Shown in pieces: positions 1 to 64,000 of a stretch of DNA of 64,000 bases. Made by a program: the position numbers and the translations under genes. Numbering within the stretch: the stretch's first letter is position 1; each line of letters begins with the position of its first letter. The notes below the pieces were generated by a model. That model had not been told where the DNA came from. It searched no databases and saw only the letters and a list, made by a program, of their open reading frames with translations. The stretch is from assembly GCA_030430715.1 (NCBI GenBank), contig JAUIJZ010000003.1, positions 1 to 64,000 of the forward strand, written 5' to 3'. Source of the DNA: Alphaproteobacteria bacterium. Its GTDB lineage: Bacteria; Pseudomonadota; Alphaproteobacteria; Caulobacterales; Aquidulcibacteraceae.

Positions 1-156
1 CCAGATGTCGGTGATCCGCCATCTCTTGGCTTCCGCCTGACGCAAAATTTCGTCGGCATCCGGGGTGTCGATTGTGGCGGTGGAACCGCTCCACGTATCG
101 TGGACCAGAAAACCGTAATTATCGTCGAGGCATGGGAATTGATGAATTTGCAGCAT
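1..156 (-). CDS. gloB: Hydroxyacylglutathione hydrolase (glyoxalase II), N-terminal part, cut by window edge
   Basis: Reading the minus strand from the ATG at 156 gives 52 open codons that run off the left edge, beginning MLQIHQFPCLDDNYGFLVHD and including a DTPDA motif. This is the typical start of glyoxalase II, which hydrolyses S-lactoylglutathione to lactate and glutathione in methylglyoxal detoxification. The fragment ends at Asp-Ile-Trp, just before the expected metal-binding HxHxDH, so the catalytic part lies outside the window. It is divergent from the methyltransferase at 180, with only 23 bases between the two start codons. Confidence 0.8.
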   Translation of the reverse strand, partial: MLQIHQFPCLDDNYGFLVHDTWSGSTATIDTPDADEILRQAEAKRWRITDIW

Positions 157-179
157 GTCCTAGCTTAACTGTTGAACCC

Positions 180-941
180 ATGCGCGTCGATGTCCTTGGC
201 CTGCAACGTTTCTACGCGTCTCCGTTGGGCGACGCCGCGCGCCGCGCGTTAGGGCGGCGTCTGGCCGCGCTTTGGCCTCAGGCAGATGGGCTGGATGTGC
301 TCGGCGTCGGTTATGTGACGCCCTATCTGGATAGGTTCCGGGCCAGCGCGCGCCGTGTCGCCGCTTTGATGCCGGCGGAACAAGGGGTGGAGCCGTGGCC
401 CGGCGATGCGCCCGGTCTGAGCGTATTGTCGGAAGAAGCGCGTCTGCCGTTCATCGATGCGATTTTCGATCGCGTGCTGCTGGTGCACGCCTTGGAAGAA
501 AGCCATGTGCCGGCTCAGCTGCTGCGCGAAATTTGGCGGGTGATGGCGCCTGAAGGGCGCTTGGTGGTGATCGCGGCCAATCGCTGGAGTTTGTGGGCGC
601 AGCTCGATTCCACGCCGTTCGGGCATGGGCGGCCCTATTCACGTCATCAGCTCGCGGGGCTGCTGGCCGATTCCATGTTTGAGCCGATCGCATCGGCGCG
701 CGCGCTTTATGCGCCGCCATCGGGATGGGGGCCCTTCGTGCACGGCGCGAATGCGTTCGAAAGGGTTGGCGAGGTGGTGTGGCCCGCGCTCGGCGGCGTG
801 GTGCTCATGGAGGCGGTGAAGCGGCTTTACGCTTCGACGGCGCGTTCGCAAGGACGCGTTTTGTTGGCGAAAGCACCTGAACGCGCGCGGCCCGCAGAGC
901 CGCCCCGCTCACGCGAATCGGGGTGGCGGGCGGCGGATTGA
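180..941 (+). CDS. Class I SAM-dependent methyltransferase
   Basis: 253-residue protein starting MRVDVLGLQRFYASPLGDAA. An earlier in-frame ATG at 72 would run through gloB on the other strand, so I chose 180. The SAM-binding glycine loop is around residues 35-45 (DVLGVGYVTPYL), and the post-motif ALEESHVPAQLLREIWRVM is typical of ubiquinone-biosynthesis-like methyltransferases that neighbour gloB in many alphaproteobacteria. The substrate is not known. No clear Shine-Dalgarno precedes the start, so translation may be leaderless or nearly so. The next gene, a PII protein, follows after about 106 bp in which I see no further gene. Confidence 0.75.
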   Translation: MRVDVLGLQRFYASPLGDAARRALGRRLAALWPQADGLDVLGVGYVTPYLDRFRASARRVAALMPAEQGVEPWPGDAPGLSVLSEEARLPFIDAIFDRVLLVHALEESHVPAQLLREIWRVMAPEGRLVVIAANRWSLWAQLDSTPFGHGRPYSRHQLAGLLADSMFEPIASARALYAPPSGWGPFVHGANAFERVGEVVWPALGGVVLMEAVKRLYASTARSQGRVLLAKAPERARPAEPPRSRESGWRAAD

Positions 942-1047
942 GCGCTTCGTCTGTTGCCGTTGGATTACGCAGGGCGGCAAGAAAACAGAGTGGGGGCCCT
1001 CTCGCGCTTGCGGAATCTCTCTGGCGCGCGTCTTATCGACAAAGATC

Positions 1048-1392
1048 ATGAAACTTGTCACCGCCATCATCAAACCGAGCCGCCTCGATCCAGTGCTTGA
1101 TGCGCTCAAGGATGTCGGCATTTCGGGCCTGACGGTTTCTGAGGTGCGCGGCTTTGGCCGCCAAAAGGGCAAGACCGAGGTCTATCGCGGCGCCGAGTAC
1201 GAAGTGAAGTTACTGCCGAAGGTGAAGATCGAGGTCGTCGTGCCCGATCCCTTGGCCGAGAACGCAGTGGAAAAAATCGTCACGGCGGCGAAAACCGGCA
1301 AGATCGGCGACGGCAAGGTTTGGGTTTACGACCTGGACAGCGTGCTGCGCATCCGCACGGGCGAGACCAATCAGGAAGCGATCGAAGGCTGA
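1048..1392 (+). CDS. glnB: Nitrogen regulatory protein P-II (GlnB/GlnK family)
   Basis: 114 residues, the usual PII length. PII trimers sense 2-oxoglutarate, ATP/ADP and, through uridylylation, glutamine, and control ammonium uptake and glutamine synthetase. The T-loop (residues 37-54, GRQKGKTEVYRGAEYEV) carries Tyr51, the uridylylation site, and the C-terminal IRTGE motif is present. It is not followed by glnA or amtB: the next gene is convergent and its 3' end overlaps this one by 22 bp. GlnB and GlnK cannot be told apart without genome context, so the symbol is tentative. Confidence 0.85.
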   Translation: MKLVTAIIKPSRLDPVLDALKDVGISGLTVSEVRGFGRQKGKTEVYRGAEYEVKLLPKVKIEVVVPDPLAENAVEKIVTAAKTGKIGDGKVWVYDLDSVLRIRTGETNQEAIEG

Positions 1393-2120
1393 TCCGCCTT
1401 TGACCCGCCACGGCGGCCGAGATAGCGCACGCCCTTGAGCCACATCTTCAGCGCTTCCCAATGAATGCCTGCGATCACTTTGAGCGTCATCAGAGGATGG
1501 GCCGCCCACGCCCGTAAGATGTTCGCATCCGTCAATGCCGCGCGTGCGCCGGCGAAAGATGCGGTCAGCGCGATGTTTTCGCCTCGCCGCACGATCATCG
1601 CGATGCTGGCCTGCTCGCCAGGCGGGATGATGCGGAACTCGTAGCTGAGATCCATCTCCAGAAAAGGCGAGACAAAGAAATCCTTGGCGCAGCGTTGCAG
1701 CACGACGCCGTTTTCACTGCGCGTGGCGGCGAGTGCATAAAAACCGCGCTCGCCAAACGTGTTCGATACTTCGTGCACAATCGCGGCCAGGGCGCCGTTC
1801 GGCCGGTAGCAGAAATAGACGCTGAGCGGATTGAAGACGTAATTGAAAAGGCGCGGCATCGTCAGCAGCACGATGCGCCCGCCGCTCCAGGCGATGCCGA
1901 CCTCGCGCAGTTTGGTTTCGATTTGCGGCTTGATCGGTGTGTTGTTGCGATTGGCATGATCGCGGTCGTGCAACGAGAGCAGGTCAAAGCGATTGTGCGC
2001 GAACAAACGCAAGCGCGTCGGCAATGCGTCGAGATCCAGCGCCAACATAAAGACGCGATAGCGCAGGCGATGCTTGCCCGGCCGCTCGTGGCGCACGACG
2101 CCTTGGTAAATCGCGTTCAC
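1371..2120 (-). CDS. DUF1365 domain-containing protein
   Basis: 249 residues from a GTG at 2120 (VNAIYQGVVRHERP...). That GTG overlaps the stop of the upstream flavoprotein gene as GTGA, so the two are translationally coupled. DUF1365 motifs are present: RYRVFMLALDLD near the start, NYVFNPLSVYFCYRP and EVSNTFGER in the middle. In many proteobacteria DUF1365 genes sit beside a FAD amine oxidase-like gene, and in Rhodobacter sphaeroides such a pair lies next to rpoE-chrR. Biochemical role is unproven; links to lipid modification under singlet-oxygen stress have been suggested. A longer ORF to 2303 overlaps the upstream gene and is rejected. Confidence 0.8.
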   Translation of the reverse strand: MNAIYQGVVRHERPGKHRLRYRVFMLALDLDALPTRLRLFAHNRFDLLSLHDRDHANRNNTPIKPQIETKLREVGIAWSGGRIVLLTMPRLFNYVFNPLSVYFCYRPNGALAAIVHEVSNTFGERGFYALAATRSENGVVLQRCAKDFFVSPFLEMDLSYEFRIIPPGEQASIAMIVRRGENIALTASFAGARAALTDANILRAWAAHPLMTLKVIAGIHWEALKMWLKGVRYLGRRGGSKADQPSIAS

Positions 2121-3460
2121 GCCGCAGCCGCCACTGATTGCGGCAAGTGGATGCGGCCGTTTTCGTCTGGCACGCGCCACGGTCTGCGCACACCGCCCAT
2201 ATGCTCGGCTGCGGCCAAGCCCGCTTGCAACCCGTCTTCGTGAAAGCCAGCGCCGAAATGCGCGCCCGCGAACCATGTGTTGCGCGTGCCTTGCAGCGTC
2301 CACAATTGCTCTTGCGCGCGCAGCGCCGCCGCGTCGAACAGAGGATGCTCATATTCGGTTTCATAGAGCACGGTTTCCGGGCGCGGCAGGGTGCGCGGAT
2401 TGAGCGTAAGAAAGATCTGTTCTTTGCAGGAGAGGCGTTGCAGGCGGTTCATCCAATAGGAAACGACGCAGCCGCCCTCAGGGTTTTCGCCGACATAATT
2501 CCAGCTTGCCCATAGCGCCTCGCGCCGCGGCATCAGCGTGCGGTCCGTGTGCAGCACGGCGCGGTTTGTCGTGTAACGGAAGGCGCCGAGCAGCGCGCGT
2601 TCTCGTGCATCGGCATCATCGAGCATGGTAAGCGCATCGTTGGCATGCGCGGCAATGAGCACGCCATCATAACGCTCCGCGCGCCCTTGCGCATCGCGCA
2701 CCCAAGCGGCGCCAGCCTCACGCCGCACTGAAACGGCGCCGCAATTGAGTTGCGCGCTGGCGGCGTAAGGCGCGGTGAGCTTATCGATATAAGCGCGGCT
2801 TCCGCGTTCCACGGTGCGCCATTTTGGGCGGCCGGAAAGCTTGAGAAGGCCGTGATTTTCGAAGAAGCGCACGAACGCGCAGGCTGGGTAGTGTTGGATT
2901 TCCGCCAGTGGCGCCGACCAGATCGCCGCCGCTTGCGGCAAGAGGTGATCGCGTTGAAAGGCCTCGCCATACTTGCCGCGGCTGAGATAGTCGCCGAGCG
3001 AAATCAGCCCAGCGCGCGCCCGCGTCAGTTCAAGCGGCGCTTGCTTGTAGAAGCGCAGCACGTCCCAGGTCATCGACCAAAAGCGCGGGCTGATCAGGTT
3101 GCGCCCGCCGCAAAGAAAGGCTGAGGCGCCGGTGGAAGAATATTCAAACCGCCCGCCATTGAGCGAGACGCCGAAGCTCATGTCGGAGGCTTGCGTGGCG
3201 ACGCCGAGATGTTCGAACAGCGCCACCAAGTTCGGGTAGGTGATGTCGTTGAAGACGATAAAGCCGGTATCGATGGGGGTGATGCCGTCGCTGGTCTTGA
3301 CGTTCACCGTATTGGAATGGCCGCCCAAGCGTCCATCGCGCTCATATAGTGTTACGTCATGACGTTGACTCAACAGCCACGCCGCCGACATTCCGGCTAT
3401 GCCCGAGCCGATCACGGCGATACGCTGGCGCGGCGATGCGGGCAGAGAAGTGAATGCCAT
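2117..3460 (-). CDS. FAD-dependent amine oxidase-like oxidoreductase (NAD/FAD-binding protein)
   Basis: 447 residues starting MAFTSLPASPRQRIAVIGSG; the alternative start at 3487 is too close to the predicted promoter. The N-terminal Rossmann fold shows GSGIAGMSAAWLL followed by an acidic strand end (TLYERDGRLGGHSNTV), typical of the amine-oxidase/phytoene-desaturase flavoprotein superfamily (COG2907 type). The C-terminal FAD contact (TWFAGAHFGAGFHEDGLQAG) is intact. It is first gene of a two-gene operon with DUF1365 and is transcribed away from sigE-chrR, from a region holding a matching sigma-E -35 box. Probably a membrane-lipid-modifying flavoenzyme of the singlet-oxygen response; this is inferred from context. 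Confidence 0.82.
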   Translation of the reverse strand: MAFTSLPASPRQRIAVIGSGIAGMSAAWLLSQRHDVTLYERDGRLGGHSNTVNVKTSDGITPIDTGFIVFNDITYPNLVALFEHLGVATQASDMSFGVSLNGGRFEYSSTGASAFLCGGRNLISPRFWSMTWDVLRFYKQAPLELTRARAGLISLGDYLSRGKYGEAFQRDHLLPQAAAIWSAPLAEIQHYPACAFVRFFENHGLLKLSGRPKWRTVERGSRAYIDKLTAPYAASAQLNCGAVSVRREAGAAWVRDAQGRAERYDGVLIAAHANDALTMLDDADARERALLGAFRYTTNRAVLHTDRTLMPRREALWASWNYVGENPEGGCVVSYWMNRLQRLSCKEQIFLTLNPRTLPRPETVLYETEYEHPLFDAAALRAQEQLWTLQGTRNTWFAGAHFGAGFHEDGLQAGLAAAEHMGGVRRPWRVPDENGRIHLPQSVAAAA

Positions 3461-3500
3461 TAAGCGGTCCCAAATGATCTCGACCAATTGGTCTTTGAGC

Positions 3501-3529
3501 GGATACGTCGCATGGGCGGCGGCGGATCA
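3501..3529 (-). promoter_or_regulatory. Candidate sigma-E (ECF11) promoter for the flavoprotein-DUF1365 operon
   Basis: On the minus strand TGATCC (3529-3524), an 18-base spacer, then TATCC (3505-3501). The -35 box and spacing equal those of the facing promoter; the -10 agrees only in its first TA. Predicted start about 3494, giving a leader of some 34 bases to the ATG at 3460. Confidence 0.5.
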
Positions 3530-3532
3530 CGC

Positions 3533-3561
3533 TGATCCGCAAGGGGCGCGCCTGCGTAAGA
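3533..3561 (+). promoter_or_regulatory. sigma-E (ECF11) promoter of sigE-chrR
   Basis: TGATCC (3533-3538), 18-base spacer, TAAGA (3557-3561). This agrees with the R. sphaeroides sigma-E promoter consensus as I recall it (TGATCC-N18-TAAGA), so the operon is probably autoregulated. Predicted start about 3568, which argues for the ATG at 3622 rather than an in-frame ATG at 3568. Confidence 0.75.
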
Positions 3562-3621
3562 GCGGCAATGGTTGCAATTGCCCTATCTCCGCCGCCGCGC
3601 GCCGCTGGGAGGCTACGGCTT

Positions 3622-4182
3622 ATGCATGACGGCGCCGCCCCGTCTGATGAAAACTTGCTTGCGCGCATTGGGCGTGGGGATCGTGAGGCGTTCGCCCAGC
3701 TGTTTGAGGCCTATGCCGGCAAGATCAAGTCGTACCTGATGCGGTTGGGGGCCCCGCCGGCCGCAGCGGAAGAATTGATGCAGGATGCGATGTTGTCGGT
3801 GTGGCGGCGCGCGTCCTCGTTCGATCCAATCAAAGCCAAGGCGTCGACATGGATGTTCGTGATCGCGCGTAATGCGTGGATCGATCGGTTGCGGCGCGAG
3901 CGCACGGAGTTTGCGTATCGGGGCGCCTATGTTGTCTCTAATGAAGTCAGCGACGACGAAGCGCCGGATGAAGCGGCCGTGCGCGTCGAAACGGAAGCGC
4001 ACATGCAAGTCGCGCTCGACACGCTTTCCGAAGAACAGCGCCAGGTGGTACAGCTCTCCTTCTTTGAGGATCGGCCACATTCTGAAATCGCCGAGCGTCT
4101 ATCGCTGCCGCTCGGCACGGTGAAATCTCGCTTGCGGCTTGCGCTCAACAAGCTGCGCGCGCACTGGGAGCAATATTCATGA
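3622..4182 (+). CDS. rpoE: ECF RNA polymerase sigma factor, RpoE/ECF11 type
   Basis: 186 residues. Region 2 is at about residues 25-95 (FEAYAGKIKSYLMRLG, then STWMFVIARNAWIDRLRRER) and region 4 at about 125-180 (QRQVVQLSFFEDRPHSEIAE, GTVKSRLRLALNKLR). A GGGAGG ribosome site at 3607-3612 supports the ATG at 3622. The stop overlaps the chrR start as ATGA, the arrangement expected for a sigma/anti-sigma pair. Family knowledge: ECF11 factors paired with ChrR answer to singlet oxygen and organic hydroperoxides. The promoter in front matches its own predicted recognition sequence. Confidence 0.88.
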   Translation: MHDGAAPSDENLLARIGRGDREAFAQLFEAYAGKIKSYLMRLGAPPAAAEELMQDAMLSVWRRASSFDPIKAKASTWMFVIARNAWIDRLRRERTEFAYRGAYVVSNEVSDDEAPDEAAVRVETEAHMQVALDTLSEEQRQVVQLSFFEDRPHSEIAERLSLPLGTVKSRLRLALNKLRAHWEQYS

Positions 4183-4793
4183 GCCCGCGTCATCATCCCG
4201 CGCCCGATATTCTTGCGGCGTACGCTTCGGGCACGCTTGATCCAGGTTTCGGGTTGGTCGTGGGCGCTCACGTTGAAGGCTGCCCGGTTTGCCGGAAGCA
4301 GAGCGCGGCGTTCGAAGCCGTTTCAGGCGAGGCGCTTGCGGCATTGCCGGAGGCTGCGCTGGCGCCTGACGCGCTTGCTGACGCGATGGCGCGGCTCGAT
4401 GCGGCGCCGCCCATTCATATGCCGGATCGCCGTCCTTTGCTGGCGCGCTTGGTCTTGAAGCCGCGCAAATGGGTGGCGCCGGGCGTTTGGTGCGCTGCCG
4501 TCGATACGCCGCACGCGCCGGACAATCGCGTCTATCTTCTCTCGGTGCGCGCAGGCATGCCGACGGCGCGGCATAGCCATTCGGGGCAAGAATTCTGTAC
4601 CGTGCTCAAAGGTGCGTATCGCGATGAACTCGGGACGTTCGCGGCGGGCGATTTCGCTGCGACGGGAGGCGAACTCGAGCATCAACCGGTGACGCTGGGT
4701 GACGAAGATTGCGTTTGCCTTTTTGCGACCGAAGGCCGTCTTAAGGCGCAAGGCTTGATTGGGCGCTTGGCGTTCGCATTGGCGGACGTCTGA
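4179..4793 (+). CDS. chrR: ChrR-type zinc-binding anti-sigma factor with C-terminal cupin
   Basis: 204 residues. The N-terminal anti-sigma domain carries His6, His31, Cys35 and Cys38, the same residue numbers as the zinc ligands of R. sphaeroides ChrR. The C-terminal cupin has a second metal set: His132, His134, Glu138 and His168 (RHSHSGQEF ... ELEHQP). ChrR holds sigma-E inactive; singlet oxygen triggers its proteolysis and the cupin is needed for that response. The start overlaps the sigma stop by four bases. All eight ligands are present, so this should be a functional sensor. The convergent metW stop lies 1 base beyond its own. Confidence 0.9.
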   Translation: MSPRHHPAPDILAAYASGTLDPGFGLVVGAHVEGCPVCRKQSAAFEAVSGEALAALPEAALAPDALADAMARLDAAPPIHMPDRRPLLARLVLKPRKWVAPGVWCAAVDTPHAPDNRVYLLSVRAGMPTARHSHSGQEFCTVLKGAYRDELGTFAAGDFAATGGELEHQPVTLGDEDCVCLFATEGRLKAQGLIGRLAFALADV

Positions 4794-4794
4794 A

Positions 4795-5418
4795 TCAGTC
4801 CGCCAGCAGGAAGACAGCTTCTTCCGCGAACCAATTGGCGCGCCATACCGTCTTGGCGAAAGGTGCGCCAATGCGTCCGCGCGTGATTGGCACCGCTGTC
4901 TCGACCGAAAGCCGCAATGCGCGCGCGAGTTCGGCCATGTCGCGCACCGTGCAAGGACGGTTGATCTCGCCCCAGCGCGCCGCGCGGCCTTCGACGAGCA
5001 ATTGAATGCGCGCGCGCCAATGCGCGGCGTTCTGAATGGAGACAATCACACGCCCGCCGATGCGCGCCGCTTCGCGCAGCACAGCGCGCGGATCGGGCAT
5101 CTTCTGGAGCGATTGCGACAGGATCACCACGTCGAATCCGCCGGCTGGAAAGGCTGAAAGATCGGCGGCCGCATCGCCTTGCGTCACGCTGAGGCCCGCC
5201 GCGACGCAGGCGCGCACTTTGGCCGGGTCGCGTTCGATGCCGCTGCAGCGCGCTTGCTTTTCGCGCGCCAGCAAACGCATCAGCGCGCCGTCGCCACAGC
5301 CGATATCGAGGATGCGTGCGCCGGAATCGATCAGCTGACCGATGACGAAATGGTCGGCGCGCGGATCGGCCTGAGCTTGCGGAGGTGCGACGTGGACGAG
5401 TTCAAGCTGCGCGGTCAT
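4795..5418 (-). CDS. metW: Methionine biosynthesis protein MetW (class I methyltransferase fold)
   Basis: 207 residues. The core motif ARILDIGCGDGALMRLLA lies at about residues 34-51, with RDMAELARALRL and the FAKTVWRANWFAEEAVF ending typical of MetW. It follows metX after a 10-base gap on the same strand, the usual metXW operon. MetW is needed with MetX for homoserine acylation in several bacteria, though its exact activity is debated. The N-terminus is some 15 residues longer than typical MetW; no better internal start is visible. Confidence 0.88.
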   Translation of the reverse strand: MTAQLELVHVAPPQAQADPRADHFVIGQLIDSGARILDIGCGDGALMRLLAREKQARCSGIERDPAKVRACVAAGLSVTQGDAAADLSAFPAGGFDVVILSQSLQKMPDPRAVLREAARIGGRVIVSIQNAAHWRARIQLLVEGRAARWGEINRPCTVRDMAELARALRLSVETAVPITRGRIGAPFAKTVWRANWFAEEAVFLLAD

Positions 5419-5428
5419 GGATTGGCCC

Positions 5429-6559
5429 TTAGAGGCTGAGGCCGCGCGCGGAGGCGGCGCTATCGATGAAGCCGGTCAGCGCGGCTTCGAAAGCCGGCTC
5501 CTCCATCAAATGCGCGTCGTGGCCGTGCGGGCTGTCGATTTCGATGCTGGCGGTTTCCGCCCCTGCCGCGAGCAGCGCGCGCGCGATGGCGCGGCTTTCT
5601 TCCGGCGGATGGCGCTGGTCGTTGTTGAAAGAGATCACGCAATGGCGGGTCTGCCCGCCAGTGAAGGCGTTGGCGAGCGCGCCGCCGAAATCGCCGGCGA
5701 GATCGAAGCCGTCCATCGCGCGCGTGAGGTACAAGAAGGAATTGGCGTCGAAGCGGTCGACAAAGCTGGCGCCGGATGCCCGCACTTCGGCGGCGGCCGA
5801 CATGGCGAAGCGTTCGCTGCTGCGCGCCGCCTCGAATTTCTCACGTAGTTCCGATGCGGGCGCGCCCAGAATATGCGCCGCCGTGCGCGCCACTGCGAGG
5901 CCGCGCGTGGGGCGAGCGCCGATGGCCAGATAAGCGCCGTTGCGCCAGTCCGGGTCGGCCATGATGGCCTGGCGGCCCAATTCGTTGAGCGCCAGATTTT
6001 GCGTCGATTGGCGTGCGGAGGCGGCGATGGCGATGCTGGCGAACACGCGCTTCGGATAAGCGCTCGACCATTGCAGCGCTTGCATGCCGCCGAAGCCGGG
6101 CCCGACCACAAGGAAAAGGCTCTCTACGCCGAGCGCTTCCATAAGCATGGATTGAACGCGCACGGTGTCGGCCAGCGTGATGGCTGGGAAGCGCAACCCG
6201 TAAGGCTGGCCATCTGGGGCGGATGAAGAAGGCCCCGTCGTGCCCATCGCGCCGCCAAGCACATTGGCGCACACGACGTAGAAGCGGTTGGTGTCGATCG
6301 GACGGCCGGGCCCCACAATGCGCGGCCACCAAGCCGGCCGCCCCGTCACTGGATTTGGGCCAGCGACGAATTGATCGGTGGTCAGGCCGTGACAAACCAG
6401 GACGGCGTTGGTGCGCTCCGCGTTCAGCGCGCCATACGACTCGAACGCGACCGCGAGCGGTGCGAGCGTTTCGCCACTGGAAAGCTGAAGCGGGGAAGAC
6501 GCGTCAAAACCGAGCGTTCGAACGCCCCCTGCCGCCTGCACCTTCGCTGCGTGAATCAT
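5429..6559 (-). CDS. metX: Homoserine O-acetyltransferase MetX homologue, nucleophilic Ser missing
   Basis: 376 residues, full length for MetX (alpha/beta hydrolase). The family signatures CHGLTTDQFVAG, GPGRPIDTNRF, NVLGGAMGTTGP and GLAVARTAAHI are intact, as are the acid (Asp314, NNDQRHPP) and His347 (SPHGHDA). The nucleophile elbow, normally GGSMGG, reads GPGFGG at 153-158, so the catalytic Ser is Gly155; the DNA at 6090-6120 confirms the reading. Family knowledge says this Ser forms the acyl-enzyme, so activity should be lost or changed. In operon with metW, divergent from the chorismate mutase gene. I found no SAM-II riboswitch in the 120-bp upstream region. Confidence 0.85.
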   Translation of the reverse strand: MIHAAKVQAAGGVRTLGFDASSPLQLSSGETLAPLAVAFESYGALNAERTNAVLVCHGLTTDQFVAGPNPVTGRPAWWPRIVGPGRPIDTNRFYVVCANVLGGAMGTTGPSSSAPDGQPYGLRFPAITLADTVRVQSMLMEALGVESLFLVVGPGFGGMQALQWSSAYPKRVFASIAIAASARQSTQNLALNELGRQAIMADPDWRNGAYLAIGARPTRGLAVARTAAHILGAPASELREKFEAARSSERFAMSAAAEVRASGASFVDRFDANSFLYLTRAMDGFDLAGDFGGALANAFTGGQTRHCVISFNNDQRHPPEESRAIARALLAAGAETASIEIDSPHGHDAHLMEEPAFEAALTGFIDSAASARGLSL

Positions 6560-6682
6560 GCACGCCTATATAACGTGCGTCGCGCGCGCCGTATCCCCCG
6601 TTAGGAGAGCCAAGCTGTGGAGTGTGTCCGTGCGTGCACTCGGCGTGGCGGCTTGCCGCAAAGGCCGCTAAGGTCCGCCGCG

Positions 6683-7495
6683 ATGAATGATGAAGCCAAG
6701 CCAGAACAGGCGATGGAGGCGATTCGCGCCGAAATCGACCGCATAGACGAAACGATCCTTTCTTTGGTGGGCGAACGCCTGCGCGCCGCCGACACGGTGG
6801 CGGGGCTTAAAGCGCACGCCGCGGGGCCGCCGATCCGTGCTGGCCGCGAGGTAAAGATGCTGCGCCGCCTGATTTCTCGCGCGCAGGCGCCGATCGAGCG
6901 CGAACTTGTGGTGGAGCTTTGGCGCGCGCTCATCAGCGCCGGGCTGCGCCGTCAGCGCGTGGTCGACGTCTATGTCGGCGGGGGGCGCGGCGAGCCGACG
7001 CGCATGTTCGATGTGGCGCGGCGTCATTTCGGAGCGCGGGCGCGCATCCAGCATCTGCCCGAGCCGCAGCTGGCGCTGCAGAAGGTGGTGGAGAAACCCC
7101 ATGACAGCGTCGCCGTGACGCCGTGGCCGGCCGCGCCGGGCGTGGGCTCATGGTGGCCCGCGCTGAGCGAGTCGCGCTTTCACGCCTTGCGGCTGATCGG
7201 CGCTTTGCCCGTGCTGGGGCCCATCGAGGAAGATCCCACTGCTGCCGTGTTCGCGGCGTGCGATAATGAAGAAGCGGGCGACGACATCACGCTGCTGCTG
7301 GCGTTCGATCCGCATCATCGTTTGCAGCGCGCGCTCAAGGAGGTCGATCTGGTCGGGCGTGAACTCGGCCGTTCGGAGCCGCGCGTGATTGTGCGTATCG
7401 AAGGCTTTTTAAGTCCCAACGATCCGCGCGCCGCCGCTCTGGATGGACACGGGCTCGACAATGCCCGCGTGCTGGGCTCCTACGCACGGGTCTGA
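6683..7495 (+). CDS. Chorismate mutase (AroQ fold) with C-terminal extension
   Basis: 270 residues from the ATG at 6683 (MNDEAKPEQAMEAIRAEIDR); an upstream in-frame ATG at 6617 is less likely. Residues about 8-95 are an AroQ chorismate mutase (RAEIDRIDETILSLVGERL, KAHAAGPPIRAGREVKML, ISAGLRRQ), which converts chorismate to prephenate. The remaining ~175 residues do not match a domain I can name, although WWPALSE and LLLAFDPHHRLQRAL look structured. It is followed after 3 bases by tyrA, which uses prephenate, so the two form a tyrosine-branch operon. Confidence 0.78.
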   Translation: MNDEAKPEQAMEAIRAEIDRIDETILSLVGERLRAADTVAGLKAHAAGPPIRAGREVKMLRRLISRAQAPIERELVVELWRALISAGLRRQRVVDVYVGGGRGEPTRMFDVARRHFGARARIQHLPEPQLALQKVVEKPHDSVAVTPWPAAPGVGSWWPALSESRFHALRLIGALPVLGPIEEDPTAAVFAACDNEEAGDDITLLLAFDPHHRLQRALKEVDLVGRELGRSEPRVIVRIEGFLSPNDPRAAALDGHGLDNARVLGSYARV

Positions 7496-7498
7496 ATC

Positions 7499-8401
7499 AT
7501 GTTTTCACGCATCGCCATTATCGGCGCCGGGCATATTGGCGCTTCGATCACGCGCGCAACGGCTGAAGCGCTGCCGGATGTGCAGGTTGCACTCTACGAT
7601 CAATCGCCGGACGTGCGGGCGCGCGCGAAAGAGATCGGGCTCGGCGTCATTGTCGATGCGCCGGAAGAGGCCGTGCGCGACGCCGATCTTGTCATTCTGG
7701 CCGTGCCTGTCGGCGCAATGGGGCCGGCCGCGCAGGGAATCGCCGACGCCATGAAGCCGGGCGCCGTGCTTTCGGATGTGGGTTCGGTGAAAGCGTCCGT
7801 GGTCGCCGCCGTGAAGCCGCGCGCCGATGCGTTCTTTGTGCCGGGCCATCCGCTCGCCGGCACCGAACAATCGGGCCCGGACGCGGGGCTGGCGCATCTG
7901 TTTCACAATCGCTGGATGATCGTCACGCCGCTGAACGATCCACGGCCGGAATATCAGGAAGCGGTGGCCGCGCTTTCGGCATTCTGGCGCGCGCTCGGCG
8001 CACGCGTTGAAGTGATGGACGCCGCGCGCCACGATGTGGTGTTGGCCGTGGTTTCGCACCTGCCGCACCTCATCGCCTACAATATTGTCGCCATGGCGGA
8101 GGATTTGGAGGCGGTCACGGAAAGCGAAGTCGTTAAATATTCCGCTTCCGGCTTCCGCGATTTCACGCGCATCGCCGCGTCCGATCCGATCATGTGGCGC
8201 GACGTGTTCTTGAACAATCGCGAGGCGGTGCTGGAAATGCTGGGCTTCTTCACCGAAGGGCTTACCGAGCTGCAACGCGCCATTCGTTTGGGCGACGGCG
8301 CCAAGCTCCAGGAAATCTTCACGCGCGCGCGCCGCGTACGGCGTGAAGTGATCGAAGCGGGCCAGGATAGTCCGGCGCCGAACTGGGGCCGGGAAAACTA
8401 A
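7499..8401 (+). CDS. tyrA: Prephenate/arogenate dehydrogenase family protein
   Basis: 300 residues. N-terminal NAD(P) Rossmann motif GAGHIGASITRA at about 9-20, then the family motifs DVGSVKASV, PGHPLAGTEQSGPDAG (substrate-binding His) and SHLPHLIAYNIV. It oxidatively decarboxylates prephenate (or arogenate) on the way to tyrosine. It starts 3 bases after the chorismate mutase stop. Many alphaproteobacteria have hisC2 between the two genes; it is absent here. The last four bases overlap the convergent DUF2125 gene. Confidence 0.88.
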   Translation: MFSRIAIIGAGHIGASITRATAEALPDVQVALYDQSPDVRARAKEIGLGVIVDAPEEAVRDADLVILAVPVGAMGPAAQGIADAMKPGAVLSDVGSVKASVVAAVKPRADAFFVPGHPLAGTEQSGPDAGLAHLFHNRWMIVTPLNDPRPEYQEAVAALSAFWRALGARVEVMDAARHDVVLAVVSHLPHLIAYNIVAMAEDLEAVTESEVVKYSASGFRDFTRIAASDPIMWRDVFLNNREAVLEMLGFFTEGLTELQRAIRLGDGAKLQEIFTRARRVRREVIEAGQDSPAPNWGREN

Positions 8402-9402
8402 TAAACCGGCGGCAGTCTGCGCACGGAAAGCCCTTCCAGGCGCAGCACGCCGCCGCCGGCTTCCGCGTCGAGCGTGATGTCGTCGCCGCTGAGCGCGAAG
8501 CCCGCGGCGAGCAAGCCAAGCGCTTGGCGTGCGCTGTCATCGACATTGGGGCCGTTGGCGAGCGCGCTCAGCACCGGCGCCGGGCGTTCGATTGGAAACG
8601 AGAGCGCGCCGGCAAGGCGGCGTTCATCGTCGAGAGCGCCCCATCCCGATCCGGTCGCTTCAAGCGGTCCCCAATGAAGCGCTATCGCCTCGAAGCGCAG
8701 CCGCCCGCCCGCTTCGCGCCAGGGGCCGAGCGGATCGTCCTGCGTCGCGGTCAGCAATGCCGCGCCGTGCTCCACCACGATCGCCGCGCGCAATGCCGGC
8801 ACATCCAGGCCGAAGCTCTCGAAACTGCGCACCGGGCGCGGCAGCGTCAGCGCTTCAGCGTCGAACGCGACCTGGTAATCGCTTTCGGCGCGCGGATCGT
8901 GACGCAGATTGAGCACGATCTTGCGGGCGCGCAGCACGCCGTCTTCGTTGGGATCGTCGAGTTCAATATTGTCGGCTTCGATACCGGCTTGCGCCAGCGC
9001 GCCCCCGCTCGTGCGCAGAGAGGCGATCAGCGCATCGGCGTTGATGCTGGTCGTCTCGCCATTGCCGCGTGTGACTGAGATGGGCGCTTTCGCTTCGAAA
9101 ATCGTGTGATCGGGATTGACCATCTGCACATGCAAATCGGCGCGCGCGGTTTCGATGCTCCAGCCGCCGCGCGCGGCGGCGTAGGCGACATCTTGCAGTT
9201 CAAGCCTGAGCAGCATCGGAAAGCCGTGCCGCACGATGGCGCCGATCGAAGCTTGGGCGCCTTGTTCATTCTGTTCGGCGATCCAGGCGCGCACGCGGTT
9301 TTCAGCCGTGCCGGCGAGAACATGCCAGTAAACGGCCCAGCCGATTGCAAGCGTGGCGAACAGCGCCCAAGGAATAACAAGCCAAAGCGTACGCGTTTTC
9401 AT
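8398..9402 (-). CDS. DUF2125 domain-containing protein
   Basis: 334 residues. An N-terminal membrane anchor or signal segment (about 6-27, LWLVIPWALFATLAIGWAVYW) is followed by a beta-rich, probably periplasmic domain typical of DUF2125 (HGFPMLLRLELQDV, VNPDHTIFEAKAPI). Alphaproteobacteria often keep this gene near tyrA and metX. No function is known. It is last in a minus-strand chain with plsC, ydcF, ftsX and ftsE; its ATG overlaps the plsC stop (ATGA). Confidence 0.8.
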   Translation of the reverse strand: MKTRTLWLVIPWALFATLAIGWAVYWHVLAGTAENRVRAWIAEQNEQGAQASIGAIVRHGFPMLLRLELQDVAYAAARGGWSIETARADLHVQMVNPDHTIFEAKAPISVTRGNGETTSINADALIASLRTSGGALAQAGIEADNIELDDPNEDGVLRARKIVLNLRHDPRAESDYQVAFDAEALTLPRPVRSFESFGLDVPALRAAIVVEHGAALLTATQDDPLGPWREAGGRLRFEAIALHWGPLEATGSGWGALDDERRLAGALSFPIERPAPVLSALANGPNVDDSARQALGLLAAGFALSGDDITLDAEAGGGVLRLEGLSVRRLPPVY

Positions 9403-10127
9403 GTGCGTGTGGGGCTTTGCATGTGTGTGGGCAGCAAGGCTTTGCTTTCGGTCTCGATGCGATGTTCCAATTCGCGCATAAAATCCTCGCGCGAAAGTCC
9501 GGGCGGAATGGGCGGCAGCACTTTGATGGTGACGGTACCGGGCTTGCGGATCAGCCCTTTCGGACCCCAGATCAGTCCTGTGTTCAGCGCGACCGGCGTC
9601 ACCGGAATGTTGAGGTCGCGGTACATTGCCGCGATGCCGGGTTTATAATCGGGCGGTGCGCCAAGCTCTTGGCGCGTGCCTTCGGGAAAGATCAGCACTT
9701 GCTGGCCATTGGCGATAGCCTCGCGCGCGCCGCGCACGACGCTCTTGAGCGCTTTGGCGTGGCCGCCGCGGTCCACGGGAATCTGATTGCGTTTGACGTA
9801 TGCGCCCAAGACGGGGGCGGCGCCGAGTTCGCGCTTATAAACGAAGGTGGGTTTGGACAAGAACAGAGCCGGCGCGATCGTGTCGAGCATGGCTTGATGC
9901 TTCATGGCGATGAGCGCCGCGCCTTGCGGCGCATGCTCGAGTCCCTCGAACACGACGCGCGCACCGACAATCCAGCGAAGGCCCCACAGAGTTGCACGGC
10001 CCCATGCGCGCAGCGCGGTCCATACGTGGCGGCTGTCGAACGCAACGAACGGCCACAGGCCGATGCCAATCACAGCCATCGAGCCGTAGAGCCAGACGAC
10101 AAAGACAAGCGACCGCAACATGGTCAT
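9399..10127 (-). CDS. plsC: 1-acyl-sn-glycerol-3-phosphate acyltransferase (PlsC)
   Basis: 242 residues. Acyltransferase motif I (HQAMLD, the HX4D catalytic pair) is at about residues 77-82, motif III FPEGTR at about 149-154. An N-terminal hydrophobic segment (SLVFVVWLYGSMAVIGIGLW) anchors it in the inner membrane. The enzyme acylates lysophosphatidic acid in phospholipid synthesis. Four-base overlaps join it to ydcF upstream and DUF2125 downstream. Confidence 0.9.
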   Translation of the reverse strand: MTMLRSLVFVVWLYGSMAVIGIGLWPFVAFDSRHVWTALRAWGRATLWGLRWIVGARVVFEGLEHAPQGAALIAMKHQAMLDTIAPALFLSKPTFVYKRELGAAPVLGAYVKRNQIPVDRGGHAKALKSVVRGAREAIANGQQVLIFPEGTRQELGAPPDYKPGIAAMYRDLNIPVTPVALNTGLIWGPKGLIRKPGTVTIKVLPPIPPGLSREDFMRELEHRIETESKALLPTHMQSPTRT

Positions 10128-10732
10128 GCGTCGTCCGCCGCAGGTTCGCTTCGGCCCAAATCGAGTAAGGCTTCGCGGCCGCGAATGATGAGGTATTTCA
10201 CGTATTCGGCGCCGAGACGGCTCGCAGTGCTCAGGTCGCTGCGCCAGAGCGCCGGGTCGGTGTAGCGTGTGCGCACCGGGTAAGGATGAATTTCAGCCTC
10301 CGGTATCGCCAGCGTGAGCTCCGTATAGGAGCGCGGCATGTGATAATCGTCGGTCACCAAGATGATGCTGCGATAGCGATGCTCGCGCGCCCAAGCGGCG
10401 GTCTCCGAGGCATTGCCAAGCGTGTCGTCGGCGGTGCGCCCAAGATCGACGCAGCAATTGCCAAGTTCGGGATCGACATTGAGTGCGGCGAACAATTCGC
10501 CGTCGGTGACGATGCGGTTGACGCCGGAGATCAGCAGGCGCTCGCCCTTGCGTTCTTCCAGCAAGCGCACGCCGGTGGAGAGGCGCTCCAGCGATCCGCC
10601 TGTGAGCGCGACAATCGCTTGCGCCTGCGGCGGCGGTTCGGGTGTTTGCCGCACGCGTTCGGCGAAGCCCCAGAACCCGGCGACGAACAATGCCGCGCAC
10701 GCTAGCGCCGCCAGAAGCAGCAGCCGCTGCAT
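10124..10732 (-). CDS. YdcF family (DUF218) membrane-anchored protein
   Basis: 202 residues from the ATG at 10732, which overlaps the ftsX stop by one base (TGATG); a TTG just upstream is less likely. An N-terminal transmembrane segment (residues 2-23) is followed by a DUF218 domain with IVALTGG, RLLISGVN, TADDTLGNASETA and LVTDDYHMPRS. Related proteins are ElyC/SanA/YdcF; some act in envelope homeostasis, but the reaction is not established. Its place between ftsEX and plsC suits an envelope role. Confidence 0.82.
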   Translation of the reverse strand: MQRLLLLAALACAALFVAGFWGFAERVRQTPEPPPQAQAIVALTGGSLERLSTGVRLLEERKGERLLISGVNRIVTDGELFAALNVDPELGNCCVDLGRTADDTLGNASETAAWAREHRYRSIILVTDDYHMPRSYTELTLAIPEAEIHPYPVRTRYTDPALWRSDLSTASRLGAEYVKYLIIRGREALLDLGRSEPAADDA

Positions 10733-11580
10733 CAATCGAGCCTCGCGGCCTGTTCGTGAAAGAAGCCGGCCGCGGCGCGCGCTCCGAAACTTGCGGCGAT
10801 GGCGGCGCCCAGAGGGGCGGCGGCGATGGGGACAAGATCAAGCGGCAGAATCATTTGTGAGAGAGTTTCGGGCGTTGCGTCCGGAATGGCTAGGATTAGC
10901 GCGAGAAAGGCGATCATGCCGGCCAGCACACCGCCCAGCAGCCCCGCATAAAGCCCAGTGATCGCCGCTTCGTCGGCGACTCGCCCCGCCGCTTGGCCGC
11001 GTGTTGCGCCGCAATCGGCCAGCACGGTCACCAGTTCGCGCCGCCGGGCGGCAAGTCCGCGAGCCACGAGGGATATGATCAACGCCATGATCAAGGCAAA
11101 GGCGATGGCGCCGGCCAGAACCGCAACGCGTACGCGAGCGGCCGTGCCCCCGGGGCCCTGGCCCTGCGGCGCTTGGACGATTTCCGCCGTGACCCCGCCC
11201 TGGGCCAAGGCCGCGACCAGATCGCCACTGACATCCACGTGCCGCTCAGCGGGGTTCAGTTCAATCTCGATCAATTGCAGCGGGGGCATATCCTCGGCGG
11301 TGACCGATTGCTGCAATAACGCCGCGGCGCGTCCCGCCGTCATTGGCGCGGCGCTGGCGACATGCGACGAATGGGTGAGCGCTGATTCCGCGGCAGCCAT
11401 TGCTTCGGGCCCTTCCGGTGCGGCGATGCGGACGATGGCGTAATTCTGTTGCGCCGTTTCGTAGCTCGCCGCGACGCGATCGACCGCGCGGGCGCCAAGT
11501 CCGACCGCCGCCGCCGCGAATGCGGCGATGGTCAGCGTCCAGAACAGGGCGCGCTCCATGCCTGCGAGCGCGTTCTTCAT
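10732..11580 (-). CDS. ftsX: Cell division protein FtsX (ABC permease)
   Basis: 282 residues, with an N-terminal transmembrane segment (about 12-32), an extracytoplasmic domain, and three C-terminal membrane segments (about 152-175, 205-232, 243-265), the FtsX topology. FtsX forms a complex with FtsE that controls peptidoglycan hydrolases at the septum. Coupled to ftsE by ATGA. Sequence conservation of FtsX is low in this group; the call rests on topology and the ftsE neighbour. Confidence 0.8.
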   Translation of the reverse strand: MKNALAGMERALFWTLTIAAFAAAAVGLGARAVDRVAASYETAQQNYAIVRIAAPEGPEAMAAAESALTHSSHVASAAPMTAGRAAALLQQSVTAEDMPPLQLIEIELNPAERHVDVSGDLVAALAQGGVTAEIVQAPQGQGPGGTAARVRVAVLAGAIAFALIMALIISLVARGLAARRRELVTVLADCGATRGQAAGRVADEAAITGLYAGLLGGVLAGMIAFLALILAIPDATPETLSQMILPLDLVPIAAAPLGAAIAASFGARAAAGFFHEQAARLD

Positions 11581-12311
11581 TCAGCCGCCTCTGCCTCGAA
11601 GTCTTGATCGACCGGCGACACGCGCCCGCGATCGATGCGCCAGCGCAAGATCGGCCCGCACTCGGCGAGGCTTTCGTCTTGGCTGGCGATGATCACGCCG
11701 GCGCCGACGCGGCGCATTTCCGCCAGCAGCCGCACGATGCGGCGGCCGTCGCTGGGCGACATGCCGGAGGTGGGATCATCGGCGAGGATAAGGTCCGGCT
11801 TGGCCGCGAGCGCGCGTGCAATCGCAGTGCGTCTGCGGCCGGCGCCGGAAAGCGTTTCGACTGGTTCATCAGCGGATGCTTCGCCAAGCCCGACGAAATT
11901 CACAAGTTCGCGCACATCATCCACATATTCGGTCGGCTTGCGTCCGCTCATGCGCAGCGGCAGGGCGATGTTGTCGAACGCGCTCCAATGCTCAACGAAT
12001 ACTGGGTTTTCAGCGACATAGCCGATGCGACGCTTCGCTTTCGCGCGCGCGCTTTCTCGTGCGCGGCGCACATCCAGGCCCATAAGCAGCGCGCGCCCGG
12101 CTCTTGGCGCCAAGGACAAACGTAGTAAGTGCATCAGCGTCGTCTTGCCGGCGGCGGTGGGGCCGCTCACGAGCGCCACTTCACCTGCGCGGGCTTCGAA
12201 GTCGACATGATGCAGAACAGTTTCGGCGCCGTAACCAGCGTCGACGCCGTTCAAGCGGGCGAGAACGCCACGTTCGAACAACTCGCGGTCAGGATTGGTG
12301 TGTTGCGCCAT
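11577..12311 (-). CDS. ftsE: FtsE-like ABC ATPase with degenerate catalytic motifs
   Basis: 244 residues, ABC ATPase fold, next to ftsX, so assigned FtsE. Walker A GPTAAGKTT (50-58) is intact. Other hallmarks deviate: the Q-loop reads VAENPVF (no Gln), the signature LSGGE is LSGAG (154-158), Walker B ends ADDP (Asp179 in place of catalytic Glu), and the switch His is Gln211 (ASQDE). It may therefore bind ATP but hydrolyse it slowly or not at all. It is first gene of the five-gene minus-strand chain and divergent from the zinc-ribbon gene (68 bp between starts). Confidence 0.82.
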   Translation of the reverse strand: MAQHTNPDRELFERGVLARLNGVDAGYGAETVLHHVDFEARAGEVALVSGPTAAGKTTLMHLLRLSLAPRAGRALLMGLDVRRARESARAKAKRRIGYVAENPVFVEHWSAFDNIALPLRMSGRKPTEYVDDVRELVNFVGLGEASADEPVETLSGAGRRRTAIARALAAKPDLILADDPTSGMSPSDGRRIVRLLAEMRRVGAGVIIASQDESLAECGPILRWRIDRGRVSPVDQDFEAEAAE

Positions 12312-12379
12312 ATCTAGACAAGTTAAGTAGAATCAATGCATCAAAGAAAGTTACAGGGGCCACTAAACGTATCGTTACC

Positions 12380-13288
12380 ATGATCCTAACGTGTTCGTCT
12401 TGCTCAACTCGTTACTACGCCGATGACGCCGCCATTGGGCCGGCGGGCCGCACTGTGCGGTGTGCGGCGTGCGGGTTCTCCTGGTTCGCCGAACCACAGC
12501 TTGAATTGCGCGATGCTGCCGAAGCGCCGGTAGCCATCGAGCGCGCCAAGCCAGAACCCCTAACACGGGAACGTGTCGAAAGATTGCGCCGTGCGGCTAC
12601 CCAGCCCGGGCCTGCGCCTTCGGCGGCTGCTAAATTCAGAGCGCAACAGGCAGAGCGCATGCGCCGCGATCGGGCGCGTGCAGTCGTCGCCGTGTGGGGC
12701 GCGACAGGCGTCGCCGTCGCCGCTTCGGTGACGGGCGCGGTGGCGTTCCGTCAGGACGTGGCTGAGCTGTGGCCGCGCTCGGCCAGCGCGTTCGCGGCAT
12801 TGGGGCTCGACGTCAACGTCTATGGTCTCGAATTCTATGACCTCGCGGTCGAGCGCGCCTTCGATGGACCGACGCCGATCCTGCTGGTCAGCGGCGAAGT
12901 CAGAAACATCGGCCGCGACGACAAAGCCGTGCCGCCGGTGCGCATCTCTTTGCGGGATTCCGGTTCGCATGAGATTTTCGATCTCGTGAACGTGGTCACA
13001 GAGCAGGCGCTGCAAGCCGGCGCGTCGATGCCGTTCCAGATCCGTGTCGAAAATCCGCCGGCTGATGCGGTCGATCTCGAAGCGACCTTCGCCAGCCATG
13101 CAGAGCTTGCCTCCGCTGGCGGTGCGGCGCGCGTGTCGCCGTCGAGTTCGGCTTACGATACCGAGCTGCTGCTGACCGAGCCGGCTGACGGCGAGGCGGC
13201 GCATGAGGCGCCTGCAGAGGCGGACCATCACGGTGAGCCGACGGCTGACGCCGATGCGCTGCCTGGTCTCCGCCTCAGGAATGGCTGA
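12380..13288 (+). CDS. MJ0042-type zinc-ribbon, DUF3426-like membrane protein
   Basis: 302 residues from the ATG at 12380 (MILTCSSCSTRYYADDAAIG); a long upstream extension overlaps ftsE and is rejected. Residues 1-35 are a zinc ribbon with Cys5, Cys8, Cys28 and Cys31. A transmembrane segment lies at about 95-118 (VVAVWGATGVAVAASVTGAVAF). The C-terminal domain (DGPTPILLVSGEVRNIG, PFQIRVENPP) has the DUF3426 look, and the extreme C-terminus is Glu/Ala/His-rich. Function unknown; common in Caulobacterales beside ftsE. Its 3' end overlaps the next gene by 8 bp. Confidence 0.8.
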   Translation: MILTCSSCSTRYYADDAAIGPAGRTVRCAACGFSWFAEPQLELRDAAEAPVAIERAKPEPLTRERVERLRRAATQPGPAPSAAAKFRAQQAERMRRDRARAVVAVWGATGVAVAASVTGAVAFRQDVAELWPRSASAFAALGLDVNVYGLEFYDLAVERAFDGPTPILLVSGEVRNIGRDDKAVPPVRISLRDSGSHEIFDLVNVVTEQALQAGASMPFQIRVENPPADAVDLEATFASHAELASAGGAARVSPSSSAYDTELLLTEPADGEAAHEAPAEADHHGEPTADADALPGLRLRNG

Positions 13289-13805
13289 AGCCAGTCTGCG
13301 CGTTCTTCTCACAGCTGAAGACATAGCTGCGCGGGTCGACGCGCTTGCGGGCGAGCTTGCTCCACGCATGAATGAGGATTGGACGGTGGTGGCGCTATTG
13401 CAGGGCGCCATTCCGTTTACAGCCGATCTCTTGCGTGCGCTCGAACGGCGCGGCGTGCATCCAATCTACGATTCACTCTGGCTCGAAAGTTATCGCGACG
13501 CGCGCGAAAGTTCGGGCAAGGTTGTCGTGCGCGCTGATATCTCGCGCTCCATTGAAGGACGCAAAGCGCTGATCATCGACGATGTGTTCGATAGCGGGCG
13601 CACCATCGCTTATGCGCGCGCGCATCTCATGGCCAAGGGTGCGACTGAGACGCTGGCATGTGCCTTCGTGCGCAAGCCGCAAGCGCTGAACGAGCCGATT
13701 GACGCTATCGGTTGGGACGCGCCCGATGCGTTCCTTGTGGGCTATGGCATGGACGACAAGGGCCGCTATCGCGGCTTGCCCCATATCGCTGTGATTGAGG
13801 GCTAG
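13281..13805 (+). CDS. hpt: Phosphoribosyltransferase, hypoxanthine type
   Basis: 174 residues from MAEASLRVLLTAEDIAARVD. The PRPP-binding loop ALIIDDVFDSGRT lies at about 94-106, the flexible part LWLESYRDARESSGKVVVR at about 66-84, and the C-terminal VGYGMDDKGRYRGLPHI is characteristic of hypoxanthine/guanine phosphoribosyltransferases, which salvage purine bases to IMP/GMP. An upstream in-frame start would give a 26-residue tail inside the previous gene; the chosen ATG leaves an 8-bp overlap. Confidence 0.82.
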   Translation: MAEASLRVLLTAEDIAARVDALAGELAPRMNEDWTVVALLQGAIPFTADLLRALERRGVHPIYDSLWLESYRDARESSGKVVVRADISRSIEGRKALIIDDVFDSGRTIAYARAHLMAKGATETLACAFVRKPQALNEPIDAIGWDAPDAFLVGYGMDDKGRYRGLPHIAVIEG

Positions 13806-13839
13806 GATCGTGTCGCACGCAAGCCGCTAGTTCCGAGCT

Positions 13840-14313
13840 ATGAGCTTACCGGTAAATCCCGCAAAGGTGCTTCGCTTGTTCGCGCCGATCTGGCTGGTTC
13901 TTGCGCTGTCGCTATGGCTGCACTGGAGCGGATGGCAATCGAAGCTGATTTTGCTTGGCGTGCTCGGGTGCTTGCCGGTTGTCGCGGCGATTGTGGCTGG
14001 CTTGCTGCGCGGCCGTTGGCGTTTGGAACTTACGCCCGCTGCGCTGGTGCATCATACGCTAAGCGGCGCCGAGCGGTTCGCCTGGGAACGCATGGGGCCT
14101 TTGCAGATCAAGGGTGCGCCAATGCTGAGCGCTCTATTCGTGCGGACATTCTGGTTCGCTTATCCGCTCGATGCGCCCCGTGCGTTCAATGAGCGGGCGT
14201 CAAAGGGGTTCGGCCGGCGCATCTTGTGCGTGTTCGGGGATCATTCGGCGGCGGAGACGATCAAGCAAATCGAGGAATGGCGTAGGCTTTTCGCGCGTCC
14301 TTCCGGCCTTTAG
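13840..14313 (+). CDS. Small membrane protein, PH-like
   Basis: 157 residues. Two hydrophobic segments (about 11-30 and 35-55) are followed by a soluble domain with the pattern LELTPAALVHHTLSGAERFAWERM, which resembles bacterial PH-like (YdbT/YdbS-type) domains. Function unknown. It ends against the convergent lipoprotein gene with a 4-bp overlap. Confidence 0.6.
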   Translation: MSLPVNPAKVLRLFAPIWLVLALSLWLHWSGWQSKLILLGVLGCLPVVAAIVAGLLRGRWRLELTPAALVHHTLSGAERFAWERMGPLQIKGAPMLSALFVRTFWFAYPLDAPRAFNERASKGFGRRILCVFGDHSAAETIKQIEEWRRLFARPSGL

Positions 14314-14825
14314 CTCCGCCGCTCAAACACCAGATCCAGCGAGCCATTGGCGCCATCGGGCAAACGCAGATTGAGCGTGTCGCCGGACATGGCGTAGATC
14401 GCGCCGATATGGCCAATGCGTCCGCATGTGAACGTCAGCAGGGGTTCGGGCGTTTCGCTAAAATCCGCTGTCCAACGATCGCTTTGGCCGTCACGTATGC
14501 CAGCCCAATCGAACGTCACTTCGCCGGCTTCGCTTTCGCTCACTTCAAGCGCAATCGTGCTCATGCCTTGCCAGCCGGTGGGCTGGCCGATGCGCGTGGC
14601 GCGAACGAGATCATACGTGCCTGGCGCGATTGGACCGCCGCGCAGATCGGCGACGGCTGCTGCTGCGGCAGGCGCATCTTCGACGAACACAACGCGTGCA
14701 AGATCAGGCTGCACCAGATTGCAGGGCGGGGGTTGCGGGCCCTTGGGCTGATCGCGCGCTTCGCGCGGCGGATCGCAGGCGGCAAGGGCGAGTGTTAGAG
14801 CGATTAGGATCAGAGGACTGCGCAT
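14310..14825 (-). CDS. Hypothetical lipoprotein
   Basis: 171 residues from the ATG at 14825. Signal peptide with lipobox LALAAC (Cys17), then a Pro-rich stretch and a domain with repeated short beta-like strands ending GDTLNLRLPDGANGSLDLVF. I do not recognise a family. It lies 13 bp downstream of the DUF4175-type gene on the same strand, so is probably co-transcribed. A longer ORF to 15011 overlaps that gene and is not used. Confidence 0.6.
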   Translation of the reverse strand: MRSPLILIALTLALAACDPPREARDQPKGPQPPPCNLVQPDLARVVFVEDAPAAAAAVADLRGGPIAPGTYDLVRATRIGQPTGWQGMSTIALEVSESEAGEVTFDWAGIRDGQSDRWTADFSETPEPLLTFTCGRIGHIGAIYAMSGDTLNLRLPDGANGSLDLVFERRS

Positions 14826-14838
14826 GTCGGCCTCGTTG

Positions 14839-17400
14839 TCAGCTGTCGCCAAAGCGATCAAGCAGGCGGCGAAGATAATCGCGTTCAGTTTCTGGGCGGT
14901 TGGCGTCTTGAGCGCGGCGGCGAATTTCGTCGAAGATTTCGCGCGCGCGCACCGGATCGAACTGGCTGGGCATGTTGGCGTCGCCGCCATCGCCCGCGCC
15001 GCCGCGCGCATCGCGGCCTAACGGATCGCGCTCGCCGCGTCCGGCTTCGCCGCGTTGCTGGCCGCCTTCGCGTCCGCGTTCGCGTATTTCCGCAGCGAGC
15101 GCCTCGGCGCCTTGCCGCAACTGATCGAGCGCGGCGGCCTGCGCCGCTTCCGCGCCTTCGAAATCGCCGCGCCGCAAGGCTTCTTCGGAGCGGCGCATCG
15201 CATTCTCGGCCTCATTCAGCGACTGGCTGGGCGCGGCGCCCGCGCCCTCGGCATTGCCTTGCGCCTGGGCCATGGCTTCGCGGATTTCCTGCTGGCGCTC
15301 AGCCAGGTCGTCGCCGCCTCGGCCGCCCTCCTGATCGCCGCCCGAACCGCCCTGGCTTCGCTGCTCTTGTTGCGTTTCGCTGTTCAACTCGCGCTGTTCG
15401 CCGATCGCTTCGGAGAGTTGATCCATGCTCTGCTGCATGGCCTGTTCGCTCTCGCTGTTCTCGCCTTCACCGCCTTGCGATTCCGCCAGTTGCACATCGA
15501 GATTGGCGAGGATGTTGGCGAGCATTTGCAGTAAGCGCTGCGCTTCTTCCGTGCGGCCTTGTTCGCTGAGGCGCTGAACCTGGTCGAGCAAATCTTCGAT
15601 GTCCTGGCCGCTGAGCTCGGTTTGATCTTCGGTGTCTTCCATGTTTTGGCGTTCGCCATTGCGCTGGGCTTCCTGCACCAGAGCCTGCATGTAATTGTCG
15701 GTCGCGCGGCGCAGCGCTTCCATCAATTGGCGGATGCGCTCTTGCGGCGCGCCTTGCTGCAACGCCTCGGCAAGTTGGCGCTGCGCCTCTTCCAACGCAC
15801 GGCGCGCATCGGCGGCGCCGCCATATTCGGCGCGCAACGCCGTGCGCCAGAGCGTGTCGGCGGCGAGGCCCGTGTCGCTTGTGCGTTCGGCGACGGCGAG
15901 TTCCGAACGCGCCAAACGCAGCCCGAGATAGACGGCGAGATCGCGGAAATAGCCGTCCTCCGGCAACATGGTCAGCGCATCGATCAGACGCGCGGCGCGA
16001 CGCACGCCTTCCGGCGCCTGTCGCAGCGACGGTCTTTGATCGTAGTCGCGCAAAGCGACGCGCTGCTGCGGGTAAAGAGCGCTTGCGTCACGGATCAGGC
16101 GCGTGCGCGGTCCATTCTCGCCGCGATAAGGGCGCCCCTCGGCGAGGATGTGGCGGCGAATTTCAATCGCCGCGCGCGCCAAGGGCTGCAGGAACACTTT
16201 TTCCGGCATGGTGAAGCGTAGCGGTTCGCTCAAACCTTCCTGGCCAAGCGCGTCGACCGCGACAAGCTGCGCTTCGACTTCCATCCCGGCATAGGGGTGA
16301 GGGCCGACATCGACCGAGCTTTCGTCTTCCGCTTCGCGCGGATCGCCGGCGGGCATCTCAAGCGCGATATCGACGGGATCGGCGCGAGATAAACTTTCGG
16401 GCGGATTCACCGGCCGCACGCGCATGCGTAGAGCGCGCACGCCGAAATCGTCGGAAGCGCGCCAATTCACGACCGCGTGCTCTTCCGGCGCAAGCGCCAC
16501 CGGCGCCGCGAACGCGACCATCGGCGGCGCATCGGCTTGCGGCGTGATGCGCCATGACGCGCGGGTGTGAAAGCGCACGATTTTGAGTTGGCCCTCGCCG
16601 GGGATCGCCAGGCGTGCTTCCCAGGCGCCGTCGGCGGCGCGTGTGAAACGCGCTTGCTGGCGTCCGCCTTCGCCTGAAAACACAAGGCGCGGTGCGCCGG
16701 TGGGGCCGGTGACGCGCACCGTCGCTTCCACCGAAGGCGGTGTGGCGATGCTTTCGCCAAGCCGTTCGCTGAGCGAGACCGGCGCCGAACGCGTGTATTC
16801 CGCCGGCGTGAGCCACGCTTCGACCGCCATTTGCCGATCTCCGAGCAACGGGCCGGGATCGGGAATGAACGCGCGGGCAAGACGGTCAGGAGCTTGCGCG
16901 CCGGCTATGATTACGCCGCCGATCAGCAACATCGCCACTACGTAGCGCAGGCGATAGCGATCAAACTCATCAAGCCGCGGGCGAGGCGGTCCGGCCTTGG
17001 CCTTTTCCACGAGGCTCAGCGCGCGCGTAAGCTCGCGGCGCCACAGCGCCATGGAAAACGGATCATAGCGTGTCGGCTGATCTTCAAGCGCTTCGAACGC
17101 CGCATTGTCGAGCGCGCTGTCGGCGGCAAGGCGCCGGCGTGCTTCGTCTGTTGTTGGCGCGCGCCAAGCGCGGCGCGCACGCAAACCGAGAAGCGCGAAT
17201 ATGATCAGCGCGCCAATCGCGGCGAGGCTTTGCGCGAGCAGAGGCAGACGATCTTGCCCGCCGAATAGGGCAACGGCCGCCCAGGCGCCCACCGCCAGCA
17301 AGAGCCAGAAGCCTGCGCGCAAAGCGCGCTCTAGCGCAATGCGCCGGCCGGCGCGCGCGGTCTCTCGGGCGAGTTGGTCGAGGGCGTCTTGATGCTTCAT
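14839..17400 (-). CDS. DUF4175 / TIGR02302 family membrane protein
   Basis: 853 residues, matching the length of this alphaproteobacterial family. Two N-terminal membrane segments (about 30-75) and another near residue 150-170 (YVVAMLLIGGVIIAGAQAP) precede a large extracytoplasmic region (EHAVVNWRASDDFGVRALRM is a family hallmark). The C-terminal third (about 540-800) is rich in Gln/Glu/Gly and predicted helical. The function is unknown; it is often near lysA/argH in this group. The gene starts ATG at 17400, 93 bp from the lysA stop. Confidence 0.82.
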   Translation of the reverse strand: MKHQDALDQLARETARAGRRIALERALRAGFWLLLAVGAWAAVALFGGQDRLPLLAQSLAAIGALIIFALLGLRARRAWRAPTTDEARRRLAADSALDNAAFEALEDQPTRYDPFSMALWRRELTRALSLVEKAKAGPPRPRLDEFDRYRLRYVVAMLLIGGVIIAGAQAPDRLARAFIPDPGPLLGDRQMAVEAWLTPAEYTRSAPVSLSERLGESIATPPSVEATVRVTGPTGAPRLVFSGEGGRQQARFTRAADGAWEARLAIPGEGQLKIVRFHTRASWRITPQADAPPMVAFAAPVALAPEEHAVVNWRASDDFGVRALRMRVRPVNPPESLSRADPVDIALEMPAGDPREAEDESSVDVGPHPYAGMEVEAQLVAVDALGQEGLSEPLRFTMPEKVFLQPLARAAIEIRRHILAEGRPYRGENGPRTRLIRDASALYPQQRVALRDYDQRPSLRQAPEGVRRAARLIDALTMLPEDGYFRDLAVYLGLRLARSELAVAERTSDTGLAADTLWRTALRAEYGGAADARRALEEAQRQLAEALQQGAPQERIRQLMEALRRATDNYMQALVQEAQRNGERQNMEDTEDQTELSGQDIEDLLDQVQRLSEQGRTEEAQRLLQMLANILANLDVQLAESQGGEGENSESEQAMQQSMDQLSEAIGEQRELNSETQQEQRSQGGSGGDQEGGRGGDDLAERQQEIREAMAQAQGNAEGAGAAPSQSLNEAENAMRRSEEALRRGDFEGAEAAQAAALDQLRQGAEALAAEIRERGREGGQQRGEAGRGERDPLGRDARGGAGDGGDANMPSQFDPVRAREIFDEIRRRAQDANRPETERDYLRRLLDRFGDS

Positions 17401-17493
17401 GCCGGCGCGTCAAACGTAACAGCCCGGTTCTGGCCAAACCATGGCCGTCGCCCAGAAAGGGCGTGCTTACGTGGTTACCGAGGCGTAACGCGC

Positions 17494-18753
17494 CTAATCG
17501 GTTTGCCAATCGGGCACGGTTTCCAGCGCGATTTGCTCGGCCAGGGTCCAGCGCCGCCGCACGACCTTGTATTGGTCCCCGCGCACCAGCACTTCGGGAA
17601 CCAGGTCGCGCGCATTGTAGGTGGAGGCCATGGTCGCCCCATAGGCGCCCGCCGTCATGAAGCCGATCAGGTCGCCCTCCTGGAGCGGAGCCAGGGAGCG
17701 GTCGCGGGCGAAGGTGTCGCCGGTTTCGCAAATCGGCCCAACCACATCGTAGCGCTGCGCCGGTGCGCTCGGTTCCCGCACCGGTTTGATGTCGTGAAAC
17801 GCCTCATACATGGCCGGACGCAGCAGGTCGTTCATGCCGGCGTCGACGACCAGGATGGGCCGTGTCCGATCCTGCACGCGGATCACGCGCGAAAGCAGCA
17901 CGCCGGCATTGGCGACGATCAATCGCCCAGGCTCGAACGAAAGCTTCACGTCGAGGTCGCCGAAAACGCGATGGACGATCGCCGCGTATTCGCTGGGCGG
18001 GGGCGGATCGGGTTCGTCGAAATAGGGCACGCCTAGGCCGCCGCCGAGATCGAGGCGCTCGACGCTGAGACCCTGACCGCGCAGCGTCTCCACCATGCCG
18101 CGCACGACCTTGAAGGCGGCCTCAAGCGGCGCAAGATCGCGGATCTGGCTGCCGATGTGCACGGCGAGCCCTTTCGGGGCGAGGTGCTTGTCGGCGTGCG
18201 CGCGCGCGTATAGCGCCAGCGCTTGTTCCGGTGAGACGCCGAATTTCGCATCGCTCTGACCGGTCGTGATTTTTGCGTGCCCGCCCGCGCCGACATCCGG
18301 ATTGACGCGAATGGCGATGGCCGGCTGCTTCTTCAGCGCCCAGGCAATGCGTGAGAGCGTTTCGAGTTCAGCGACGCTCTCAATGTTGATTTCATGCACG
18401 CCGGTTTGCACGGCGAAGGCCAATTCCTGTTCGGTCTTGCCGACGCCGGAGAAGATGATGCGCTCGGGCGGCACGCCGGCTGTCAGCGCGCGTTCGATTT
18501 CACCCTGGCTCACCGTATCGGCGCCCGCGCCCTTGTTGGCGAGCGTGTTGATCACGGCGATGTTTGCATTTGCCTTCACGGCAAACGCCACCAGCACGTC
18601 GCGCGGCGCGAACGCGCTTTTGAACACCTCGTAATGGCGTTCGATCGTCGCGCTCGAATAGACGTAAGCGGGCGTCCCGACCGCATCGGCGATCGCGCTC
18701 AAGGACACGTCTTCGCAGCAGAGCACGCCGCCGCGATATTCAAAATGGTTCAT
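17494..18753 (-). CDS. lysA: Diaminopimelate decarboxylase
   Basis: 419 residues from MNHFEYRGGVLCCEDVSLSA. The PLP lysine is in FAVKANANIAV (about residue 58), with HIGSQI, the glycine-rich DLGGGLGVPY phosphate loop, EPGRLIVANAGVLL and the C-terminal catalytic Cys motif PICETGDTFA. It decarboxylates meso-diaminopimelate to lysine. The ATG overlaps the stop of the small upstream lipoprotein (ATGA). A 58-residue upstream extension is rejected because it lies over that gene. Confidence 0.93.
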   Translation of the reverse strand: MNHFEYRGGVLCCEDVSLSAIADAVGTPAYVYSSATIERHYEVFKSAFAPRDVLVAFAVKANANIAVINTLANKGAGADTVSQGEIERALTAGVPPERIIFSGVGKTEQELAFAVQTGVHEINIESVAELETLSRIAWALKKQPAIAIRVNPDVGAGGHAKITTGQSDAKFGVSPEQALALYARAHADKHLAPKGLAVHIGSQIRDLAPLEAAFKVVRGMVETLRGQGLSVERLDLGGGLGVPYFDEPDPPPPSEYAAIVHRVFGDLDVKLSFEPGRLIVANAGVLLSRVIRVQDRTRPILVVDAGMNDLLRPAMYEAFHDIKPVREPSAPAQRYDVVGPICETGDTFARDRSLAPLQEGDLIGFMTAGAYGATMASTYNARDLVPEVLVRGDQYKVVRRRWTLAEQIALETVPDWQTD

Positions 18754-19013
18754 TGGGCAGGGTAAGCCTGGGGTTCTAGGCGCGGCGCTTGCGGCACGCT
18801 GTCCGGCGGCGCGTTCGCCCTGTCGTCGATGGTTGGCGCGCCCGTTTCGTTGCAGCGCGGATCGCGTTGCTGTCCGGGGGGCAGCGCCCGTGTGCATTCG
18901 CGCCGCAGCGCTTCTTCGCGCCCCCACATCGGATCAGGACGCTCCAAGCCGGCGGGGATGCCGCAGCCGGATAGAAGGCCAAGTGCTGTGAGGGCGAAAA
19001 TCAGCCGCGTCAT
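18750..19013 (-). CDS. Small lipoprotein between argH and lysA (LptM-like position)
   Basis: 87 residues from the ATG at 19013. Signal peptide MTRLIFALTALGLLSGC with lipobox LLSGC (Cys17), then a short Pro/Arg-rich tail (RPDPMWGREEALRRE). Small lipoproteins at this argH-lysA position are annotated LptM/YifL-like, which help mature the LPS translocon; this one is longer than most and the match is by position and lipobox only. ATGA overlaps link it to argH upstream and lysA downstream. Confidence 0.68.
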   Translation of the reverse strand: MTRLIFALTALGLLSGCGIPAGLERPDPMWGREEALRRECTRALPPGQQRDPRCNETGAPTIDDRANAPPDSVPQAPRLEPQAYPAQ

Positions 19014-20428
19014 TCGAACATCTCCATCCAGCGCTGGGCTTGCTCGCGCACCCGTTGCGGCGCGGTTCCACCATAGCAATCCCTGCTTTCGACCGACTTT
19101 TCAACCGTCAGCAGCGCCCGCGCGGCTTCCGTGATGCGCGGTTCGATCGCCTGGAAATCGCTCAAGGGCAGCAGCGCCAGTTCGGCAACGCCGGTTTCCT
19201 CAGCGCGCCGCACGATCTTGCCGGTGATTTCGTGCGCCTCACGGAATGGCGTCTTAAGTTCGCGCACCAGCCAATCGGCGAGGTCGGTCGCGGTGGAATA
19301 GCCGCGCGCCGCCGCTTCGCGCAGCGCGGCGCGATTGAAGCTTAGTGTTTCGATCATGCCGATCATCGCCGTCAGCGAGAGCGCGAAATCGTCGAACGCG
19401 GCGAAGGTAAGCGCTTTGTCTTCTTGCAGATCCTTCGCGTAGGCGAGCGGAAGTTTCTGTACAAGCCCGTTCAGCGCGGCGAAATTGGCGCCGATGCGCG
19501 CGGCCTTGGCGCGGATCAGCTCGGCGGCGTCCGGGTTGCGCTTTTGCGGCATGATCGACGAGCCGGTGGACCATGCGTCGCTCAGATTGGCGAAGCCGAA
19601 TTGAGGGCTGGTCCACAGCACGATCTCTTCGGCCAGACGCGAAAGGTGAGTCACGGCGATCGAAAGGCTTGAGAGCGCGCCCAGCGCGAAGTCGCGCGAG
19701 GCGACAGCATCGAGCGAATTGTGCGACGGCCCATGAAAGCCAAGCGCATGCGCCGTCATGTCGCGATCGATCGGATAGGGCGTGCCGGCCAGGGCGGCCG
19801 AACCGAGCGGACATTCCCACGCCGCTTCAAGCGCGCCGCCGATCAGCCGCACGCGGTCCCGCTCGGCCATGGAAACGTAAGCGAGCAAATGATGGCCGAG
19901 CGTCACCGGCTGCGCCGTTTGCAAATGCGTAAAGCCCGGCATCACCCATTCGGCGTGTTCCTCGGCGCGTTTCACCAGCACCTTTTGCAGCGCGCGTAAT
20001 CCATCGGAGGCTTCGCGTGTGGCGCGCATGGTCCACAGTTTGAAATCGGTGGCGACCTGGTCGTTGCGGGAGCGGGCGGTGTGCAGCCGCTTGCCGGCCT
20101 CGCCGATGCGTTCGGTCAGCCGCGCCTCGATATTGAGGTGGATGTCTTCCAGTTCGCGCGAAAAGGGGAACGTCCCGCCCTCGATTTCCGCTGCGATCTG
20201 ATCCAGTCCGGCCTGTATCGCCGCGTTGTCTTCTGGCGTAATAATCGCCTTGGCCGCTAACATGGCGGCGTGGGCCTTCGAGCCTTCGATATCTTCGCGC
20301 CACAGGCGCTGATCGATGTCGATCGAGGCGTTGATGGCCTGCATAGCGTCGTCGGGCTGGGCCGCGAACCGGCCGCCCCACATTTTTTGTCCGCTGGAAC
20401 CGGGCGCGGAGGAATTGGAATTGGACAC
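19010..20428 (-). CDS. argH: Argininosuccinate lyase
   Basis: 472 residues. Contains KMWGGRF near the start, the fumarase-superfamily signature GSSIMPQKRNPD at about 287-298, and the HTARSRNDQVATD and TPYPIDRD substrate motifs. It splits argininosuccinate into arginine and fumarate. It starts with GTG at 20428, supported by GGAGGAG nine bases upstream on the minus strand. The 5' end overlaps or abuts the divergent tlpA-like gene. Operon argH-lipoprotein-lysA makes arginine and lysine. Confidence 0.93.
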   Translation of the reverse strand: MSNSNSSAPGSSGQKMWGGRFAAQPDDAMQAINASIDIDQRLWREDIEGSKAHAAMLAAKAIITPEDNAAIQAGLDQIAAEIEGGTFPFSRELEDIHLNIEARLTERIGEAGKRLHTARSRNDQVATDFKLWTMRATREASDGLRALQKVLVKRAEEHAEWVMPGFTHLQTAQPVTLGHHLLAYVSMAERDRVRLIGGALEAAWECPLGSAALAGTPYPIDRDMTAHALGFHGPSHNSLDAVASRDFALGALSSLSIAVTHLSRLAEEIVLWTSPQFGFANLSDAWSTGSSIMPQKRNPDAAELIRAKAARIGANFAALNGLVQKLPLAYAKDLQEDKALTFAAFDDFALSLTAMIGMIETLSFNRAALREAAARGYSTATDLADWLVRELKTPFREAHEITGKIVRRAEETGVAELALLPLSDFQAIEPRITEAARALLTVEKSVESRDCYGGTAPQRVREQAQRWMEMFE

Positions 20429-21035
20429 GAACGCACGCTCCTCCGGACGGCCCTGGGCCCTTTGGGCCGCGATGACAATGATGGCCGCCGGTTTGCTGGC
20501 CGTCCTTTACGTGCTTTCGGCAGCTACTTCAAAGGCCTCGACCGAAACGGGCTTGATGCAATTCGCGCGCGGCGAATTGGAAGATTTGGCGGTGATGGAA
20601 GATCCGCCGGTGCTCAGCACGCGGATGATCCGCGATGCTTCGGGCGCTGAGACAAATTTGCGCGCCGCCAGCCGGGGCCAGGTGATGGTGGTCAATCTCT
20701 GGGCCACATGGTGCGCGCCTTGTATCGAGGAGATGCCGACCCTGGGCGCGCTGCAGCGCCGCTATCAGGGGCGCATTCGCGTCGTGCCGGTCAGCGTTGA
20801 TGGCGAAGGCCAGCGCGCGCGTGCGCAGCAGCAATTGGCGCGGCTCTCGAATGACTCGCTGCCGTTCCTGATCGACATCAGCCGCGGCATCATTTTCGAC
20901 GTTGGCGCACCAGGCATGCCGGTAACTGTCGTCTATGATGCACGCGGCCGTGAGGTCGCACGCCTAGCCGGCGGCGCGGATTGGAATAGTCCGGAAGCCG
21001 TTGCGCTAATGGACGCGGTTTTGGCTCAGAGATAA
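20421..21035 (+). CDS. TlpA-like membrane-anchored thioredoxin
   Basis: About 204 residues if translated from the TTG at 20421, which has GGAGGA seven bases upstream (20408-20413); the alternative ATG at 20472 removes the basic N-terminal tail. A membrane anchor (WALWAAMTMMAAGLLAVLYV) is followed by a periplasmic thioredoxin domain with active site WCAPC (WATWCAPCIEEMPTLG) and cis-Pro GMPVTVV. TlpA proteins reduce thiols for cytochrome c and oxidase maturation. It is divergent from argH as in other alphaproteobacteria. Confidence 0.82.
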   Translation: MDTNARSSGRPWALWAAMTMMAAGLLAVLYVLSAATSKASTETGLMQFARGELEDLAVMEDPPVLSTRMIRDASGAETNLRAASRGQVMVVNLWATWCAPCIEEMPTLGALQRRYQGRIRVVPVSVDGEGQRARAQQQLARLSNDSLPFLIDISRGIIFDVGAPGMPVTVVYDARGREVARLAGGADWNSPEAVALMDAVLAQR

Positions 21036-21859
21036 GGCGAAAGCGCCAAGCGCACGCGGGAAGCTTGCGCCAGCATTTGCGAGTAAGGCGTCGCCGTCTC
21101 GCCCGCGATTGGTGTCGGCCACAACGCGAGAAAGCGATCGATCTCAGCATCGGCTTCGCCATAGGCGCGCGCATCGGCGCGGCGCAGCGCTTGCTCGCCG
21201 TCATCGAGCAGGTCGCGCGCCGCGAGGGCGGCTCCGAGACTGTGTTGATACTCGATGGGGTCGACGAAATCTTCCTGCACCACGAGCGAGTAGAGCCCGG
21301 TCGAAATGTCGACCATACGCGCGGCCAGCACGGCGCTGTTGACGCTGAGCGGCGCGCGCGCGGCGTCAATGGCGGCGAGCGCTGTGTCTATGCGCTGTTC
21401 GACCTCGGCTTGCGATTGCCCCAAGGCCTCCGCTGCGGCCCGCACCGGCGCGACATCAAGCGTGCCGAATTGTTCGGCGAACGGGTCGTAAACCTCGAGC
21501 ACGCCCTGAGCGACGAGCACGGCCGCTTCATCACTGGCGCCAGTCTCGGCGACCTTTTCGGCGACAAGCAAAAACCCTTTGAGGTGCTCCAGGCGCAGCG
21601 CGATGATCTGGTCGCCCGCGAGGCCCGCATAGGCGGACGCCGCGCCAGCTTCACCAGCCTCGCCGCCGCTTTCGCCGATGGCCGCTTCACCGGCTTCGCC
21701 GCCGGCGGATGCGGGCCCGGAAATAGCGCCTTCGCCTTCCTCGCCCATCTCGCCGCCGCTTTCGCCGCCCGCTTCGCCCGTCTCACCGCCGCCACAGGCT
21801 GCCAGGGCGAGCGCTGCGATGCTCGCAGTGCGCCAAGACTTGAATTTCCATGCGCTCAT
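21026..21859 (-). CDS. Lipoprotein with Gly/Glu/Ala-rich linker, unknown function
   Basis: 277 residues from MSAWKFKSWRTASIAALALA. Lipobox ALAAC (Cys22), then about 50 residues made almost entirely of Gly, Glu, Ala and Ser in repeats such as GGETGEAGGESGGEMGEEG, then an all-helical Ala-rich domain (about 75-277). No family is recognised. The linker is probably a flexible acidic tether holding the helical domain off the membrane. Convergent overlap of 10 bp with the tlpA-like gene; divergent from the PKHX dioxygenase. Confidence 0.7.
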   Translation of the reverse strand: MSAWKFKSWRTASIAALALAACGGGETGEAGGESGGEMGEEGEGAISGPASAGGEAGEAAIGESGGEAGEAGAASAYAGLAGDQIIALRLEHLKGFLLVAEKVAETGASDEAAVLVAQGVLEVYDPFAEQFGTLDVAPVRAAAEALGQSQAEVEQRIDTALAAIDAARAPLSVNSAVLAARMVDISTGLYSLVVQEDFVDPIEYQHSLGAALAARDLLDDGEQALRRADARAYGEADAEIDRFLALWPTPIAGETATPYSQMLAQASRVRLALSPYL

Positions 21860-21927
21860 GCGCCTCTCCCAATATCCGCTGCCAGGGTTTTGGACTAAAT
21901 GAGACGCATTCGCAATAAGGTTGGCCA

Positions 21928-22602
21928 ATGAGTTTGATTTTGGAGGCTGTGCTCGAGGCCGAGGACGTGGCGCGAGTGCTGTCCGAACTGGATGCGGCGC
22001 ACTGGGCGCACGGCAAACGCACGGCCGGTGCGGCGGCGCGCGGCGTGAAGGAAAATCTGCAGGCCGATAACGCCAACCCGCGCGTGCAGGCGCTGCAGCG
22101 TTTCGTCACTGACGCCTTGCGCCGCCACCCCATGTTCGAGATTGCGGCGCGGCCGCACCGGATCTCGCCGCTGCTGTTTTCGCGCTACGAGCCAAGCATG
22201 AATTATGGCGCGCACACTGATGACGCACTCATGGGACGCGGAGAAGCGCGTTTGCGCAGCGATCTCGCATTCACGCTCTTTCTCAGCGCAAGCGAGTCTT
22301 ACGAAGGCGGCGGGCTCGTCATTGAGAGCGCGTTGGGCGAGCAGGAGATACGGTTGGCGGCGGGCGACGCCATTCTATATCCCGCAGGCTCCATACACCG
22401 CGTCGCGCCGGTGACGCACGGCACGCGGATTGCGGCGGTCGGTTGGGTGCAAAGCACGATCGCCGACGCAGGTCAGCGCGAAATCCTGTTTGATCTTTCC
22501 GTGGCGCGCACGCGCTTGGTTGAAGCCGGCGGTGCGCGGGAGGAAGTGCTGCGGCTGGATAAGAGCATCTCCAACCTGTTGCGCATGTGGGCCAAGCTTT
22601 AG
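21928..22602 (+). CDS. Fe(II)/2-oxoglutarate-dependent dioxygenase, PKHX/PiuC (YbiX) family
   Basis: 224 residues, the usual YbiX/PiuC length (about 225). The iron facial triad is visible as His-x-Asp in YGAHTDDALM and the distal His in AGSIHRVAPV, with the 2-oxoglutarate Arg in GTRIAAVGW. Family signatures SRYEPSMNYGAHTD and FLSASESYEGGGLVIE are intact. PiuC genes usually neighbour TonB siderophore receptors, but none is seen here. The 3' end overlaps the convergent membrane-protein gene by 4 bp. Confidence 0.88.
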   Translation: MSLILEAVLEAEDVARVLSELDAAHWAHGKRTAGAAARGVKENLQADNANPRVQALQRFVTDALRRHPMFEIAARPHRISPLLFSRYEPSMNYGAHTDDALMGRGEARLRSDLAFTLFLSASESYEGGGLVIESALGEQEIRLAAGDAILYPAGSIHRVAPVTHGTRIAAVGWVQSTIADAGQREILFDLSVARTRLVEAGGAREEVLRLDKSISNLLRMWAKL

Positions 22603-23111
22603 CGAAACGGCTGCACGTCGTGCCGCAAATGCTCGGCGCTGCGCGCGTATGACCGCGGGCGTTCCAGCGCGATGTAGGAAAACGCGATCGATGTGACGAG
22701 CGTGATCGGCAGCCCTAAAAGAAACGTCAGCGGCAAAATCGATAGCGCCATCGAGGTCGTGAAGGCTTCGCCAGCGCCAGCTTGCTCGTAATTGGCGACC
22801 AGCGCCAATAATTCGGTCAGCGCGAACGGGATGAGCAGAGCGGCTATCGCTCCCGCCGCCAACACGTGCAGCACCACCTCGCGGCGTGTGCGCGGCGGAC
22901 GGCCAAGCGCCCAGGCCGCGCCCAGCGTCGACAGGGCTAAGGCGTAGATCACGGCGCCTGCAATCAAAGCCAATTGCGCCAATGGTCCGCTGCCGCCGAA
23001 CACGAGCGCGGGCCCGCCCACGGCTGCGATGAGCGCCAGCGGCGTCCATATGAAAGCCGGTCCGCGCCAGACCAGCGGCGGGATGCGTTGGGGTATGGGC
23101 GCGAGACGCAT
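22599..23111 (-). CDS. Hypothetical four-helix membrane protein
   Basis: 170 residues, with four hydrophobic segments at about 18-38, 43-66, 83-105 and 120-148 and a basic C-terminal tail. No family recognised. It starts ATG at 23111 and is divergent from the DUF938 methyltransferase. Confidence 0.6.
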   Translation of the reverse strand: MRLAPIPQRIPPLVWRGPAFIWTPLALIAAVGGPALVFGGSGPLAQLALIAGAVIYALALSTLGAAWALGRPPRTRREVVLHVLAAGAIAALLIPFALTELLALVANYEQAGAGEAFTTSMALSILPLTFLLGLPITLVTSIAFSYIALERPRSYARSAEHLRHDVQPFR

Positions 23112-23202
23112 GAGCGTAGTTTAATCCCTCGCATGGCGGCGTCACCCTTGCGGGTTATCGCGCGCGGCTTTTCCAGCTTCGGCAAACGTGTTTGAAGCGG
23201 GC

Positions 23203-23820
23203 ATGAACGCGCGTCTCTCCTCGCCGGCGACTGCCCGCAACCGCGAACCCATTTTGGAGGTGCTGCGCCGTGTCTTGCCGGCGGATGCGCGCGTGTTGGA
23301 GCTTGCCTCCGGCGCGGGGGAGCATGCTGTCTATTTCGCGGCGGCATTGCCGGGCGTGCGCTGGCGGCCGAGCGACCCGGACGCCGCGGCGCGCGCGAGC
23401 ATCGCCGCGTGGATCGACGCCGAAGGGGCGGGGAATATTGCGCCGCCATTAGCGATCGATGTGAGTGCTGACGATTGGGGCGTTACGGACGAAGCGCCAT
23501 TCGATGCGTTTGTCGCTATCAACATGATTCACATCTCGCCCTGGGAAGCGACGCTTGGCTTGATGGCAGGCGCCGGCCGGTTGCTGCGCGCAGGCGGCGT
23601 GCTGTTCACTTATGGTCCTTACATGCGCGACGGGCGCCACACCGCGCCGTCAAACGCTGGGTTCGACGCATCTTTGAAAGCGCGCGATTCGCGTTGGGGC
23701 GTGCGCGATGTCGCTGATGTCGTGCGTGCGGCGGGCGATAACGGCCTTGCCTTGGATGAAATCGTCGAAATGCCGGCGAATAATTTGTCGCTCGTGTTCA
23801 CAAAGCGTGCGGAACGCTAA
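23203..23820 (+). CDS. DUF938 family methyltransferase-like protein
   Basis: 205 residues from MNARLSSPATARNREPILEV; a GTG at 23188 would add five residues. The SAM-binding motif VLELASGAGEHAVYFA (about 28-43) and MIHISPWEATLGLMAGAGRLLRAGG, GPYMRDG and NAGFDASLKARDSRWGVRDV are hallmark DUF938 sequences. Eukaryotic relatives are METTL26-like; the substrate is unknown. Monocistronic as far as visible. Confidence 0.85.
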   Translation: MNARLSSPATARNREPILEVLRRVLPADARVLELASGAGEHAVYFAAALPGVRWRPSDPDAAARASIAAWIDAEGAGNIAPPLAIDVSADDWGVTDEAPFDAFVAINMIHISPWEATLGLMAGAGRLLRAGGVLFTYGPYMRDGRHTAPSNAGFDASLKARDSRWGVRDVADVVRAAGDNGLALDEIVEMPANNLSLVFTKRAER

Positions 23821-23922
23821 GCAAAACCCGCCTCAACAACATTTAACACGCTTAGGCATTGGCGCGGCACACGCCGACCTTATCTGCTGCGCTCGAAGGC
23901 CAAGAGCGAGAAGGGGCTTCAC

Positions 23923-24012
23923 ATGCGCAATACGATCACCGCGCTGGAATGGACGATTGGCGCCGCACTGCTGTTGGGCTTGGCGGCCTATATGGCGCAG
24001 AGTTTTTTGTAA
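23923..24012 (+). CDS. Very small single-span membrane peptide (29 residues)
   Basis: Starts ATG at 23923 with GAGAAGGGG six bases upstream and ends TAA at 24010-24012: MRNTITALEWTIGAALLLGL and a nine-residue tail. One hydrophobic helix spans about residues 8-27. A strong ribosome site, a short leader and a clean membrane helix support a real small protein; lack of comparison data limits confidence. It lies between DUF938 and the convergent hbd. Confidence 0.5.
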   Translation: MRNTITALEWTIGAALLLGLAAYMAQSFL

Positions 24013-24040
24013 GCTCTGATCGCGCGAAAGATGCCGGCGC

Positions 24041-24916
24041 TTAGCGCGTCGGCATCGGCGGGTCGCTGCGATAATCGTAGAAGCCGCGCTTGGTTTTGCG
24101 GCCCAGCCAGCCGGCTTCCACATATTTCACGAGCAGCGGACACGGGCGGTATTTCGGATCGGCCAAGCCGTCATACAGCACCTGCATGATCGATAGGCAG
24201 GTATCGAGGCCGATGAAGTCCGCCAGTTCGAGCGGGCCCATCGGGTGATTGGCGCCGAGCCGCATGGCTTTGTCGATCGCCTCCACCGAACCCACGCCTT
24301 CATAGAGCGTGTAAACGGCTTCGTTGATCATCGGCACCAGCACGCGGTTGACGATGAAGGCGGGGAAGTCTTCGGCGTTGGCGATCGTCTTGCCGAGACT
24401 GTCGACATATTTCACCGCCGCGTCATACGTGGCCTGACTGGTGGCGAGGCCACGGATCAGCTCGACCAGCTTCATGACCGGCGCAGGGTTCATGAAGTGG
24501 ATGCCGATGAATTTGTCGGCGCGGTCGGTCGTTGCCGCCAAACGCGTAATAGAGATGGATGAGGTATTGGAAGCCAGGATCGTTTCCGGCTTCAGCACTT
24601 CGCGCAAGGACGCGAAAACAGCGCGCTTGGCTTCATCCTGTTCGACGATGGATTCGATGACGAGGTCGCAGGGTGCGAAATCCTTGAGCGTCGCCGGTTT
24701 GATGCGCTTGAGCGCCGCCTGCATGTCCTTTTCGGAGATGAGTTCCCGGTGCACCTGCCGGTTCATATTTTCGCGGATGACCTCCAAGGCGGCATCGACC
24801 TGCTTGGGATCTGCATCGCTTAAGAGGACGTCATAACCGGCCAGAGCGCTCACATGCGCGATGCCGTTGCCCATTTGACCGGCGCCAACCACGCCTACGG
24901 TGCGAATTTCGCTCAT
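24041..24916 (-). CDS. hbd: 3-hydroxybutyryl-CoA dehydrogenase
   Basis: 291 residues. NAD-binding GAGQMGNGIAHVSALAGY at about 11-28, catalytic His motif GIHFMNPAPVMKLVE at about 137-151, and the dimerisation domain with GFIVNRVL-like PAFIVNRVLVPMINEA and NHPMGPLELADFIGLD. It interconverts (S)-3-hydroxybutyryl-CoA and acetoacetyl-CoA in butyrate/polyhydroxybutyrate-related metabolism. It lies 151 bp downstream of etfA on the same strand; the gap contains a PhaR-type dyad and a hairpin, so it may have its own promoter. Confidence 0.92.
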   Translation of the reverse strand: MSEIRTVGVVGAGQMGNGIAHVSALAGYDVLLSDADPKQVDAALEVIRENMNRQVHRELISEKDMQAALKRIKPATLKDFAPCDLVIESIVEQDEAKRAVFASLREVLKPETILASNTSSISITRLAATTDRADKFIGIHFMNPAPVMKLVELIRGLATSQATYDAAVKYVDSLGKTIANAEDFPAFIVNRVLVPMINEAVYTLYEGVGSVEAIDKAMRLGANHPMGPLELADFIGLDTCLSIMQVLYDGLADPKYRPCPLLVKYVEAGWLGRKTKRGFYDYRSDPPMPTR

Positions 24917-24980
24917 ATTGCTCCCGGCCTTCGGCGGTTCCGGAGTACCATGCTCTGAACGTTCTTACGTATCATTGCTG

Positions 24981-24997
24981 ATGCTGCAATGCAGCAT
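24981..24997. promoter_or_regulatory. Candidate PhaR-type operator (CTGC-N3-GCAG) upstream of hbd
   Basis: Perfect inverted repeat ATGCTGC-AAT-GCAGCAT, 65-81 bp before the hbd start. It contains CTGC-N3-GCAG, the dyad reported for the polyhydroxybutyrate regulator PhaR of Rhodobacter. On the plus strand it is followed by a short T run, so it could also be read as a terminator, but no plus-strand gene lies upstream. Confidence 0.45.
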
Positions 24998-25003
24998 GTT
25001 TTT

Positions 25004-25031
25004 CGCGGCGCCGCAATAGCCCGGCGCCGCG
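25004..25031 (-). terminator. Strong hairpin downstream of etfA
   Basis: CGCGGCGCCG, 8-base loop, CGGCGCCGCG: a perfect 10-bp stem 37 bp after the etfA stop. No U-run follows on the minus strand, so it is not a canonical intrinsic terminator; it may still stall polymerase or protect the etfBA mRNA 3' end. Confidence 0.4.
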
Positions 25032-25067
25032 CCAAACTAGCTGTGGATAGCGCGGGATGCCAGAGCC

Positions 25068-26012
25068 TCAGAGGCCAGCCTTGGTCAGCTCGTCCATGAG
25101 TTCAGGCACAGCGGTCTTGTAATCCTGCACCAACCCGACATCGGCGACCTGGAAGATGGGCGCTTCTTCGTCCTTGTTGATGGCGACGATCACCTTGCTG
25201 TCCTTCATCCCGGCCAAGTGCTGGATGGCGCCGGAAATGCCGATGGCGACGTAAAGCTCGGGGGCGACGACCTTGCCGGTCTGGCCGACCTGGAAGTCGT
25301 TGGGCGCATAACCGGCGTCGACAGCGGCGCGCGAGGCGCCGATGGCAGCCCCCAGCTTGTCGGCCAGCGGTTCGAGCACCTTGTGGAACTCATCGCTCGA
25401 GCCCATCGCCCGGCCGCCTGACACCACGCGCTTGGCGGCGGTGAGTTCCGGGCGATCCGACACCGCGACCTCTTCGGAAACGAAGGCCGACTTGAACGGA
25501 CCAGCCGGGGCTGCGGCCGTTTCAACGGAGGCGCTGCCGCCGTCGCCCGCAGCTTTGAAGGCGGTCGGCTGTACGGTGATGACCTTTTTCGCCTGCTCGT
25601 CCTTCACGGTGATGAGGGCGTTGCCGGCATAGATGGGGCGCACGAACGTATCGGCGCTTTCGACGGCGATGATGCCCGAGAGCTGCATCACATCGAGTTG
25701 CGCGGCGATGCGCGGCGCAGCGTTCTTGCCCGTAGTAGACGCAGGAAAGAGGAGCGCGTCGTAGCTATCCATCAGCGGCGCGATCAGCGCTTGCATCGGT
25801 TCAGCCAATTGTTTGGCGAGCGTAGCGCCATCGGCATGCAGCACTTTGCGCACGCCTTCGATTTTCGCCGCTTCCTGCGCAACCGCGCCGGCGTTTTCGC
25901 CGGCGACGAGCACGTCCACGTCTCCACCGATCGCTTTGGCGGCGGTGACAACCTTGTGCGTCGCGTCTTTCAGCGATGCATTGTCGTGTTCGGCGACAAC
26001 AAGCACAGCCAT
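25068..26012 (-). CDS. etfA: Electron transfer flavoprotein subunit alpha
   Basis: 314 residues. The C-terminal FAD domain is recognised by [58 protein letters not shown] and [22 protein letters not shown]. With EtfB it carries electrons from acyl-CoA and other dehydrogenases to ETF-ubiquinone oxidoreductase. Start overlaps the etfB stop by one base (TGATG). Confidence 0.95.
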
Positions 26013-26776
26013 CAGATCACTCCCGCTTCTTTGAGTTTCGCGACGGCTTCAGCCGCCGTTTTCACCTTCACGCCGCCTTGCCGCTTCGGCGGCTCGGCCG
26101 TCTTGACCACTTTGAGCCGGGGCGCGGTGTCGACGCCGAGATCGGCCGGCGTTTTCGCATCGATCGGCTTTTTCTTGGCCTTCATAATGTTCGGCAGCGA
26201 AGCATAGCGCGGCTCATTCAGGCGCAGGTCGGTGGTGATGATGGCCGGCAATTGCACGTCCACCGTTTGCAGGCCGCCATCGACTTCGCGCGTCACCGTC
26301 GCCTTGCCTTCGCCGAGCACGATCTTGGAGGCGAACGTCGCTTGCGGCCAATCGAGCAGGGCGGCGAGCATTTGGCCGGTCTGGTTGCTGTCATCGTCAA
26401 TCGCTTGCTTGCCGAGAATGACGAGATCCGGCTTCTCAGCCTCGACCACGGCCTTCAGCAGCTTGGCGACCGCCAGCGGCTCCACTTCGCCGTCCGCCTT
26501 CACCAGGATGCCGCGGTCGGCGCCGATTGCGAGCGCGTTGCGCAGCGTTTCTTGCGCCTGATCGGGGCCGATCGAAACCGCGACCACTTCGGAAGCCGCG
26601 CCCTTGGCATGGCCGCCGCCGCCTTCCTTCATGCGCACGGCTTCTTCCACCGCGATTTCGCAGAAGGGGTTGATCGACATTTTGAGGTTCGACAGATCCA
26701 CGCCCGAACCATCGGGCTTCACGCGGACCTTGAGATTGTAGTCGAGCACCCGTTTGACGGGGACGAGGACTTTCAT
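26012..26776 (-). CDS. etfB: Electron transfer flavoprotein subunit beta
   Basis: 254 residues from [20 protein letters not shown]. Family motifs [19 protein letters not shown]-binding [30 protein letters not shown] region, and the C-terminal KAKKKPID are present. A longer ORF begins in the promoter region and is rejected. First gene of etfBA, plausibly feeding on hbd-type beta-oxidation. The 160-bp gap to the DoxX-like gene holds a perfect 6-bp hairpin (26877-26891) but no gene. Confidence 0.94.
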
Positions 26777-26936
26777 AGCTTGAAATCCTTGAGGATTGCG
26801 GCCTGGAGCGGTGATTTCGAGGGCGCAGATAAACCGCTTCGGCGTACCCTCGTCAATGCGGCTCCTAGACCCGCTCCCTGCCGTAACGGCAGGCGCCATC
26901 CGTCAAGCTGGTCGCGCAGGGCTCATCTTGCGCGAC

Positions 26937-27464
26937 CTATCCGCTGAATGGGGCGGTGCGTATTGTATTGTGCGGGATACGGCTCATCGCGGGAACAAGC
27001 GCGCGGGCGATATCGCTCAGCAGGCCGCGCACTTCATTGCGGCGTATGATCAGCAGCACGATGGACGTGATCCAGATCGTGCACGCGGCGGCGAATAACC
27101 CGCCGCCATCATTGTTCGGGTCGATGCCCAAGGGCGTGAACAGGTGAAAGCTGACCGCGCCCGTCATCACCGCGACGCCGATCGCGGCGCCGACGGCGTT
27201 GAGGCGCGCCAGGCCGGGAATGAGGCCGATCAGCAGCAGCGTCGAAGCGAACAATTCCGCCGTGCCGATCACGTACTGGCTGAATAGGCCAGTATGCGCG
27301 AACAGGCCCGCGGCGCCGAACGAGCCCGCCCAGCCGTCGAGTCGGCCGAAGATTTCCTGCGTGTTGGGGTGGTCGGTGAATTTGTAGCGCAGACTGTCGA
27401 GAAAGACGGCCGCGGCAAAAACTGAAATGGCCATCGGCGCGTAGCGCTTAAATTGAGCGAACAT
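26937..27464 (-). CDS. DoxX-like integral membrane protein
   Basis: 175 residues with four membrane segments (about 9-27, 50-70, 78-107, 120-143). The pattern YAPMAISVFAAAVFLDSLRYKFTDHPNTQEIF followed by GTAELFASTLLLIGLIPGLARLNAVGA is typical of DoxX/DoxD-type small membrane proteins, whose function is mostly unknown. It stands alone between etfB and the Hsp70-like gene. Confidence 0.65.
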   Translation of the reverse strand: MFAQFKRYAPMAISVFAAAVFLDSLRYKFTDHPNTQEIFGRLDGWAGSFGAAGLFAHTGLFSQYVIGTAELFASTLLLIGLIPGLARLNAVGAAIGVAVMTGAVSFHLFTPLGIDPNNDGGGLFAAACTIWITSIVLLIIRRNEVRGLLSDIARALVPAMSRIPHNTIRTAPFSG

Positions 27465-27525
27465 TACGGCCCTCCATGATCAGAAGATCGCACGGCATGG
27501 GCCGCTGGTTACACAGGGCGCATGC

Positions 27526-28890
27526 TTAGGCGTGTTCCGGCGCGGATTCTTTGCGCATGGCCATTAATGCGCCGCCCATTGATATCGCCATTTGTGGGAA
27601 CGCGCCCGCAAGCGGATGATGAAAATAGGGCAATGCCCAATTTGCGCCGAAGGTCTGAATTTCGAGCCGCACTCCGCGCAGGCTTGTGCGCGCGGCGGCT
27701 TTCACCAGGTCTGCGACGAACGGCAAGTTCGCGCCGCCGCCGGCCAGCAATACGGCGACACTGCTGGCATTCGCGTGCTTAGCTTTAACCGCCATAGCTG
27801 ACAGACTTTGTTCAAATGTTTTCGTCAGCGCGCGGCAAAACACTTTGAAGGATGTGTCGCGGTAGAGTTCCTCGCGGCGCACAACGACTTTTTTGCGTCC
27901 GCTCCGAAACGTCGCTTTGCCGTTGGCGAATAAGTCTCGCTTGAGCGCGAGTGTTTGCAGGCGCAGGCGATTCCAGAGCGCTTGTTGTGTTTTGCGTCCG
28001 CCGCCGGCTTTACGCAGGAACAGCCCGATGAGGATGTTGTCGATCTCGTCGCCGGCCAGCGTGCTCCATTGACCGGCTCTATCGATCTCGATCAGCCGCG
28101 GCTGAAGCGCATCGGTATCGCGTTCATAGCCGGCAAGATCGGTGGTGCCTGCGCCCATGTCGATCACCAGCACCAATGGCGCGCGCGAAGCGGAAAACGC
28201 GCCATAGGCGGCCGCTGTCGATTGGGCTTCGAACACGACGCCGCCGAACGATTGCGCAGGCGCTGAGAAAGCTTGCCGCAAAGCGTTTTGAGCGGCGTTG
28301 ATTTCAACGCCGTCGGAATTGTCCAATGCATTGCCCAACAAAGACGATACGGCGCCCGCCGCGTTGACCAGGCGTTTGATGGCCGCTTCGATTTCTTCGC
28401 TCGCGCGCCAGAGCGGGCTGGTAATCCGCCGTGGCGCATTGATCGCGCTGGCTGGGAGATTTGGCTCCGATAAGATCGCCGCACGCACAAGCCGGTCAAG
28501 GTATGCGAGGTAAAGCGTGATGGCGTCGCCACAGCGCAGCGTATTGGTCGGATCGTATAAACCGCTCAACTTCATCGCCAGCATCGGTTCGAGATCGCGC
28601 GCCGATAAGAACATTTTGAAGGATAGGATAGGGAGCTGCTTGCTCCCTTCCTTTTCGGTCGCGCGGGCGACTGCGCTGGGCCCAAAATAAATCCGCCCGC
28701 CATCCACATAGAGTGCGGAAGGCGTCAATAAGGGGTGGTCCGCATGCGAGGCGGCGCCAAGCGGCAAGGGCGCAACGGATTCACTTGGGCGCAAGCCATC
28801 GCCAAGGCAGAGGCTCGCCTTCGACAACGCAGTGCCGAGGTCAATGCACACCCGTGCGCCTGTGTCGCTCTCGTTGCCGAGATTGCGCAT
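27526..28890 (-). CDS. Orphan Hsp70/actin-fold ATPase without substrate-binding domain
   Basis: 454 residues. Three actin-superfamily nucleotide motifs are visible: phosphate-1 VCIDLGTALSKASLC (about 14-28), phosphate-2 LVIDMGAGTTDLAGYE (about 240-255), and adenosine LLAGGGANLPFVADLV (about 383-398). The length covers only the ATPase domain; the DnaK substrate-binding domain and lid are absent, and the C-terminal 50 residues are unusual. No grpE, dnaJ or plasmid-partition gene is near. It may be a cytoskeletal or chaperone-like ATPase; the function is unknown. Starts ATG at 28890. Confidence 0.75.
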   Translation of the reverse strand: MRNLGNESDTGARVCIDLGTALSKASLCLGDGLRPSESVAPLPLGAASHADHPLLTPSALYVDGGRIYFGPSAVARATEKEGSKQLPILSFKMFLSARDLEPMLAMKLSGLYDPTNTLRCGDAITLYLAYLDRLVRAAILSEPNLPASAINAPRRITSPLWRASEEIEAAIKRLVNAAGAVSSLLGNALDNSDGVEINAAQNALRQAFSAPAQSFGGVVFEAQSTAAAYGAFSASRAPLVLVIDMGAGTTDLAGYERDTDALQPRLIEIDRAGQWSTLAGDEIDNILIGLFLRKAGGGRKTQQALWNRLRLQTLALKRDLFANGKATFRSGRKKVVVRREELYRDTSFKVFCRALTKTFEQSLSAMAVKAKHANASSVAVLLAGGGANLPFVADLVKAAARTSLRGVRLEIQTFGANWALPYFHHPLAGAFPQMAISMGGALMAMRKESAPEHA

Positions 28891-29031
28891 ACGTCCCGTC
28901 CCAGAAGACGAGCATGGGGAGGCAAACTCGCCTGATGCATCACGGCGGTAATGGCTTGCTCTGCATGGGTGAAGGTGGTTCTATCTAAGGGCGAGCGCAT
29001 TGTACAAAATACGCTTTTGAGACGTGTGGCT

Positions 29032-29667
29032 TCACCAGCGCAAAAGTTTGGCGCCTAGCAGCGCGCCAATCGCGGCGCAGATCGCGATCGCCAGCGCGTA
29101 CCACGTGCCCACGAAGGCGATGGAATCCACAGGGCAGTGCATGGAATACGCCATCGCGCCAACCGCGCCGGAGAGCGCGCCCACGGATGCGCCCGTCAGC
29201 GTCAGACGCGTCGGCGCGAAGGCGCGCATCAGCCAGACCAGCAGCGCCGCGCATGGCGCAGCGAGAAGGGGGATCATCACCAAGCACCAGGGAAATCCGC
29301 CGCCGGTCCATGCTTGCATGCGTTGTCCGGGGGCTTCGCCCGCCAACGCGACAAGCGCGGCGAGGCCGCAGAGGCAGAGCAAAAGCGCGGCCGCGGTCAC
29401 GCGCCAGCCCAGCGGCCGTCCCGGCCGCATCAGCCGCGCGACAAGCGGCAAAAGCGCCGCCGCCGCTGCTGCTGAAAAGGCCGCCTTCAACAAAACAGGG
29501 GTTAGCGCAACGCCGATGTCCGCGCGCACGTGCAAGCCGATCAACACCAGCAGCGCGGCGACAGCCAATCCCGCAAGCAGCGTGAGGCTGAGATCGCGCG
29601 CCCAGTTTCTGCGATATTCACTACCGCTTTCGCGCGCCAGCGCGGCGATAAGATCGTCTGTCTTCAT
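29032..29667 (-). CDS. nrsF: NrsF-type (DUF1109) membrane anti-sigma factor
   Basis: 211 residues with six predicted membrane segments. Two cysteines, Cys128 (FPWCLV) and Cys178 (SMHCPV), are 50 residues apart, as are the two conserved cysteines reported for Caulobacter NrsF. Family knowledge: NrsF holds SigF inactive at the membrane and releases it on chromate, cadmium or oxidative stress. Start overlaps the sigma stop as ATGA, confirming the pair. Confidence 0.85.
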   Translation of the reverse strand: MKTDDLIAALARESGSEYRRNWARDLSLTLLAGLAVAALLVLIGLHVRADIGVALTPVLLKAAFSAAAAAALLPLVARLMRPGRPLGWRVTAAALLLCLCGLAALVALAGEAPGQRMQAWTGGGFPWCLVMIPLLAAPCAALLVWLMRAFAPTRLTLTGASVGALSGAVGAMAYSMHCPVDSIAFVGTWYALAIAICAAIGALLGAKLLRW

Positions 29668-30206
29668 GACGCGCCTGCCTCGCTCATGAGGCGCACCAGC
29701 GCCTTCAGGCCGCGATGGATGGAAACCTTGATGTCTGATTCCGAACGGCCCGTCTGGGTGGCCGCTTCACGAACGCTTTTTTCTTCCAATTTCACAAGAC
29801 GAATGGCGGTCCGCTGTTTGCTGGGCAGCTTTTCCAGCAGCGTCAGCACATCGCGGCGCGCGTCGCTCGCTTCGAATTGAGGATCGGTTTCGCCGACATC
29901 GACGCCGTCGAGAGAGGCGTGGGCGCGATGCTTGGCCCGCCGCACGTGATCGATCAGCCGGTAGCGCGCGATGGCGTAAAGCCATGCCGTGAGCGGATAA
30001 TTCGGGTCGTATGAGTCGCGTCGCGAATGCAGCGCCACCAGCGTTTCCTGCACCAAATCCTCTGCGTCTTCCGGGGCGCCCCGCAAACGGTTGCGGAAAT
30101 AGGCCCGCAGCATCGCGCCAGTTTCCGTGAGAAACGCACGATGTGCGGCCTCGTCGCCGGCTAGGCCCTTGAGCAGCAGCGCTCGGAGTTGGGCTTCGTC
30201 GGCCAT
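29664..30206 (-). CDS. sigF: ECF sigma factor, SigF type
   Basis: 180 residues from the ATG at 30206 (MADEAQLRALLLKGLAGDEA), with GGAG nine bases upstream; a TTG two codons earlier is less likely. Region 2 (LRAYFRNRLRGAPEDAEDLVQETL, TAWLYAIARYRLIDHVRRAKHR) and region 4 (LPSKQRTAIRLVKLEEKSVREAA, SESDIKVSIHRGLKALVRL) are complete. Paired with the membrane anti-sigma NrsF. A near-consensus sigma-F promoter precedes it. Confidence 0.87.
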   Translation of the reverse strand: MADEAQLRALLLKGLAGDEAAHRAFLTETGAMLRAYFRNRLRGAPEDAEDLVQETLVALHSRRDSYDPNYPLTAWLYAIARYRLIDHVRRAKHRAHASLDGVDVGETDPQFEASDARRDVLTLLEKLPSKQRTAIRLVKLEEKSVREAATQTGRSESDIKVSIHRGLKALVRLMSEAGAS

Positions 30207-30219
30207 GTCCAATTGCTCC

Positions 30220-30245
30220 TACGCACGCGCGGCTATGCCGGTTAC
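30220..30245 (-). promoter_or_regulatory. Candidate autoregulatory sigma-F promoter of sigF-nrsF
   Basis: Minus strand GTAACC (30245-30240), 16-base spacer, CGTA (30223-30220). Caulobacter sigma-F promoters are described as GTAACC-N16-CGAA, so only one base differs. The -35 box overlaps the pheA stop codon. The predicted start, about 30213, leaves a leader of only some 7 bases and would exclude the GGAG site, which is a caveat. Confidence 0.55.
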
Positions 30246-31078
30246 GTCCCGCGGAACGGATCGGCCGGATACACGCCCAGCACCTTCACCATAGCCGAGA
30301 AGAAGGTGAGCTCTTCAAGCGCCAGCTTGACATTGTGTTCGTCGGGGTGGCCTTCGATTTCCGCGAAGAACATCGCTGCCGAGAACGCGCCGCCCTCAAG
30401 ATAACTCTCGAGTTTGGTCATGTTCACGCCATTGGTCGCAAATCCGCCAAGCGCTTTGTAGAGCGCGGCCGGAATATTGCGCACGCGGAAGACGAAGCTC
30501 GTCACGCAGGGGCCGTCGCCCAGTTCGGCGTCTTGCGGCGTCTTGGAGAAAATCAAAAAGCGCGTGGTGTTGTGCCCTTCGTCGGCGACATCTGTTTTAA
30601 GCGCCTCGAGGCCATAGATCTCGCCGGCTAAAGCGGTAGCGAGCGCGCCTTGGCTCTTATCTCCCAATTGAGAGACTTCGCGCGCCGCGCCGGCATTGTC
30701 CGCCGTTGTGTGGGGCGCGATATTGTGCGTGCGCAGGAAGCGGCGGCACTGGCCAAGCGTCTGAATGTGGCTTCGCACAGATTTCAAATCGTCCAGCGTT
30801 GCGCCTTTCACCGCCAGCAGATTGTAGCGGATCGGCATGAAGTGCTCGCCGATCACGAACAGATTCGATTCCGGGATGAGGTGGTGAACGTCGGCGACGC
30901 GGCCCGCGATCGAGTTTTCGATCGGGATCATGGCGTAGAGCGCCTCTCCATCGCTGACGGCCGCGAAGGCGTCCTCGAACGTGGGGCAGGGCAGCGGTTC
31001 AAGCTCAGGATAGAGCTTGCGGCAGGCGATATGTGAATTGGCGCCCAATTCACCCTGGAAAGAGATGCGTTTAGCCAT
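30242..31078 (-). CDS. pheA: Prephenate dehydratase
   Basis: 278 residues. Catalytic domain with SFQGELGANSH, PIENSIAGRV, and the NTTRFLIFSK motif containing the catalytic Thr-Arg-Phe; regulatory ACT domain from about 190 with ESYLEGG (ESRP-like feedback site) and FFAEIEGH. It makes phenylpyruvate for phenylalanine and is normally feedback-inhibited by it. There is no fused chorismate mutase; that activity is supplied by the gene at 6683. kdsB, often its direct neighbour, is separated from it by a histidine kinase gene. Confidence 0.93.
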   Translation of the reverse strand: MAKRISFQGELGANSHIACRKLYPELEPLPCPTFEDAFAAVSDGEALYAMIPIENSIAGRVADVHHLIPESNLFVIGEHFMPIRYNLLAVKGATLDDLKSVRSHIQTLGQCRRFLRTHNIAPHTTADNAGAAREVSQLGDKSQGALATALAGEIYGLEALKTDVADEGHNTTRFLIFSKTPQDAELGDGPCVTSFVFRVRNIPAALYKALGGFATNGVNMTKLESYLEGGAFSAAMFFAEIEGHPDEHNVKLALEELTFFSAMVKVLGVYPADPFRGT

Positions 31079-31148
31079 GACGCGGGAGCGTTAGCGCAAG
31101 CGCGCGCGCTGGAATAGCCTTCTATTTCCCTGTGAAGCGCTCAAACCT

Positions 31149-33509
31149 TTAGGCGCGAAGCCGAATGGGCTCCGCCGCTGCTGGTTCTTCCGCGCCCGAA
31201 TGGGGCAGGCGGGCGAGCCGCAGCGCCGCGGCGCACAAGGCATCGCGTGATGTCGGTTTGACCAGATGTTCGGCGGCGCCGAGACTGATCGAACGGCGCC
31301 GGTCCTCTTCGATCGACAGCACCACGATCGGCGTGTCGCAGGTTGCGTCATCTTGTGAGAGTTCGGAAATCACCGACCAGCCGTCTCGGTCGGGGAGGTT
31401 GATGTCGAGCACGATGAGCGCGGGGTTTTCAGCGCGCGCCAAGGCGGCGCCTGCTTCGGCCGTGCGCGCCGTGCGCACGGCGAAGCCCACCTGGGCCAGT
31501 GCGCGCACCGCCAGATCGCGGGCGCTGGCTTCGTCGTCGATGACGATGGCAAGCGGTGCGCCGGCCGGGCCGCGTCCGCCGGCTTCTTCGAGTTGGGCGC
31601 CGAAGCCGTTATAGAATTGCGGAATCCACAGCGTAAACGTCGAGCCTTTGCCCGGCGTGCTCACGACGCTGACGTCTCCTCCCATCATGTTCGCCATGCG
31701 GCGCGTAATCATGAGCCCTAAGCCCGTGCCGCCGAAATCGCGCGAGACTTTTGAGTTAGCCTGCTCAAACGGCTGGAACAGGCGCTGTATCTCTTCCGCG
31801 CTCATGCCGATGCCGCTGTCGGCGACGGTGAACACCAGGCGTGGACCATTGTCGCGATCGTCGCGCGTGAGCGTCATCTTCACCTGGCCGTCCTTGGTGA
31901 ATTTGCACGCATTGGACAGAAGATTCAGCAGGCATTGGCGCAGCTTTTGCGCGTCAATGAAGCCTTCGCCGATCGTCTCATCGATATCTGCATCGAGTGC
32001 GTTGGCGTTTTTCTCGGCCAATGGCTTGGCCGTGGCGAGCGCTTCCTGCGCGATGGAGGCCGCATCGGTTGGCGCGGCAAGCACATCCATCCGGCCGGCT
32101 TCGATCTTGGAGAGGTCGAGAATGTCGTTGATCACGGCCAATAGATGCCGGGCGGCCATGTTAATGCGTTGCAGATCGGAGATGGAGTGCGAGTCGCCGC
32201 GATCTTCGGCGTCCTCGGAAAGAATTTCAGCGTAACCGATGATGGCATTGAGCGGCGTGCGCAATTCGTGACTCATATTGGCGACGAATTGCGATTTGGC
32301 GCGGTTGGCCTGTTCCGCCGAGAGGCGCGCGGCATCCGCGGAAATCTTAGCCTGGGCGGCGTCACGCAGGACCACGAGCGCACGCGCCATGTCGCCGATT
32401 TCGTCGCCGCGATTGAGCGCGGGAATATCGGAATCGTAATTGCCGTCGGCAATGGCCCGGATCGATCGCGAGAGGGACTCGATTGGTTGCACCAATCCAA
32501 GCCGAAGCATTGCGACCACGATCAGCAATACGCCAATAAACAGCAGCGTCGTCAGCAGCAGGGTTTCCGTCCGTTCGTTGGCATAGGCTTGCGCGCGCGC
32601 GGACAGCATGTGCTCGAGTTCGGACGAAACACGCGAGGAGAGTTCGTCCAGCGCCACGTGCGCCCCGGCCTCCGTGCCAATGAGCACTTCCTGACGCAGA
32701 CGCCCGCGGCTTAATCCTTCAGAGACGCGATCTTGCAGTGCGCCGACATTGATCATGGCGGAAACCGCGGCTGGTCCGAGGGCGCGTTCGAGGCGGGCGT
32801 CTTCGGCGATCAATTCATCGATCGCGTCGCTAAGCGCCTGGGCGCCGTTTTCGATCACGGCCAGACGGCGCAGCAGTGCGGCGGCGTCGGCGCCGCTCAG
32901 GCGGCGGTCGGAAAACGCCGCGCCGGCGTCGGCGGCGAGTTCGCGGGTTTCGCGCTCAAGCGTGGGCGTGAGATCGAGCGCGATATTCACGGCGAAGCGT
33001 TCGGCTCTGCCGCCGTCGCGCATCAGGTTTGAGCCATCGGCAACGGCGCGCGCAAGAGCGGTGAGGGCTTCGTCTGCGGCGCCTGCGGCGACCGCGCGCG
33101 AGCGGGAATTGTTGGTCATGACTTGCATGGCGCCGACGGCGCGATTGACATGCTCGCTGCTTTGATAGCCCGCGCCATAGCGGCGCTCGGCCCATTGAAG
33201 CGCGCGGACGGCGCTGGGAAGACTGGTCCGGTCTTCGTGGCCGAGTTGCGTTGCGCGCATGTTTTGGTACAAAAGCGCGCGAACTTCACCGACCGCGCGG
33301 AGATAAAGCGCGCCGTCGCGTTCCTGCCGGGCGAGATTGACGGCAGCTTGTTGCTCCGCGGCCAGCTTGTTGGCCACGAACGCCAGCGGCGTTGCAAACA
33401 AAACGAAAGCTATGGCTAGCTTTTGCGCTGCCGAAGCCGATTGAATCAGCCGCCAAGCCGTGCGCTGCAACGCACCGAAGCGGCGCACAAAAGTTTCCGG
33501 CATGTTCAT
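31149..33509 (-). CDS. Hybrid sensor histidine kinase with C-terminal receiver
   Basis: 786 residues from the ATG at 33509 (preceded by GAGGTC). Layout: TM1 about 28-47; an extracytoplasmic helical sensor region about 48-315; TM2 about 318-338; HAMP about 340-388; HisKA with phospho-acceptor His414 (NMSHELRTPLN); HATPase with N box NLLSNACKF, G boxes DSGIGM and GGTGLGL; receiver about 655-770 with Asp702 (IVLDINLPD). No response regulator or phosphotransfer gene is adjacent. The stimulus is unknown. It sits between kdsB and pheA. Confidence 0.88.
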   Translation of the reverse strand: MNMPETFVRRFGALQRTAWRLIQSASAAQKLAIAFVLFATPLAFVANKLAAEQQAAVNLARQERDGALYLRAVGEVRALLYQNMRATQLGHEDRTSLPSAVRALQWAERRYGAGYQSSEHVNRAVGAMQVMTNNSRSRAVAAGAADEALTALARAVADGSNLMRDGGRAERFAVNIALDLTPTLERETRELAADAGAAFSDRRLSGADAAALLRRLAVIENGAQALSDAIDELIAEDARLERALGPAAVSAMINVGALQDRVSEGLSRGRLRQEVLIGTEAGAHVALDELSSRVSSELEHMLSARAQAYANERTETLLLTTLLFIGVLLIVVAMLRLGLVQPIESLSRSIRAIADGNYDSDIPALNRGDEIGDMARALVVLRDAAQAKISADAARLSAEQANRAKSQFVANMSHELRTPLNAIIGYAEILSEDAEDRGDSHSISDLQRINMAARHLLAVINDILDLSKIEAGRMDVLAAPTDAASIAQEALATAKPLAEKNANALDADIDETIGEGFIDAQKLRQCLLNLLSNACKFTKDGQVKMTLTRDDRDNGPRLVFTVADSGIGMSAEEIQRLFQPFEQANSKVSRDFGGTGLGLMITRRMANMMGGDVSVVSTPGKGSTFTLWIPQFYNGFGAQLEEAGGRGPAGAPLAIVIDDEASARDLAVRALAQVGFAVRTARTAEAGAALARAENPALIVLDINLPDRDGWSVISELSQDDATCDTPIVVLSIEEDRRRSISLGAAEHLVKPTSRDALCAAALRLARLPHSGAEEPAAAEPIRLRA

Positions 33510-33630
33510 TTTTGACCTCGGGCCTTGCGCTCGATGTTTTATTTCGAGACGCACTACGCGTCAGAAAGCATAATGCCGTCTGAACGCCGAGGAAGTTGTA
33601 CAAAAAAATCGATGCCGGCAGCGGTGCGCG

Positions 33631-34347
33631 TTAACGCGCGCGCAAGACTTGACGCGCCGCTTCCAGATCGGCGGGGCTGTCTACACCTTTTGGAAATGTA
33701 TCGATTGCATCGGCGTGGATGCTCATGCCCATTTCCAGCGCACGCAATTGTTCGAGCTTTTCGCGCAGCTCCAGCGGCGAGGGCGGTGCGGCGACAAAAC
33801 GCGCGAGCGCCGTGCGCCGATAGACATAGATGCCTACGTGCCGCTCCACGGGGCCATCTCCCCAAGGCGCCGGCGCACGGGTGAACGCCAGGCAGCGGCC
33901 GTCGGCGGCGCGAATGGCTTTGACGACATTTGGATTGTCGCGGTCGGCTGGATCGTTCGAAGGAGAGACCAGAGTGGCGATGTCGCCCCCGCGCGCGAGC
34001 ACGGCGACAGCGCGCGCCACGTCTTGGGCGCGCACGGTTGGCATGTCGCCCTGAAGATTGACGGCCACATCATAGCGGCCTTCCGGATCGAACGCCGCCA
34101 GCGCCGCATGAACCCGGTCCGAGCCGGAGGGCAGGGCCGGGTCGGTCATCACAGTCTCTACGCCGGCGCGGCGCGCCGCCTCGGCGACCTCCGGCTCTGC
34201 CGCCGCCACCACAACCGGGCCTGCGTCGGCGGCGAGCGCGATCTCCGCCATCCAAGCAATCATGGGGCGGCCGCCGATATCGGCCAGAGGTTTTCCAGGG
34301 AGGCGCGTGGAGGCCATGCGGGCGGGGATGACGATGACAGGCTGCAT
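33631..34347 (-). CDS. kdsB: 3-deoxy-manno-octulosonate cytidylyltransferase
   Basis: 238 residues from MQPVIVIPARMASTRLPGKP, the signature KdsB start. Further motifs: LPSGSDRVHAAL, VNLQGDMPTV (normally NLQGDEP; here Met replaces Glu), and HVGIYVYRRTAL. It activates Kdo as CMP-Kdo for lipid A core. The stop lies in a 14-bp palindrome (33626-33639), followed by a T-rich stretch that may help termination. The upstream in-frame extension is rejected. Confidence 0.9.
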   Translation of the reverse strand: MQPVIVIPARMASTRLPGKPLADIGGRPMIAWMAEIALAADAGPVVVAAAEPEVAEAARRAGVETVMTDPALPSGSDRVHAALAAFDPEGRYDVAVNLQGDMPTVRAQDVARAVAVLARGGDIATLVSPSNDPADRDNPNVVKAIRAADGRCLAFTRAPAPWGDGPVERHVGIYVYRRTALARFVAAPPSPLELREKLEQLRALEMGMSIHADAIDTFPKGVDSPADLEAARQVLRAR

Positions 34348-34475
34348 GACATGCCCTTGCCGTGCGGCGGTTCGCCGCGCAAGGGTCCGCAATGGCGCCT
34401 GCGTCGCCAGTGCGGCTTGGCGTGGCCAGCGACGCACGCCATAAACCGCCGATATTTCCCGCGGGACGGAGCAGG

Positions 34476-35102
34476 ATGAGCGATCTCAGGTTCAATTCGA
34501 TTGCCGGGGCGGTGCTGGCTTCAGTGCTAGGCGTTATGGGCGTCGGCGTTGCCGCGGACGCGATCATTCACCCCAATTATCCGGACAAAGCTGGCTATCT
34601 GCCGGAAGTGACGCTCGAAACGGGCGGCGGTGGTCCGGCGACGCCGGCTGGCCCTCCTGATTTCGGCCGTCTGTTTGCCGATGAGGCGCAGCTGACGGAT
34701 CTGATCGCGCGCGGTGAGCGCGTCATGGCGCAGTGCCGTTCGTGCCACACGTTCGATGCTGGCGGCGCCAATGGCACGGGTCCGAATCTGCACGACGCCT
34801 TTGGCCGGGCTGTCGCGAGCCATGCGGGCTACGATTATTCCGAAGCCATGGCTGGGCATGGCGGAGCTTGGGATTATCTGGCGCTCGACGAATATCTGCG
34901 CTCTCCGGCGCGGGCTATTCCAGGCAACAAGATGGCTTTCGCCGGTTTGCGCAACGATCAGGACCGCGTGGCCATGATCGCCTATATGCGTTCGATTTCG
35001 CCGATTAACGTTGCGCTGCCTGCGCCGCTGCCTGAGCCCGAAGTCACTGAAGCTTCGGCTGAAGGCGCGCCGGCCGAGGAAGCAGCAGCCCCGCCCACCT
35101 GA
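34476..35102 (+). CDS. Membrane-anchored c-type cytochrome
   Basis: 208 residues from MSDLRFNSIAGAVLASVLGV. N-terminal anchor (about 7-27), then a class I cytochrome c domain with heme site Cys87-Arg-Ser-Cys90-His91 and axial Met153 (GNKMAFAG). The C-terminus is Pro/Glu/Ala-rich. It resembles CycM/c552-type cytochromes that shuttle electrons to terminal oxidase. It is divergent from kdsB with 128 bp between starts, and this cytochrome-kdsB pairing is common in alphaproteobacteria. Confidence 0.88.
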   Translation: MSDLRFNSIAGAVLASVLGVMGVGVAADAIIHPNYPDKAGYLPEVTLETGGGGPATPAGPPDFGRLFADEAQLTDLIARGERVMAQCRSCHTFDAGGANGTGPNLHDAFGRAVASHAGYDYSEAMAGHGGAWDYLALDEYLRSPARAIPGNKMAFAGLRNDQDRVAMIAYMRSISPINVALPAPLPEPEVTEASAEGAPAEEAAAPPT

Positions 35103-35139
35103 CCGTTAGGGCAGGGGGCGGAGCGCCGTCTTCTCGTTC

Positions 35140-35514
35140 TTAGGAGACCGCCTGCAATGCAGGACGGGCCGCCACTTGCGCCTCATCGCTGATGATGGTG
35201 GCGCCGAGTTGGTCGAGGAAGGCGTCGCCTTTATCGGTGCGCTCCACGAATACGTTGCGGCCGTCCTTCGGATCGCGCCGGCGCTGGACGAAACCCAGCC
35301 GGGAGAGTGTGTCCAACGCCCGCGTGATCGCGGGTTTGCCGACATTCAGCCCGGATGCGAGGCCGCGCACAGTGTGCGGCGCCGGTTGTAGCCGCACCGT
35401 CATCAGCACCGCCAATTGGCGGGCCGTGAGGTCGGGGGCGTCGGAACGAACGGTCGAAACCGTCACCCGCCGCCAAAGATTGAGTGCTTCCACCTGATTT
35501 TGGATGAGCTCCAT
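35140..35514 (-). CDS. MarR-family transcriptional regulator
   Basis: 124 residues from MELIQNQVEALNLWRRVTVS. Winged helix with LTARQLAVLMTVRL, TVRGLASGLNVGKPAITRALDTLSRLGFV (recognition helix) and the wing RRRDPKDGRNVFVERTDKG. MarR dimers bind palindromes near their own gene; two perfect palindromes lie 52-83 bp upstream, between this gene and the divergent peptidase. The ligand is unknown. The longer ORF to 35691 covers the intergenic region and is rejected. Confidence 0.85.
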   Translation of the reverse strand: MELIQNQVEALNLWRRVTVSTVRSDAPDLTARQLAVLMTVRLQPAPHTVRGLASGLNVGKPAITRALDTLSRLGFVQRRRDPKDGRNVFVERTDKGDAFLDQLGATIISDEAQVAARPALQAVS

Positions 35515-35565
35515 GCCGCTCCCCTCTGCTTGAATCGCAAGTGAAAGATTCGCTGATTTGGTGGT

Positions 35566-35596
35566 CCTTGCAAGGCCGGAACCACAACATGTTGTG
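35566..35596. promoter_or_regulatory. Two perfect palindromes, candidate MarR operators
   Basis: CCTTGCAAGG (35566-35575) and CACAACATGTTGTG (35583-35596) lie in the 175-bp divergent region between the marR-like gene and the LytM peptidase. Their centres are 19 bp apart, roughly two helical turns, so two dimers could bind the same face. Confidence 0.45.
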
Positions 35597-35689
35597 AGGA
35601 AGTGAAGGCTATCCCCTGCATCAAGTCTTGTTTTGACATCGCAACGATAAGCCCGCCCTATGCCCCTCCAGCAGACGAGGGAGGCGAGC

Positions 35690-36592
35690 ATGGCGCGTTG
35701 GCTCTTAGTGCTGGCGCTTTATGGCGTTCTGTTTGGGGCGGGGTGGCTGGTCGGAACGTTCTTTCCGGCGCCCCCGGCTATCGCGGGTCCTATTGCGACG
35801 CACGCGCCCGGGATCGCGCAGCGCCTGGGGCTCAACGATCTCAGCATGGAGCGATTACGCGCTCTGGTGAGCGAAGAGGATTTCGCGCGCCTGCGTGACG
35901 AAGCCAGCTTTCTGGCTTCGCAAGCAGGAAGCGCCATTGTCATTGAGCGTGACGACGAAGCTCTAACGAGCGCGATGGCGCACATTGAAGGCGTGTCGCT
36001 TGCGCCGGCGGATGCCGTTGCGCCGGCAGCGTCGATCCCGGTGCTAGCATCTTCAGGTGCAACCTCATTTGCGCGAGCGTTGTCACTGTGTCCGCGCATG
36101 AATGTGTCGAATGCGCCGCCCGCCGACGCGCAGGGCGTCGTGCAAAATTTCGCGCCTGTCGTTCTCGTGAGTGAAGTGCGCCTTGCCGTGAATCCCGCCG
36201 GCGGCGCGTGCTTGTCTTCGGCAATGGGGCCGCGCGGTTCCGGCATCCACCGCGGGCTCGATTTTTATTCCGCGACAGGTGGGCCGATCTATGCGGCTGG
36301 CGATGGCGTCGTGATCGAGCGCAAATACCGGGACGATTACGGCAACATGCTGCTGATCGATCATGGCGGCGGCGTCTATACGCGCTACGCGCATCTTTCG
36401 AGCTTTGCTGCGGATACGCTCGTTGGCGCACAAGTGGCGGCGGGGCAGCGGATTGGTCTGATGGGCAACACGGCCGCCTATCCGATCCCGATTCATTTGC
36501 ACTATGAAGTGCTGCTCGGCGATTACGACAATCCGCGCCAATCATTCGGTTTGGAAGCGCGGTCGCCGTTCACTTTTGCGGCCGCGCCTTAG
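35690..36592 (+). CDS. M23 (LytM) family metallopeptidase
   Basis: 300 residues from MARWLLVLALYGVLFGAGWL, with GGGAGG seven bases upstream. Signal anchor about 3-22, variable region about 30-170, and LytM domain about 175-295 with zinc motifs HRGLDFY (His, Asp) and HLHYE. Complete zinc ligands suggest an active peptidoglycan endopeptidase in the periplasm. Divergent from the MarR gene; its 3' end overlaps the aminopeptidase gene by 23 bp. Confidence 0.85.
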   Translation: MARWLLVLALYGVLFGAGWLVGTFFPAPPAIAGPIATHAPGIAQRLGLNDLSMERLRALVSEEDFARLRDEASFLASQAGSAIVIERDDEALTSAMAHIEGVSLAPADAVAPAASIPVLASSGATSFARALSLCPRMNVSNAPPADAQGVVQNFAPVVLVSEVRLAVNPAGGACLSSAMGPRGSGIHRGLDFYSATGGPIYAAGDGVVIERKYRDDYGNMLLIDHGGGVYTRYAHLSSFAADTLVGAQVAAGQRIGLMGNTAAYPIPIHLHYEVLLGDYDNPRQSFGLEARSPFTFAAAP

Positions 36593-37976
36593 CGCTATCT
36601 CCGACGAAACGCGTTTTCAGCATGGTCCATGTTGCGCGGAGCGCGTGCGCTTCGCCGCCTTGTGGGCGCGCCGGTTTCTCTTTTGGCGCCCACGCATAGA
36701 TATCGAAATGCGCCCAAGCTGGCGCCGTAACGAAGCGGCGGAGAAACAGCGCCCCATAAATGGAGCCTGCGAATGGGCCGTCGCCGCCATTTTTCAGATC
36801 GGCGATGGGAGAGCCCATGTCGGCGTCGTAATTGTCCCAGAGCGGCATGCGCCATACCGGATCGCAGGCATCGCGCGACGCTTGCGTCAGTTCGGCCGCA
36901 AGCGTTTCATCGCTGGCGTAGAAGGGTGGAAGCTCCGGCCCGAGCGCGCTGCGCGCCGCGCCCGTGAGTGTGGCGAAATCCAAAACCAGATTGGGCTTGT
37001 CTTCGCACGCACGCGTCAGCGCGTCGGCGAGCACGAGCCGCCCTTCAGCATCCGTATTGTCGATCTCGACAGTCAAACCCTGCCGGCTTTTGATCACGTC
37101 GCCGGGACGAAATGCGTTGCCGGACACGGCGTTCTCGACCACCGGCAAGAACAGGTCGAGCTTCACCGGCAAGCGCGCATCCATCACCATTTGCGCGAGC
37201 GCGAGCGCGTGCGCGGCGCCGCCCATGTCCTTTTTCATGATGCGCATGCCGGCTGATGGCTTGATGTCGAGGCCGCCGGAATCGAAGCACACGCCCTTGC
37301 CGACGATGGCGAGACGCGGAAGCTGCGCGCCGCCCCAGCTCAAATGCAGCAAGCGCGGCGCCTGCGCGGCAGCGCGGCCAACGGCATGGATCAGCGGGTA
37401 GTTTTCAGACAGCAAGGCGTCGCCGACGATGGCGTTGAACGATGCCCCATATGTTTGCGCGACCGTCTCGGCTGCCGCGTGCAGCGCTTCGGGGCCCATA
37501 TCGTTGGCGGGCGTATTGACCAGGTCGCGGACAAGCCATGCCGCGCTGGCAACGCGTGACGCCTCGATCATATCGGCTTCTTCGCTTGGCGAGAGCCGGG
37601 CGGCGCCGCGTTTGGATTTTTTGTAGCGATCGAATGTGTAGGCGCCGAGGCCCCAGGCGATCGCCATGAGGGTCGGGGAAAAATCGCGCGGCGCGAAGGC
37701 GATGCGATAATCGCCCGCGGGCAGGTGCTGCGCCAAAGCCCCGATCATCATCGCATTGGCTTTGTCGTCCACCCCGAACAAGACGCGTTCGATCGAACCG
37801 TCGGTCGCCGGCGCCAACAGGATGCGTCCGTTTTGCGCCTGGAAGTCATGCACGGCCGCGAGGCGCCCCAGCGCTCCCGCATGGGATTCGATCCACTGCG
37901 CCCATTCGCTCGTGCGCAGGATGTAGATCGGAACGGCGCTGGCGGCGCCTGTCGGCAGGTAGGGGAGATCGGCCAT
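36570..37976 (-). CDS. M17 leucyl aminopeptidase family protein
   Basis: 468 residues from the ATG at 37976 (MADLPYLPTGAASAVPIYIL), which has AAGAGG six bases upstream; an ATG two codons earlier would touch that site. The family signature NTDAEGRL is at about 307-314, the metal-binding Lys/Asp in VGKGVCFDSGGLDIKP, and the catalytic region KKDMGGAA. A cytosolic dimetal aminopeptidase, probably PepB-like. It is divergent from the TPR lipoprotein gene. Confidence 0.9.
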   Translation of the reverse strand: MADLPYLPTGAASAVPIYILRTSEWAQWIESHAGALGRLAAVHDFQAQNGRILLAPATDGSIERVLFGVDDKANAMMIGALAQHLPAGDYRIAFAPRDFSPTLMAIAWGLGAYTFDRYKKSKRGAARLSPSEEADMIEASRVASAAWLVRDLVNTPANDMGPEALHAAAETVAQTYGASFNAIVGDALLSENYPLIHAVGRAAAQAPRLLHLSWGGAQLPRLAIVGKGVCFDSGGLDIKPSAGMRIMKKDMGGAAHALALAQMVMDARLPVKLDLFLPVVENAVSGNAFRPGDVIKSRQGLTVEIDNTDAEGRLVLADALTRACEDKPNLVLDFATLTGAARSALGPELPPFYASDETLAAELTQASRDACDPVWRMPLWDNYDADMGSPIADLKNGGDGPFAGSIYGALFLRRFVTAPAWAHFDIYAWAPKEKPARPQGGEAHALRATWTMLKTRFVGDSAKARPQK

Positions 37977-38050
37977 AGGCATCCTCTTAACGCCTGTTAG
38001 CGTTTTGTTGAGCTTGTGAGCGCAGCGTTAAAGCGAATTTCGATTCGAAC

Positions 38051-38824
38051 ATGCTGCGCTTTACCTCCGCCCTCCTTGCCGCCGCTGCCTTAGCGGCCTG
38101 CGCCACGTCGAATGGCGAAGATGCTGCGTCAACAGAGGCGCCGGCCGCCCGTTCCGTTGATCGTGAAGCGCGGGAGCGGATCGTTCAGCAGGACATGCTG
38201 ACACAAATGGCGTTTTGGGCGGGCGAGTATCAGAGCTTCCCGAACGACCTGGAGGCGGCGCAGAGCTTTGCCGAAGCCTTGCGCAGGGGCGCGCGGTTCG
38301 ATCGCGCGGCGCAGATCGCGGGCGAGGCGCTCGCCCGTTTTCCGAACGATTCCGGTCTGCTGACGACCTACGGTTTGGCCCAGATTGCCCAGCGCCGCCC
38401 GCAGGAAGCGTTGCGTCCTCTGGCTATGGTGGCCGCCGCGGATGCGGAGAATTGGCGCGTGCGTTCGGCGCTTGGCGCCGCGCTCGATCAGCTTGGGCGG
38501 TATGATGAGGCGCGCCAAGCCTATCGGGAAGCGCTGGCGCTTAGTCCCAGCGAGGCGGGCGTCATGACGAATCTTGGCGTCTCACACATTTTGGCTGGCG
38601 AGCCCGGCGAAGCCGAACCGATTTTGCGTCAGGCGGCGGCCTTGCCGAATGCGCCCCCTCAGGCGCGGCAAAATCTTGCGATCGCGCTGGCGCTCACAGG
38701 CCGTTTCCAGGAGGCCGAGCAATTGCAGCGCGTCGACCTGCCGCCCGCGCAAGCGGCGGCGAATGTCGCCTATCTGCGTGGCTTGTTATCGGACCCGCGC
38801 CGCTGGAACGATATTGGCGGCTGA
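38051..38824 (+). CDS. TPR-repeat lipoprotein
   Basis: 257 residues. Lipobox ALAAC (Cys17), then tetratricopeptide repeats from about residue 65 (ARFDRAAQIAGEALARFPND, GRYDEARQAYREALALSPSE, GEPGEAEPILRQAAALPNA). It resembles TadD-type pilus-assembly lipoproteins, but no tad genes are near, so I leave the role open. Ends 10 bp before the convergent ferredoxin stop. Confidence 0.75.
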   Translation: MLRFTSALLAAAALAACATSNGEDAASTEAPAARSVDREARERIVQQDMLTQMAFWAGEYQSFPNDLEAAQSFAEALRRGARFDRAAQIAGEALARFPNDSGLLTTYGLAQIAQRRPQEALRPLAMVAAADAENWRVRSALGAALDQLGRYDEARQAYREALALSPSEAGVMTNLGVSHILAGEPGEAEPILRQAAALPNAPPQARQNLAIALALTGRFQEAEQLQRVDLPPAQAAANVAYLRGLLSDPRRWNDIGG

Positions 38825-38833
38825 CGCAGCGCT

Positions 38834-39169
<336 letters not shown>

Positions 39170-40408
39170 TCAGCCGGCTGCGGCTACAATTTCCTTCATC
39201 GTGCGGGATTCGTCGGAAATAACATCCGGCGGCACATTGAGCCCTTTATGGATCAGCGCTTTCACGCCGAGGAATTCTCCGGGCTTATTGATGGCGTCGA
39301 CAGCGATCAGTCGTCCATCCTTATAATAGAACGCCGCGAACGAGCGCTCGCTCATGGCGCCGCGAAACACGACATGATCGTAATCATTGAACAGACCCGC
39401 AATCTGTAACTTCAGATCGTATTGATCTGACCAGAACCAAGGCGTTTCTGTCGCCGCTTTCTGGCCCAAAATGGCTGCGGCGGTCAGTTTTGCGCCTTCA
39501 ACGGCGTTATGCACGCTCTCGAGCCGGCACTGGCGGCCGCCATAATGGGCGATCGGCCGGTTGGCGCAGTCGCCAATGGCGTAAATGGCGGGATCTTCCG
39601 TGCGGCAGTTTTCGTCCGTGACGATGCCGTTTTCGACCTTCAGCCCGCAATGCTCCGCCAGCGTGGTTTCCGGCGTGACGCCAATCCCGGTGATGACGAT
39701 GTCGGCGGGGATTTCCGTGCCGTTCATGAGGCTCACGCCGGTAACGCGGGCCTCGCCCTTGATCAGCGCCGGTTGACCGCCGAGCATGAAGCGCACGCCT
39801 TGCCGCGTATGCTCGTCGAGGAAAAAGCCCGCGACCTCTGGGCTGGTGACGCGCGCCAGCGGTCGGACGGCGGTTTCGATCACCGTAACCTCAAGGCCCA
39901 TCTCACGCGCGACCGCGGCGCCTTCGAGCCCGATATAGCCCGCGCCGATCACCACGAGCCTGGCGCCAGGCACGAACGCCGCCTTCATCGCGTCCACGTC
40001 GGCGGCGGTGCGGAAGAGGTGCACGCCGGCGAGATCGGCGCCCGCAAGCTTCAGCGCGCGCGGCTTGGCGCCTGTCGCCAGAACGAGCGCGTCATAGGAA
40101 AGCTCGCGCCCGCCTTCGAGGCGCACGCGTTTGCTGGCGCGGTCGATCCACACCGCGCGGGTGTCGCGCAGCAGCGAGATGTTTTCCTCGGCATAGACGC
40201 TGGCCGGACGCAGAAGGAGGCGGTCCATGTCCACCTTGCCGGCGAGGTATTTTTTCGAAAGCGGCGGGCGCTGATAGGGCGGGAACGCTTCCTCGCCGAT
40301 CAGGGTGATCTCACCCTTGAAGCCGCCCTGGCGGAGACGTTGCGCGGTCTCGCCGCCGGCTTGGCCGGCGCCGATGATGATGACGCGGTTGATGGCGTTT
40401 GTATTCAT
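39170..40408 (-). CDS. NAD(P)H ferredoxin reductase, FAD-dependent
   Basis: 412 residues from MNTNAINRVIIIGAGQAGGE. FAD motif GAGQAGGETAQRLRQ (about 12-26), FPPYQRPPLSKKYL, NAD motif VIGAGYIGLEGAAVAREMG (about 149-167), and C-terminal IYAIGDCANRP. This is the putidaredoxin-reductase/ThcD type with a C-terminal dimerisation-like domain. It probably reduces the ferredoxin encoded next. The upstream extension to 40588 runs over tsaE and is rejected. Confidence 0.9.
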   Translation of the reverse strand: MNTNAINRVIIIGAGQAGGETAQRLRQGGFKGEITLIGEEAFPPYQRPPLSKKYLAGKVDMDRLLLRPASVYAEENISLLRDTRAVWIDRASKRVRLEGGRELSYDALVLATGAKPRALKLAGADLAGVHLFRTAADVDAMKAAFVPGARLVVIGAGYIGLEGAAVAREMGLEVTVIETAVRPLARVTSPEVAGFFLDEHTRQGVRFMLGGQPALIKGEARVTGVSLMNGTEIPADIVITGIGVTPETTLAEHCGLKVENGIVTDENCRTEDPAIYAIGDCANRPIAHYGGRQCRLESVHNAVEGAKLTAAAILGQKAATETPWFWSDQYDLKLQIAGLFNDYDHVVFRGAMSERSFAAFYYKDGRLIAVDAINKPGEFLGVKALIHKGLNVPPDVISDESRTMKEIVAAAG

Positions 40409-40492
40409 GTTCAGAGCAGTGTTTGGCGGCAACGGCGCTTGTGCGCAAGCGGGCCTTGATGCCGCGCCTGCGCTGGGCCAGCATCTCGCCCC

Positions 40493-40978
40493 ATGCGTGC
40501 ACAGGCCCTTGTTGATTCGCGTGAAATTGCGTTGCCCGACGCGGCGGCGACGCTTGCGCTCGGCCATCGCCTGGGCGCTGTTTTGCAAGCTGGAGAGGCG
40601 GTTTGCCTGTCAGGCGGGCTTGGGGCCGGAAAGACGACGCTGGCGCGCGGGGCGATTGCCGCCTGGACCGGTGGCGATGAGGAAGCGCCCAGCCCCACTT
40701 ACACCTTGGTTCAGACCTATCCTGGAGAGAAGGGCGAGCTTTGGCATTGCGATCTTTATCGCTTGAAATCGCCCGATGAAGCCTGGGAGCTGGGCTTGGA
40801 GGACGCTCTGCCCATATCGGCCTGCCTGATCGAGTGGCCGGAACGGCTCGGCGAGTGGGGGCAGCGTGGCCTGCTGCCCGAGGACAGGCTGGAAGTTGAA
40901 TTGACGCCGGCAGCCGATGGGCGGCGCGCATCGCTCGCCGCACGCGGCGCATGGAGAGCCAAGCTTGACTCGCTCTGA
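40493..40978 (+). CDS. tsaE: tRNA threonylcarbamoyladenosine biosynthesis ATPase TsaE
   Basis: 161 residues. Walker A GGLGAGKTTLARG (about 42-54), SPTYTLVQTYPG, HCDLYRL and the final WPERLG match TsaE, which drives turnover of the TsaBD complex that makes t6A37 on ANN-decoding tRNAs. It begins the plus-strand chain tsaE-amgK-murU-addB-addA; the amgK start lies inside its last 14 bases. Confidence 0.92.
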   Translation: MRAQALVDSREIALPDAAATLALGHRLGAVLQAGEAVCLSGGLGAGKTTLARGAIAAWTGGDEEAPSPTYTLVQTYPGEKGELWHCDLYRLKSPDEAWELGLEDALPISACLIEWPERLGEWGQRGLLPEDRLEVELTPAADGRRASLAARGAWRAKLDSL

Positions 40979-42050
40979 GGCGCTGGGACGCCTGCTTCAC
41001 GAAACCGGCTTTGACGCCGCTGAGCGCGCGCCCTTGGCGGGCGATGCCTCCACGCGCCGCTATGAACGGCTGCGGCTCGGGGATCGCCGCGCCATTCTGA
41101 TGGACGCGCCCAAGAGCGCCGAGAGCGCGCCGTGCCCGCCGGGCGCGACGCCCGCTGAACGCCGCACGATGGGATGGAACGCGACGTCGCGCCTGGCGGC
41201 GTCGCGTGTGGAGGCGTTCATCGCCATTGCCGGCTATCTCGAAACCTTGGGGCTGGCTTCGCCCGAAATTTACGGCGCCGATTGCGACGCCGGCTATGCG
41301 GTCATCGAGGATCTGGGCGATGGCCTGTTCGCCAATGTCATTCCCGGAGGGGCTGATGAAGTCACGCTCTACGAGGAAGCCGCGCGCGTGCTCGCGCATG
41401 TGCACGCTAGCGAGCCCCCAAAACAGCTGAGCGGCAAAGCTGGCGCGATATGGCCGCTGCTGGATTATGACGCGCTTGCGCTTGAGGTGAACGCCGATTT
41501 GTTCGTCGAATGGCTGCCGCGCGCCGCCGACGTGCGCATTGACGACGCCGCCCGCGCGCGCTGGGAAAAAATCCGCGATGCGTTGATCGTCAAGGCGCTG
41601 GGGTTCCAGCGCGCCTTCACGATCCGCGATTATCACGCCGAGAATTTGCTTTGGCTGCCCGAGCGCGAAGGGCTCAAGCGCGTTGGCCTGCTGGATTTCC
41701 AGGATGCGTTGCGCGGCTGGCGCGCATGGGATTTTTCCATGCTGCTGCACGACGCGCGCCGCGATGTGAGCCCGGCCGCGCAAGAAGCCGCCATCCGCAC
41801 CTATCTCGAAACCACGGGCGCTGGCGAAGCCGAATTCCGCCGTGAACTCGCCGTGCTCGGCGCGCTCAATTCCATGCGTATCCTCGGCATCTTCGCGCGC
41901 CTTGCGGGGCGCGACGGCAAGGAGCGCTATCTTTCCTTCATGCCGCGCATGTGGGGCCATCTCGCGGCCACGCTTGAGCATCCCGCGCTTGCCGACGCAT
42001 CGGCATTCGTGAGCGAGGTCGCGCGGCCCTATGTGGAGCGCGCCGCATGA
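40965..42050 (+). CDS. amgK: Aminoglycoside phosphotransferase-fold sugar kinase, AmgK type
   Basis: 361 residues if begun at the TTG at 40965, preceded by GGAGAG; an ATG at 40917 would add 16 residues inside tsaE. APH-fold motifs: DASTRRYERL, VIEDLGDGLFA, catalytic RDYHAENLLWLPE and metal-binding LLDFQDALRG. With MurU this enzyme forms the peptidoglycan-recycling route that makes UDP-MurNAc from MurNAc and bypasses fosfomycin-sensitive MurA. It is coupled to murU by ATGA, as in other alphaproteobacteria. Confidence 0.87.
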   Translation: MTRSEALGRLLHETGFDAAERAPLAGDASTRRYERLRLGDRRAILMDAPKSAESAPCPPGATPAERRTMGWNATSRLAASRVEAFIAIAGYLETLGLASPEIYGADCDAGYAVIEDLGDGLFANVIPGGADEVTLYEEAARVLAHVHASEPPKQLSGKAGAIWPLLDYDALALEVNADLFVEWLPRAADVRIDDAARARWEKIRDALIVKALGFQRAFTIRDYHAENLLWLPEREGLKRVGLLDFQDALRGWRAWDFSMLLHDARRDVSPAAQEAAIRTYLETTGAGEAEFRRELAVLGALNSMRILGIFARLAGRDGKERYLSFMPRMWGHLAATLEHPALADASAFVSEVARPYVERAA

Positions 42051-42766
42051 CGACGACGCCGGAAACAGCCATGGTGCTCGCCGCCGGTCTTGGCACGCGC
42101 ATGCGTCCGCTGACGAACGATAGGCCCAAGGCGCTGGTCAGCGTGCGCGGCCGCGTGCTGATCGATCATGTGCTCGACCGTCTGGTCGATGCCGACGTGA
42201 AGCGCGCTGTGGTCAATGTGCACGCCTTCGCCGACCTGCTGGAAGCGCATTTAAAACGCCGCACCGACATCGAGATTGTCATTTCCGATGAGCGCGCGCG
42301 TTTGATGGAAACCGGTGGTGGTTTGAAGCAGGCGCGACCGCTGCTTGGCGACGATCCAATCGTTATTTGCAATATCGATTCCGTGTGGGACGAGCCGAGC
42401 GGTTCGGCCATTGCGCGGCTGGCGCGTGGATTTGATCCTTCGCGTATGGGCGCGCGGCTGATGCTGGCGGCGATGGATGCGCAGCTTGGCTATGAAGCCG
42501 ATGGCGATTTCTTCATGGGCGAAGATGGCGCGCTGATGTTTCGCGATAACATGCCGCACAGCCCTTGGGCCTATATGGGCGCGCAGATCGTCGATCCCGC
42601 CATTGTCGATCCTGAACCGCTGGAGCCGTTTTCGTTCATGCGCATTTGGCGGCGATTGCAGAAAGAAGGGCGCCTTTATGGCGGGCCGCTCGGCGGTTTC
42701 TGGATGCATGTCGGCGATCCGGTTTCGCGCGAGCAGGCTGAAGCGCGGCTCGCGACGGCGGCGTGA
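42047..42766 (+). CDS. murU: N-acetylmuramate-1-phosphate uridylyltransferase MurU
   Basis: 239 residues. Nucleotidyltransferase start AMVLAAGLGTRMRPLTNDRPKAL, then NIDSVWDEP and FWMHVGDP. In context with amgK, the product is assigned as MurU, which forms UDP-MurNAc from MurNAc-1-phosphate in cell-wall recycling; related NTPases activating glucose- or mannose-1-phosphate look similar, and the amgK neighbour decides. Overlaps amgK by four bases and addB by one. Confidence 0.87.
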   Translation: MTTTPETAMVLAAGLGTRMRPLTNDRPKALVSVRGRVLIDHVLDRLVDADVKRAVVNVHAFADLLEAHLKRRTDIEIVISDERARLMETGGGLKQARPLLGDDPIVICNIDSVWDEPSGSAIARLARGFDPSRMGARLMLAAMDAQLGYEADGDFFMGEDGALMFRDNMPHSPWAYMGAQIVDPAIVDPEPLEPFSFMRIWRRLQKEGRLYGGPLGGFWMHVGDPVSREQAEARLATAA

Positions 42767-45672
42767 TGAAGGCGGGGCTGTTTGACGGCCCGGCGCCGCG
42801 CGTGCTCGCTGCGCCGGCCTCGGCGGCTTTCCTCGATGAACTCGCGGATGCGATGACTGGCGCGCTCTATGCGCCGGAAAATCCGTTCGCGCTGTCCGAT
42901 GCGCTTGTGCTCTTGCCGAACCGTCGCGCCGCGCGCGGGCTGATGGATGCCTTCGCCAAGCGGCTTGGCGGCGCCGCGCTTCTGCCGGCGATCCGCCCGC
43001 TCGGCGATCCCGCGCTCGACGACGATCCCGATGTCTGGGGCGCGAGCCCGCTCGATCTGGAAACGCCGCCCGCGATCGACGCCACGCGTCAGCGCATGGA
43101 ATTGGCGGCGCTGATCCGCAGGCGCACGAAGGCCGAGGGCGGGGTGGAAGATCCCGCGCGTGCGCTCGCGCTGGCCGATGAATTGCGCAAACTGATGGAA
43201 AGCGCCGCCGCGGTGGAGCGCGTGCATTGGGAACGGCTGCGCAGCTTGGTCGAGCAAGCTGAACTCGCACGTCATTGGGAAGCGAGCGCGCAATTCTTGG
43301 AGATCATCGCGCGCTATTGGCCCGAGCGTTTGAAGGCCGATGGCCTTGCCGATCCGGGCGCGCGCCGCGCCGCGCTGCTGATCGCGCTGGCGCGGGAGTG
43401 GGAAGCCAATCCGCCGGATCGTCCCATCATCATCGCCGGGTCCACGGGGTCGATCTACGCCACGCGCGTTTTGATGCGCGCGGTGTCGCGCTTGCCGCGC
43501 GGCGTTGTGGTTTTGCCGGGCCTTGATTTCGATCTCGATGACGGCGCCTGGGATGCGGTGCGCGATCAGCATCCGCAATTTGCGCTGAAAGAAACGCTGA
43601 CCGCGCTCGGCGTTGATCGCAGCGAGACGCGCTCGTTCGGCGGGGAAGATACGCGCGGGCGCGCGCGGCGGATGTTGTTGCGCGAGGCGCTGGCGCCGCC
43701 GGAAAAAACCGCGGACTGGCTCGCCCGTCTGCAAGCGGCGGGCGGCGCGGATTTTGTCGCTTCGGGCGCGGCGGGCGTGCGGCTGCTGGAAGCGGCGACC
43801 GAAGAGGAGGAAGCTGGGGCCATCGCGCTTCTGTTGCGCGAAGCGCTGGAAACGCCGGGCCGCACGGCGGCGCTGGTGACGCCCGATGTCGGCCTTGCGC
43901 GCCGCGTGGAGGCGAAGCTGGCGCGCTGGACGATCGAGCCTGTGATCTCGCACGGCATGCCGTTGCGCGAAACCGAAGCGGGTTCGTTGATCGCGCTTTT
44001 GTGCGAGCTCGCGCGCGACGAAAGCGAACCGGTCGCGCTCGCGGCTTTGCTAAAGCATCCTCGCGTCACCATTGCTGACGATACGCGCACGTTGGCGCGG
44101 CTTGAACACAAGGTGCTGCGCGGGCCGCGCCGGCACAATTCGCTGCAAGAGCTGATCAAGCTCGAAGATCTGGAGAAGCAGCCGCAGGCGCGCGCGATTG
44201 CCGAAAGCATTGAAGCCGCGCTCACGCCGCTCACGGCGTTGATGACGCAAGCGCAGGCCAGTCTCGCGGACTTTGCCGATGCACTGACGCAAGCCGCTGA
44301 AGCCGCCACGAAGGGCGGCGTTTGGCGCGAGGCGGACGGTGAGAACGCAGCGGGGCTGCTCCGCGAAGCCATCGAACACGGCGCAGAATTGGGGCCCATG
44401 CCGCCTTGGGTCGCGCCGCGCGTGCTGATGGAGTTGCTCAATGCGCGCGAGGCGCCGCCTCCACGCGGCGGCGATCCGCGCATCGCCATCTGGGGCCCGC
44501 TCGAAGCACGCTTGCAGCGGCGCGATCTCATGATCCTCGGCAGCCTCAATGAAGGCGTATGGCCGGCCGCGCCCGGCGACGATCCGTTTTTATCGCGCAC
44601 CATGCGCGACACGCTCGGTCTGCCGTCAGTCGATCAGCGCATCGGTCTTGCCGCGCACGATTTCGCACAACTCGCCAGCGCGTCCGAAGTGGTGATGACG
44701 CGCGCTTTGCGCCGTGAAGGCTCGCCGACACTCGCATCGCGCTGGTTGTGGCGGCTTAAAACACTGGCCGAAGGCGCTAAGGCGGAATTGCAAGGCGCGC
44801 CGGAAGTGCTCTCTTGGGCGCAGGCGCTGCACGCGCCGGAAACGCAACGCAGCCCGCGCGTGCCGCGCCCCAAGCCGCCCGCCAACGAACGCATCAAACG
44901 GATCAGCGTCACACAGGTCGAAACGCTGATCCGCGATCCTTACGCGGTTTACGCGCGCCGCATCCTTGGGCTTGAGTCTCTCAAGCCGATCGGCGCCCCG
45001 CCTGGCCCGCAAGAGCGCGGCACCGCCGTGCACCGCGCCATTGAGCGCTTCGAAGACGGCGCGGATTCCGCGTTGCTGCTCGACTTGCTCGACGAAGAAT
45101 TACGCCGCAATGGCATCCCGCCCGAACGCCGCGCCGCCGAGCGCGCGCGCCTTGCAATTTCCGTTGAAGTCTTGCTGCGCTGGTTCGCAGAACGCCGCGC
45201 GCTTGGCGTGGAAGTCTATCGCGAACGCAAAGGCGTGATGGATGTCGAAGGCGTGCAGCTTTCCGGCGTGGCGGACCGTATCGAGATCGCCGAAGGGCAT
45301 GCCGGTATTTTCGATTTCAAAACCGGCGCGCCCGCCACGAAGGGGCAGGTCGAGTCCGGCCTCGCGCCGCAATTGTCACTCGAAGCGGCGATGCTGCGGC
45401 GGGGCGCATTCAAAGACGTGCCCGCCGCCATCGCTACCGAGCTGTCTTATTGGCGCTTCGGCAATGCCGATCCCGCACCGAAGCCGCTTGCGCTGGACGC
45501 CGATGCGGAAGGGGAAAAGGCGCTCTCCGCATTACGCGGCCTGCTGCAGCGCTATGCCGAAGCGGACCAGCCGTTTTTGTCCAAGCCGCGCGTGCAATTC
45601 ATCAAGCCCTACACCGAATACGACCACCTCGCGCGCCGCAAGGAATGGGCCGATGCGGAGGGCGATGAATGA
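42766..45672 (+). CDS. addB: Double-strand break repair protein AddB
   Basis: 968 residues from the ATG at 42766 (a GTG one codon earlier is also possible). Features: ALVLLPNRRAARGLMDAF near the start; GGDPRIAIWGPLEARLQRRDLMILGSLNEGVWP in the middle; and a C-terminal PD-(D/E)XK nuclease with GTAVHRAIERFED and AGIFDFKTG. AddAB is the alphaproteobacterial counterpart of RecBCD, resecting broken ends to Chi for RecA. Overlaps murU (1 base) and addA (ATGA). Confidence 0.92.
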   Translation: MKAGLFDGPAPRVLAAPASAAFLDELADAMTGALYAPENPFALSDALVLLPNRRAARGLMDAFAKRLGGAALLPAIRPLGDPALDDDPDVWGASPLDLETPPAIDATRQRMELAALIRRRTKAEGGVEDPARALALADELRKLMESAAAVERVHWERLRSLVEQAELARHWEASAQFLEIIARYWPERLKADGLADPGARRAALLIALAREWEANPPDRPIIIAGSTGSIYATRVLMRAVSRLPRGVVVLPGLDFDLDDGAWDAVRDQHPQFALKETLTALGVDRSETRSFGGEDTRGRARRMLLREALAPPEKTADWLARLQAAGGADFVASGAAGVRLLEAATEEEEAGAIALLLREALETPGRTAALVTPDVGLARRVEAKLARWTIEPVISHGMPLRETEAGSLIALLCELARDESEPVALAALLKHPRVTIADDTRTLARLEHKVLRGPRRHNSLQELIKLEDLEKQPQARAIAESIEAALTPLTALMTQAQASLADFADALTQAAEAATKGGVWREADGENAAGLLREAIEHGAELGPMPPWVAPRVLMELLNAREAPPPRGGDPRIAIWGPLEARLQRRDLMILGSLNEGVWPAAPGDDPFLSRTMRDTLGLPSVDQRIGLAAHDFAQLASASEVVMTRALRREGSPTLASRWLWRLKTLAEGAKAELQGAPEVLSWAQALHAPETQRSPRVPRPKPPANERIKRISVTQVETLIRDPYAVYARRILGLESLKPIGAPPGPQERGTAVHRAIERFEDGADSALLLDLLDEELRRNGIPPERRAAERARLAISVEVLLRWFAERRALGVEVYRERKGVMDVEGVQLSGVADRIEIAEGHAGIFDFKTGAPATKGQVESGLAPQLSLEAAMLRRGAFKDVPAAIATELSYWRFGNADPAPKPLALDADAEGEKALSALRGLLQRYAEADQPFLSKPRVQFIKPYTEYDHLARRKEWADAEGDE

Positions 45673-48600
45673 GTTCACGCGCGCTCCGTCAGGCCTATGA
45701 AAGCCAGCGCATCGCCGCCGATCCGATGCGCTCGGTGTTCGTCACGGCCAATGCCGGCTCCGGCAAAACCAAGGTTCTGGTCGATCGCATCGCGCGGCTA
45801 TTGCTTGAAGGCTCGGAGCCATCGGCCTTTTTGTGCATCACTTATACAAAGGCCGCCGCCGCGGAGATGCAGCGGCGCCTGTTTGAGCGCCTCGGCAAAT
45901 GGTGCGTCGCCGACGATGCAACGCTGGCCGACGACCTTGAAAAGCTGGGCGCGCCCGGTGCGAATTTCAGCCGTGCGCGCGAATTGTTCGCGCGAGCGCT
46001 TGAATCGCCCGGTGGTCTGAAAATCCAGACCATCCATGCGTTTTGCGAAAGGCTGCTGGCGCGGTTTCCACTTGAAGCCGGCGTGCCGCCCGGCTTTGAC
46101 ATTGCTGACGAAGCCCGCGCCGCCGCCTTGCTTGCCCAAGCCCGCGCTGATGCCGCGCTCGCGCCCGATGCGCCGGTGCATGCGTTCCGCCGTTTCGCCA
46201 CGCGCCTGCATGGCGAGGCGTTGGAGCGTCTGCTCGACCGGCTGGCGCTGCGGCGCGCCGATTTTCACCGCTATGCATTGAAACATGACAATGCGGTGTT
46301 CGCGGATGCGGCGATTAAAAACCGTCACGGCGTCCGCCAGAGCGCCGAGGATTTCGCGCGCGATTTCATTGCAAGGCAGGATTGGGACGGTTTGCGCGGC
46401 GCGGCTGCGCAATTGCGGGAAGGCAGCGCCAACGATCAGAAAGGCGCGGAGCGTCTGCAGAATGTGCTCGATTGTGTGGATCGCGGCGAAGACATTTTTG
46501 CGGCGTGTTTCGCGTTCGCGTTCAAAACGGACGGCGATCCGCGCAGCGCCTTCGCGACCAAAGCGACGAAAACGGCGCATCCCATGATTGAGCAATTGCT
46601 CACGCGCTTCGCCGACAATGTCTGCGAGGCGCGTGACACGTTCAACGCTATCGAGCGCGCCGAGGACGCCGCCGCCGCGCTGGCGCTCGCGCTGAAGCTC
46701 GACCAAGCCTATGGAGCGGCCAAGCATCGCGGCGGCGTATTGGATTTCGAGGATCTGATTGAACATGCCCAGGCCTTGCTGCACCGCTCCGATGCGGCGC
46801 CTTGGGTGCTGTACAAGCTTGATGGCGGGCTCGATCACATCCTGATCGATGAGGGCCAGGACACAAGCCCCGCGCAATGGGATCTGATCGCGCCATTGCA
46901 GGAAGAGTTTTTTTCTGGCGCCGGCGCGCGCGCAAAGCTGCGCACGATCTTCGCGGTCGGCGATCCCAAGCAAAGCATTTACGGCTTTCAGGGCGCCGAT
47001 CCAGCGCGGTTTCTCAGCGAAAGCCAGGCGCTTGAAAAACGTGCACGGCGGGCCAAGCAAATCTTTTCCGCGCCCGATTTGCTCACCTCGTTCCGCACCA
47101 CGCCGGAAGTGTTGCAAGCCGTCGATGCAGTATTTGCGGCGCGCCCGCTCATTGCCGCCGCGCCGGGGCGCCATGATGTCATCGAGCACCTGGCCGCGCG
47201 CGCGAACGAGCATGGGAGCGTCGAGGTTTGGCCGTTTGTGCAGCGGCCCCAGGCGGATCAAGGCGGCCCATGGGATGCGCCCATGGATGTCGAATATGGC
47301 GCGACCGTGCACGCCGTCCTGGCAAAGCAAATCGCCGAGCGCATCAAAGCTATGATCAATGCGCGCGAGGCGGTCTGGGACAAGGGCGTCCAGCGCGCCA
47401 TGCATGCGGGCGATGTGCTGGCGTTGGTGCGTACGCGTGGGCCGCTGTTCCGCGAACTGATCAAGGCGTTCAAGCGCGAGGGGCTGCCGGTTGCGGGCGC
47501 CGATCGCATGACGTTGCGCGACGAACTCGCGGTTGAAGATTGCCTTGCCTTGATGCGCGTGGCGCTCGATCCGGCGGATGATCTCTCGCTTGCGTGCGTG
47601 CTCAAGGGGCCGTGGTGCGATCTCGACGATGATGACAACGATCTGTTTCCGCTCGCTTATGGGCGCGACAAGGGCGAGACCTTGCTGGATCGCCTCAACG
47701 CCAGCACTGACAAAAAGTATGCGCATGCACAGAGCTTCATTGCCGAATTGATCGCGCGGCGCGGCGGCGATCCTTTTTCCTTCCTCGCCTGGGCGCTGGA
47801 AGGCGTGCATGACGGCGTTGCCGGATGGCGGCGCGTGCTGACGCGGCTGGGGCTCGAGGCGCGCGACCCGCTTGAAGAATTGCTGCAGCGCGCGCTTAAG
47901 CCTTCGACCCATGCCGCCGCTTCCTTGCAGCGCTTTCTCTATGAGATTGAAGTCGATGCAGGGCAGGTAAAGCGCGAATTGGAAGCCGAAACCGGCGCCG
48001 TGCGGGTGATGACGGTGCATGGCGCCAAGGGGCTCGAAGCGCCGGTGGTCATTCTACCGGACAGCACCGGCGATGTGAGCGACAAGCCCGATGACGGCCT
48101 GATGTTCGACGATGCGGGCGAGCCATACGTTTCGTTCCGCAGCAAGGAGGACGATTCCGCAGTCTCCGCCGCACGCGCCGCGCACGAAGCGCGCATGCTC
48201 TCCGAACATTGGCGCTTGCTCTATGTGGCGATGACGCGCGCGCGTGACCGCCTGATTGTTTGCGGCGTGCAATATGGCGGTTCAACCGCTGGCGAATCCG
48301 AAGTGAGCTGGCGCGCGGCGACAGAAGATGCCCTCCGCACGCTTGGCGCCGAGGCATGTGATACGCCGGCGGGTGAGGGCTTGCGTCTGGGAAGCTCGGC
48401 AACGGCCGAAGCGCTGACGCCGCCCGTCATCGAACGCGTGCGCGCGCCTGCCTGGGCGTCGGCGCCCGTCACGCCAGGCGCGCCATTGCGCAGCGCAGCG
48501 CCGTCACGCGCCGCGCATGCCGATCCTTTATTGTTTTCGCCACGCGGCGACGGGCAAAAGCGCTTCCGTCGCGGGCGGCTGATCCACGGGCTGTTGCAGC

Positions 48601-49061
48601 GTTTGCCCGATGTGGCGGCCGAAGCGCGCGCCGAGGCCGCGCGCAATTGGCTGCTGCGCCAATCGGTCGATGCGGACGAAGCCGAAACGCTGGCCGGCGA
48701 GGCGCTGCGCGTCATTGAAGATGTACGTTTTGCGTCCTTGTTCGGCCCGGCAAGCCGGGGCGAAACCCCCATTATCGGCGCCGCCGCGGGGCGGGCCGTG
48801 CGCGGCATCGTCGATCGCCTCGCCGTCGATGAGACGCGCGTCATGGTGCTCGATTTCAAGACGGATCGTCCCGCGCCGCTGGAGGCCGAGCAAGCGCCCG
48901 CCGCATATGTTTTGCAGATGGCGCTCTATCGCGAAGTGCTGCGCAACATTTTTCCCGGGCGGGCCGTTTCCTGCGCGCTGCTGTGGACAGAGGCGCCCCG
49001 CCTGACGCCGCTCTCCGATCGCCAATTGGACGATGCGCTGGCGCAATGGGCGCAAGGTTGA
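45669..49061 (+). CDS. addA: Double-strand break repair helicase AddA
   Basis: 1130 residues, a typical AddA. UvrD-type motifs: I TANAGSGKTKVLVDRI (about 24-39); Ia CITYTKAAAAEM; II LIDEGQDTSPAQWDL (about 394-408); III AVGDPKQSIYGFQGADP; V/VI VMTVHGAKGLEAPVVILP and LLYVAMTRARDRLI. The C-terminal nuclease has VMVLDFKTDRP at about 1060. Start overlaps the addB stop (ATGA). A 740-codon antisense ORF inside it is a composition shadow. Confidence 0.94.
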   Translation: MSSRALRQAYESQRIAADPMRSVFVTANAGSGKTKVLVDRIARLLLEGSEPSAFLCITYTKAAAAEMQRRLFERLGKWCVADDATLADDLEKLGAPGANFSRARELFARALESPGGLKIQTIHAFCERLLARFPLEAGVPPGFDIADEARAAALLAQARADAALAPDAPVHAFRRFATRLHGEALERLLDRLALRRADFHRYALKHDNAVFADAAIKNRHGVRQSAEDFARDFIARQDWDGLRGAAAQLREGSANDQKGAERLQNVLDCVDRGEDIFAACFAFAFKTDGDPRSAFATKATKTAHPMIEQLLTRFADNVCEARDTFNAIERAEDAAAALALALKLDQAYGAAKHRGGVLDFEDLIEHAQALLHRSDAAPWVLYKLDGGLDHILIDEGQDTSPAQWDLIAPLQEEFFSGAGARAKLRTIFAVGDPKQSIYGFQGADPARFLSESQALEKRARRAKQIFSAPDLLTSFRTTPEVLQAVDAVFAARPLIAAAPGRHDVIEHLAARANEHGSVEVWPFVQRPQADQGGPWDAPMDVEYGATVHAVLAKQIAERIKAMINAREAVWDKGVQRAMHAGDVLALVRTRGPLFRELIKAFKREGLPVAGADRMTLRDELAVEDCLALMRVALDPADDLSLACVLKGPWCDLDDDDNDLFPLAYGRDKGETLLDRLNASTDKKYAHAQSFIAELIARRGGDPFSFLAWALEGVHDGVAGWRRVLTRLGLEARDPLEELLQRALKPSTHAAASLQRFLYEIEVDAGQVKRELEAETGAVRVMTVHGAKGLEAPVVILPDSTGDVSDKPDDGLMFDDAGEPYVSFRSKEDDSAVSAARAAHEARMLSEHWRLLYVAMTRARDRLIVCGVQYGGSTAGESEVSWRAATEDALRTLGAEACDTPAGEGLRLGSSATAEALTPPVIERVRAPAWASAPVTPGAPLRSAAPSRAAHADPLLFSPRGDGQKRFRRGRLIHGLLQRLPDVAAEARAEAARNWLLRQSVDADEAETLAGEALRVIEDVRFASLFGPASRGETPIIGAAAGRAVRGIVDRLAVDETRVMVLDFKTDRPAPLEAEQAPAAYVLQMALYREVLRNIFPGRAVSCALLWTEAPRLTPLSDRQLDDALAQWAQG

Positions 49062-49119
49062 AACCGGCGCCATTCCCACCTAAATCGGCCCCACAATCCA
49101 ATGCGTGAGGAGATGCCAC

Positions 49120-49440
49120 GTGGCCACCACCAAGATCTCGGACGATAGTTTCGAAGCCGATGTGCTGAAGTCCGGCACGCCAGTGCTTGTGGATTTCTGG
49201 GCGGAATGGTGCGGTCCGTGTAAGCAGATCGGCCCGGCGCTGGAAGAGATCGCCAACGAAATGGGCGATCGCGTTACCGTGGCCAAGCTGAACATCGACG
49301 AAAACCCGATGACGCCCGGCCGCTACGGCGTGCGCGGCATCCCGACCCTGATGGTGTTCAAGGACGGCAAGGTCGCCGCCACCAAGGTCGGCGCGATGCC
49401 GAAATCGAAGATCGTCGAGTGGCTGAACGAGGCCGTCTAA
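49120..49440 (+). CDS. trxA: Thioredoxin
   Basis: 106 residues from the GTG at 49120, with GAGGAG seven bases upstream; an earlier in-frame GTG at 49105 lies before that site. Active site WCGPC ([16 protein letters not shown]) and cis-Pro [11 protein letters not shown] are intact. Cytosolic dithiol reductant. It follows addA after 58 bp and converges on folC, the two stops overlapping by four bases. Confidence 0.94.
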
Positions 49441-50723
49441 GCGGTCTCCGCCGCCAGCGCTTCGGCGGCGATCAGCAACGATCCACAGATCAACACGCGC
49501 GGCGCGGGAAACTGCGCCGCGCTTTGCATGGCGGCGCCAAGCGTTGGCGCTATTGCGGCGCTGACGTCATGCTTGCGTGCAAGCGCCGCGATGTCTTCCG
49601 GCGCGATGTGCGCTTCGGCTAACGGCGCGGCGATAATGTGATCCACGCCGCGCGCGATTTCGGCAATGAACGCCGCCGCATCCTTGCGTTGACGCAGGCC
49701 GACAATGGCGACGTTCGCGCCGCCGCGCCGCGCTTTCATGTCGTTCAATGCGCGCGCCAGCGCTTGCGCGGCGTGTGCATTGTGCCCGCCATCGACCCAC
49801 AGCTCGCCGCCCATGGCGCGGATCGGCGCGCTCAAACTGCCGCGTGTCAGCGGCTGCAAACGCGCCGCCCAGCGCGCGCGCGACACACCATCCGCAAACG
49901 CATCGTCCGCCAGATTGAACGGCCCCGGCGCCAGAAACGCCGCGCACGCCAGGCCGGCATTGTCGATCTGATGCGCGCCATGCAAAGCGGGCAGGGGCAA
50001 ATCGAGCGCGCGCGTCTCCGTTTGAACAACGAGCCGCCCTTTGCTTTCGAACGCATCCCATTCGACGCCGCAACGGAACAGCGGCGCGCCGATCTCTTCG
50101 GCGCGCGCCTCGAGCACCGCCATCGCCTCCGGCGGCTGGCACGCGATCACTACGGGCGCATTAGGTTTGAGAATGCCGGCCTTGTGCGCGGCGATTTCCG
50201 TCAATGTCGCGCCTAAAGCGTCCTGATGGTCCAAGCCAATCGGTGTGATGATGGCGGCCGCGGGCGCTGCGATCACATTGGTGGAATCGTCGCGTCCACC
50301 CATGCCGGTTTCGAGCAGAACCAGGTCGGCAGGCGTTTCAGCGAAAAGCAGAAACGCCGCCGCGACCTGCGCATCGAATTGCGTGAGCGCAGAATCAATG
50401 CGCGCAATGCGCTCAGCAGCGTCGATCAACGCCGCATCGTTCGCAGTCTTGCCCGCAACGACGAAGCGTTCGTTCAGCGAAAACAGATGCGGCTTAGTGA
50501 AGGCGTGTAAGCTGAGGCCCGCCGCTTCCGCGATGGCGCGCATGAAGGCGATGGTCGAGCCTTTGCCGTTCGTGCCGGCGACATGGATAACAGGCGGGAG
50601 CTTGTTCTGCGGATTGCCGAGCGTGCTAAGCGCCGCGCGCAGCCGCGCGAGATCGAACGCTTTGCCGTGACCGAACTCAGGGCCGAACAGGGCTTCGAAG
50701 CGCTCGCGCGCCGCGTCGCGCAA
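49437..50723 (-). CDS. folC: Bifunctional folylpolyglutamate synthase/dihydrofolate synthase
   Basis: 428 residues from a TTG at 50723 that directly follows the accD stop (TAA-TTG). Mur-ligase fold: [14 protein letters not shown] (P-loop, about 47-60), [35 protein letters not shown] and [13 protein letters not shown]. It adds glutamate to dihydropteroate and folates. Last gene of trpF-trpB-trpA-accD-folC, the usual alphaproteobacterial order. Confidence 0.92.
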
Positions 50724-51692
50724 TTATTCCGCCGCCTTGGCGCGCGCCGGCTTCGCCGTCTTGCGCTTGGCGGGCGCGGGCGTTTCCGGCGCGGCTTCTT
50801 CTTCCGGCTCCACATCGCTTGCGCCGCTCTGCGCCGCCGCGCTCTTGTGCATCAGCACGGAGAGCAGCGTCGAAACCGTGGCTTTCAGCTCGCGGCGGTC
50901 CACCACCATGTCGACCATGCCCTTATCGAGCAGATATTCCGAACGCTGGAAGCCTTCCGGCAACTTCTGGCGGATCGTGTTTTCGATCACGCGCGGTCCG
51001 GCGAAGCCGATCAACGCGCCCGGCTCGGCGATATGAATGTCGCCCAGCATTGCGTAGCTCGCGGTCACGCCGCCCGTGGTCGGATCGGCGAGCACGACAA
51101 TGTAGGGCAGGCCGGCTTCGTGCAGCGATTGGATCGCCAGCGTCGTGCGCGGCATCTGCATCAGCGAGAGGATGCCCTCCTGCATGCGCGCGCCGCCCGA
51201 AGACGTCACCACGATCATCGCCGCCTTACGCCGCAGCGCCGCTTCCGCCGCCGCAACGAAGGCTTCGCCGGCGGCCATGCCGAGCGAGCCGCCCATGAAT
51301 TCGAAATCTTGTACCAGAACCACTGTCGGCGCGCCGCCGATGCGGCCATAGCCGGCGGCCATGCAATCGTCGCGGCCAACCTTGAGGCGCGCGCCCTTCA
51401 GGCGGTCGACGTACTTCTTGTCGTCCTTGAACTTCAGCGGATCGGTCGCGACTTTCGGCAGCGTCAGTTTCTGCCACGCCGCATCGTCGAACATCTGCTT
51501 GAAACGCGCATCCGGACCGATGCGCATATGGAAGCCTGACGGCATCACCCAATGCGCCGCTTCCAGATCGGTGCGGTAGATCAATTCGCCCGAAAGCGGA
51601 TCCTTCACCCAAAGATTATCGGGCGTATCGCGCTTATCTTCCTCGGGCTTCTTCTTGAGTCCGGGCCGCGCGAAATTCGACAGCCAATTCAT
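50724..51692 (-). CDS. accD: Acetyl-CoA carboxylase carboxyltransferase subunit beta, without zinc-ribbon cysteines
   Basis: 322 residues. Carboxyltransferase motifs [50 protein letters not shown] and GFAGPRVIE are intact. The N-terminal zinc ribbon, normally four Cys in two CxxC pairs, reads [20 protein letters not shown] and [10 protein letters not shown], with no cysteine at all. The Ala/Lys-rich tail (residues 290-322) is not conserved. It partners AccA in malonyl-CoA synthesis. Coupled to trpA by ATGA. Confidence 0.93.
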
Positions 51693-52516
51693 GCGCGCAT
51701 CCCTTCCGTTGCTCGCGCAGTCCTTACAGCTTCGCTCAGAAGCTTCACCTTATGCAAGACGCGGCCGGGCGCTTCCGGCCCCGCGCCTGCGGAAATCTCG
51801 TCAACGAAAGCAGAACCAACCACGACCGCGTCGGCAAGACGCGCGATTTCGGCGGCGGCTTGCGGCTCGCGGACGCCGAAGCCTACGGCGACAGGAAGGG
51901 GGGTGGCGCGTTTGAAGCGCTGCATGGCGGATGAGACGCTGTCTGTTTTGGCGGATTTCGCGCCGGTCACCCCGGCAACGGACACATAATACAGAAAACC
52001 CGAGGCGCCTTCGAGCACCTTGGTTAACCGCTTATCGTCGGTGGTTGGCGTGGCCAGGCGAATAATGGAGAGCCCGTGCGGCGCGAAGGCGGCGCGCAGA
52101 TCGCCATCTTCCTCCGGCGGCAGATCCACAAGGATGACGCCATCGGCGCCGGCCTTCGCCATTTCTTCCGCGAACACGCCATGCGTCATCTGCTCGACGG
52201 GATTGGCGTAGCCCATCAGAACGAGCGGCGTGTCTTTGTCGGTCTCACGGAAACGGCGCGCGAGGTCGAGCGTCTTGCCCAAGCTGCCGCCTGCTTTCAG
52301 CGCACGCTGCGCGGCTTTTTGAATGCTCGGGCCGTCGGCCATCGGATCGGTGAAGGGAAAGCCAAGCTCGATCACGTCGGCGCCCGCGGCGGGCAGACCT
52401 TTGAGAATTTCAAAGCAGGTTTCGTGATCGGGATCGCTCGCCATGATGTACGCGACAAGGCCGGCGCGGCCTTCGCGTTTCAGTGCGGCGAAGCGTGTGG
52501 AAAGACGTTCGCTCAA
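51689..52516 (-). CDS. trpA: Tryptophan synthase subunit alpha
   Basis: 275 residues from a TTG at 52516 ([20 protein letters not shown]). The TTG overlaps the GFA-gene stop as TTGA. Catalytic Glu is in [17 protein letters not shown] and Asp in [12 protein letters not shown]; the phosphate-binding region GVTGAKSAK and [14 protein letters not shown] are present. It cleaves indole-3-glycerol phosphate and passes indole to TrpB. Unusually it is separated from trpB by two other genes and a remnant of its own 5' end. Confidence 0.92.
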
Positions 52517-52860
52517 AAACTTGCCCCGTCCACCTTTTGAATCGCGATGGCGTCGATATCGAGGGCGGGAATGCAGCGCAAATTCACTGCCGCCATCTTG
52601 TTTCCGTTCATCTCGCCCCAGCCATGCGTGGCGCATCCGCACGTTTTGCAGAACGTGTGGTCGATCACCTTCTTATGGAATTTGTAGCTGGAGAGCGCGC
52701 CGTCCGCCGATTCAACTTTTAGCGCGTCCGCAGGCATGAAAGTCAGCATGTAGCCTTTGCGGCGGCAATGCGAGCAATTGCACACCATGGCTGTGTCGAT
52801 CTCGCCTTCGAAGCTGATCTTTACTGCGCCGCAATGGCAGGAGCCTTCGTAGGTCGTCAT
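52513..52860 (-). CDS. GFA family (CENP-V/Gfa-type) zinc protein
   Basis: 115 residues. Zinc cysteines in the GFA pattern: GSCHCGAV near the start, CNCSHCRRKG at about 27-36, and CKTCGCATHGW at about 71-81. The namesake enzyme was reported to promote glutathione-formaldehyde adduct formation, but most family members have no proven activity. It lies inside the trp operon between a vestigial trpA start and trpA, coupled on both sides by overlapping stop/start codons. Confidence 0.88.
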   Translation of the reverse strand: MTTYEGSCHCGAVKISFEGEIDTAMVCNCSHCRRKGYMLTFMPADALKVESADGALSSYKFHKKVIDHTFCKTCGCATHGWGEMNGNKMAAVNLRCIPALDIDAIAIQKVDGASF

Positions 52861-52970
52861 AGCTCATCGCTCCAAGCAGAGGCGTCCCCTCCTCCCTCGC
52901 GGAGGAGGGGGAGAGGCGCGCGTCCTTCGCGTTTCAGCGATGCGAAGCGGATGGAGAGACGGGAAGTCAT
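52857..52970 (-). pseudogene. Vestigial trpA 5' end (37-codon ORF) carrying a REP-like hairpin
   Basis: From the ATG at 52970 the minus strand reads [18 protein letters not shown], which aligns without gaps to the first 18 codons of the real trpA ([18 protein letters not shown]); 40 of 54 bases match, including a 14-base identical run. Codon 19 onward is taken over by a GGAGGAGGGG hairpin, and the ORF ends TGA overlapping the GFA ATG. Its own ATG overlaps the upstream gene's stop. It looks like a duplicated and truncated trpA start, left by the event that placed the GFA gene here. Confidence 0.75.
52886..52910. repeat. REP-like palindromic hairpin
   Basis: CCCCTCCTCC, loop CTCGC, GGAGGAGGGG: a perfect 10-bp stem with a 5-base loop, inside the vestigial trpA ORF. 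Similar C-rich, 5-base-loop hairpins occur at 63164-63186 and 63294-63316, so it belongs to a dispersed palindromic repeat family. Confidence 0.65.
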
Positions 52971-53440
52971 TGTTGGCGTCTCGGAACTCTCGCCATATTC
53001 GCCGGCAGATCAAATTCATCCAGATCGCAGCGACGGCCTTGCTCGTAGCGAAAAATGTACAGGATTTCACCGACCGGCGTTAGGGGTAGGTCTCCCCGTT
53101 GAGGGTCTCCGCGCCGATACTGAAGTCGGTCGGGGCATTGGGGCATGTCGGATCTCACGAGGGTGGTCCACGTGCCGACTGGCGAGGGCGGTGTCGATTG
53201 CCAGCCATCGGCGTGAAGACGTTGCAAAAGCGTGTTCAACACAGCGTCTTGACGGGCCTCTTCAATTATAACGCACTGCTCTCGAGGCTGAGTGCGATAG
53301 TTGCATTCGGCGGTTCGGCCCGCGATGTCCAAACGAACCGGGTGCGCCACGTCTTCACCCTCGAATACGAGTGTCGTATCTGCTCGCGCGAATGCGCATT
53401 GAGCCCAAAGCAGCGCGCAAGCCAAAAGCGCCGCCCTCAC
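52967..53440 (-). CDS. Hypothetical secreted protein inside the trp operon
   Basis: 157 residues from a GTG at 53440 that overlaps the trpB stop (GTGA). Signal peptide [20 protein letters not shown], cleavage after ARA near residue 20, then four Cys in the mature part (about 47, 56, 101, 139) that could form two disulfides. No family recognised. The stop overlaps the vestigial trpA ATG. It appears to be an insertion between trpB and trpA kept in frame with the coupling. Confidence 0.6.
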
Positions 53441-54651
53441 AGCTTCACTCCAAGCGCATCGGCCACGGTGAACACGTCCTTATCGCCGCGTCCGCACAGG
53501 TTCATGATGATGAGCCCGTCCTTGCCGATCTCCTTGGCGATGTCGCCCACGCGTGCGAGCGCATGGCTCGGCTCCAGCGCCGGCAAAATGCCTTCAAGCT
53601 TCGCGCAAAGCTGAAACGCCGCCAGCGCCTCCTCATCGGTCGCGGCGAGATATTTCGCGCGGCCAATGTCGGCGAGATACGAATGCTCGGGGCCAACACC
53701 GGGATAATCCAAGCCGGCGCTGATCGAGTGGCCTTCGAGGATCTGGCCGTCTTCGTTTTGCAAGAGATAAGTGCGGTTGCCGTGCAGCACGCCGGGGCGT
53801 CCGCCATTGATCGCCGCGCTATGCTCGAAGCGTTCGTCGATGCCGTGGCCCGCCGCCTCGACGCCGTACAACTTCACATCTTCATCGTCCAAGAACGGAT
53901 GAAACAGCCCAATCGCATTCGAGCCGCCGCCGATGCACGCCATCACCGCATCGGGCAGGCGGCCTTCACGCTCCAAGATCTGCGCGCGCGCTTCGCGGCC
54001 GATAATGCTTTGGAAGTCACGCACCAGTTCCGGATAGGGATGCGGACCTGCGGCGGTGCCGATGCAATAGAAAGTGTCGTGCACATTGGTGACCCAATCG
54101 CGCAGCGCTTCGTTCATGGCGTCTTTCAGCGTCGCCGCGCCGCTCGTCACCGGGCGCACTTCCGCGCCCAGCAGCTTCATGCGGAACACGTTGGGCTTCT
54201 GCCGCTCCACATCCGTCGCGCCCATGAACACGACGCAGGGCAAACCTAAACGCGCGCAAACGGTCGCCGTCGCCACGCCATGCTGGCCGGCGCCGGTTTC
54301 GGCGATGATGCGCGTCTTGCCCATGCGCAGCGCCAGCAGCACTTGCCCGAGGCAATTATTGATCTTGTGTGCGCCGGTATGATTGAGCTCGTCGCGTTTG
54401 AAGTAGATCTTGGCCCCGCCAAAATGCTCGGTGAGGCGTTCGGCGAAATAGAGCGGCGAAGGACGGCCCACATAATGGGTCCAGAAATCGTCCATCGTCG
54501 CCGCGAACGCCGGGTCGGCCTGAGCGGCGCGATACTCGCGCTCCAGGTCGAGCACGAGCGGCATCAGCGTCTCGGCGACGAAACGCCCGCCAAATTTGCC
54601 GAAGCGGCCTTGGGCGTCGGGTAGGTCTTGCCAGTTGCGGCGCGCGTCCAT
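53437..54651 (-). CDS. trpB: Tryptophan synthase subunit beta
   Basis: 404 residues. PLP lysine in [14 protein letters not shown] (about 92-98), [16 protein letters not shown] phosphate loop [13 protein letters not shown], and [18 protein letters not shown]. It joins indole and serine to tryptophan. It lies 17 bp after trpF. Unusually its stop is coupled to an unrelated secreted-protein gene rather than to trpA. Confidence 0.95.
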
Positions 54652-54668
54652 CAGGGCGTCGTATCTCG

Positions 54669-55301
54669 TCAGCCGCGGGCCGCGGCCAGGAATTGGGTGA
54701 TTTTGCCCGCGTCCTTTAGGCCGGGGGCGCGCTCAACGCCAGAGGAGACGTCCACCAGGGCCGCCCCGGATGCAGAGATCGCCTCCGCAACGTTCTCCGG
54801 GCTGAGGCCCCCGGAGAGGAACCAGGGCCGGGCGACGCGCCGTCCCGCCAGCATAGCCCAATCGAAGGCCATGGCGTTGCCGCCCGGGAGCCCCCCTGGC
54901 GGGGGCTTGGCGTCGAACAAGATCATGTCCGCAGCCCCCTCAAAGGCCTGGACCTGGGCGAAATCCTCGGCCGTCGCCACCCCGAGCGCCTTGACGACGC
55001 CCCGCCCAGCGAAGCTGCGCATCTGGGCTGTGCGGGCCGGGCTCTCGCGCCCATGCGCCTGGACCCAGTCCGGCGCCACGCGTTCGGCGATCTCGGCCAG
55101 GAATTCGTCGTCCGCATCGACCGTAACCGCCACGATCTCGGCTCGCCCACGGGCGCGCTTGGCCAGCGCCGCGGCATGCGACATAGCCACGTGCCGGGGG
55201 CTGCGCGGGAAGAACACCAGCCCGACATAGCGCGCCCCGCCGGCCAGAGCCGCATCGAGCCCGTCGACATTCGTCAGTCCGCAGATTTTCGCTTCCGCCA
55301 T
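54669..55301 (-). CDS. trpF: Phosphoribosylanthranilate isomerase
   Basis: 210 residues. [15 protein letters not shown] with catalytic Cys7 near the start, FFPRSPRHV, catalytic Asp in [22 protein letters not shown], and the C-terminal phosphate site [11 protein letters not shown] and [14 protein letters not shown]. First gene of the trpF-trpB...trpA-accD-folC operon. Starts ATG at 55301. Confidence 0.93.
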
Positions 55302-55352
55302 GCGTCGTATGTAGGCGCGGAAAACGCGGCCGTCACAATTAAAGCTGCGGTC

Positions 55353-55766
55353 TTATTTCGCCTTCAGCAGGTCGCGGATTTCGCCCAGCAGTTTGACGTC
55401 TTCCGGCGTCGCGGGCGTCGGCTCTGGTTTGGCTTCTTCTTTGCGCTTCATGCTGTTCATGCCCTTGATCACAAGGAACAGCACCCACGCGACGATAGCG
55501 AAGCTGATCACCGCATTGATGAACTTGCCATAGCCGATCGTGACGGCGGCGACTTCCTCACCATCGACCACTTGCGCCGGTTGGAGCACCCATTCGAGCT
55601 CGGAAAAATCCATGCCTCCCATGGCCATGCCAATGGGCGGCATCACGACATCATTCACCAGGGATTGGACGATGCCGTTGAAGGCGGCGCCGATGATCAC
55701 GCCAACTGCGAGATCGACGACATTGCCTTTGAGTGCAAACTCTTTGAATTCGCTGACGATGGACAT
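55353..55766 (-). CDS. mscL: Large-conductance mechanosensitive channel MscL
   Basis: 137 residues from MSIVSEFKEFALKGNVVDLA, the signature MscL start. TM1 about 17-38 (VGVIIGAAFNGIVQSLVNDV), TM2 about 78-100 (FINAVISFAIVAWVLFLVIKGMN), and the charged C-terminal helix. It opens at high membrane tension to release solutes in hypo-osmotic shock. The 18-residue upstream extension is rejected. Confidence 0.94.
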   Translation of the reverse strand: MSIVSEFKEFALKGNVVDLAVGVIIGAAFNGIVQSLVNDVVMPPIGMAMGGMDFSELEWVLQPAQVVDGEEVAAVTIGYGKFINAVISFAIVAWVLFLVIKGMNSMKRKEEAKPEPTPATPEDVKLLGEIRDLLKAK

Positions 55767-55902
55767 GGTGATGCTCCCGAATCTAGCCTTCAGGAGGCGG
55801 TAATCAGCGCGGAACGTCAACCGCCTTGCTAAATTGTAGGATCGTCATTGCGGCCGCCGTCTTTGCTAGAGGCGCCGTTTAGGTGCGCCAATGGAGGCGA
55901 AG

Positions 55903-56316
55903 ATGCGATTTATGCTGCTGATGATCCCGAAGGGCTATGAGACGGCCGAACCGGGAACAATGCCCGAGGACATGGCCGCGCTCGAAGCCATGATGGCTTA
56001 TAATCGTTCGCTTTCCGAAGCCGGCATTTTGCGCGCGGGCGAGGGGCTGCATCCGCCCTCGATGGGCGCGCGCATCTCTTTCAAGAACCGCAAGCCGACA
56101 ATCACGGACGGTCCGTTTGCCGAAGCAAAGGAAGTTCTCGGCGGCTTTTGGATTATCGAGGTCGCTTCGCGCGAAGAGGCCATTGCATGGGCCGCGCGCT
56201 GTCCTGGCGCCGATAATGAAATGATCGAGGTGCGCCAGATCCAGGACGCCGAGGATTGGCCCGAGGAGATGCGCCCGCAATTGGAAGAATGGGACAAGAT
56301 GCGCGGGCAGCCTTAG
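55903..56316 (+). CDS. YciI-like (DGPF domain) protein
   Basis: 137 residues from the ATG at 55903 (GGAGG five bases upstream). MRFMLLMIPKGYETAEPGTM is followed by the DGPF motif TDGPFAEAKEVLGGFWIIE at about 66-84, as in PhnB/DGPF-type proteins often found with ECF sigma factors. Function is unknown. No ECF gene is adjacent here. Ends 12 bp before the convergent ihfB stop. Confidence 0.85.
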   Translation: MRFMLLMIPKGYETAEPGTMPEDMAALEAMMAYNRSLSEAGILRAGEGLHPPSMGARISFKNRKPTITDGPFAEAKEVLGGFWIIEVASREEAIAWAARCPGADNEMIEVRQIQDAEDWPEEMRPQLEEWDKMRGQP

Positions 56317-56328
56317 CGGCCCGCCGCC

Positions 56329-56619
56329 TTACGGCTCTTCGCCGCCATTCACTTTAAGCCGCAGCTCCTTGCCAGGCTTGAAGAAGGGCACGCGCTTGGC
56401 TTCCACCTTCACCGTATCGCCCGTGCGCGGATTGCGTCCCGTACGGGCGTCGCGCTTGCGCACGGAGAACGCGCCGAAGCCGCGCAATTCCACCCGCCCG
56501 CCGCTGGCGAGCGCCTGGGCCACTTCATCCAGCACGATGTCCACCGCCTGCTCGACTTCGGCGGCCCGCATCGGCTGAAACTCTTCTTGCAGCCGGTTGA
56601 CCAGCTCCGAACGCAACAT
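56329..56619 (-). CDS. ihfB: Integration host factor subunit beta
   Basis: 96 residues. DNA-binding HU/IHF fold with [28 protein letters not shown] and the C-terminal [11 protein letters not shown]. Together with IhfA it bends DNA in recombination and transcription. Downstream of rpsA on the same strand, with a terminator between. Confidence 0.93.
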
Positions 56620-56705
56620 TCTCGTCTCCCACCGGAATGATGGTTGCGATCAAGGCGCGGAGAGGGCGTGACGTCAACAGGCCATTTGCTTGAAATGGCA
56701 AAAGA

Positions 56706-56733
56706 AAAGCCCGCCACCGGGGTGACGGGCTTT
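56706..56733 (-). terminator. Rho-independent terminator after rpsA
   Basis: Minus-strand hairpin AAAGCCCGTCACC/GGTGGCGGGCTTT (one G-U pair, two-base loop), then TTCTTTT. It lies 30 bp after the rpsA stop and separates rpsA from ihfB. Confidence 0.8.
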
Positions 56734-56762
56734 CCGTGTGCAGTTTGTGCTGCGGGTTCGGA

Positions 56763-58457
56763 CTATTTGCGGTCCTTCAGAGCAGCGCCGAGAATGTCGC
56801 CGAGCGAAGCGCCGCTGTCCGAAGAGCCGAACTGAGCGATGGCTTCCTTCTCGTCCGCCAGCTCCATGGCCTTGATCGACAGCGACACCTTGCGGCTCGA
56901 TTTGTCGAAGCTGGTCACCATGGCGTCGATCCGGTCGCCCACCGCGAAGCGGTCGGCGCGCTGGTCGGCGCGGTCGCGGGAGAGGTCCGATTTGCGGATG
57001 AAGCTGCGCAGGGCGTTCTCTTCGCCAAACGCCACTTCGATGCCGCCCGTCGCCACATCCACCACTTCGACCGTGATGATCTGGCCGCGGCGGAATTCGG
57101 CGTCGCCCATCGGGTCGGAAGCGACCTGCTTGATGCCGAGCGAGATACGTTCTTTCTCGACGTCAACGTCGAGCACCTTCGCCTGCACCATGTCGCCCTT
57201 ATTGTAGCGCTGGAGGGCTTCTTCACCCTGCGCGTCCCAGGCGATGTCGGAGAGGTGGACCATGCCGTCGAGTTCGGCATTGAGGCCGACGAACAGACCG
57301 AATTCGGTGATGTTCTTGACCTCGCCCTCGATGACCGACCCCATCGGGTGCTCGGCCAGGAACGCGTCCCACGGATTGTTCTGCACTTGCTTGATGCCGA
57401 GCGAGATACGGCGCTTTTCGCCGTCCACGTCGAGCACAAGAACGTCCACTTCCTGCGAGGTGCTGAGGATCTTGGACGGGTGCAGGTTCTTCTTGGTCCA
57501 GCTCATTTCGCTGACATGGACCAGGCCTTCGACGCCCGGCTCAAGCTCAACGAACGCGCCGTAATCGGTGATGTTCGTCACGCGGCCCGTGAACTTGCCG
57601 TTGGCCGGACACTTCGCATCCACGCCATCCCACGGATCGCTCAGCAGCTGCTTCATGCCGAGGCTGATGCGCTGGGTTTCCGGATTGATCTTGACGATCT
57701 GCACCTTCACCGTGTCGCCGACATTGAGCACTTGGCTCGGGTGCGAGACGCGCTTCCAGCTCATGTCGGTGACGTGCAGCAGGCCGTCGATGCCGCCGAG
57801 GTCAACGAACGCACCGTAATCGGTGATGTTCTTGACCACGCCTTCGCGCACTTCGCCTTCATTGAGCTGATTGACGATCTCGGCGCGTTCCGAAGCGCGG
57901 CTCTCTTCAAGAACGGCGCGGCGCGAAACAACGATATTGCCGCGCGCGCGGTCCATTTTCAGGATCGCGAACGGCTGCACGATATTCATCAGCGGGCCGA
58001 CATCGCGCACGGGGCGGATGTCCACTTGGCTGCCGGGCAAGAACGCATTGGCGCCGCCGAGGTCGACGGTGAAGCCGCCCTTCACGCGGCCGACCAGAGC
58101 GCCGTTGACGGCTTCGCCATCGGCGAAGCTCTTTTCCAGGCGCGTCCAGGCTTCTTCGCGGCGCGCCTTTTCGCGCGACACAACAGCGTCGCCGAGCGCG
58201 TTTTCGATGCGATCGAGATAGACTTCGACGATGTCGCCGGCCTTCGGTTGGCCAGAGCCGTCATCGACGAGAAATTCACGGACAGGGATGCGGCCTTCGG
58301 TCTTGAGGCCGATATCGACGACGACGAAATCATGCTCCACCGCCAGCACGGTGGCGGGAACGACGCGCCCTTCGATCATGCCGCGCGAGGCGAGGCTTTC
58401 ATCAAGGAGGGCTGCGAAATCGTCGCGGGTTGGGGTTAACGAGGCTTGTTCCGCCAT
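56763..58457 (-). CDS. rpsA: 30S ribosomal protein S1
   Basis: 564 residues from [20 protein letters not shown]. Six S1 domains in series; the repeated motif [45 protein letters not shown] and [23 protein letters not shown] is plain. S1 unwinds mRNA and recruits it to the 30S subunit. The order cmk-rpsA-ihfB is universal in proteobacteria. The ORF on the opposite strand (567 codons) is a shadow. Confidence 0.96.
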
Positions 58458-58561
58458 ACAATACTTACTCCAGGTTGACTGACAGGGCCGGCCGGTTGGC
58501 TCCGGCGGTCTCGACCGCACCATGCGGCCTTCACTTTCGGCTTGGCGGGGGCCTTAAAACG

Positions 58562-58592
58562 CAAAAACGGCCCGCGAGCCCATTAGGGCCGG
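58562..58592 (-). terminator. Possible terminator/attenuator between cmk and rpsA
   Basis: Minus strand CGGCCC ... GGGCCG hairpin overlapping the cmk stop codon, followed directly by TTTTTGCGTTTT. It could end cmk transcripts or attenuate readthrough into rpsA. Confidence 0.45.
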
Positions 58593-59218
58593 GGTCGTGC
58601 TGGCGCCGCGTCGACAATGCGACAGGCAGCCTCCGCCGACGCCTCTATAGAAAGGTCGGTGGTATCCAGCAAGTGCGCATCTGACGCCTGGTAAAGCGGG
58701 GACTCGGCGCGATTGCGGTCGCGTTCGTCCCTTTCGGCGATCTGGGCCTGCAATTGCTCGAAGCTGATGGTCTCGCCGCGCGCCCGCAATTCCTTCAGCC
58801 GCCGCTCGGTCCGCGCCGGCAGCGAGGCGGTCACGAACAGCTTCACGTCGGCGTCCGGGCAGATGACGGTGCCGATATCGCGCCCGTCCAGCACCGCGCC
58901 TTGGGGATCGGCCGCGAACGCCCGCTGCGCTTCAAGCAGCACCGCCCGCACCGCCGGTATCGCCGCCACCTTCGAGGCGGCCATGCCGGCCGTGCTGGAA
59001 CGGATGCGGTTTTCGTCGATGGCGCCAAGATCTAGCGCTTTCGCCGCGGCCACCGCTGCCGCTTCATCGCCGGGCTCGCCGCCGGCATCGAGCACGCCCA
59101 GCCCCACGGCGCGATAGAGCGCGCCGGTGTCCAGCCGTTTCAATCGGTAATGCGTCGCCAGATATTTGGCGATGGTGCCTTTGCCCGAGGCGGTTGGTCC
59201 GTCGACAGCGATGATCAT
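58583..59218 (-). CDS. cmk: Cytidylate kinase
   Basis: 211 residues. P-loop DGPTASGKGTIAKYLA (about 6-21), LDTGALYRAVGL, and the VLDGRDIGTVICPDADVKLFV and RDRNRAESPL motifs. It phosphorylates CMP and dCMP. Upstream of rpsA as usual; 51 bp from the divergent monooxygenase. Confidence 0.93.
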   Translation of the reverse strand: MIIAVDGPTASGKGTIAKYLATHYRLKRLDTGALYRAVGLGVLDAGGEPGDEAAAVAAAKALDLGAIDENRIRSSTAGMAASKVAAIPAVRAVLLEAQRAFAADPQGAVLDGRDIGTVICPDADVKLFVTASLPARTERRLKELRARGETISFEQLQAQIAERDERDRNRAESPLYQASDAHLLDTTDLSIEASAEAACRIVDAAPARPRP

Positions 59219-59269
59219 GGGCCGGGTGTCTAGCAGTTCGATCCCGCCTGGGCGAGTATGAGGGCGAAC

Positions 59270-60721
59270 ATGTCATCCGCCCATTTTGATGTTGTGATTG
59301 TTGGCGCCGGACTTTCCGGCGTGGCCGCTGCTGCGCATTTGCAAAAGCGCTGTCCTGGCAAATCCTATGTCATTCTCGAAGGCCGTGCGGCGATGGGCGG
59401 CACTTGGGATCAGTTTCGTTATCCCGGCGTGCGCTCCGACAGCGACATGTTCACGCTCGGCTATTCCTTCAAACCGTGGGAGCAAACGCGCGCCATCGCC
59501 GAAGGCGAGGCGATCCTTGCTTATGTTCAGGATGCCGCGCGGGACATCGGCGCCGAACGCCACATGCGTTTCAATCATCGCGTCACGCGCGCGGCGTGGG
59601 ATTCGCGCGCCGCGCGATGGAGCGTCGAAGCGGAGGAGGCGGGCGAGGTCCGGCGCTTTACCTGTTCGTTTCTGCTCATGTGCGCCGGCTATTACGATTT
59701 CGATGAAGGCTATTTGCCTGCCTTCGCCGATGCGGAGCGTTTCGAAGGCCCGCTCATTCATCCCCAGCATTGGCCGCGGGATTTGGACTATGCCGGCAAG
59801 CGGGTGGCCGTGATCGGCTCGGGCGCCACCGCCATCAATGTTGCGCCGGTTTTGGCCGAGAAGGCCGCCCACGTGACGCTGTTGCAGCGTTCGCCAACGT
59901 ATCTGATCTCGATGCCGTTGGTGGATCCAACAGCCAACCGTGTGCGCCGCATGCTGCCGCGCACGCTAGCTTCGCGCTTGAACCGCTTCATCCGCGTTAG
60001 CGTCACGCAAGGCTTTTTCAGCCTTGCACGCGCGTTTCCGGACATGGTGCGCCGCACGCTATTAAGACGCGTGGAGCGCCAGCTTGGCCCCGAAGCCGTC
60101 GCCGCGCATTTCACGCCGCGCTACAATCCTTGGGAGCAGCGCCTGTGTATGACGCCGGACAATCAATTGTTCGCAGCTCTGCGCGCGGGCGGCGTTTCCA
60201 TCGTCACCGACGAAATCGAGCGCTTTGAGGCGCGCGGCGTGCGCTTGAAATCCGGCGGCGTCATCGAGGCGGACATGATCGTCGCCGCCACCGGCCTTAA
60301 TCTGCGCATGCTCGGCGGCGCCAAGATCAGCGTTGACGGACGCGCCATACAATCGGGTGAGATGCATACGTATAAGGGTGCGATGTTCGCGGACGTGCCG
60401 AATTTCGCGTCCGTGTTCGGCTACACCAACGCGTCGTGGACGCTGCGCGCCGAACTGATCTGCGAATATGTCTGCCGTCTCATCACTTACATGGATGCGC
60501 ACGGCTACGTTTCCGCCGCGCCGCGCTTGCGCGGTTCCCACCGTGACGAGCCGTTCGTGGATTTTTCATCCGGCTATTTTCAGCGCGCCGCGTCCATTCT
60601 GCCCAAGCAAACGGGAAGGGCGCCGTGGTGCATCAGCCAGAATTACATGCGCGACGTCGCCAGCCTTCGCTATGGGCGCATCAATGACGGCGCGATCGAA
60701 TTCACCCGCGCGCTAACCTAA
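59270..60721 (+). CDS. Flavin-containing (Baeyer-Villiger-type) monooxygenase
   Basis: 483 residues from MSSAHFDVVIVGAGLSGVAA (GAGGG five bases upstream). FAD motif GAGLSGVAAAAHLQ, then GGTWDQFRYPGVRSDSD, the BVMO-like fingerprint FEGPLIHPQHWP at about 163-174 (FxGxxxHxxxWP), and NADP motif VIGSGATAINVAPVLA. This is the NAD(P)H-dependent ketone- or amine-oxidising flavoprotein class seen in aerobic degraders. Substrate unknown; it stands alone. Confidence 0.87.
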   Translation: MSSAHFDVVIVGAGLSGVAAAAHLQKRCPGKSYVILEGRAAMGGTWDQFRYPGVRSDSDMFTLGYSFKPWEQTRAIAEGEAILAYVQDAARDIGAERHMRFNHRVTRAAWDSRAARWSVEAEEAGEVRRFTCSFLLMCAGYYDFDEGYLPAFADAERFEGPLIHPQHWPRDLDYAGKRVAVIGSGATAINVAPVLAEKAAHVTLLQRSPTYLISMPLVDPTANRVRRMLPRTLASRLNRFIRVSVTQGFFSLARAFPDMVRRTLLRRVERQLGPEAVAAHFTPRYNPWEQRLCMTPDNQLFAALRAGGVSIVTDEIERFEARGVRLKSGGVIEADMIVAATGLNLRMLGGAKISVDGRAIQSGEMHTYKGAMFADVPNFASVFGYTNASWTLRAELICEYVCRLITYMDAHGYVSAAPRLRGSHRDEPFVDFSSGYFQRAASILPKQTGRAPWCISQNYMRDVASLRYGRINDGAIEFTRALT

Positions 60722-60727
60722 GCGCGC

Positions 60728-61933
60728 TTAGGAACCAAACTCGCGCTCAAGCCGCTCGATGTTCATCGCATCCACCGCCGCGCGCGCTTGATCGGCGGAA
60801 ACCCCGCCCGTGCCTTCCGCCGTCACCGCGACGCCGCGCCCGACAATGCCATAGCTCGCCGTGCCCGCGCTGTTGCTGACTTCCTGGCTGATGACCCGGC
60901 CGTCCACGGTATTGGTGCGCGAATAACCGTCGGCGTCTTGTCGGCTCTGCTGCATGTTCATCGCGCCCGCAGCGGCGGCCAGTCCGCCCATCGGGCCCAT
61001 ATGCGTGACGCTCAGCGTCAGCCGCGCGCCGCCATTTTCATAAACGCCCTCGGCATTGGCCGCGCCCATCGCGCTGCTGGACGATTGCGACGTCAGACGA
61101 AAACCGCCCGGCAAAGCTTGCGGCAAACGGGTGGCGAGTTGCGAGGGATCGATCGCCGCCGCGCCGCCGCCGCCGGCCGCGCCTGCGGCGCCCGCTGCGC
61201 CGGCCGCATAGCCTTCCGCCGCGCGTTCGAGTGCGCCGAGGTCGACAGAGCCGCCGCCCGGAAGCGTGATTTCGCCTTGGTCCGAACGCGGCGCCGATTG
61301 GCCGAACGTGACGCCGCCAGCGGCCGCGCCAAGTCCCGCCGCGCCGCGCACGGCGCCGAGCACAGCGCCGATCACGAAGAACACGACAATGCCGACAACG
61401 ATCAGCGTCGCGAAATAGCCGATGCGTTTATCTTCGGGCGTCTTCATCAGGCGCGGCAGGCCGATAAACAGCAGCACGAACGAATAGAGCCCGAGGATTC
61501 CCAAAACGCCGAGTGCGGGAATGATCGAGAAGACGCCGGCCAGCATGGCCGCCGTGAACGAATAGGCCATCAGCTTGTGCGCCTGGCCTTGATCCTGTGT
61601 CGATCCGAAAGAGGGCGCGAGTGCATTGGCGATCATGGCGATCACGTACACGCCGGCCATATAAGACGCGACTTGCACCACCGCGCTGATCGCGCCGGTC
61701 ACGATCGGCACGCGATAGCTGAAGCCGAGCGCGGAAACGCCGAACACCGACATGCCGATGAAGCCGGCAATGGCTGCGATCGCGGCCAGGGGCAAAACGT
61801 AACCCGTATAGAGCTTGCCGATATCGGCGGGCTCGGCGGCGATGCGCTCCCACTCGGTCTGCGGCTTCAAGAGAATGTTCTTGGCGCGCTCGACGATATT
61901 GGGTGCGCTCACATTAGTGGGGTCAACGGTCAT
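60728..61933 (-). CDS. Yip1-family membrane protein with long low-complexity C-terminus
   Basis: 401 residues from MTVDPTNVSAPNIVERAKNI. Residues about 10-205 match the Yip1 domain: KNILLKPQTEWERIAAEP, then five membrane segments. The last ~195 residues are an unusual addition: a Gly/Ala-rich linker (EGYAAGAAGAAGAAGGGG) and a soluble domain with GGFRLTSQSSSSA and SVTHMGPMGG. The role is unknown. Divergent from the DUF454 gene. Confidence 0.72.
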   Translation of the reverse strand: MTVDPTNVSAPNIVERAKNILLKPQTEWERIAAEPADIGKLYTGYVLPLAAIAAIAGFIGMSVFGVSALGFSYRVPIVTGAISAVVQVASYMAGVYVIAMIANALAPSFGSTQDQGQAHKLMAYSFTAAMLAGVFSIIPALGVLGILGLYSFVLLFIGLPRLMKTPEDKRIGYFATLIVVGIVVFFVIGAVLGAVRGAAGLGAAAGGVTFGQSAPRSDQGEITLPGGGSVDLGALERAAEGYAAGAAGAAGAAGGGGAAAIDPSQLATRLPQALPGGFRLTSQSSSSAMGAANAEGVYENGGARLTLSVTHMGPMGGLAAAAGAMNMQQSRQDADGYSRTNTVDGRVISQEVSNSAGTASYGIVGRGVAVTAEGTGGVSADQARAAVDAMNIERLEREFGS

Positions 61934-62088
61934 ACGGCAGCCTCCCAAGCGATGACGGCGCCATGCTAGTCGCAAACCGCGATATGGCCAAGGCGCGGCG
62001 GCCTTATTCGCCCCTTGGGCTTGCTAGGCTCTTGATAGTTGTATTTGGCGCCGCGCTGTTCCATCCCGCGCGCGATGGTTTCGGAAAC

Positions 62089-62463
62089 ATGATGACGCCT
62101 CGGCGCGCAGCTTGGTTCGCGTTCGGCGCCGCCGCCCTTGGCCTTGGCGTCATCGGCATTGTCGTGCCGCTTCTGCCGACGACGCCATTCTTGCTGCTGG
62201 CCGCGTTTGCTTTCGCGCGTTCGTCGGAGCGCTGGCATGCGTGGCTGATCGGCCATCGCGTTTTCGGGCCGATGATTCAAAACTGGCGCACGCATGGCGC
62301 CATTAGCCGCCGCGCGAAAATCTCCGCGCTGATCGCGATGGCGGTGGTGCTCGGCATTTCAGCAGCGATGCATGTGCCGCTTTTGCTGCTGGCAATTCAG
62401 GCGCTGGTGTTGGCGGCGGTGGCGGCGTTCATTCTTTCACGCCCGATCCCGCCGCGCGATTGA
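62089..62463 (+). CDS. DUF454 (YbaN family) membrane protein
   Basis: 124 residues from MMTPRRAAWFAFGAAALGLG. The pattern LGLGVIGIVVPLLPTTPFLLLAAFAFARSS, HRVFGPMIQNWRTHGAISRRAK is the DUF454 signature. Two or three membrane helices. Function unknown; some members sit near heme or respiration genes, but not here. An upstream extension to 61963 is rejected. Confidence 0.85.
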   Translation: MMTPRRAAWFAFGAAALGLGVIGIVVPLLPTTPFLLLAAFAFARSSERWHAWLIGHRVFGPMIQNWRTHGAISRRAKISALIAMAVVLGISAAMHVPLLLLAIQALVLAAVAAFILSRPIPPRD

Positions 62464-62573
62464 GCGGCGCGCTCGGGGAGAGAGGCGGCGTTTCGCCGAA
62501 GGCGGTCAGCCGAATTTTCAGAAATGGTGGCTAACGCTGTGAAATATGCAGACACGGCGAAAGCGTACGTAAT

Positions 62574-63056
62574 TCAGCAAAGACGCCGCCTTAGCCCGAG
62601 CCATATTATCTTATTCTCGTCCGTAAAAAGTATTCTCACACAGCGTCCCTCTAGTCGAGGACCGCCGAACCTTGCGGGGTGATTGAAGGCGGATGTGTTC
62701 ACACTATAAGTTGTCGTGAAAACGCGCCCTTCCACTTCAAAGGTTTGAGTGCTGCTTCCGTATGGGGGCGCGTCAATGAAATTTTCAACGCGCCCCTCCA
62801 CGCTTTCGTATTGGCCGGTTCGAAATGCGTTGAGTAGATACTCGTACTCCTGCTTCGAATACGCAATAGTTTCGAATGACCCGTAGATGCCGGCCCCGGC
62901 CGCAAAGAGCGCCAGAAGCTTTGCAATTCGTCCTCCGATAACGACCAGGGCGAATGCCATCACCGCCCCCGCTATGAGCGGCATAAGTGCGAACATCCAG
63001 CCGTGGAATGGCCGTTCAGCGATGCTGAAAAGGACAACGTAGTCGGCTGCTATCAC
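62574..63056 (-). CDS. Lower-GC hypothetical membrane protein
   Basis: 160 residues, GTG start at 63056. Two hydrophobic segments (about 19-41 and 46-60) are followed by a soluble domain with QTFEVEGRVFTTTYSVNTSAF, GRCVRILFTDENKIIWLGL. No family recognised. Its base composition is visibly less GC-rich than the neighbours and codon use differs, so it was probably acquired. The 110-bp gap downstream (62464-62573) shows no gene. Confidence 0.5.
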   Translation of the reverse strand: MIAADYVVLFSIAERPFHGWMFALMPLIAGAVMAFALVVIGGRIAKLLALFAAGAGIYGSFETIAYSKQEYEYLLNAFRTGQYESVEGRVENFIDAPPYGSSTQTFEVEGRVFTTTYSVNTSAFNHPARFGGPRLEGRCVRILFTDENKIIWLGLRRRLC

Positions 63057-63163
63057 TTAGCGCCCCCGCTCAATACGAGCTGGCAACCAACTACCCCCAA
63101 GCGTCAGTGAATCCAGCATTCGCGCTCTGGCCGTGAGTGCTTCAAGCCCATTTTGGTCACCCT

Positions 63164-63186
63164 CCCTCTCCCCTTGTGGGAGAGGG
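63164..63186. repeat. REP-like palindrome, left arm
   Basis: CCCTCTCCC, loop CTTGT, GGGAGAGGG: perfect 9-bp stem. With the hairpin at 63294-63316 it forms an inverted pair (loops CTTGT and ACAAG are reverse complements) inside the 310-bp gene-free stretch 63057-63366. I see no gene there; a 66-codon ORF on the minus strand is a product of the repeats. Confidence 0.7.
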
Positions 63187-63293
63187 GGATCACACGCGCA
63201 ACAGAATGTTCAAGCTCCGTCTTGGGGGAGGGGTGTTTGCGCGTCGCTTTGAATGCTATTGCGCCATCACCCCTCATCCGGCGCTGCGCGCCA

Positions 63294-63316
63294 CCTTCTC
63301 CCACAAGGGGAGAAGG
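63294..63316. repeat. REP-like palindrome, right arm
   Basis: CCTTCTCCC, loop ACAAG, GGGAGAAGG: perfect 9-bp stem, 51 bp before the next gene. Pairs with the palindrome at 63164-63186 to make a composite element of about 150 bp with a GC-rich centre. Confidence 0.7.
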
Positions 63317-63366
63317 ACAAATCTATCCGCCCCCTCCAGCACCGCGCGTAAGCTTGCGCGCACATC

Positions 63367-63846
63367 ATGCGATCCGCACCCGCCCCCATCAGCCAACACA
63401 AGCTCTCCAGGCTCAATGCCTGGATGCGGCTGTGGCTGATTTGGTTCGCGGGCGTGTTCGCGCATCTGTGGGGCAAGGGCGAGGGCGCGCATGCGCGCGC
63501 GTTTGATGAACCAGCGCGTTATGTCGCCCAGCTCGTCGCTCTGCACGCGTTTGCGCGGCTGAAACTGAAGCCGCGCTGCGCGCATCGGCACGGACGTTTG
63601 AAATATGCCAGCTTGCGCGCCGTTGCCGGTTCCGCGCTCCGGCGCGCCATGCGCGGACGAGACGGCGCAGCGCGCCTATTCGCCATCTTCGCCGTGCTGC
63701 GTGAGATCGATGCGCATGTCGCGCGGCTTTTGCGCCGCTTGCGCAATGGCCTCACGCGGATGCGCGTGATCCTGCCGCGTGCGGAAGCCGCGCCCGCGCC
63801 CTGCGCGCCGGCGTTTCCGCGCGTGGCTTGCGCCGATACGTCCTAG
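63367..63846 (+). CDS. Hypothetical Arg/Ala-rich protein
   Basis: 159 residues. One possible membrane segment (about 17-34, LNAWMRLWLIWFAGVFAHLW), then a basic, Arg-rich helical region (RAVAGSALRRAMRGRDGAARL, REIDAHVARLLRRLRNG). No family recognised. It lies after the repeat pair and before the partial gene at the right edge. Coding status is moderately likely: the third positions are GC-biased. Confidence 0.45.
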   Translation: MRSAPAPISQHKLSRLNAWMRLWLIWFAGVFAHLWGKGEGAHARAFDEPARYVAQLVALHAFARLKLKPRCAHRHGRLKYASLRAVAGSALRRAMRGRDGAARLFAIFAVLREIDAHVARLLRRLRNGLTRMRVILPRAEAAPAPCAPAFPRVACADTS

Positions 63847-63925
63847 AACGCGCCTCAGCTCGATCTCGATCACGCACGACAACGCCAACAGCGCGCAGCT
63901 TTTGGCGCCGCTCGGCGTGCGCGCG

Positions 63926-64000
63926 TTAAACGTCTTCGATGCGCGCGCCGATGCCGGCCATGAAGTTCGCGAAATCGGGAAATGAAGTCGCGATCATGTG
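63926..64000 (-). CDS. C-terminal end of an unidentified protein, cut by window edge
   Basis: The minus strand from 64000 reads HMIATSFPDFANFMAGIGAR then IEDV and TAA at 63928-63926. The smooth amino-acid composition and high frame bias suggest a real C-terminus, but 24 residues are too few to name a family. Window edge truncates it. Confidence 0.4.
   Translation of the reverse strand, partial: HMIATSFPDFANFMAGIGARIEDV

Follow-up and report, generated by a model that had tools for sequence, protein, structure and literature searches.

A 37-codon ORF between trpB and trpA of an alphaproteobacterium as a probable recombination scar and putative translational relay

In the trp operon of the alphaproteobacterial genome considered here (G000), trpB and trpA are separated by three open reading frames (ORFs), the shortest of which, of 37 codons, starts as a copy of the trpA start, continues as a palindrome, and is joined to its neighbours by stop–start overlaps on both sides. 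We think it probable that this ORF is the scar of recombination between two haplotypes of the junction, kept as a translational relay. A broader proposal, which we put forward more tentatively, is that the trpB–trpA junction is a site of cargo exchange which admits mostly those inserts that continue the chain, with repeats and the stump acting as relay ORFs that deliver ribosomes—an independent counterpart of the mycobacterial MIRUs.

Organisation of the trpB–trpA junction

The window, which comprises the 64,000 nucleotides of DNA that were analysed, carries on its minus strand the order trpF, trpB, small secreted-protein gene, 37-codon ORF, GFA-domain gene, trpA and two genes which, from their proteins, we take to be accD and folC. 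The gene for tryptophan synthase beta, trpB (53437–54651; PF00291 (PALP), E 4.7e-40), ends in the motif GTGA (53437–53440), in which its stop codon overlaps the GTG start of the secreted-protein gene (52967–53440); the latter has, by eye, a signal-peptide-like N-terminus. Its stop in turn overlaps the ATG of the 37-codon ORF (52857–52970) in an ATGA (52967–52970), and a second ATGA (52857–52860) joins the stop of this ORF to the ATG of the GFA-domain gene (52513–52860). Finally, TTGA (52513–52516) joins the GFA stop to the TTG start of trpA, the gene for tryptophan synthase alpha, which is whole (51689–52516) and occupies a position in trees unlike that of trpB. A further 4-nt overlap links trpA to accD. 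The initial annotation had described both this unbroken chain and the three genes within it; the chain test located all four overlaps, between 53440 and 52513, and the genes were confirmed as ORFs, with Pfam matches for GFA, trpA and trpB.

Origin of the 37-codon ORF

Codons 1–18 of the 37-codon ORF (52917–52970) align to codons 1–18 of trpA just as had been annotated, without gaps and with 40 of 54 bases identical, after which the sequence turns into the palindrome. When the whole genome (3.24 Mb) was searched with a 601-nt DNA query consisting of part of this ORF and the preceding gene, the only match besides the query itself was the trpA start (44 bp, 84%, E 3.2e-6). With its 37 codons and no Pfam match at an E-value of 0.001, the ORF lacks the full-length Trp_syntA domain of a working trpA. 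It has no match in NCBIfam either, and membership of another gene family, which the initial annotation had named as an observation that would tell against its reading, was rejected on these grounds. The stump derives from trpA and is very probably a former trpA start.

The same annotation regarded the stump as a duplicated copy which had decayed, and this is not borne out. Nine N-terminal residues of TrpA (R4, R8, F9, A10, L12, K13, R14, R17 and A18) are conserved, in the sense of being present in at least 85% of the 26 relatives in the genus trpA set; all nine are kept in the stump, and 16 of 17 stump residues lie within the genus repertoire at the same place. Simulated random decay kept all nine residues with a P of 0.001 for 14 changes and 0.039 for seven, and in 10% of trials for five. 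The identity of the stump to its own trpA is, moreover, usual for a pair of species: the first 54 bases of trpA share a mean of 36.3 bases between species of the genus (sd 5.0, 325 pairs), compared with the 40 shared here. With the conserved residues intact and the identity at between-species level, the stump looks to have diverged mostly while it was still a functional start, rather than by decay from the present trpA.

The ATG at 52970 had been proposed as the original trpA start. That it is a former trpA start is very probable; that it is the old and since decayed start of today's trpA is not supported. Sixteen other members of the genus have a secreted-protein-type ORF ahead of trpA, so this ATG lies where a trpA start would sit. 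The nearest matches of the stump are to G028 and G001 (43/54, versus 40/54 for its own trpA); the nearest match was set aside as a guide to the source lineage, since 54 bases are too few to decide it. The working trpA does use TTG, as annotated, but this need not be a makeshift start, as TTG is found at the position aligned to trpA codon 1 in the relatives G021, G007, G017, G012, G002 and G009 as well.

The palindrome, recognised by eye as CCCCTCCTCC-GCGAG-GGAGGAGGGG (52886–52910, not assigned to a strand), begins 6 nt past codon 18 of the stump and has hairpin arms of 10 bp. Its 23-nt core has no second copy in the window at up to three mismatches (0 expected), and a DNA search of its own genome with 68 nt around it returned itself and seven matches of 14–19 nt only, with no second full copy. 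The idea that it is a repeat with many copies in this genome was accordingly rejected. RNA folding of the stretch gave a z of -2.1, and 6 of 200 shuffled sequences folded equally well. The palindrome is similar in make to a dispersed repeat of relatives, yet single in its genome, and so lacks the dispersed copies that mark MIRU-like repeats.

Contents of the junction in related genomes

The genus sample consisted of 30 genomes. trpA was found in 29 of these (all but G008) and lies on one locus with trpB in 27, G019 and G020 having no trpB at the trpA locus. Something stands between the two genes in 27/27 loci: 17, that of the window among them, have a secreted-protein-type ORF, nine a palindromic repeat, and one (G024) GFA alone. 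The junction of G010, one of the nine, holds a short ORF besides its repeat, and that of G011 a secreted-protein gene followed by a trpA with an ATG start. Nine secreted proteins, from the window and from the same junction of eight relatives, were aligned and share an invariant C-W-R-C-C at 18–29% identity; four of them, including the window's, gave no match above the cut-off in Pfam, and the window's gave none in NCBIfam. The family appears to be fast-evolving, and by eye similar ORFs stand at trpB–trpA in other families (G068, G065 and G208). Other cargo is seen at this junction in the family f2, namely a CutA1 gene and a glyoxalase-like gene (both by Pfam) and a lipoprotein-like gene; in one member, G258, the junction extends to 4.2 kb and contains genes which by eye resemble a VapBC pair and ApbE.

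The GFA-domain gene of the window matches PF04828 (E 2.4e-14; 53.9 bits against a gathering score of 24.3) but scores only 15.9 bits against the NCBIfam equivalog TIGR02820, S-(hydroxymethyl)glutathione synthase, for which the cut-off is 234.55. By NCBIfam, its predicted product is a GFA-domain protein rather than the formaldehyde enzyme proper. The initial annotation treated it as a captured gene which had arrived with a duplicated trpA start, and had named a relative with GFA but no trpA-like sequence upstream as a finding that would contradict this. Such a relative is G024, in which trpB is joined by ATGA to GFA and GFA is followed after 5 nt by trpA, with neither a secreted-protein gene nor a trpA-like stretch. 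The two GFA proteins are 70% identical, the next best in the family being 46%, and are joined in the GFA tree (98/74). In the rpoB tree G000 groups with G011 (SH-aLRT 94) and then with G024 (83), neither value being starred.

Across the order, GFA matches at E 1e-22 or better occur in 45 of 299 genomes, G000 and G024 included, with a best identity outside the genus of 52%; at six of 18 such loci that were checked, trpB or trpA lies inside the fetched 1.5-kb flank. Larger stretches place GFA between trpB and trpA in eight genomes of family f2, which were chosen for having a GFA match, and one of these genes (G139) has an in-frame stop; four further f2 genomes are without GFA there. A single clade of all trp-linked GFAs (f2 together with G000 and G024) is rejected (p-AU 0.0195), so the linkage of GFA to trp may have had more than one origin, or may have spread. 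In view of G024 and of the other family, GFA is probably an old resident of the junction; recent capture was discarded, and here the initial annotation appears to have been wrong.

The trees of trpB and trpA place G000 differently. For trpB, G000 groups weakly with G024 (87/65), a clade of G000, G024 and G011 has a p-AU of 0.054, and grouping with G017, G021 and G007 is rejected (0.025). For trpA, the constraint that puts G000 together with G024 is disfavoured (0.032) and the one with both G024 and G011 rejected (0.0016), while its grouping with G017, G021 and G007 is not rejected (0.286). The constraint sets behind these AU values were partly picked after the trees had been seen. The trpA placement of G000 is also unstable, falling with G017, G021 and G007 in one tree and with G013 in another, and G011 itself shifts between trees (with G003 for trpB). 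The discordance, at modest values and with unstable trees, fits a junction assembled from two lineages.

Parallel stumps in other genera

A scan for direct repeats in 56 junctions of the family found repeats of trp genes in three, those of G000, G057 and G042. In G057, from another genus (G057:C280:17000-24000), a secreted-protein gene is followed by codons 1–34 of trpA (95 bp, 89%), a palindromic element, ATGA and a whole trpA. The best match of this stump is its own trpA (88/102), and by eye residues which are invariant in the genus alignment have changed in it, which fits a duplication within the lineage. In G042, from a third genus (G042:C14:57000-64000), the order is palindromic element, copy of the trpB 3' end (50 bp, 86%), trpA; the copy matches the trpB of G042 itself at 43/53, and more closely that of G029, which belongs to the window's genus, at 50/53. 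By eye, one edge of the trp copy coincides with a stop–start overlap in all three genomes.

Conservation of the stop–start chain

A junction was scored as strictly chained when ATG, GTG or TTG starts were linked by overlaps of 4 or 1 nt, and an insert was counted when longer than 30 nt. The starts of downstream genes were inferred, allowing 30 nt from the aligned start for the chains of the family and 45 nt outside the family and at repeat loci. On this basis the family has 36 junctions with an insert, of which 28 are strictly chained; in the genus it is 21 of 27. These counts include sister species, whose junctions are not independent of one another. Five of the eight misses have gaps of 2–5 nt (G021, G007, G017, G013 and G024) and three have larger ones (G010, G055 and G044). 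The family also has 20 uninterrupted trpB–trpA pairs, 16 overlapping, for instance by 4 nt in G058, and four not. Outside the family, 30 genomes were given, of which 21 were readable and 16 had inserts; three of the 16 are strictly chained, and 11 are chained within 10 nt.

The inserts that consist of palindromes only (G010 counted) are strictly chained in 13 of 14 cases. In shuffled palindromic inserts the chance of a chain averages 0.47 at fixed length and lies at 0.01–0.31 when the length is varied by 0–2 nt; against the length-randomised shuffles, 13/14 has a P of about 4e-9, and 11/11, taking one junction per clade by our own choice, about 1e-8. When 1–2 nt are deleted at any place in these 13 repeats, a chain is still present in 0–48% of cases, so that in some repeats a chain is easily obtained. 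Sister species show overlaps at several registers, and in G023, whose repeat ORF is frameshifted relative to its sister, a new overlap leads into a second ORF. As the initial annotation had supposed, the coupling architecture is preserved, since the chain is intact in the window and chains are in excess in relatives; judged from these sequences, the intact stop–start chain looks to be under selection.

Other junctions of the operon served as a control in 34 genomes (29 of the genus and five of neighbouring genera). Inserts of more than 30 nt occur at 31 of 32 trpB–trpA junctions, 5 of 30 trpF–trpB junctions and 0 of 34 trpA–accD junctions. Two of the five trpF–trpB inserts are palindromic relays and are chained; the other three (32–67 nt) are unchained. 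The two palindromic inserts, with their chained ORFs, are of 298 nt in G029 and 157 nt in G010, at a junction where uninterrupted relatives mostly have a short gap and no overlap.

A dispersed palindromic repeat in relatives

The repeat at the trp junction of G004 has 30 matches in G004, 34 in G001, 39 in G014 and six in G023, a total of 109 in which some copies are hit on both strands. Part of these matches, amounting to 79 copies in 70 loci, were placed relative to genes by a simple gene caller of our own, one which missed the secreted-protein gene of the window: 47 lie between codirectional genes, 18 inside a called gene, seven between convergent and three between divergent genes, and four at an edge. 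In-frame insertions in genes are known from the Rickettsia palindromic elements, and the 18 copies inside called genes are possibly insertions of this kind.

There are 45 distinct codirectional junctions with the repeat, 11 of which have a gap of more than 260 nt; the other 34 were scored. A strict relay is present in nine (2.3 expected; P 4e-5) and a relay within 12 nt in 19 (6.3 expected; P 1e-7), under a null that ignores open frames common to copies of one repeat and with a query repeat that is itself a relay. When the two trp junctions and second orthologues are left out, the remaining 29 junctions give P values of 0.002 and 8e-6, respectively. No relay exists even at 12 nt in 15 of the 34. 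By eye (G014, G001 and G023), the repeat forms strict relays in pheS–pheT and in a SURF1 pair and falls 8 nt short of one in rpoB–rpoC; in a thioesterase pair the strict repeat relays of two species differ by 6 nt. All these genes are named from the look of their proteins. The repeat of the relatives thus combines dispersal with an ORF that overlaps genes at the insertion site by 4 nt or 1 nt, the two features looked for in a MIRU-like repeat.

Recombination model and alternatives

The trpB–trpA junction of this lineage appears to swap its cargo, which includes secreted-protein genes, palindromic repeats, GFA and others. We infer that two haplotypes were joined in the ancestry of G000, one with trpB, a secreted-protein gene and trpA, and one ending in palindrome, GFA and trpA. 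Most likely, one side would have recombined by homology, within either trpB or trpA, while the other was joined illegitimately, codon 18 of one trpA to the palindrome, so that a truncated trpA start was left behind; the stump could be native or foreign. The frame formed by stump and palindrome is open from ATGA to ATGA, and ribosomes could pass from the secreted-protein ORF to the relay, on to GFA and then to trpA. The relay would in this way tie the translation of trpA to that of trpB, whose products form one complex.

The account given in the initial annotation, in which GFA, together with the palindrome, was inserted at trpA codon 18 and a second start came with it or was created by it while the old one decayed, agrees with the order of parts, with the intact overlaps and with the relatives that have a secreted-protein gene and then trpA. 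One such relative is G011 (trpA with ATG), the sister of G000 by rpoB at the unstarred value of 94, and the ancestry of trpA seems unlike that of trpB, as if trpA had come with what precedes it. We nevertheless think it unlikely, because GFA occupies the same junction without a stump in G024, and the junction of another family as well, and because the conserved positions of the stump are intact rather than decayed. The palindrome might instead be a mobile element that inserted in trpA with a long target duplication (54–105 bp), the downstream trpA staying whole. In G057 the two repeat copies lie immediately on either side of an element with terminal inverted repeats, and G000 and G042 have one similar edge each. 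Against this, 12 of 14 palindrome-only inserts at the junction have no direct repeat, and G010 has just one of 26 bp within its repeats; the G000 duplicate spans GFA as well, and the two G042 copies look to be of different lineages. Long target duplication was also rejected as a general habit of such palindromes: among 30 hairpins in a 400-kb stretch of G001 none has direct repeats (controls 0/64), nor did a cruder one-sided flank test find any at 11 elements. We therefore regard a mobile element as a quite unlikely source of the stump.

Two further explanations concern the ORF as it now stands. It could be a neutral remnant without a role, its frame and overlaps being due to chance or to the avoidance of polarity; among shuffled palindromic inserts of varied length roughly one in five, on average, would form a strict chain, and Rho polarity alone favours any open frame. 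Rho-polarity avoidance would, however, not favour exact overlaps, and the pattern over the 14 palindromic inserts is far beyond chance, with overlaps recurring at several registers in sisters, so we find a neutral remnant improbable. An assembly artefact, in which two strains were mis-joined at the palindrome, is suggested by the fragmentation of the assembly into 172 contigs, but is very improbable given that the join breaks neither the frame nor either of the overlaps and that G057 has a like architecture. Recombination of two haplotypes, with retention of the scar as a relay, thus remains the reading we prefer.

Comparison with known systems

Stop–start coupling of trpB and trpA in E. coli goes back to Aksoy 1984 and Das and Yanofsky 1989, as cited in PMC10666635 and PMC12548453. 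According to the former report, coupling of trpBA needs the overlap, a gap of about 20 nt nearly abolishes reinitiation in the pairs tested, and 15 nt of the upstream gene are enough. A relay ORF could therefore carry ribosomes across an insert. The gene pair is the same in both cases, and relatives without an insert have the 4-nt overlap (G058); in the window's genus, by contrast, the pair is split by up to about 1.3 kb of genes or repeats and the overlap is relayed. Within a single family, this one junction offers a natural test series for translational coupling: the genes of the two subunits adjoin directly or are linked through other genes, repeats or a stump, with the chain mostly kept.

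The nearest architectural parallel is with the mycobacterial MIRUs, which are reported to be dispersed short repeats with an ORF at the gene start, coupled by a 4-nt overlap, and to do little harm to expression (PMC12548453). The repeat of the relatives resembles them in being dispersed and in having an ORF linked by overlap to a gene start. It differs in belonging to other bacteria, in its palindromic sequence and in chains with stop–start overlaps on both sides, the likeness drawn here being one of architecture, and the relay in the window differs further in being half trpA stump. By this analogy the repeats of the relatives look like an independent case beside the MIRUs, and the ORF of the window like a variant whose relay is partly a gene stump. 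In the literature searched, mostly outside subscription journals, we found no description of a palindromic relay in alphaproteobacteria. Were relays to carry ribosomes from trpB to trpA, ribosome delivery would be the only product of the relay ORF that matters, short ORFs without a protein function would be selectable, and repeats could enter essential operons without breaking them; the repeat already bridges other subunit pairs, pheS–pheT strictly and rpoB–rpoC nearly. The case also cautions that not every small ORF whose start and stop are intact is a gene.

As to how the stump arose, homology-facilitated illegitimate recombination has been proposed to leave relics in the immunity-gene arrays of Vibrio T6SS (PMC5361080). 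One homologous and one illegitimate end would in both cases yield orphaned copies and mosaic arrays, and by analogy we favour this combination for the trp stumps, with the difference that the relic in the window is a gene stump which would be reused as a relay. A short ORF between operon genes, mgtQ between mgtC and mgtB of Salmonella, is reported to promote downstream translation (PMC8092293), which is what we propose for the ORF of the window; mgtQ is described there as acting via stem-loops and ribosome-destabilising residues, in contrast to the simple stop–start relay proposed here. Finally, Burkholderia and Flavobacterium are reported to have genes of unknown role between trpB and trpA (PMC2395257). 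Those cases resemble ours in having non-trp genes at this place, a likeness of position; the cargo here consists of GFA, the secreted family, CutA1 and repeats, and varies within one genus.
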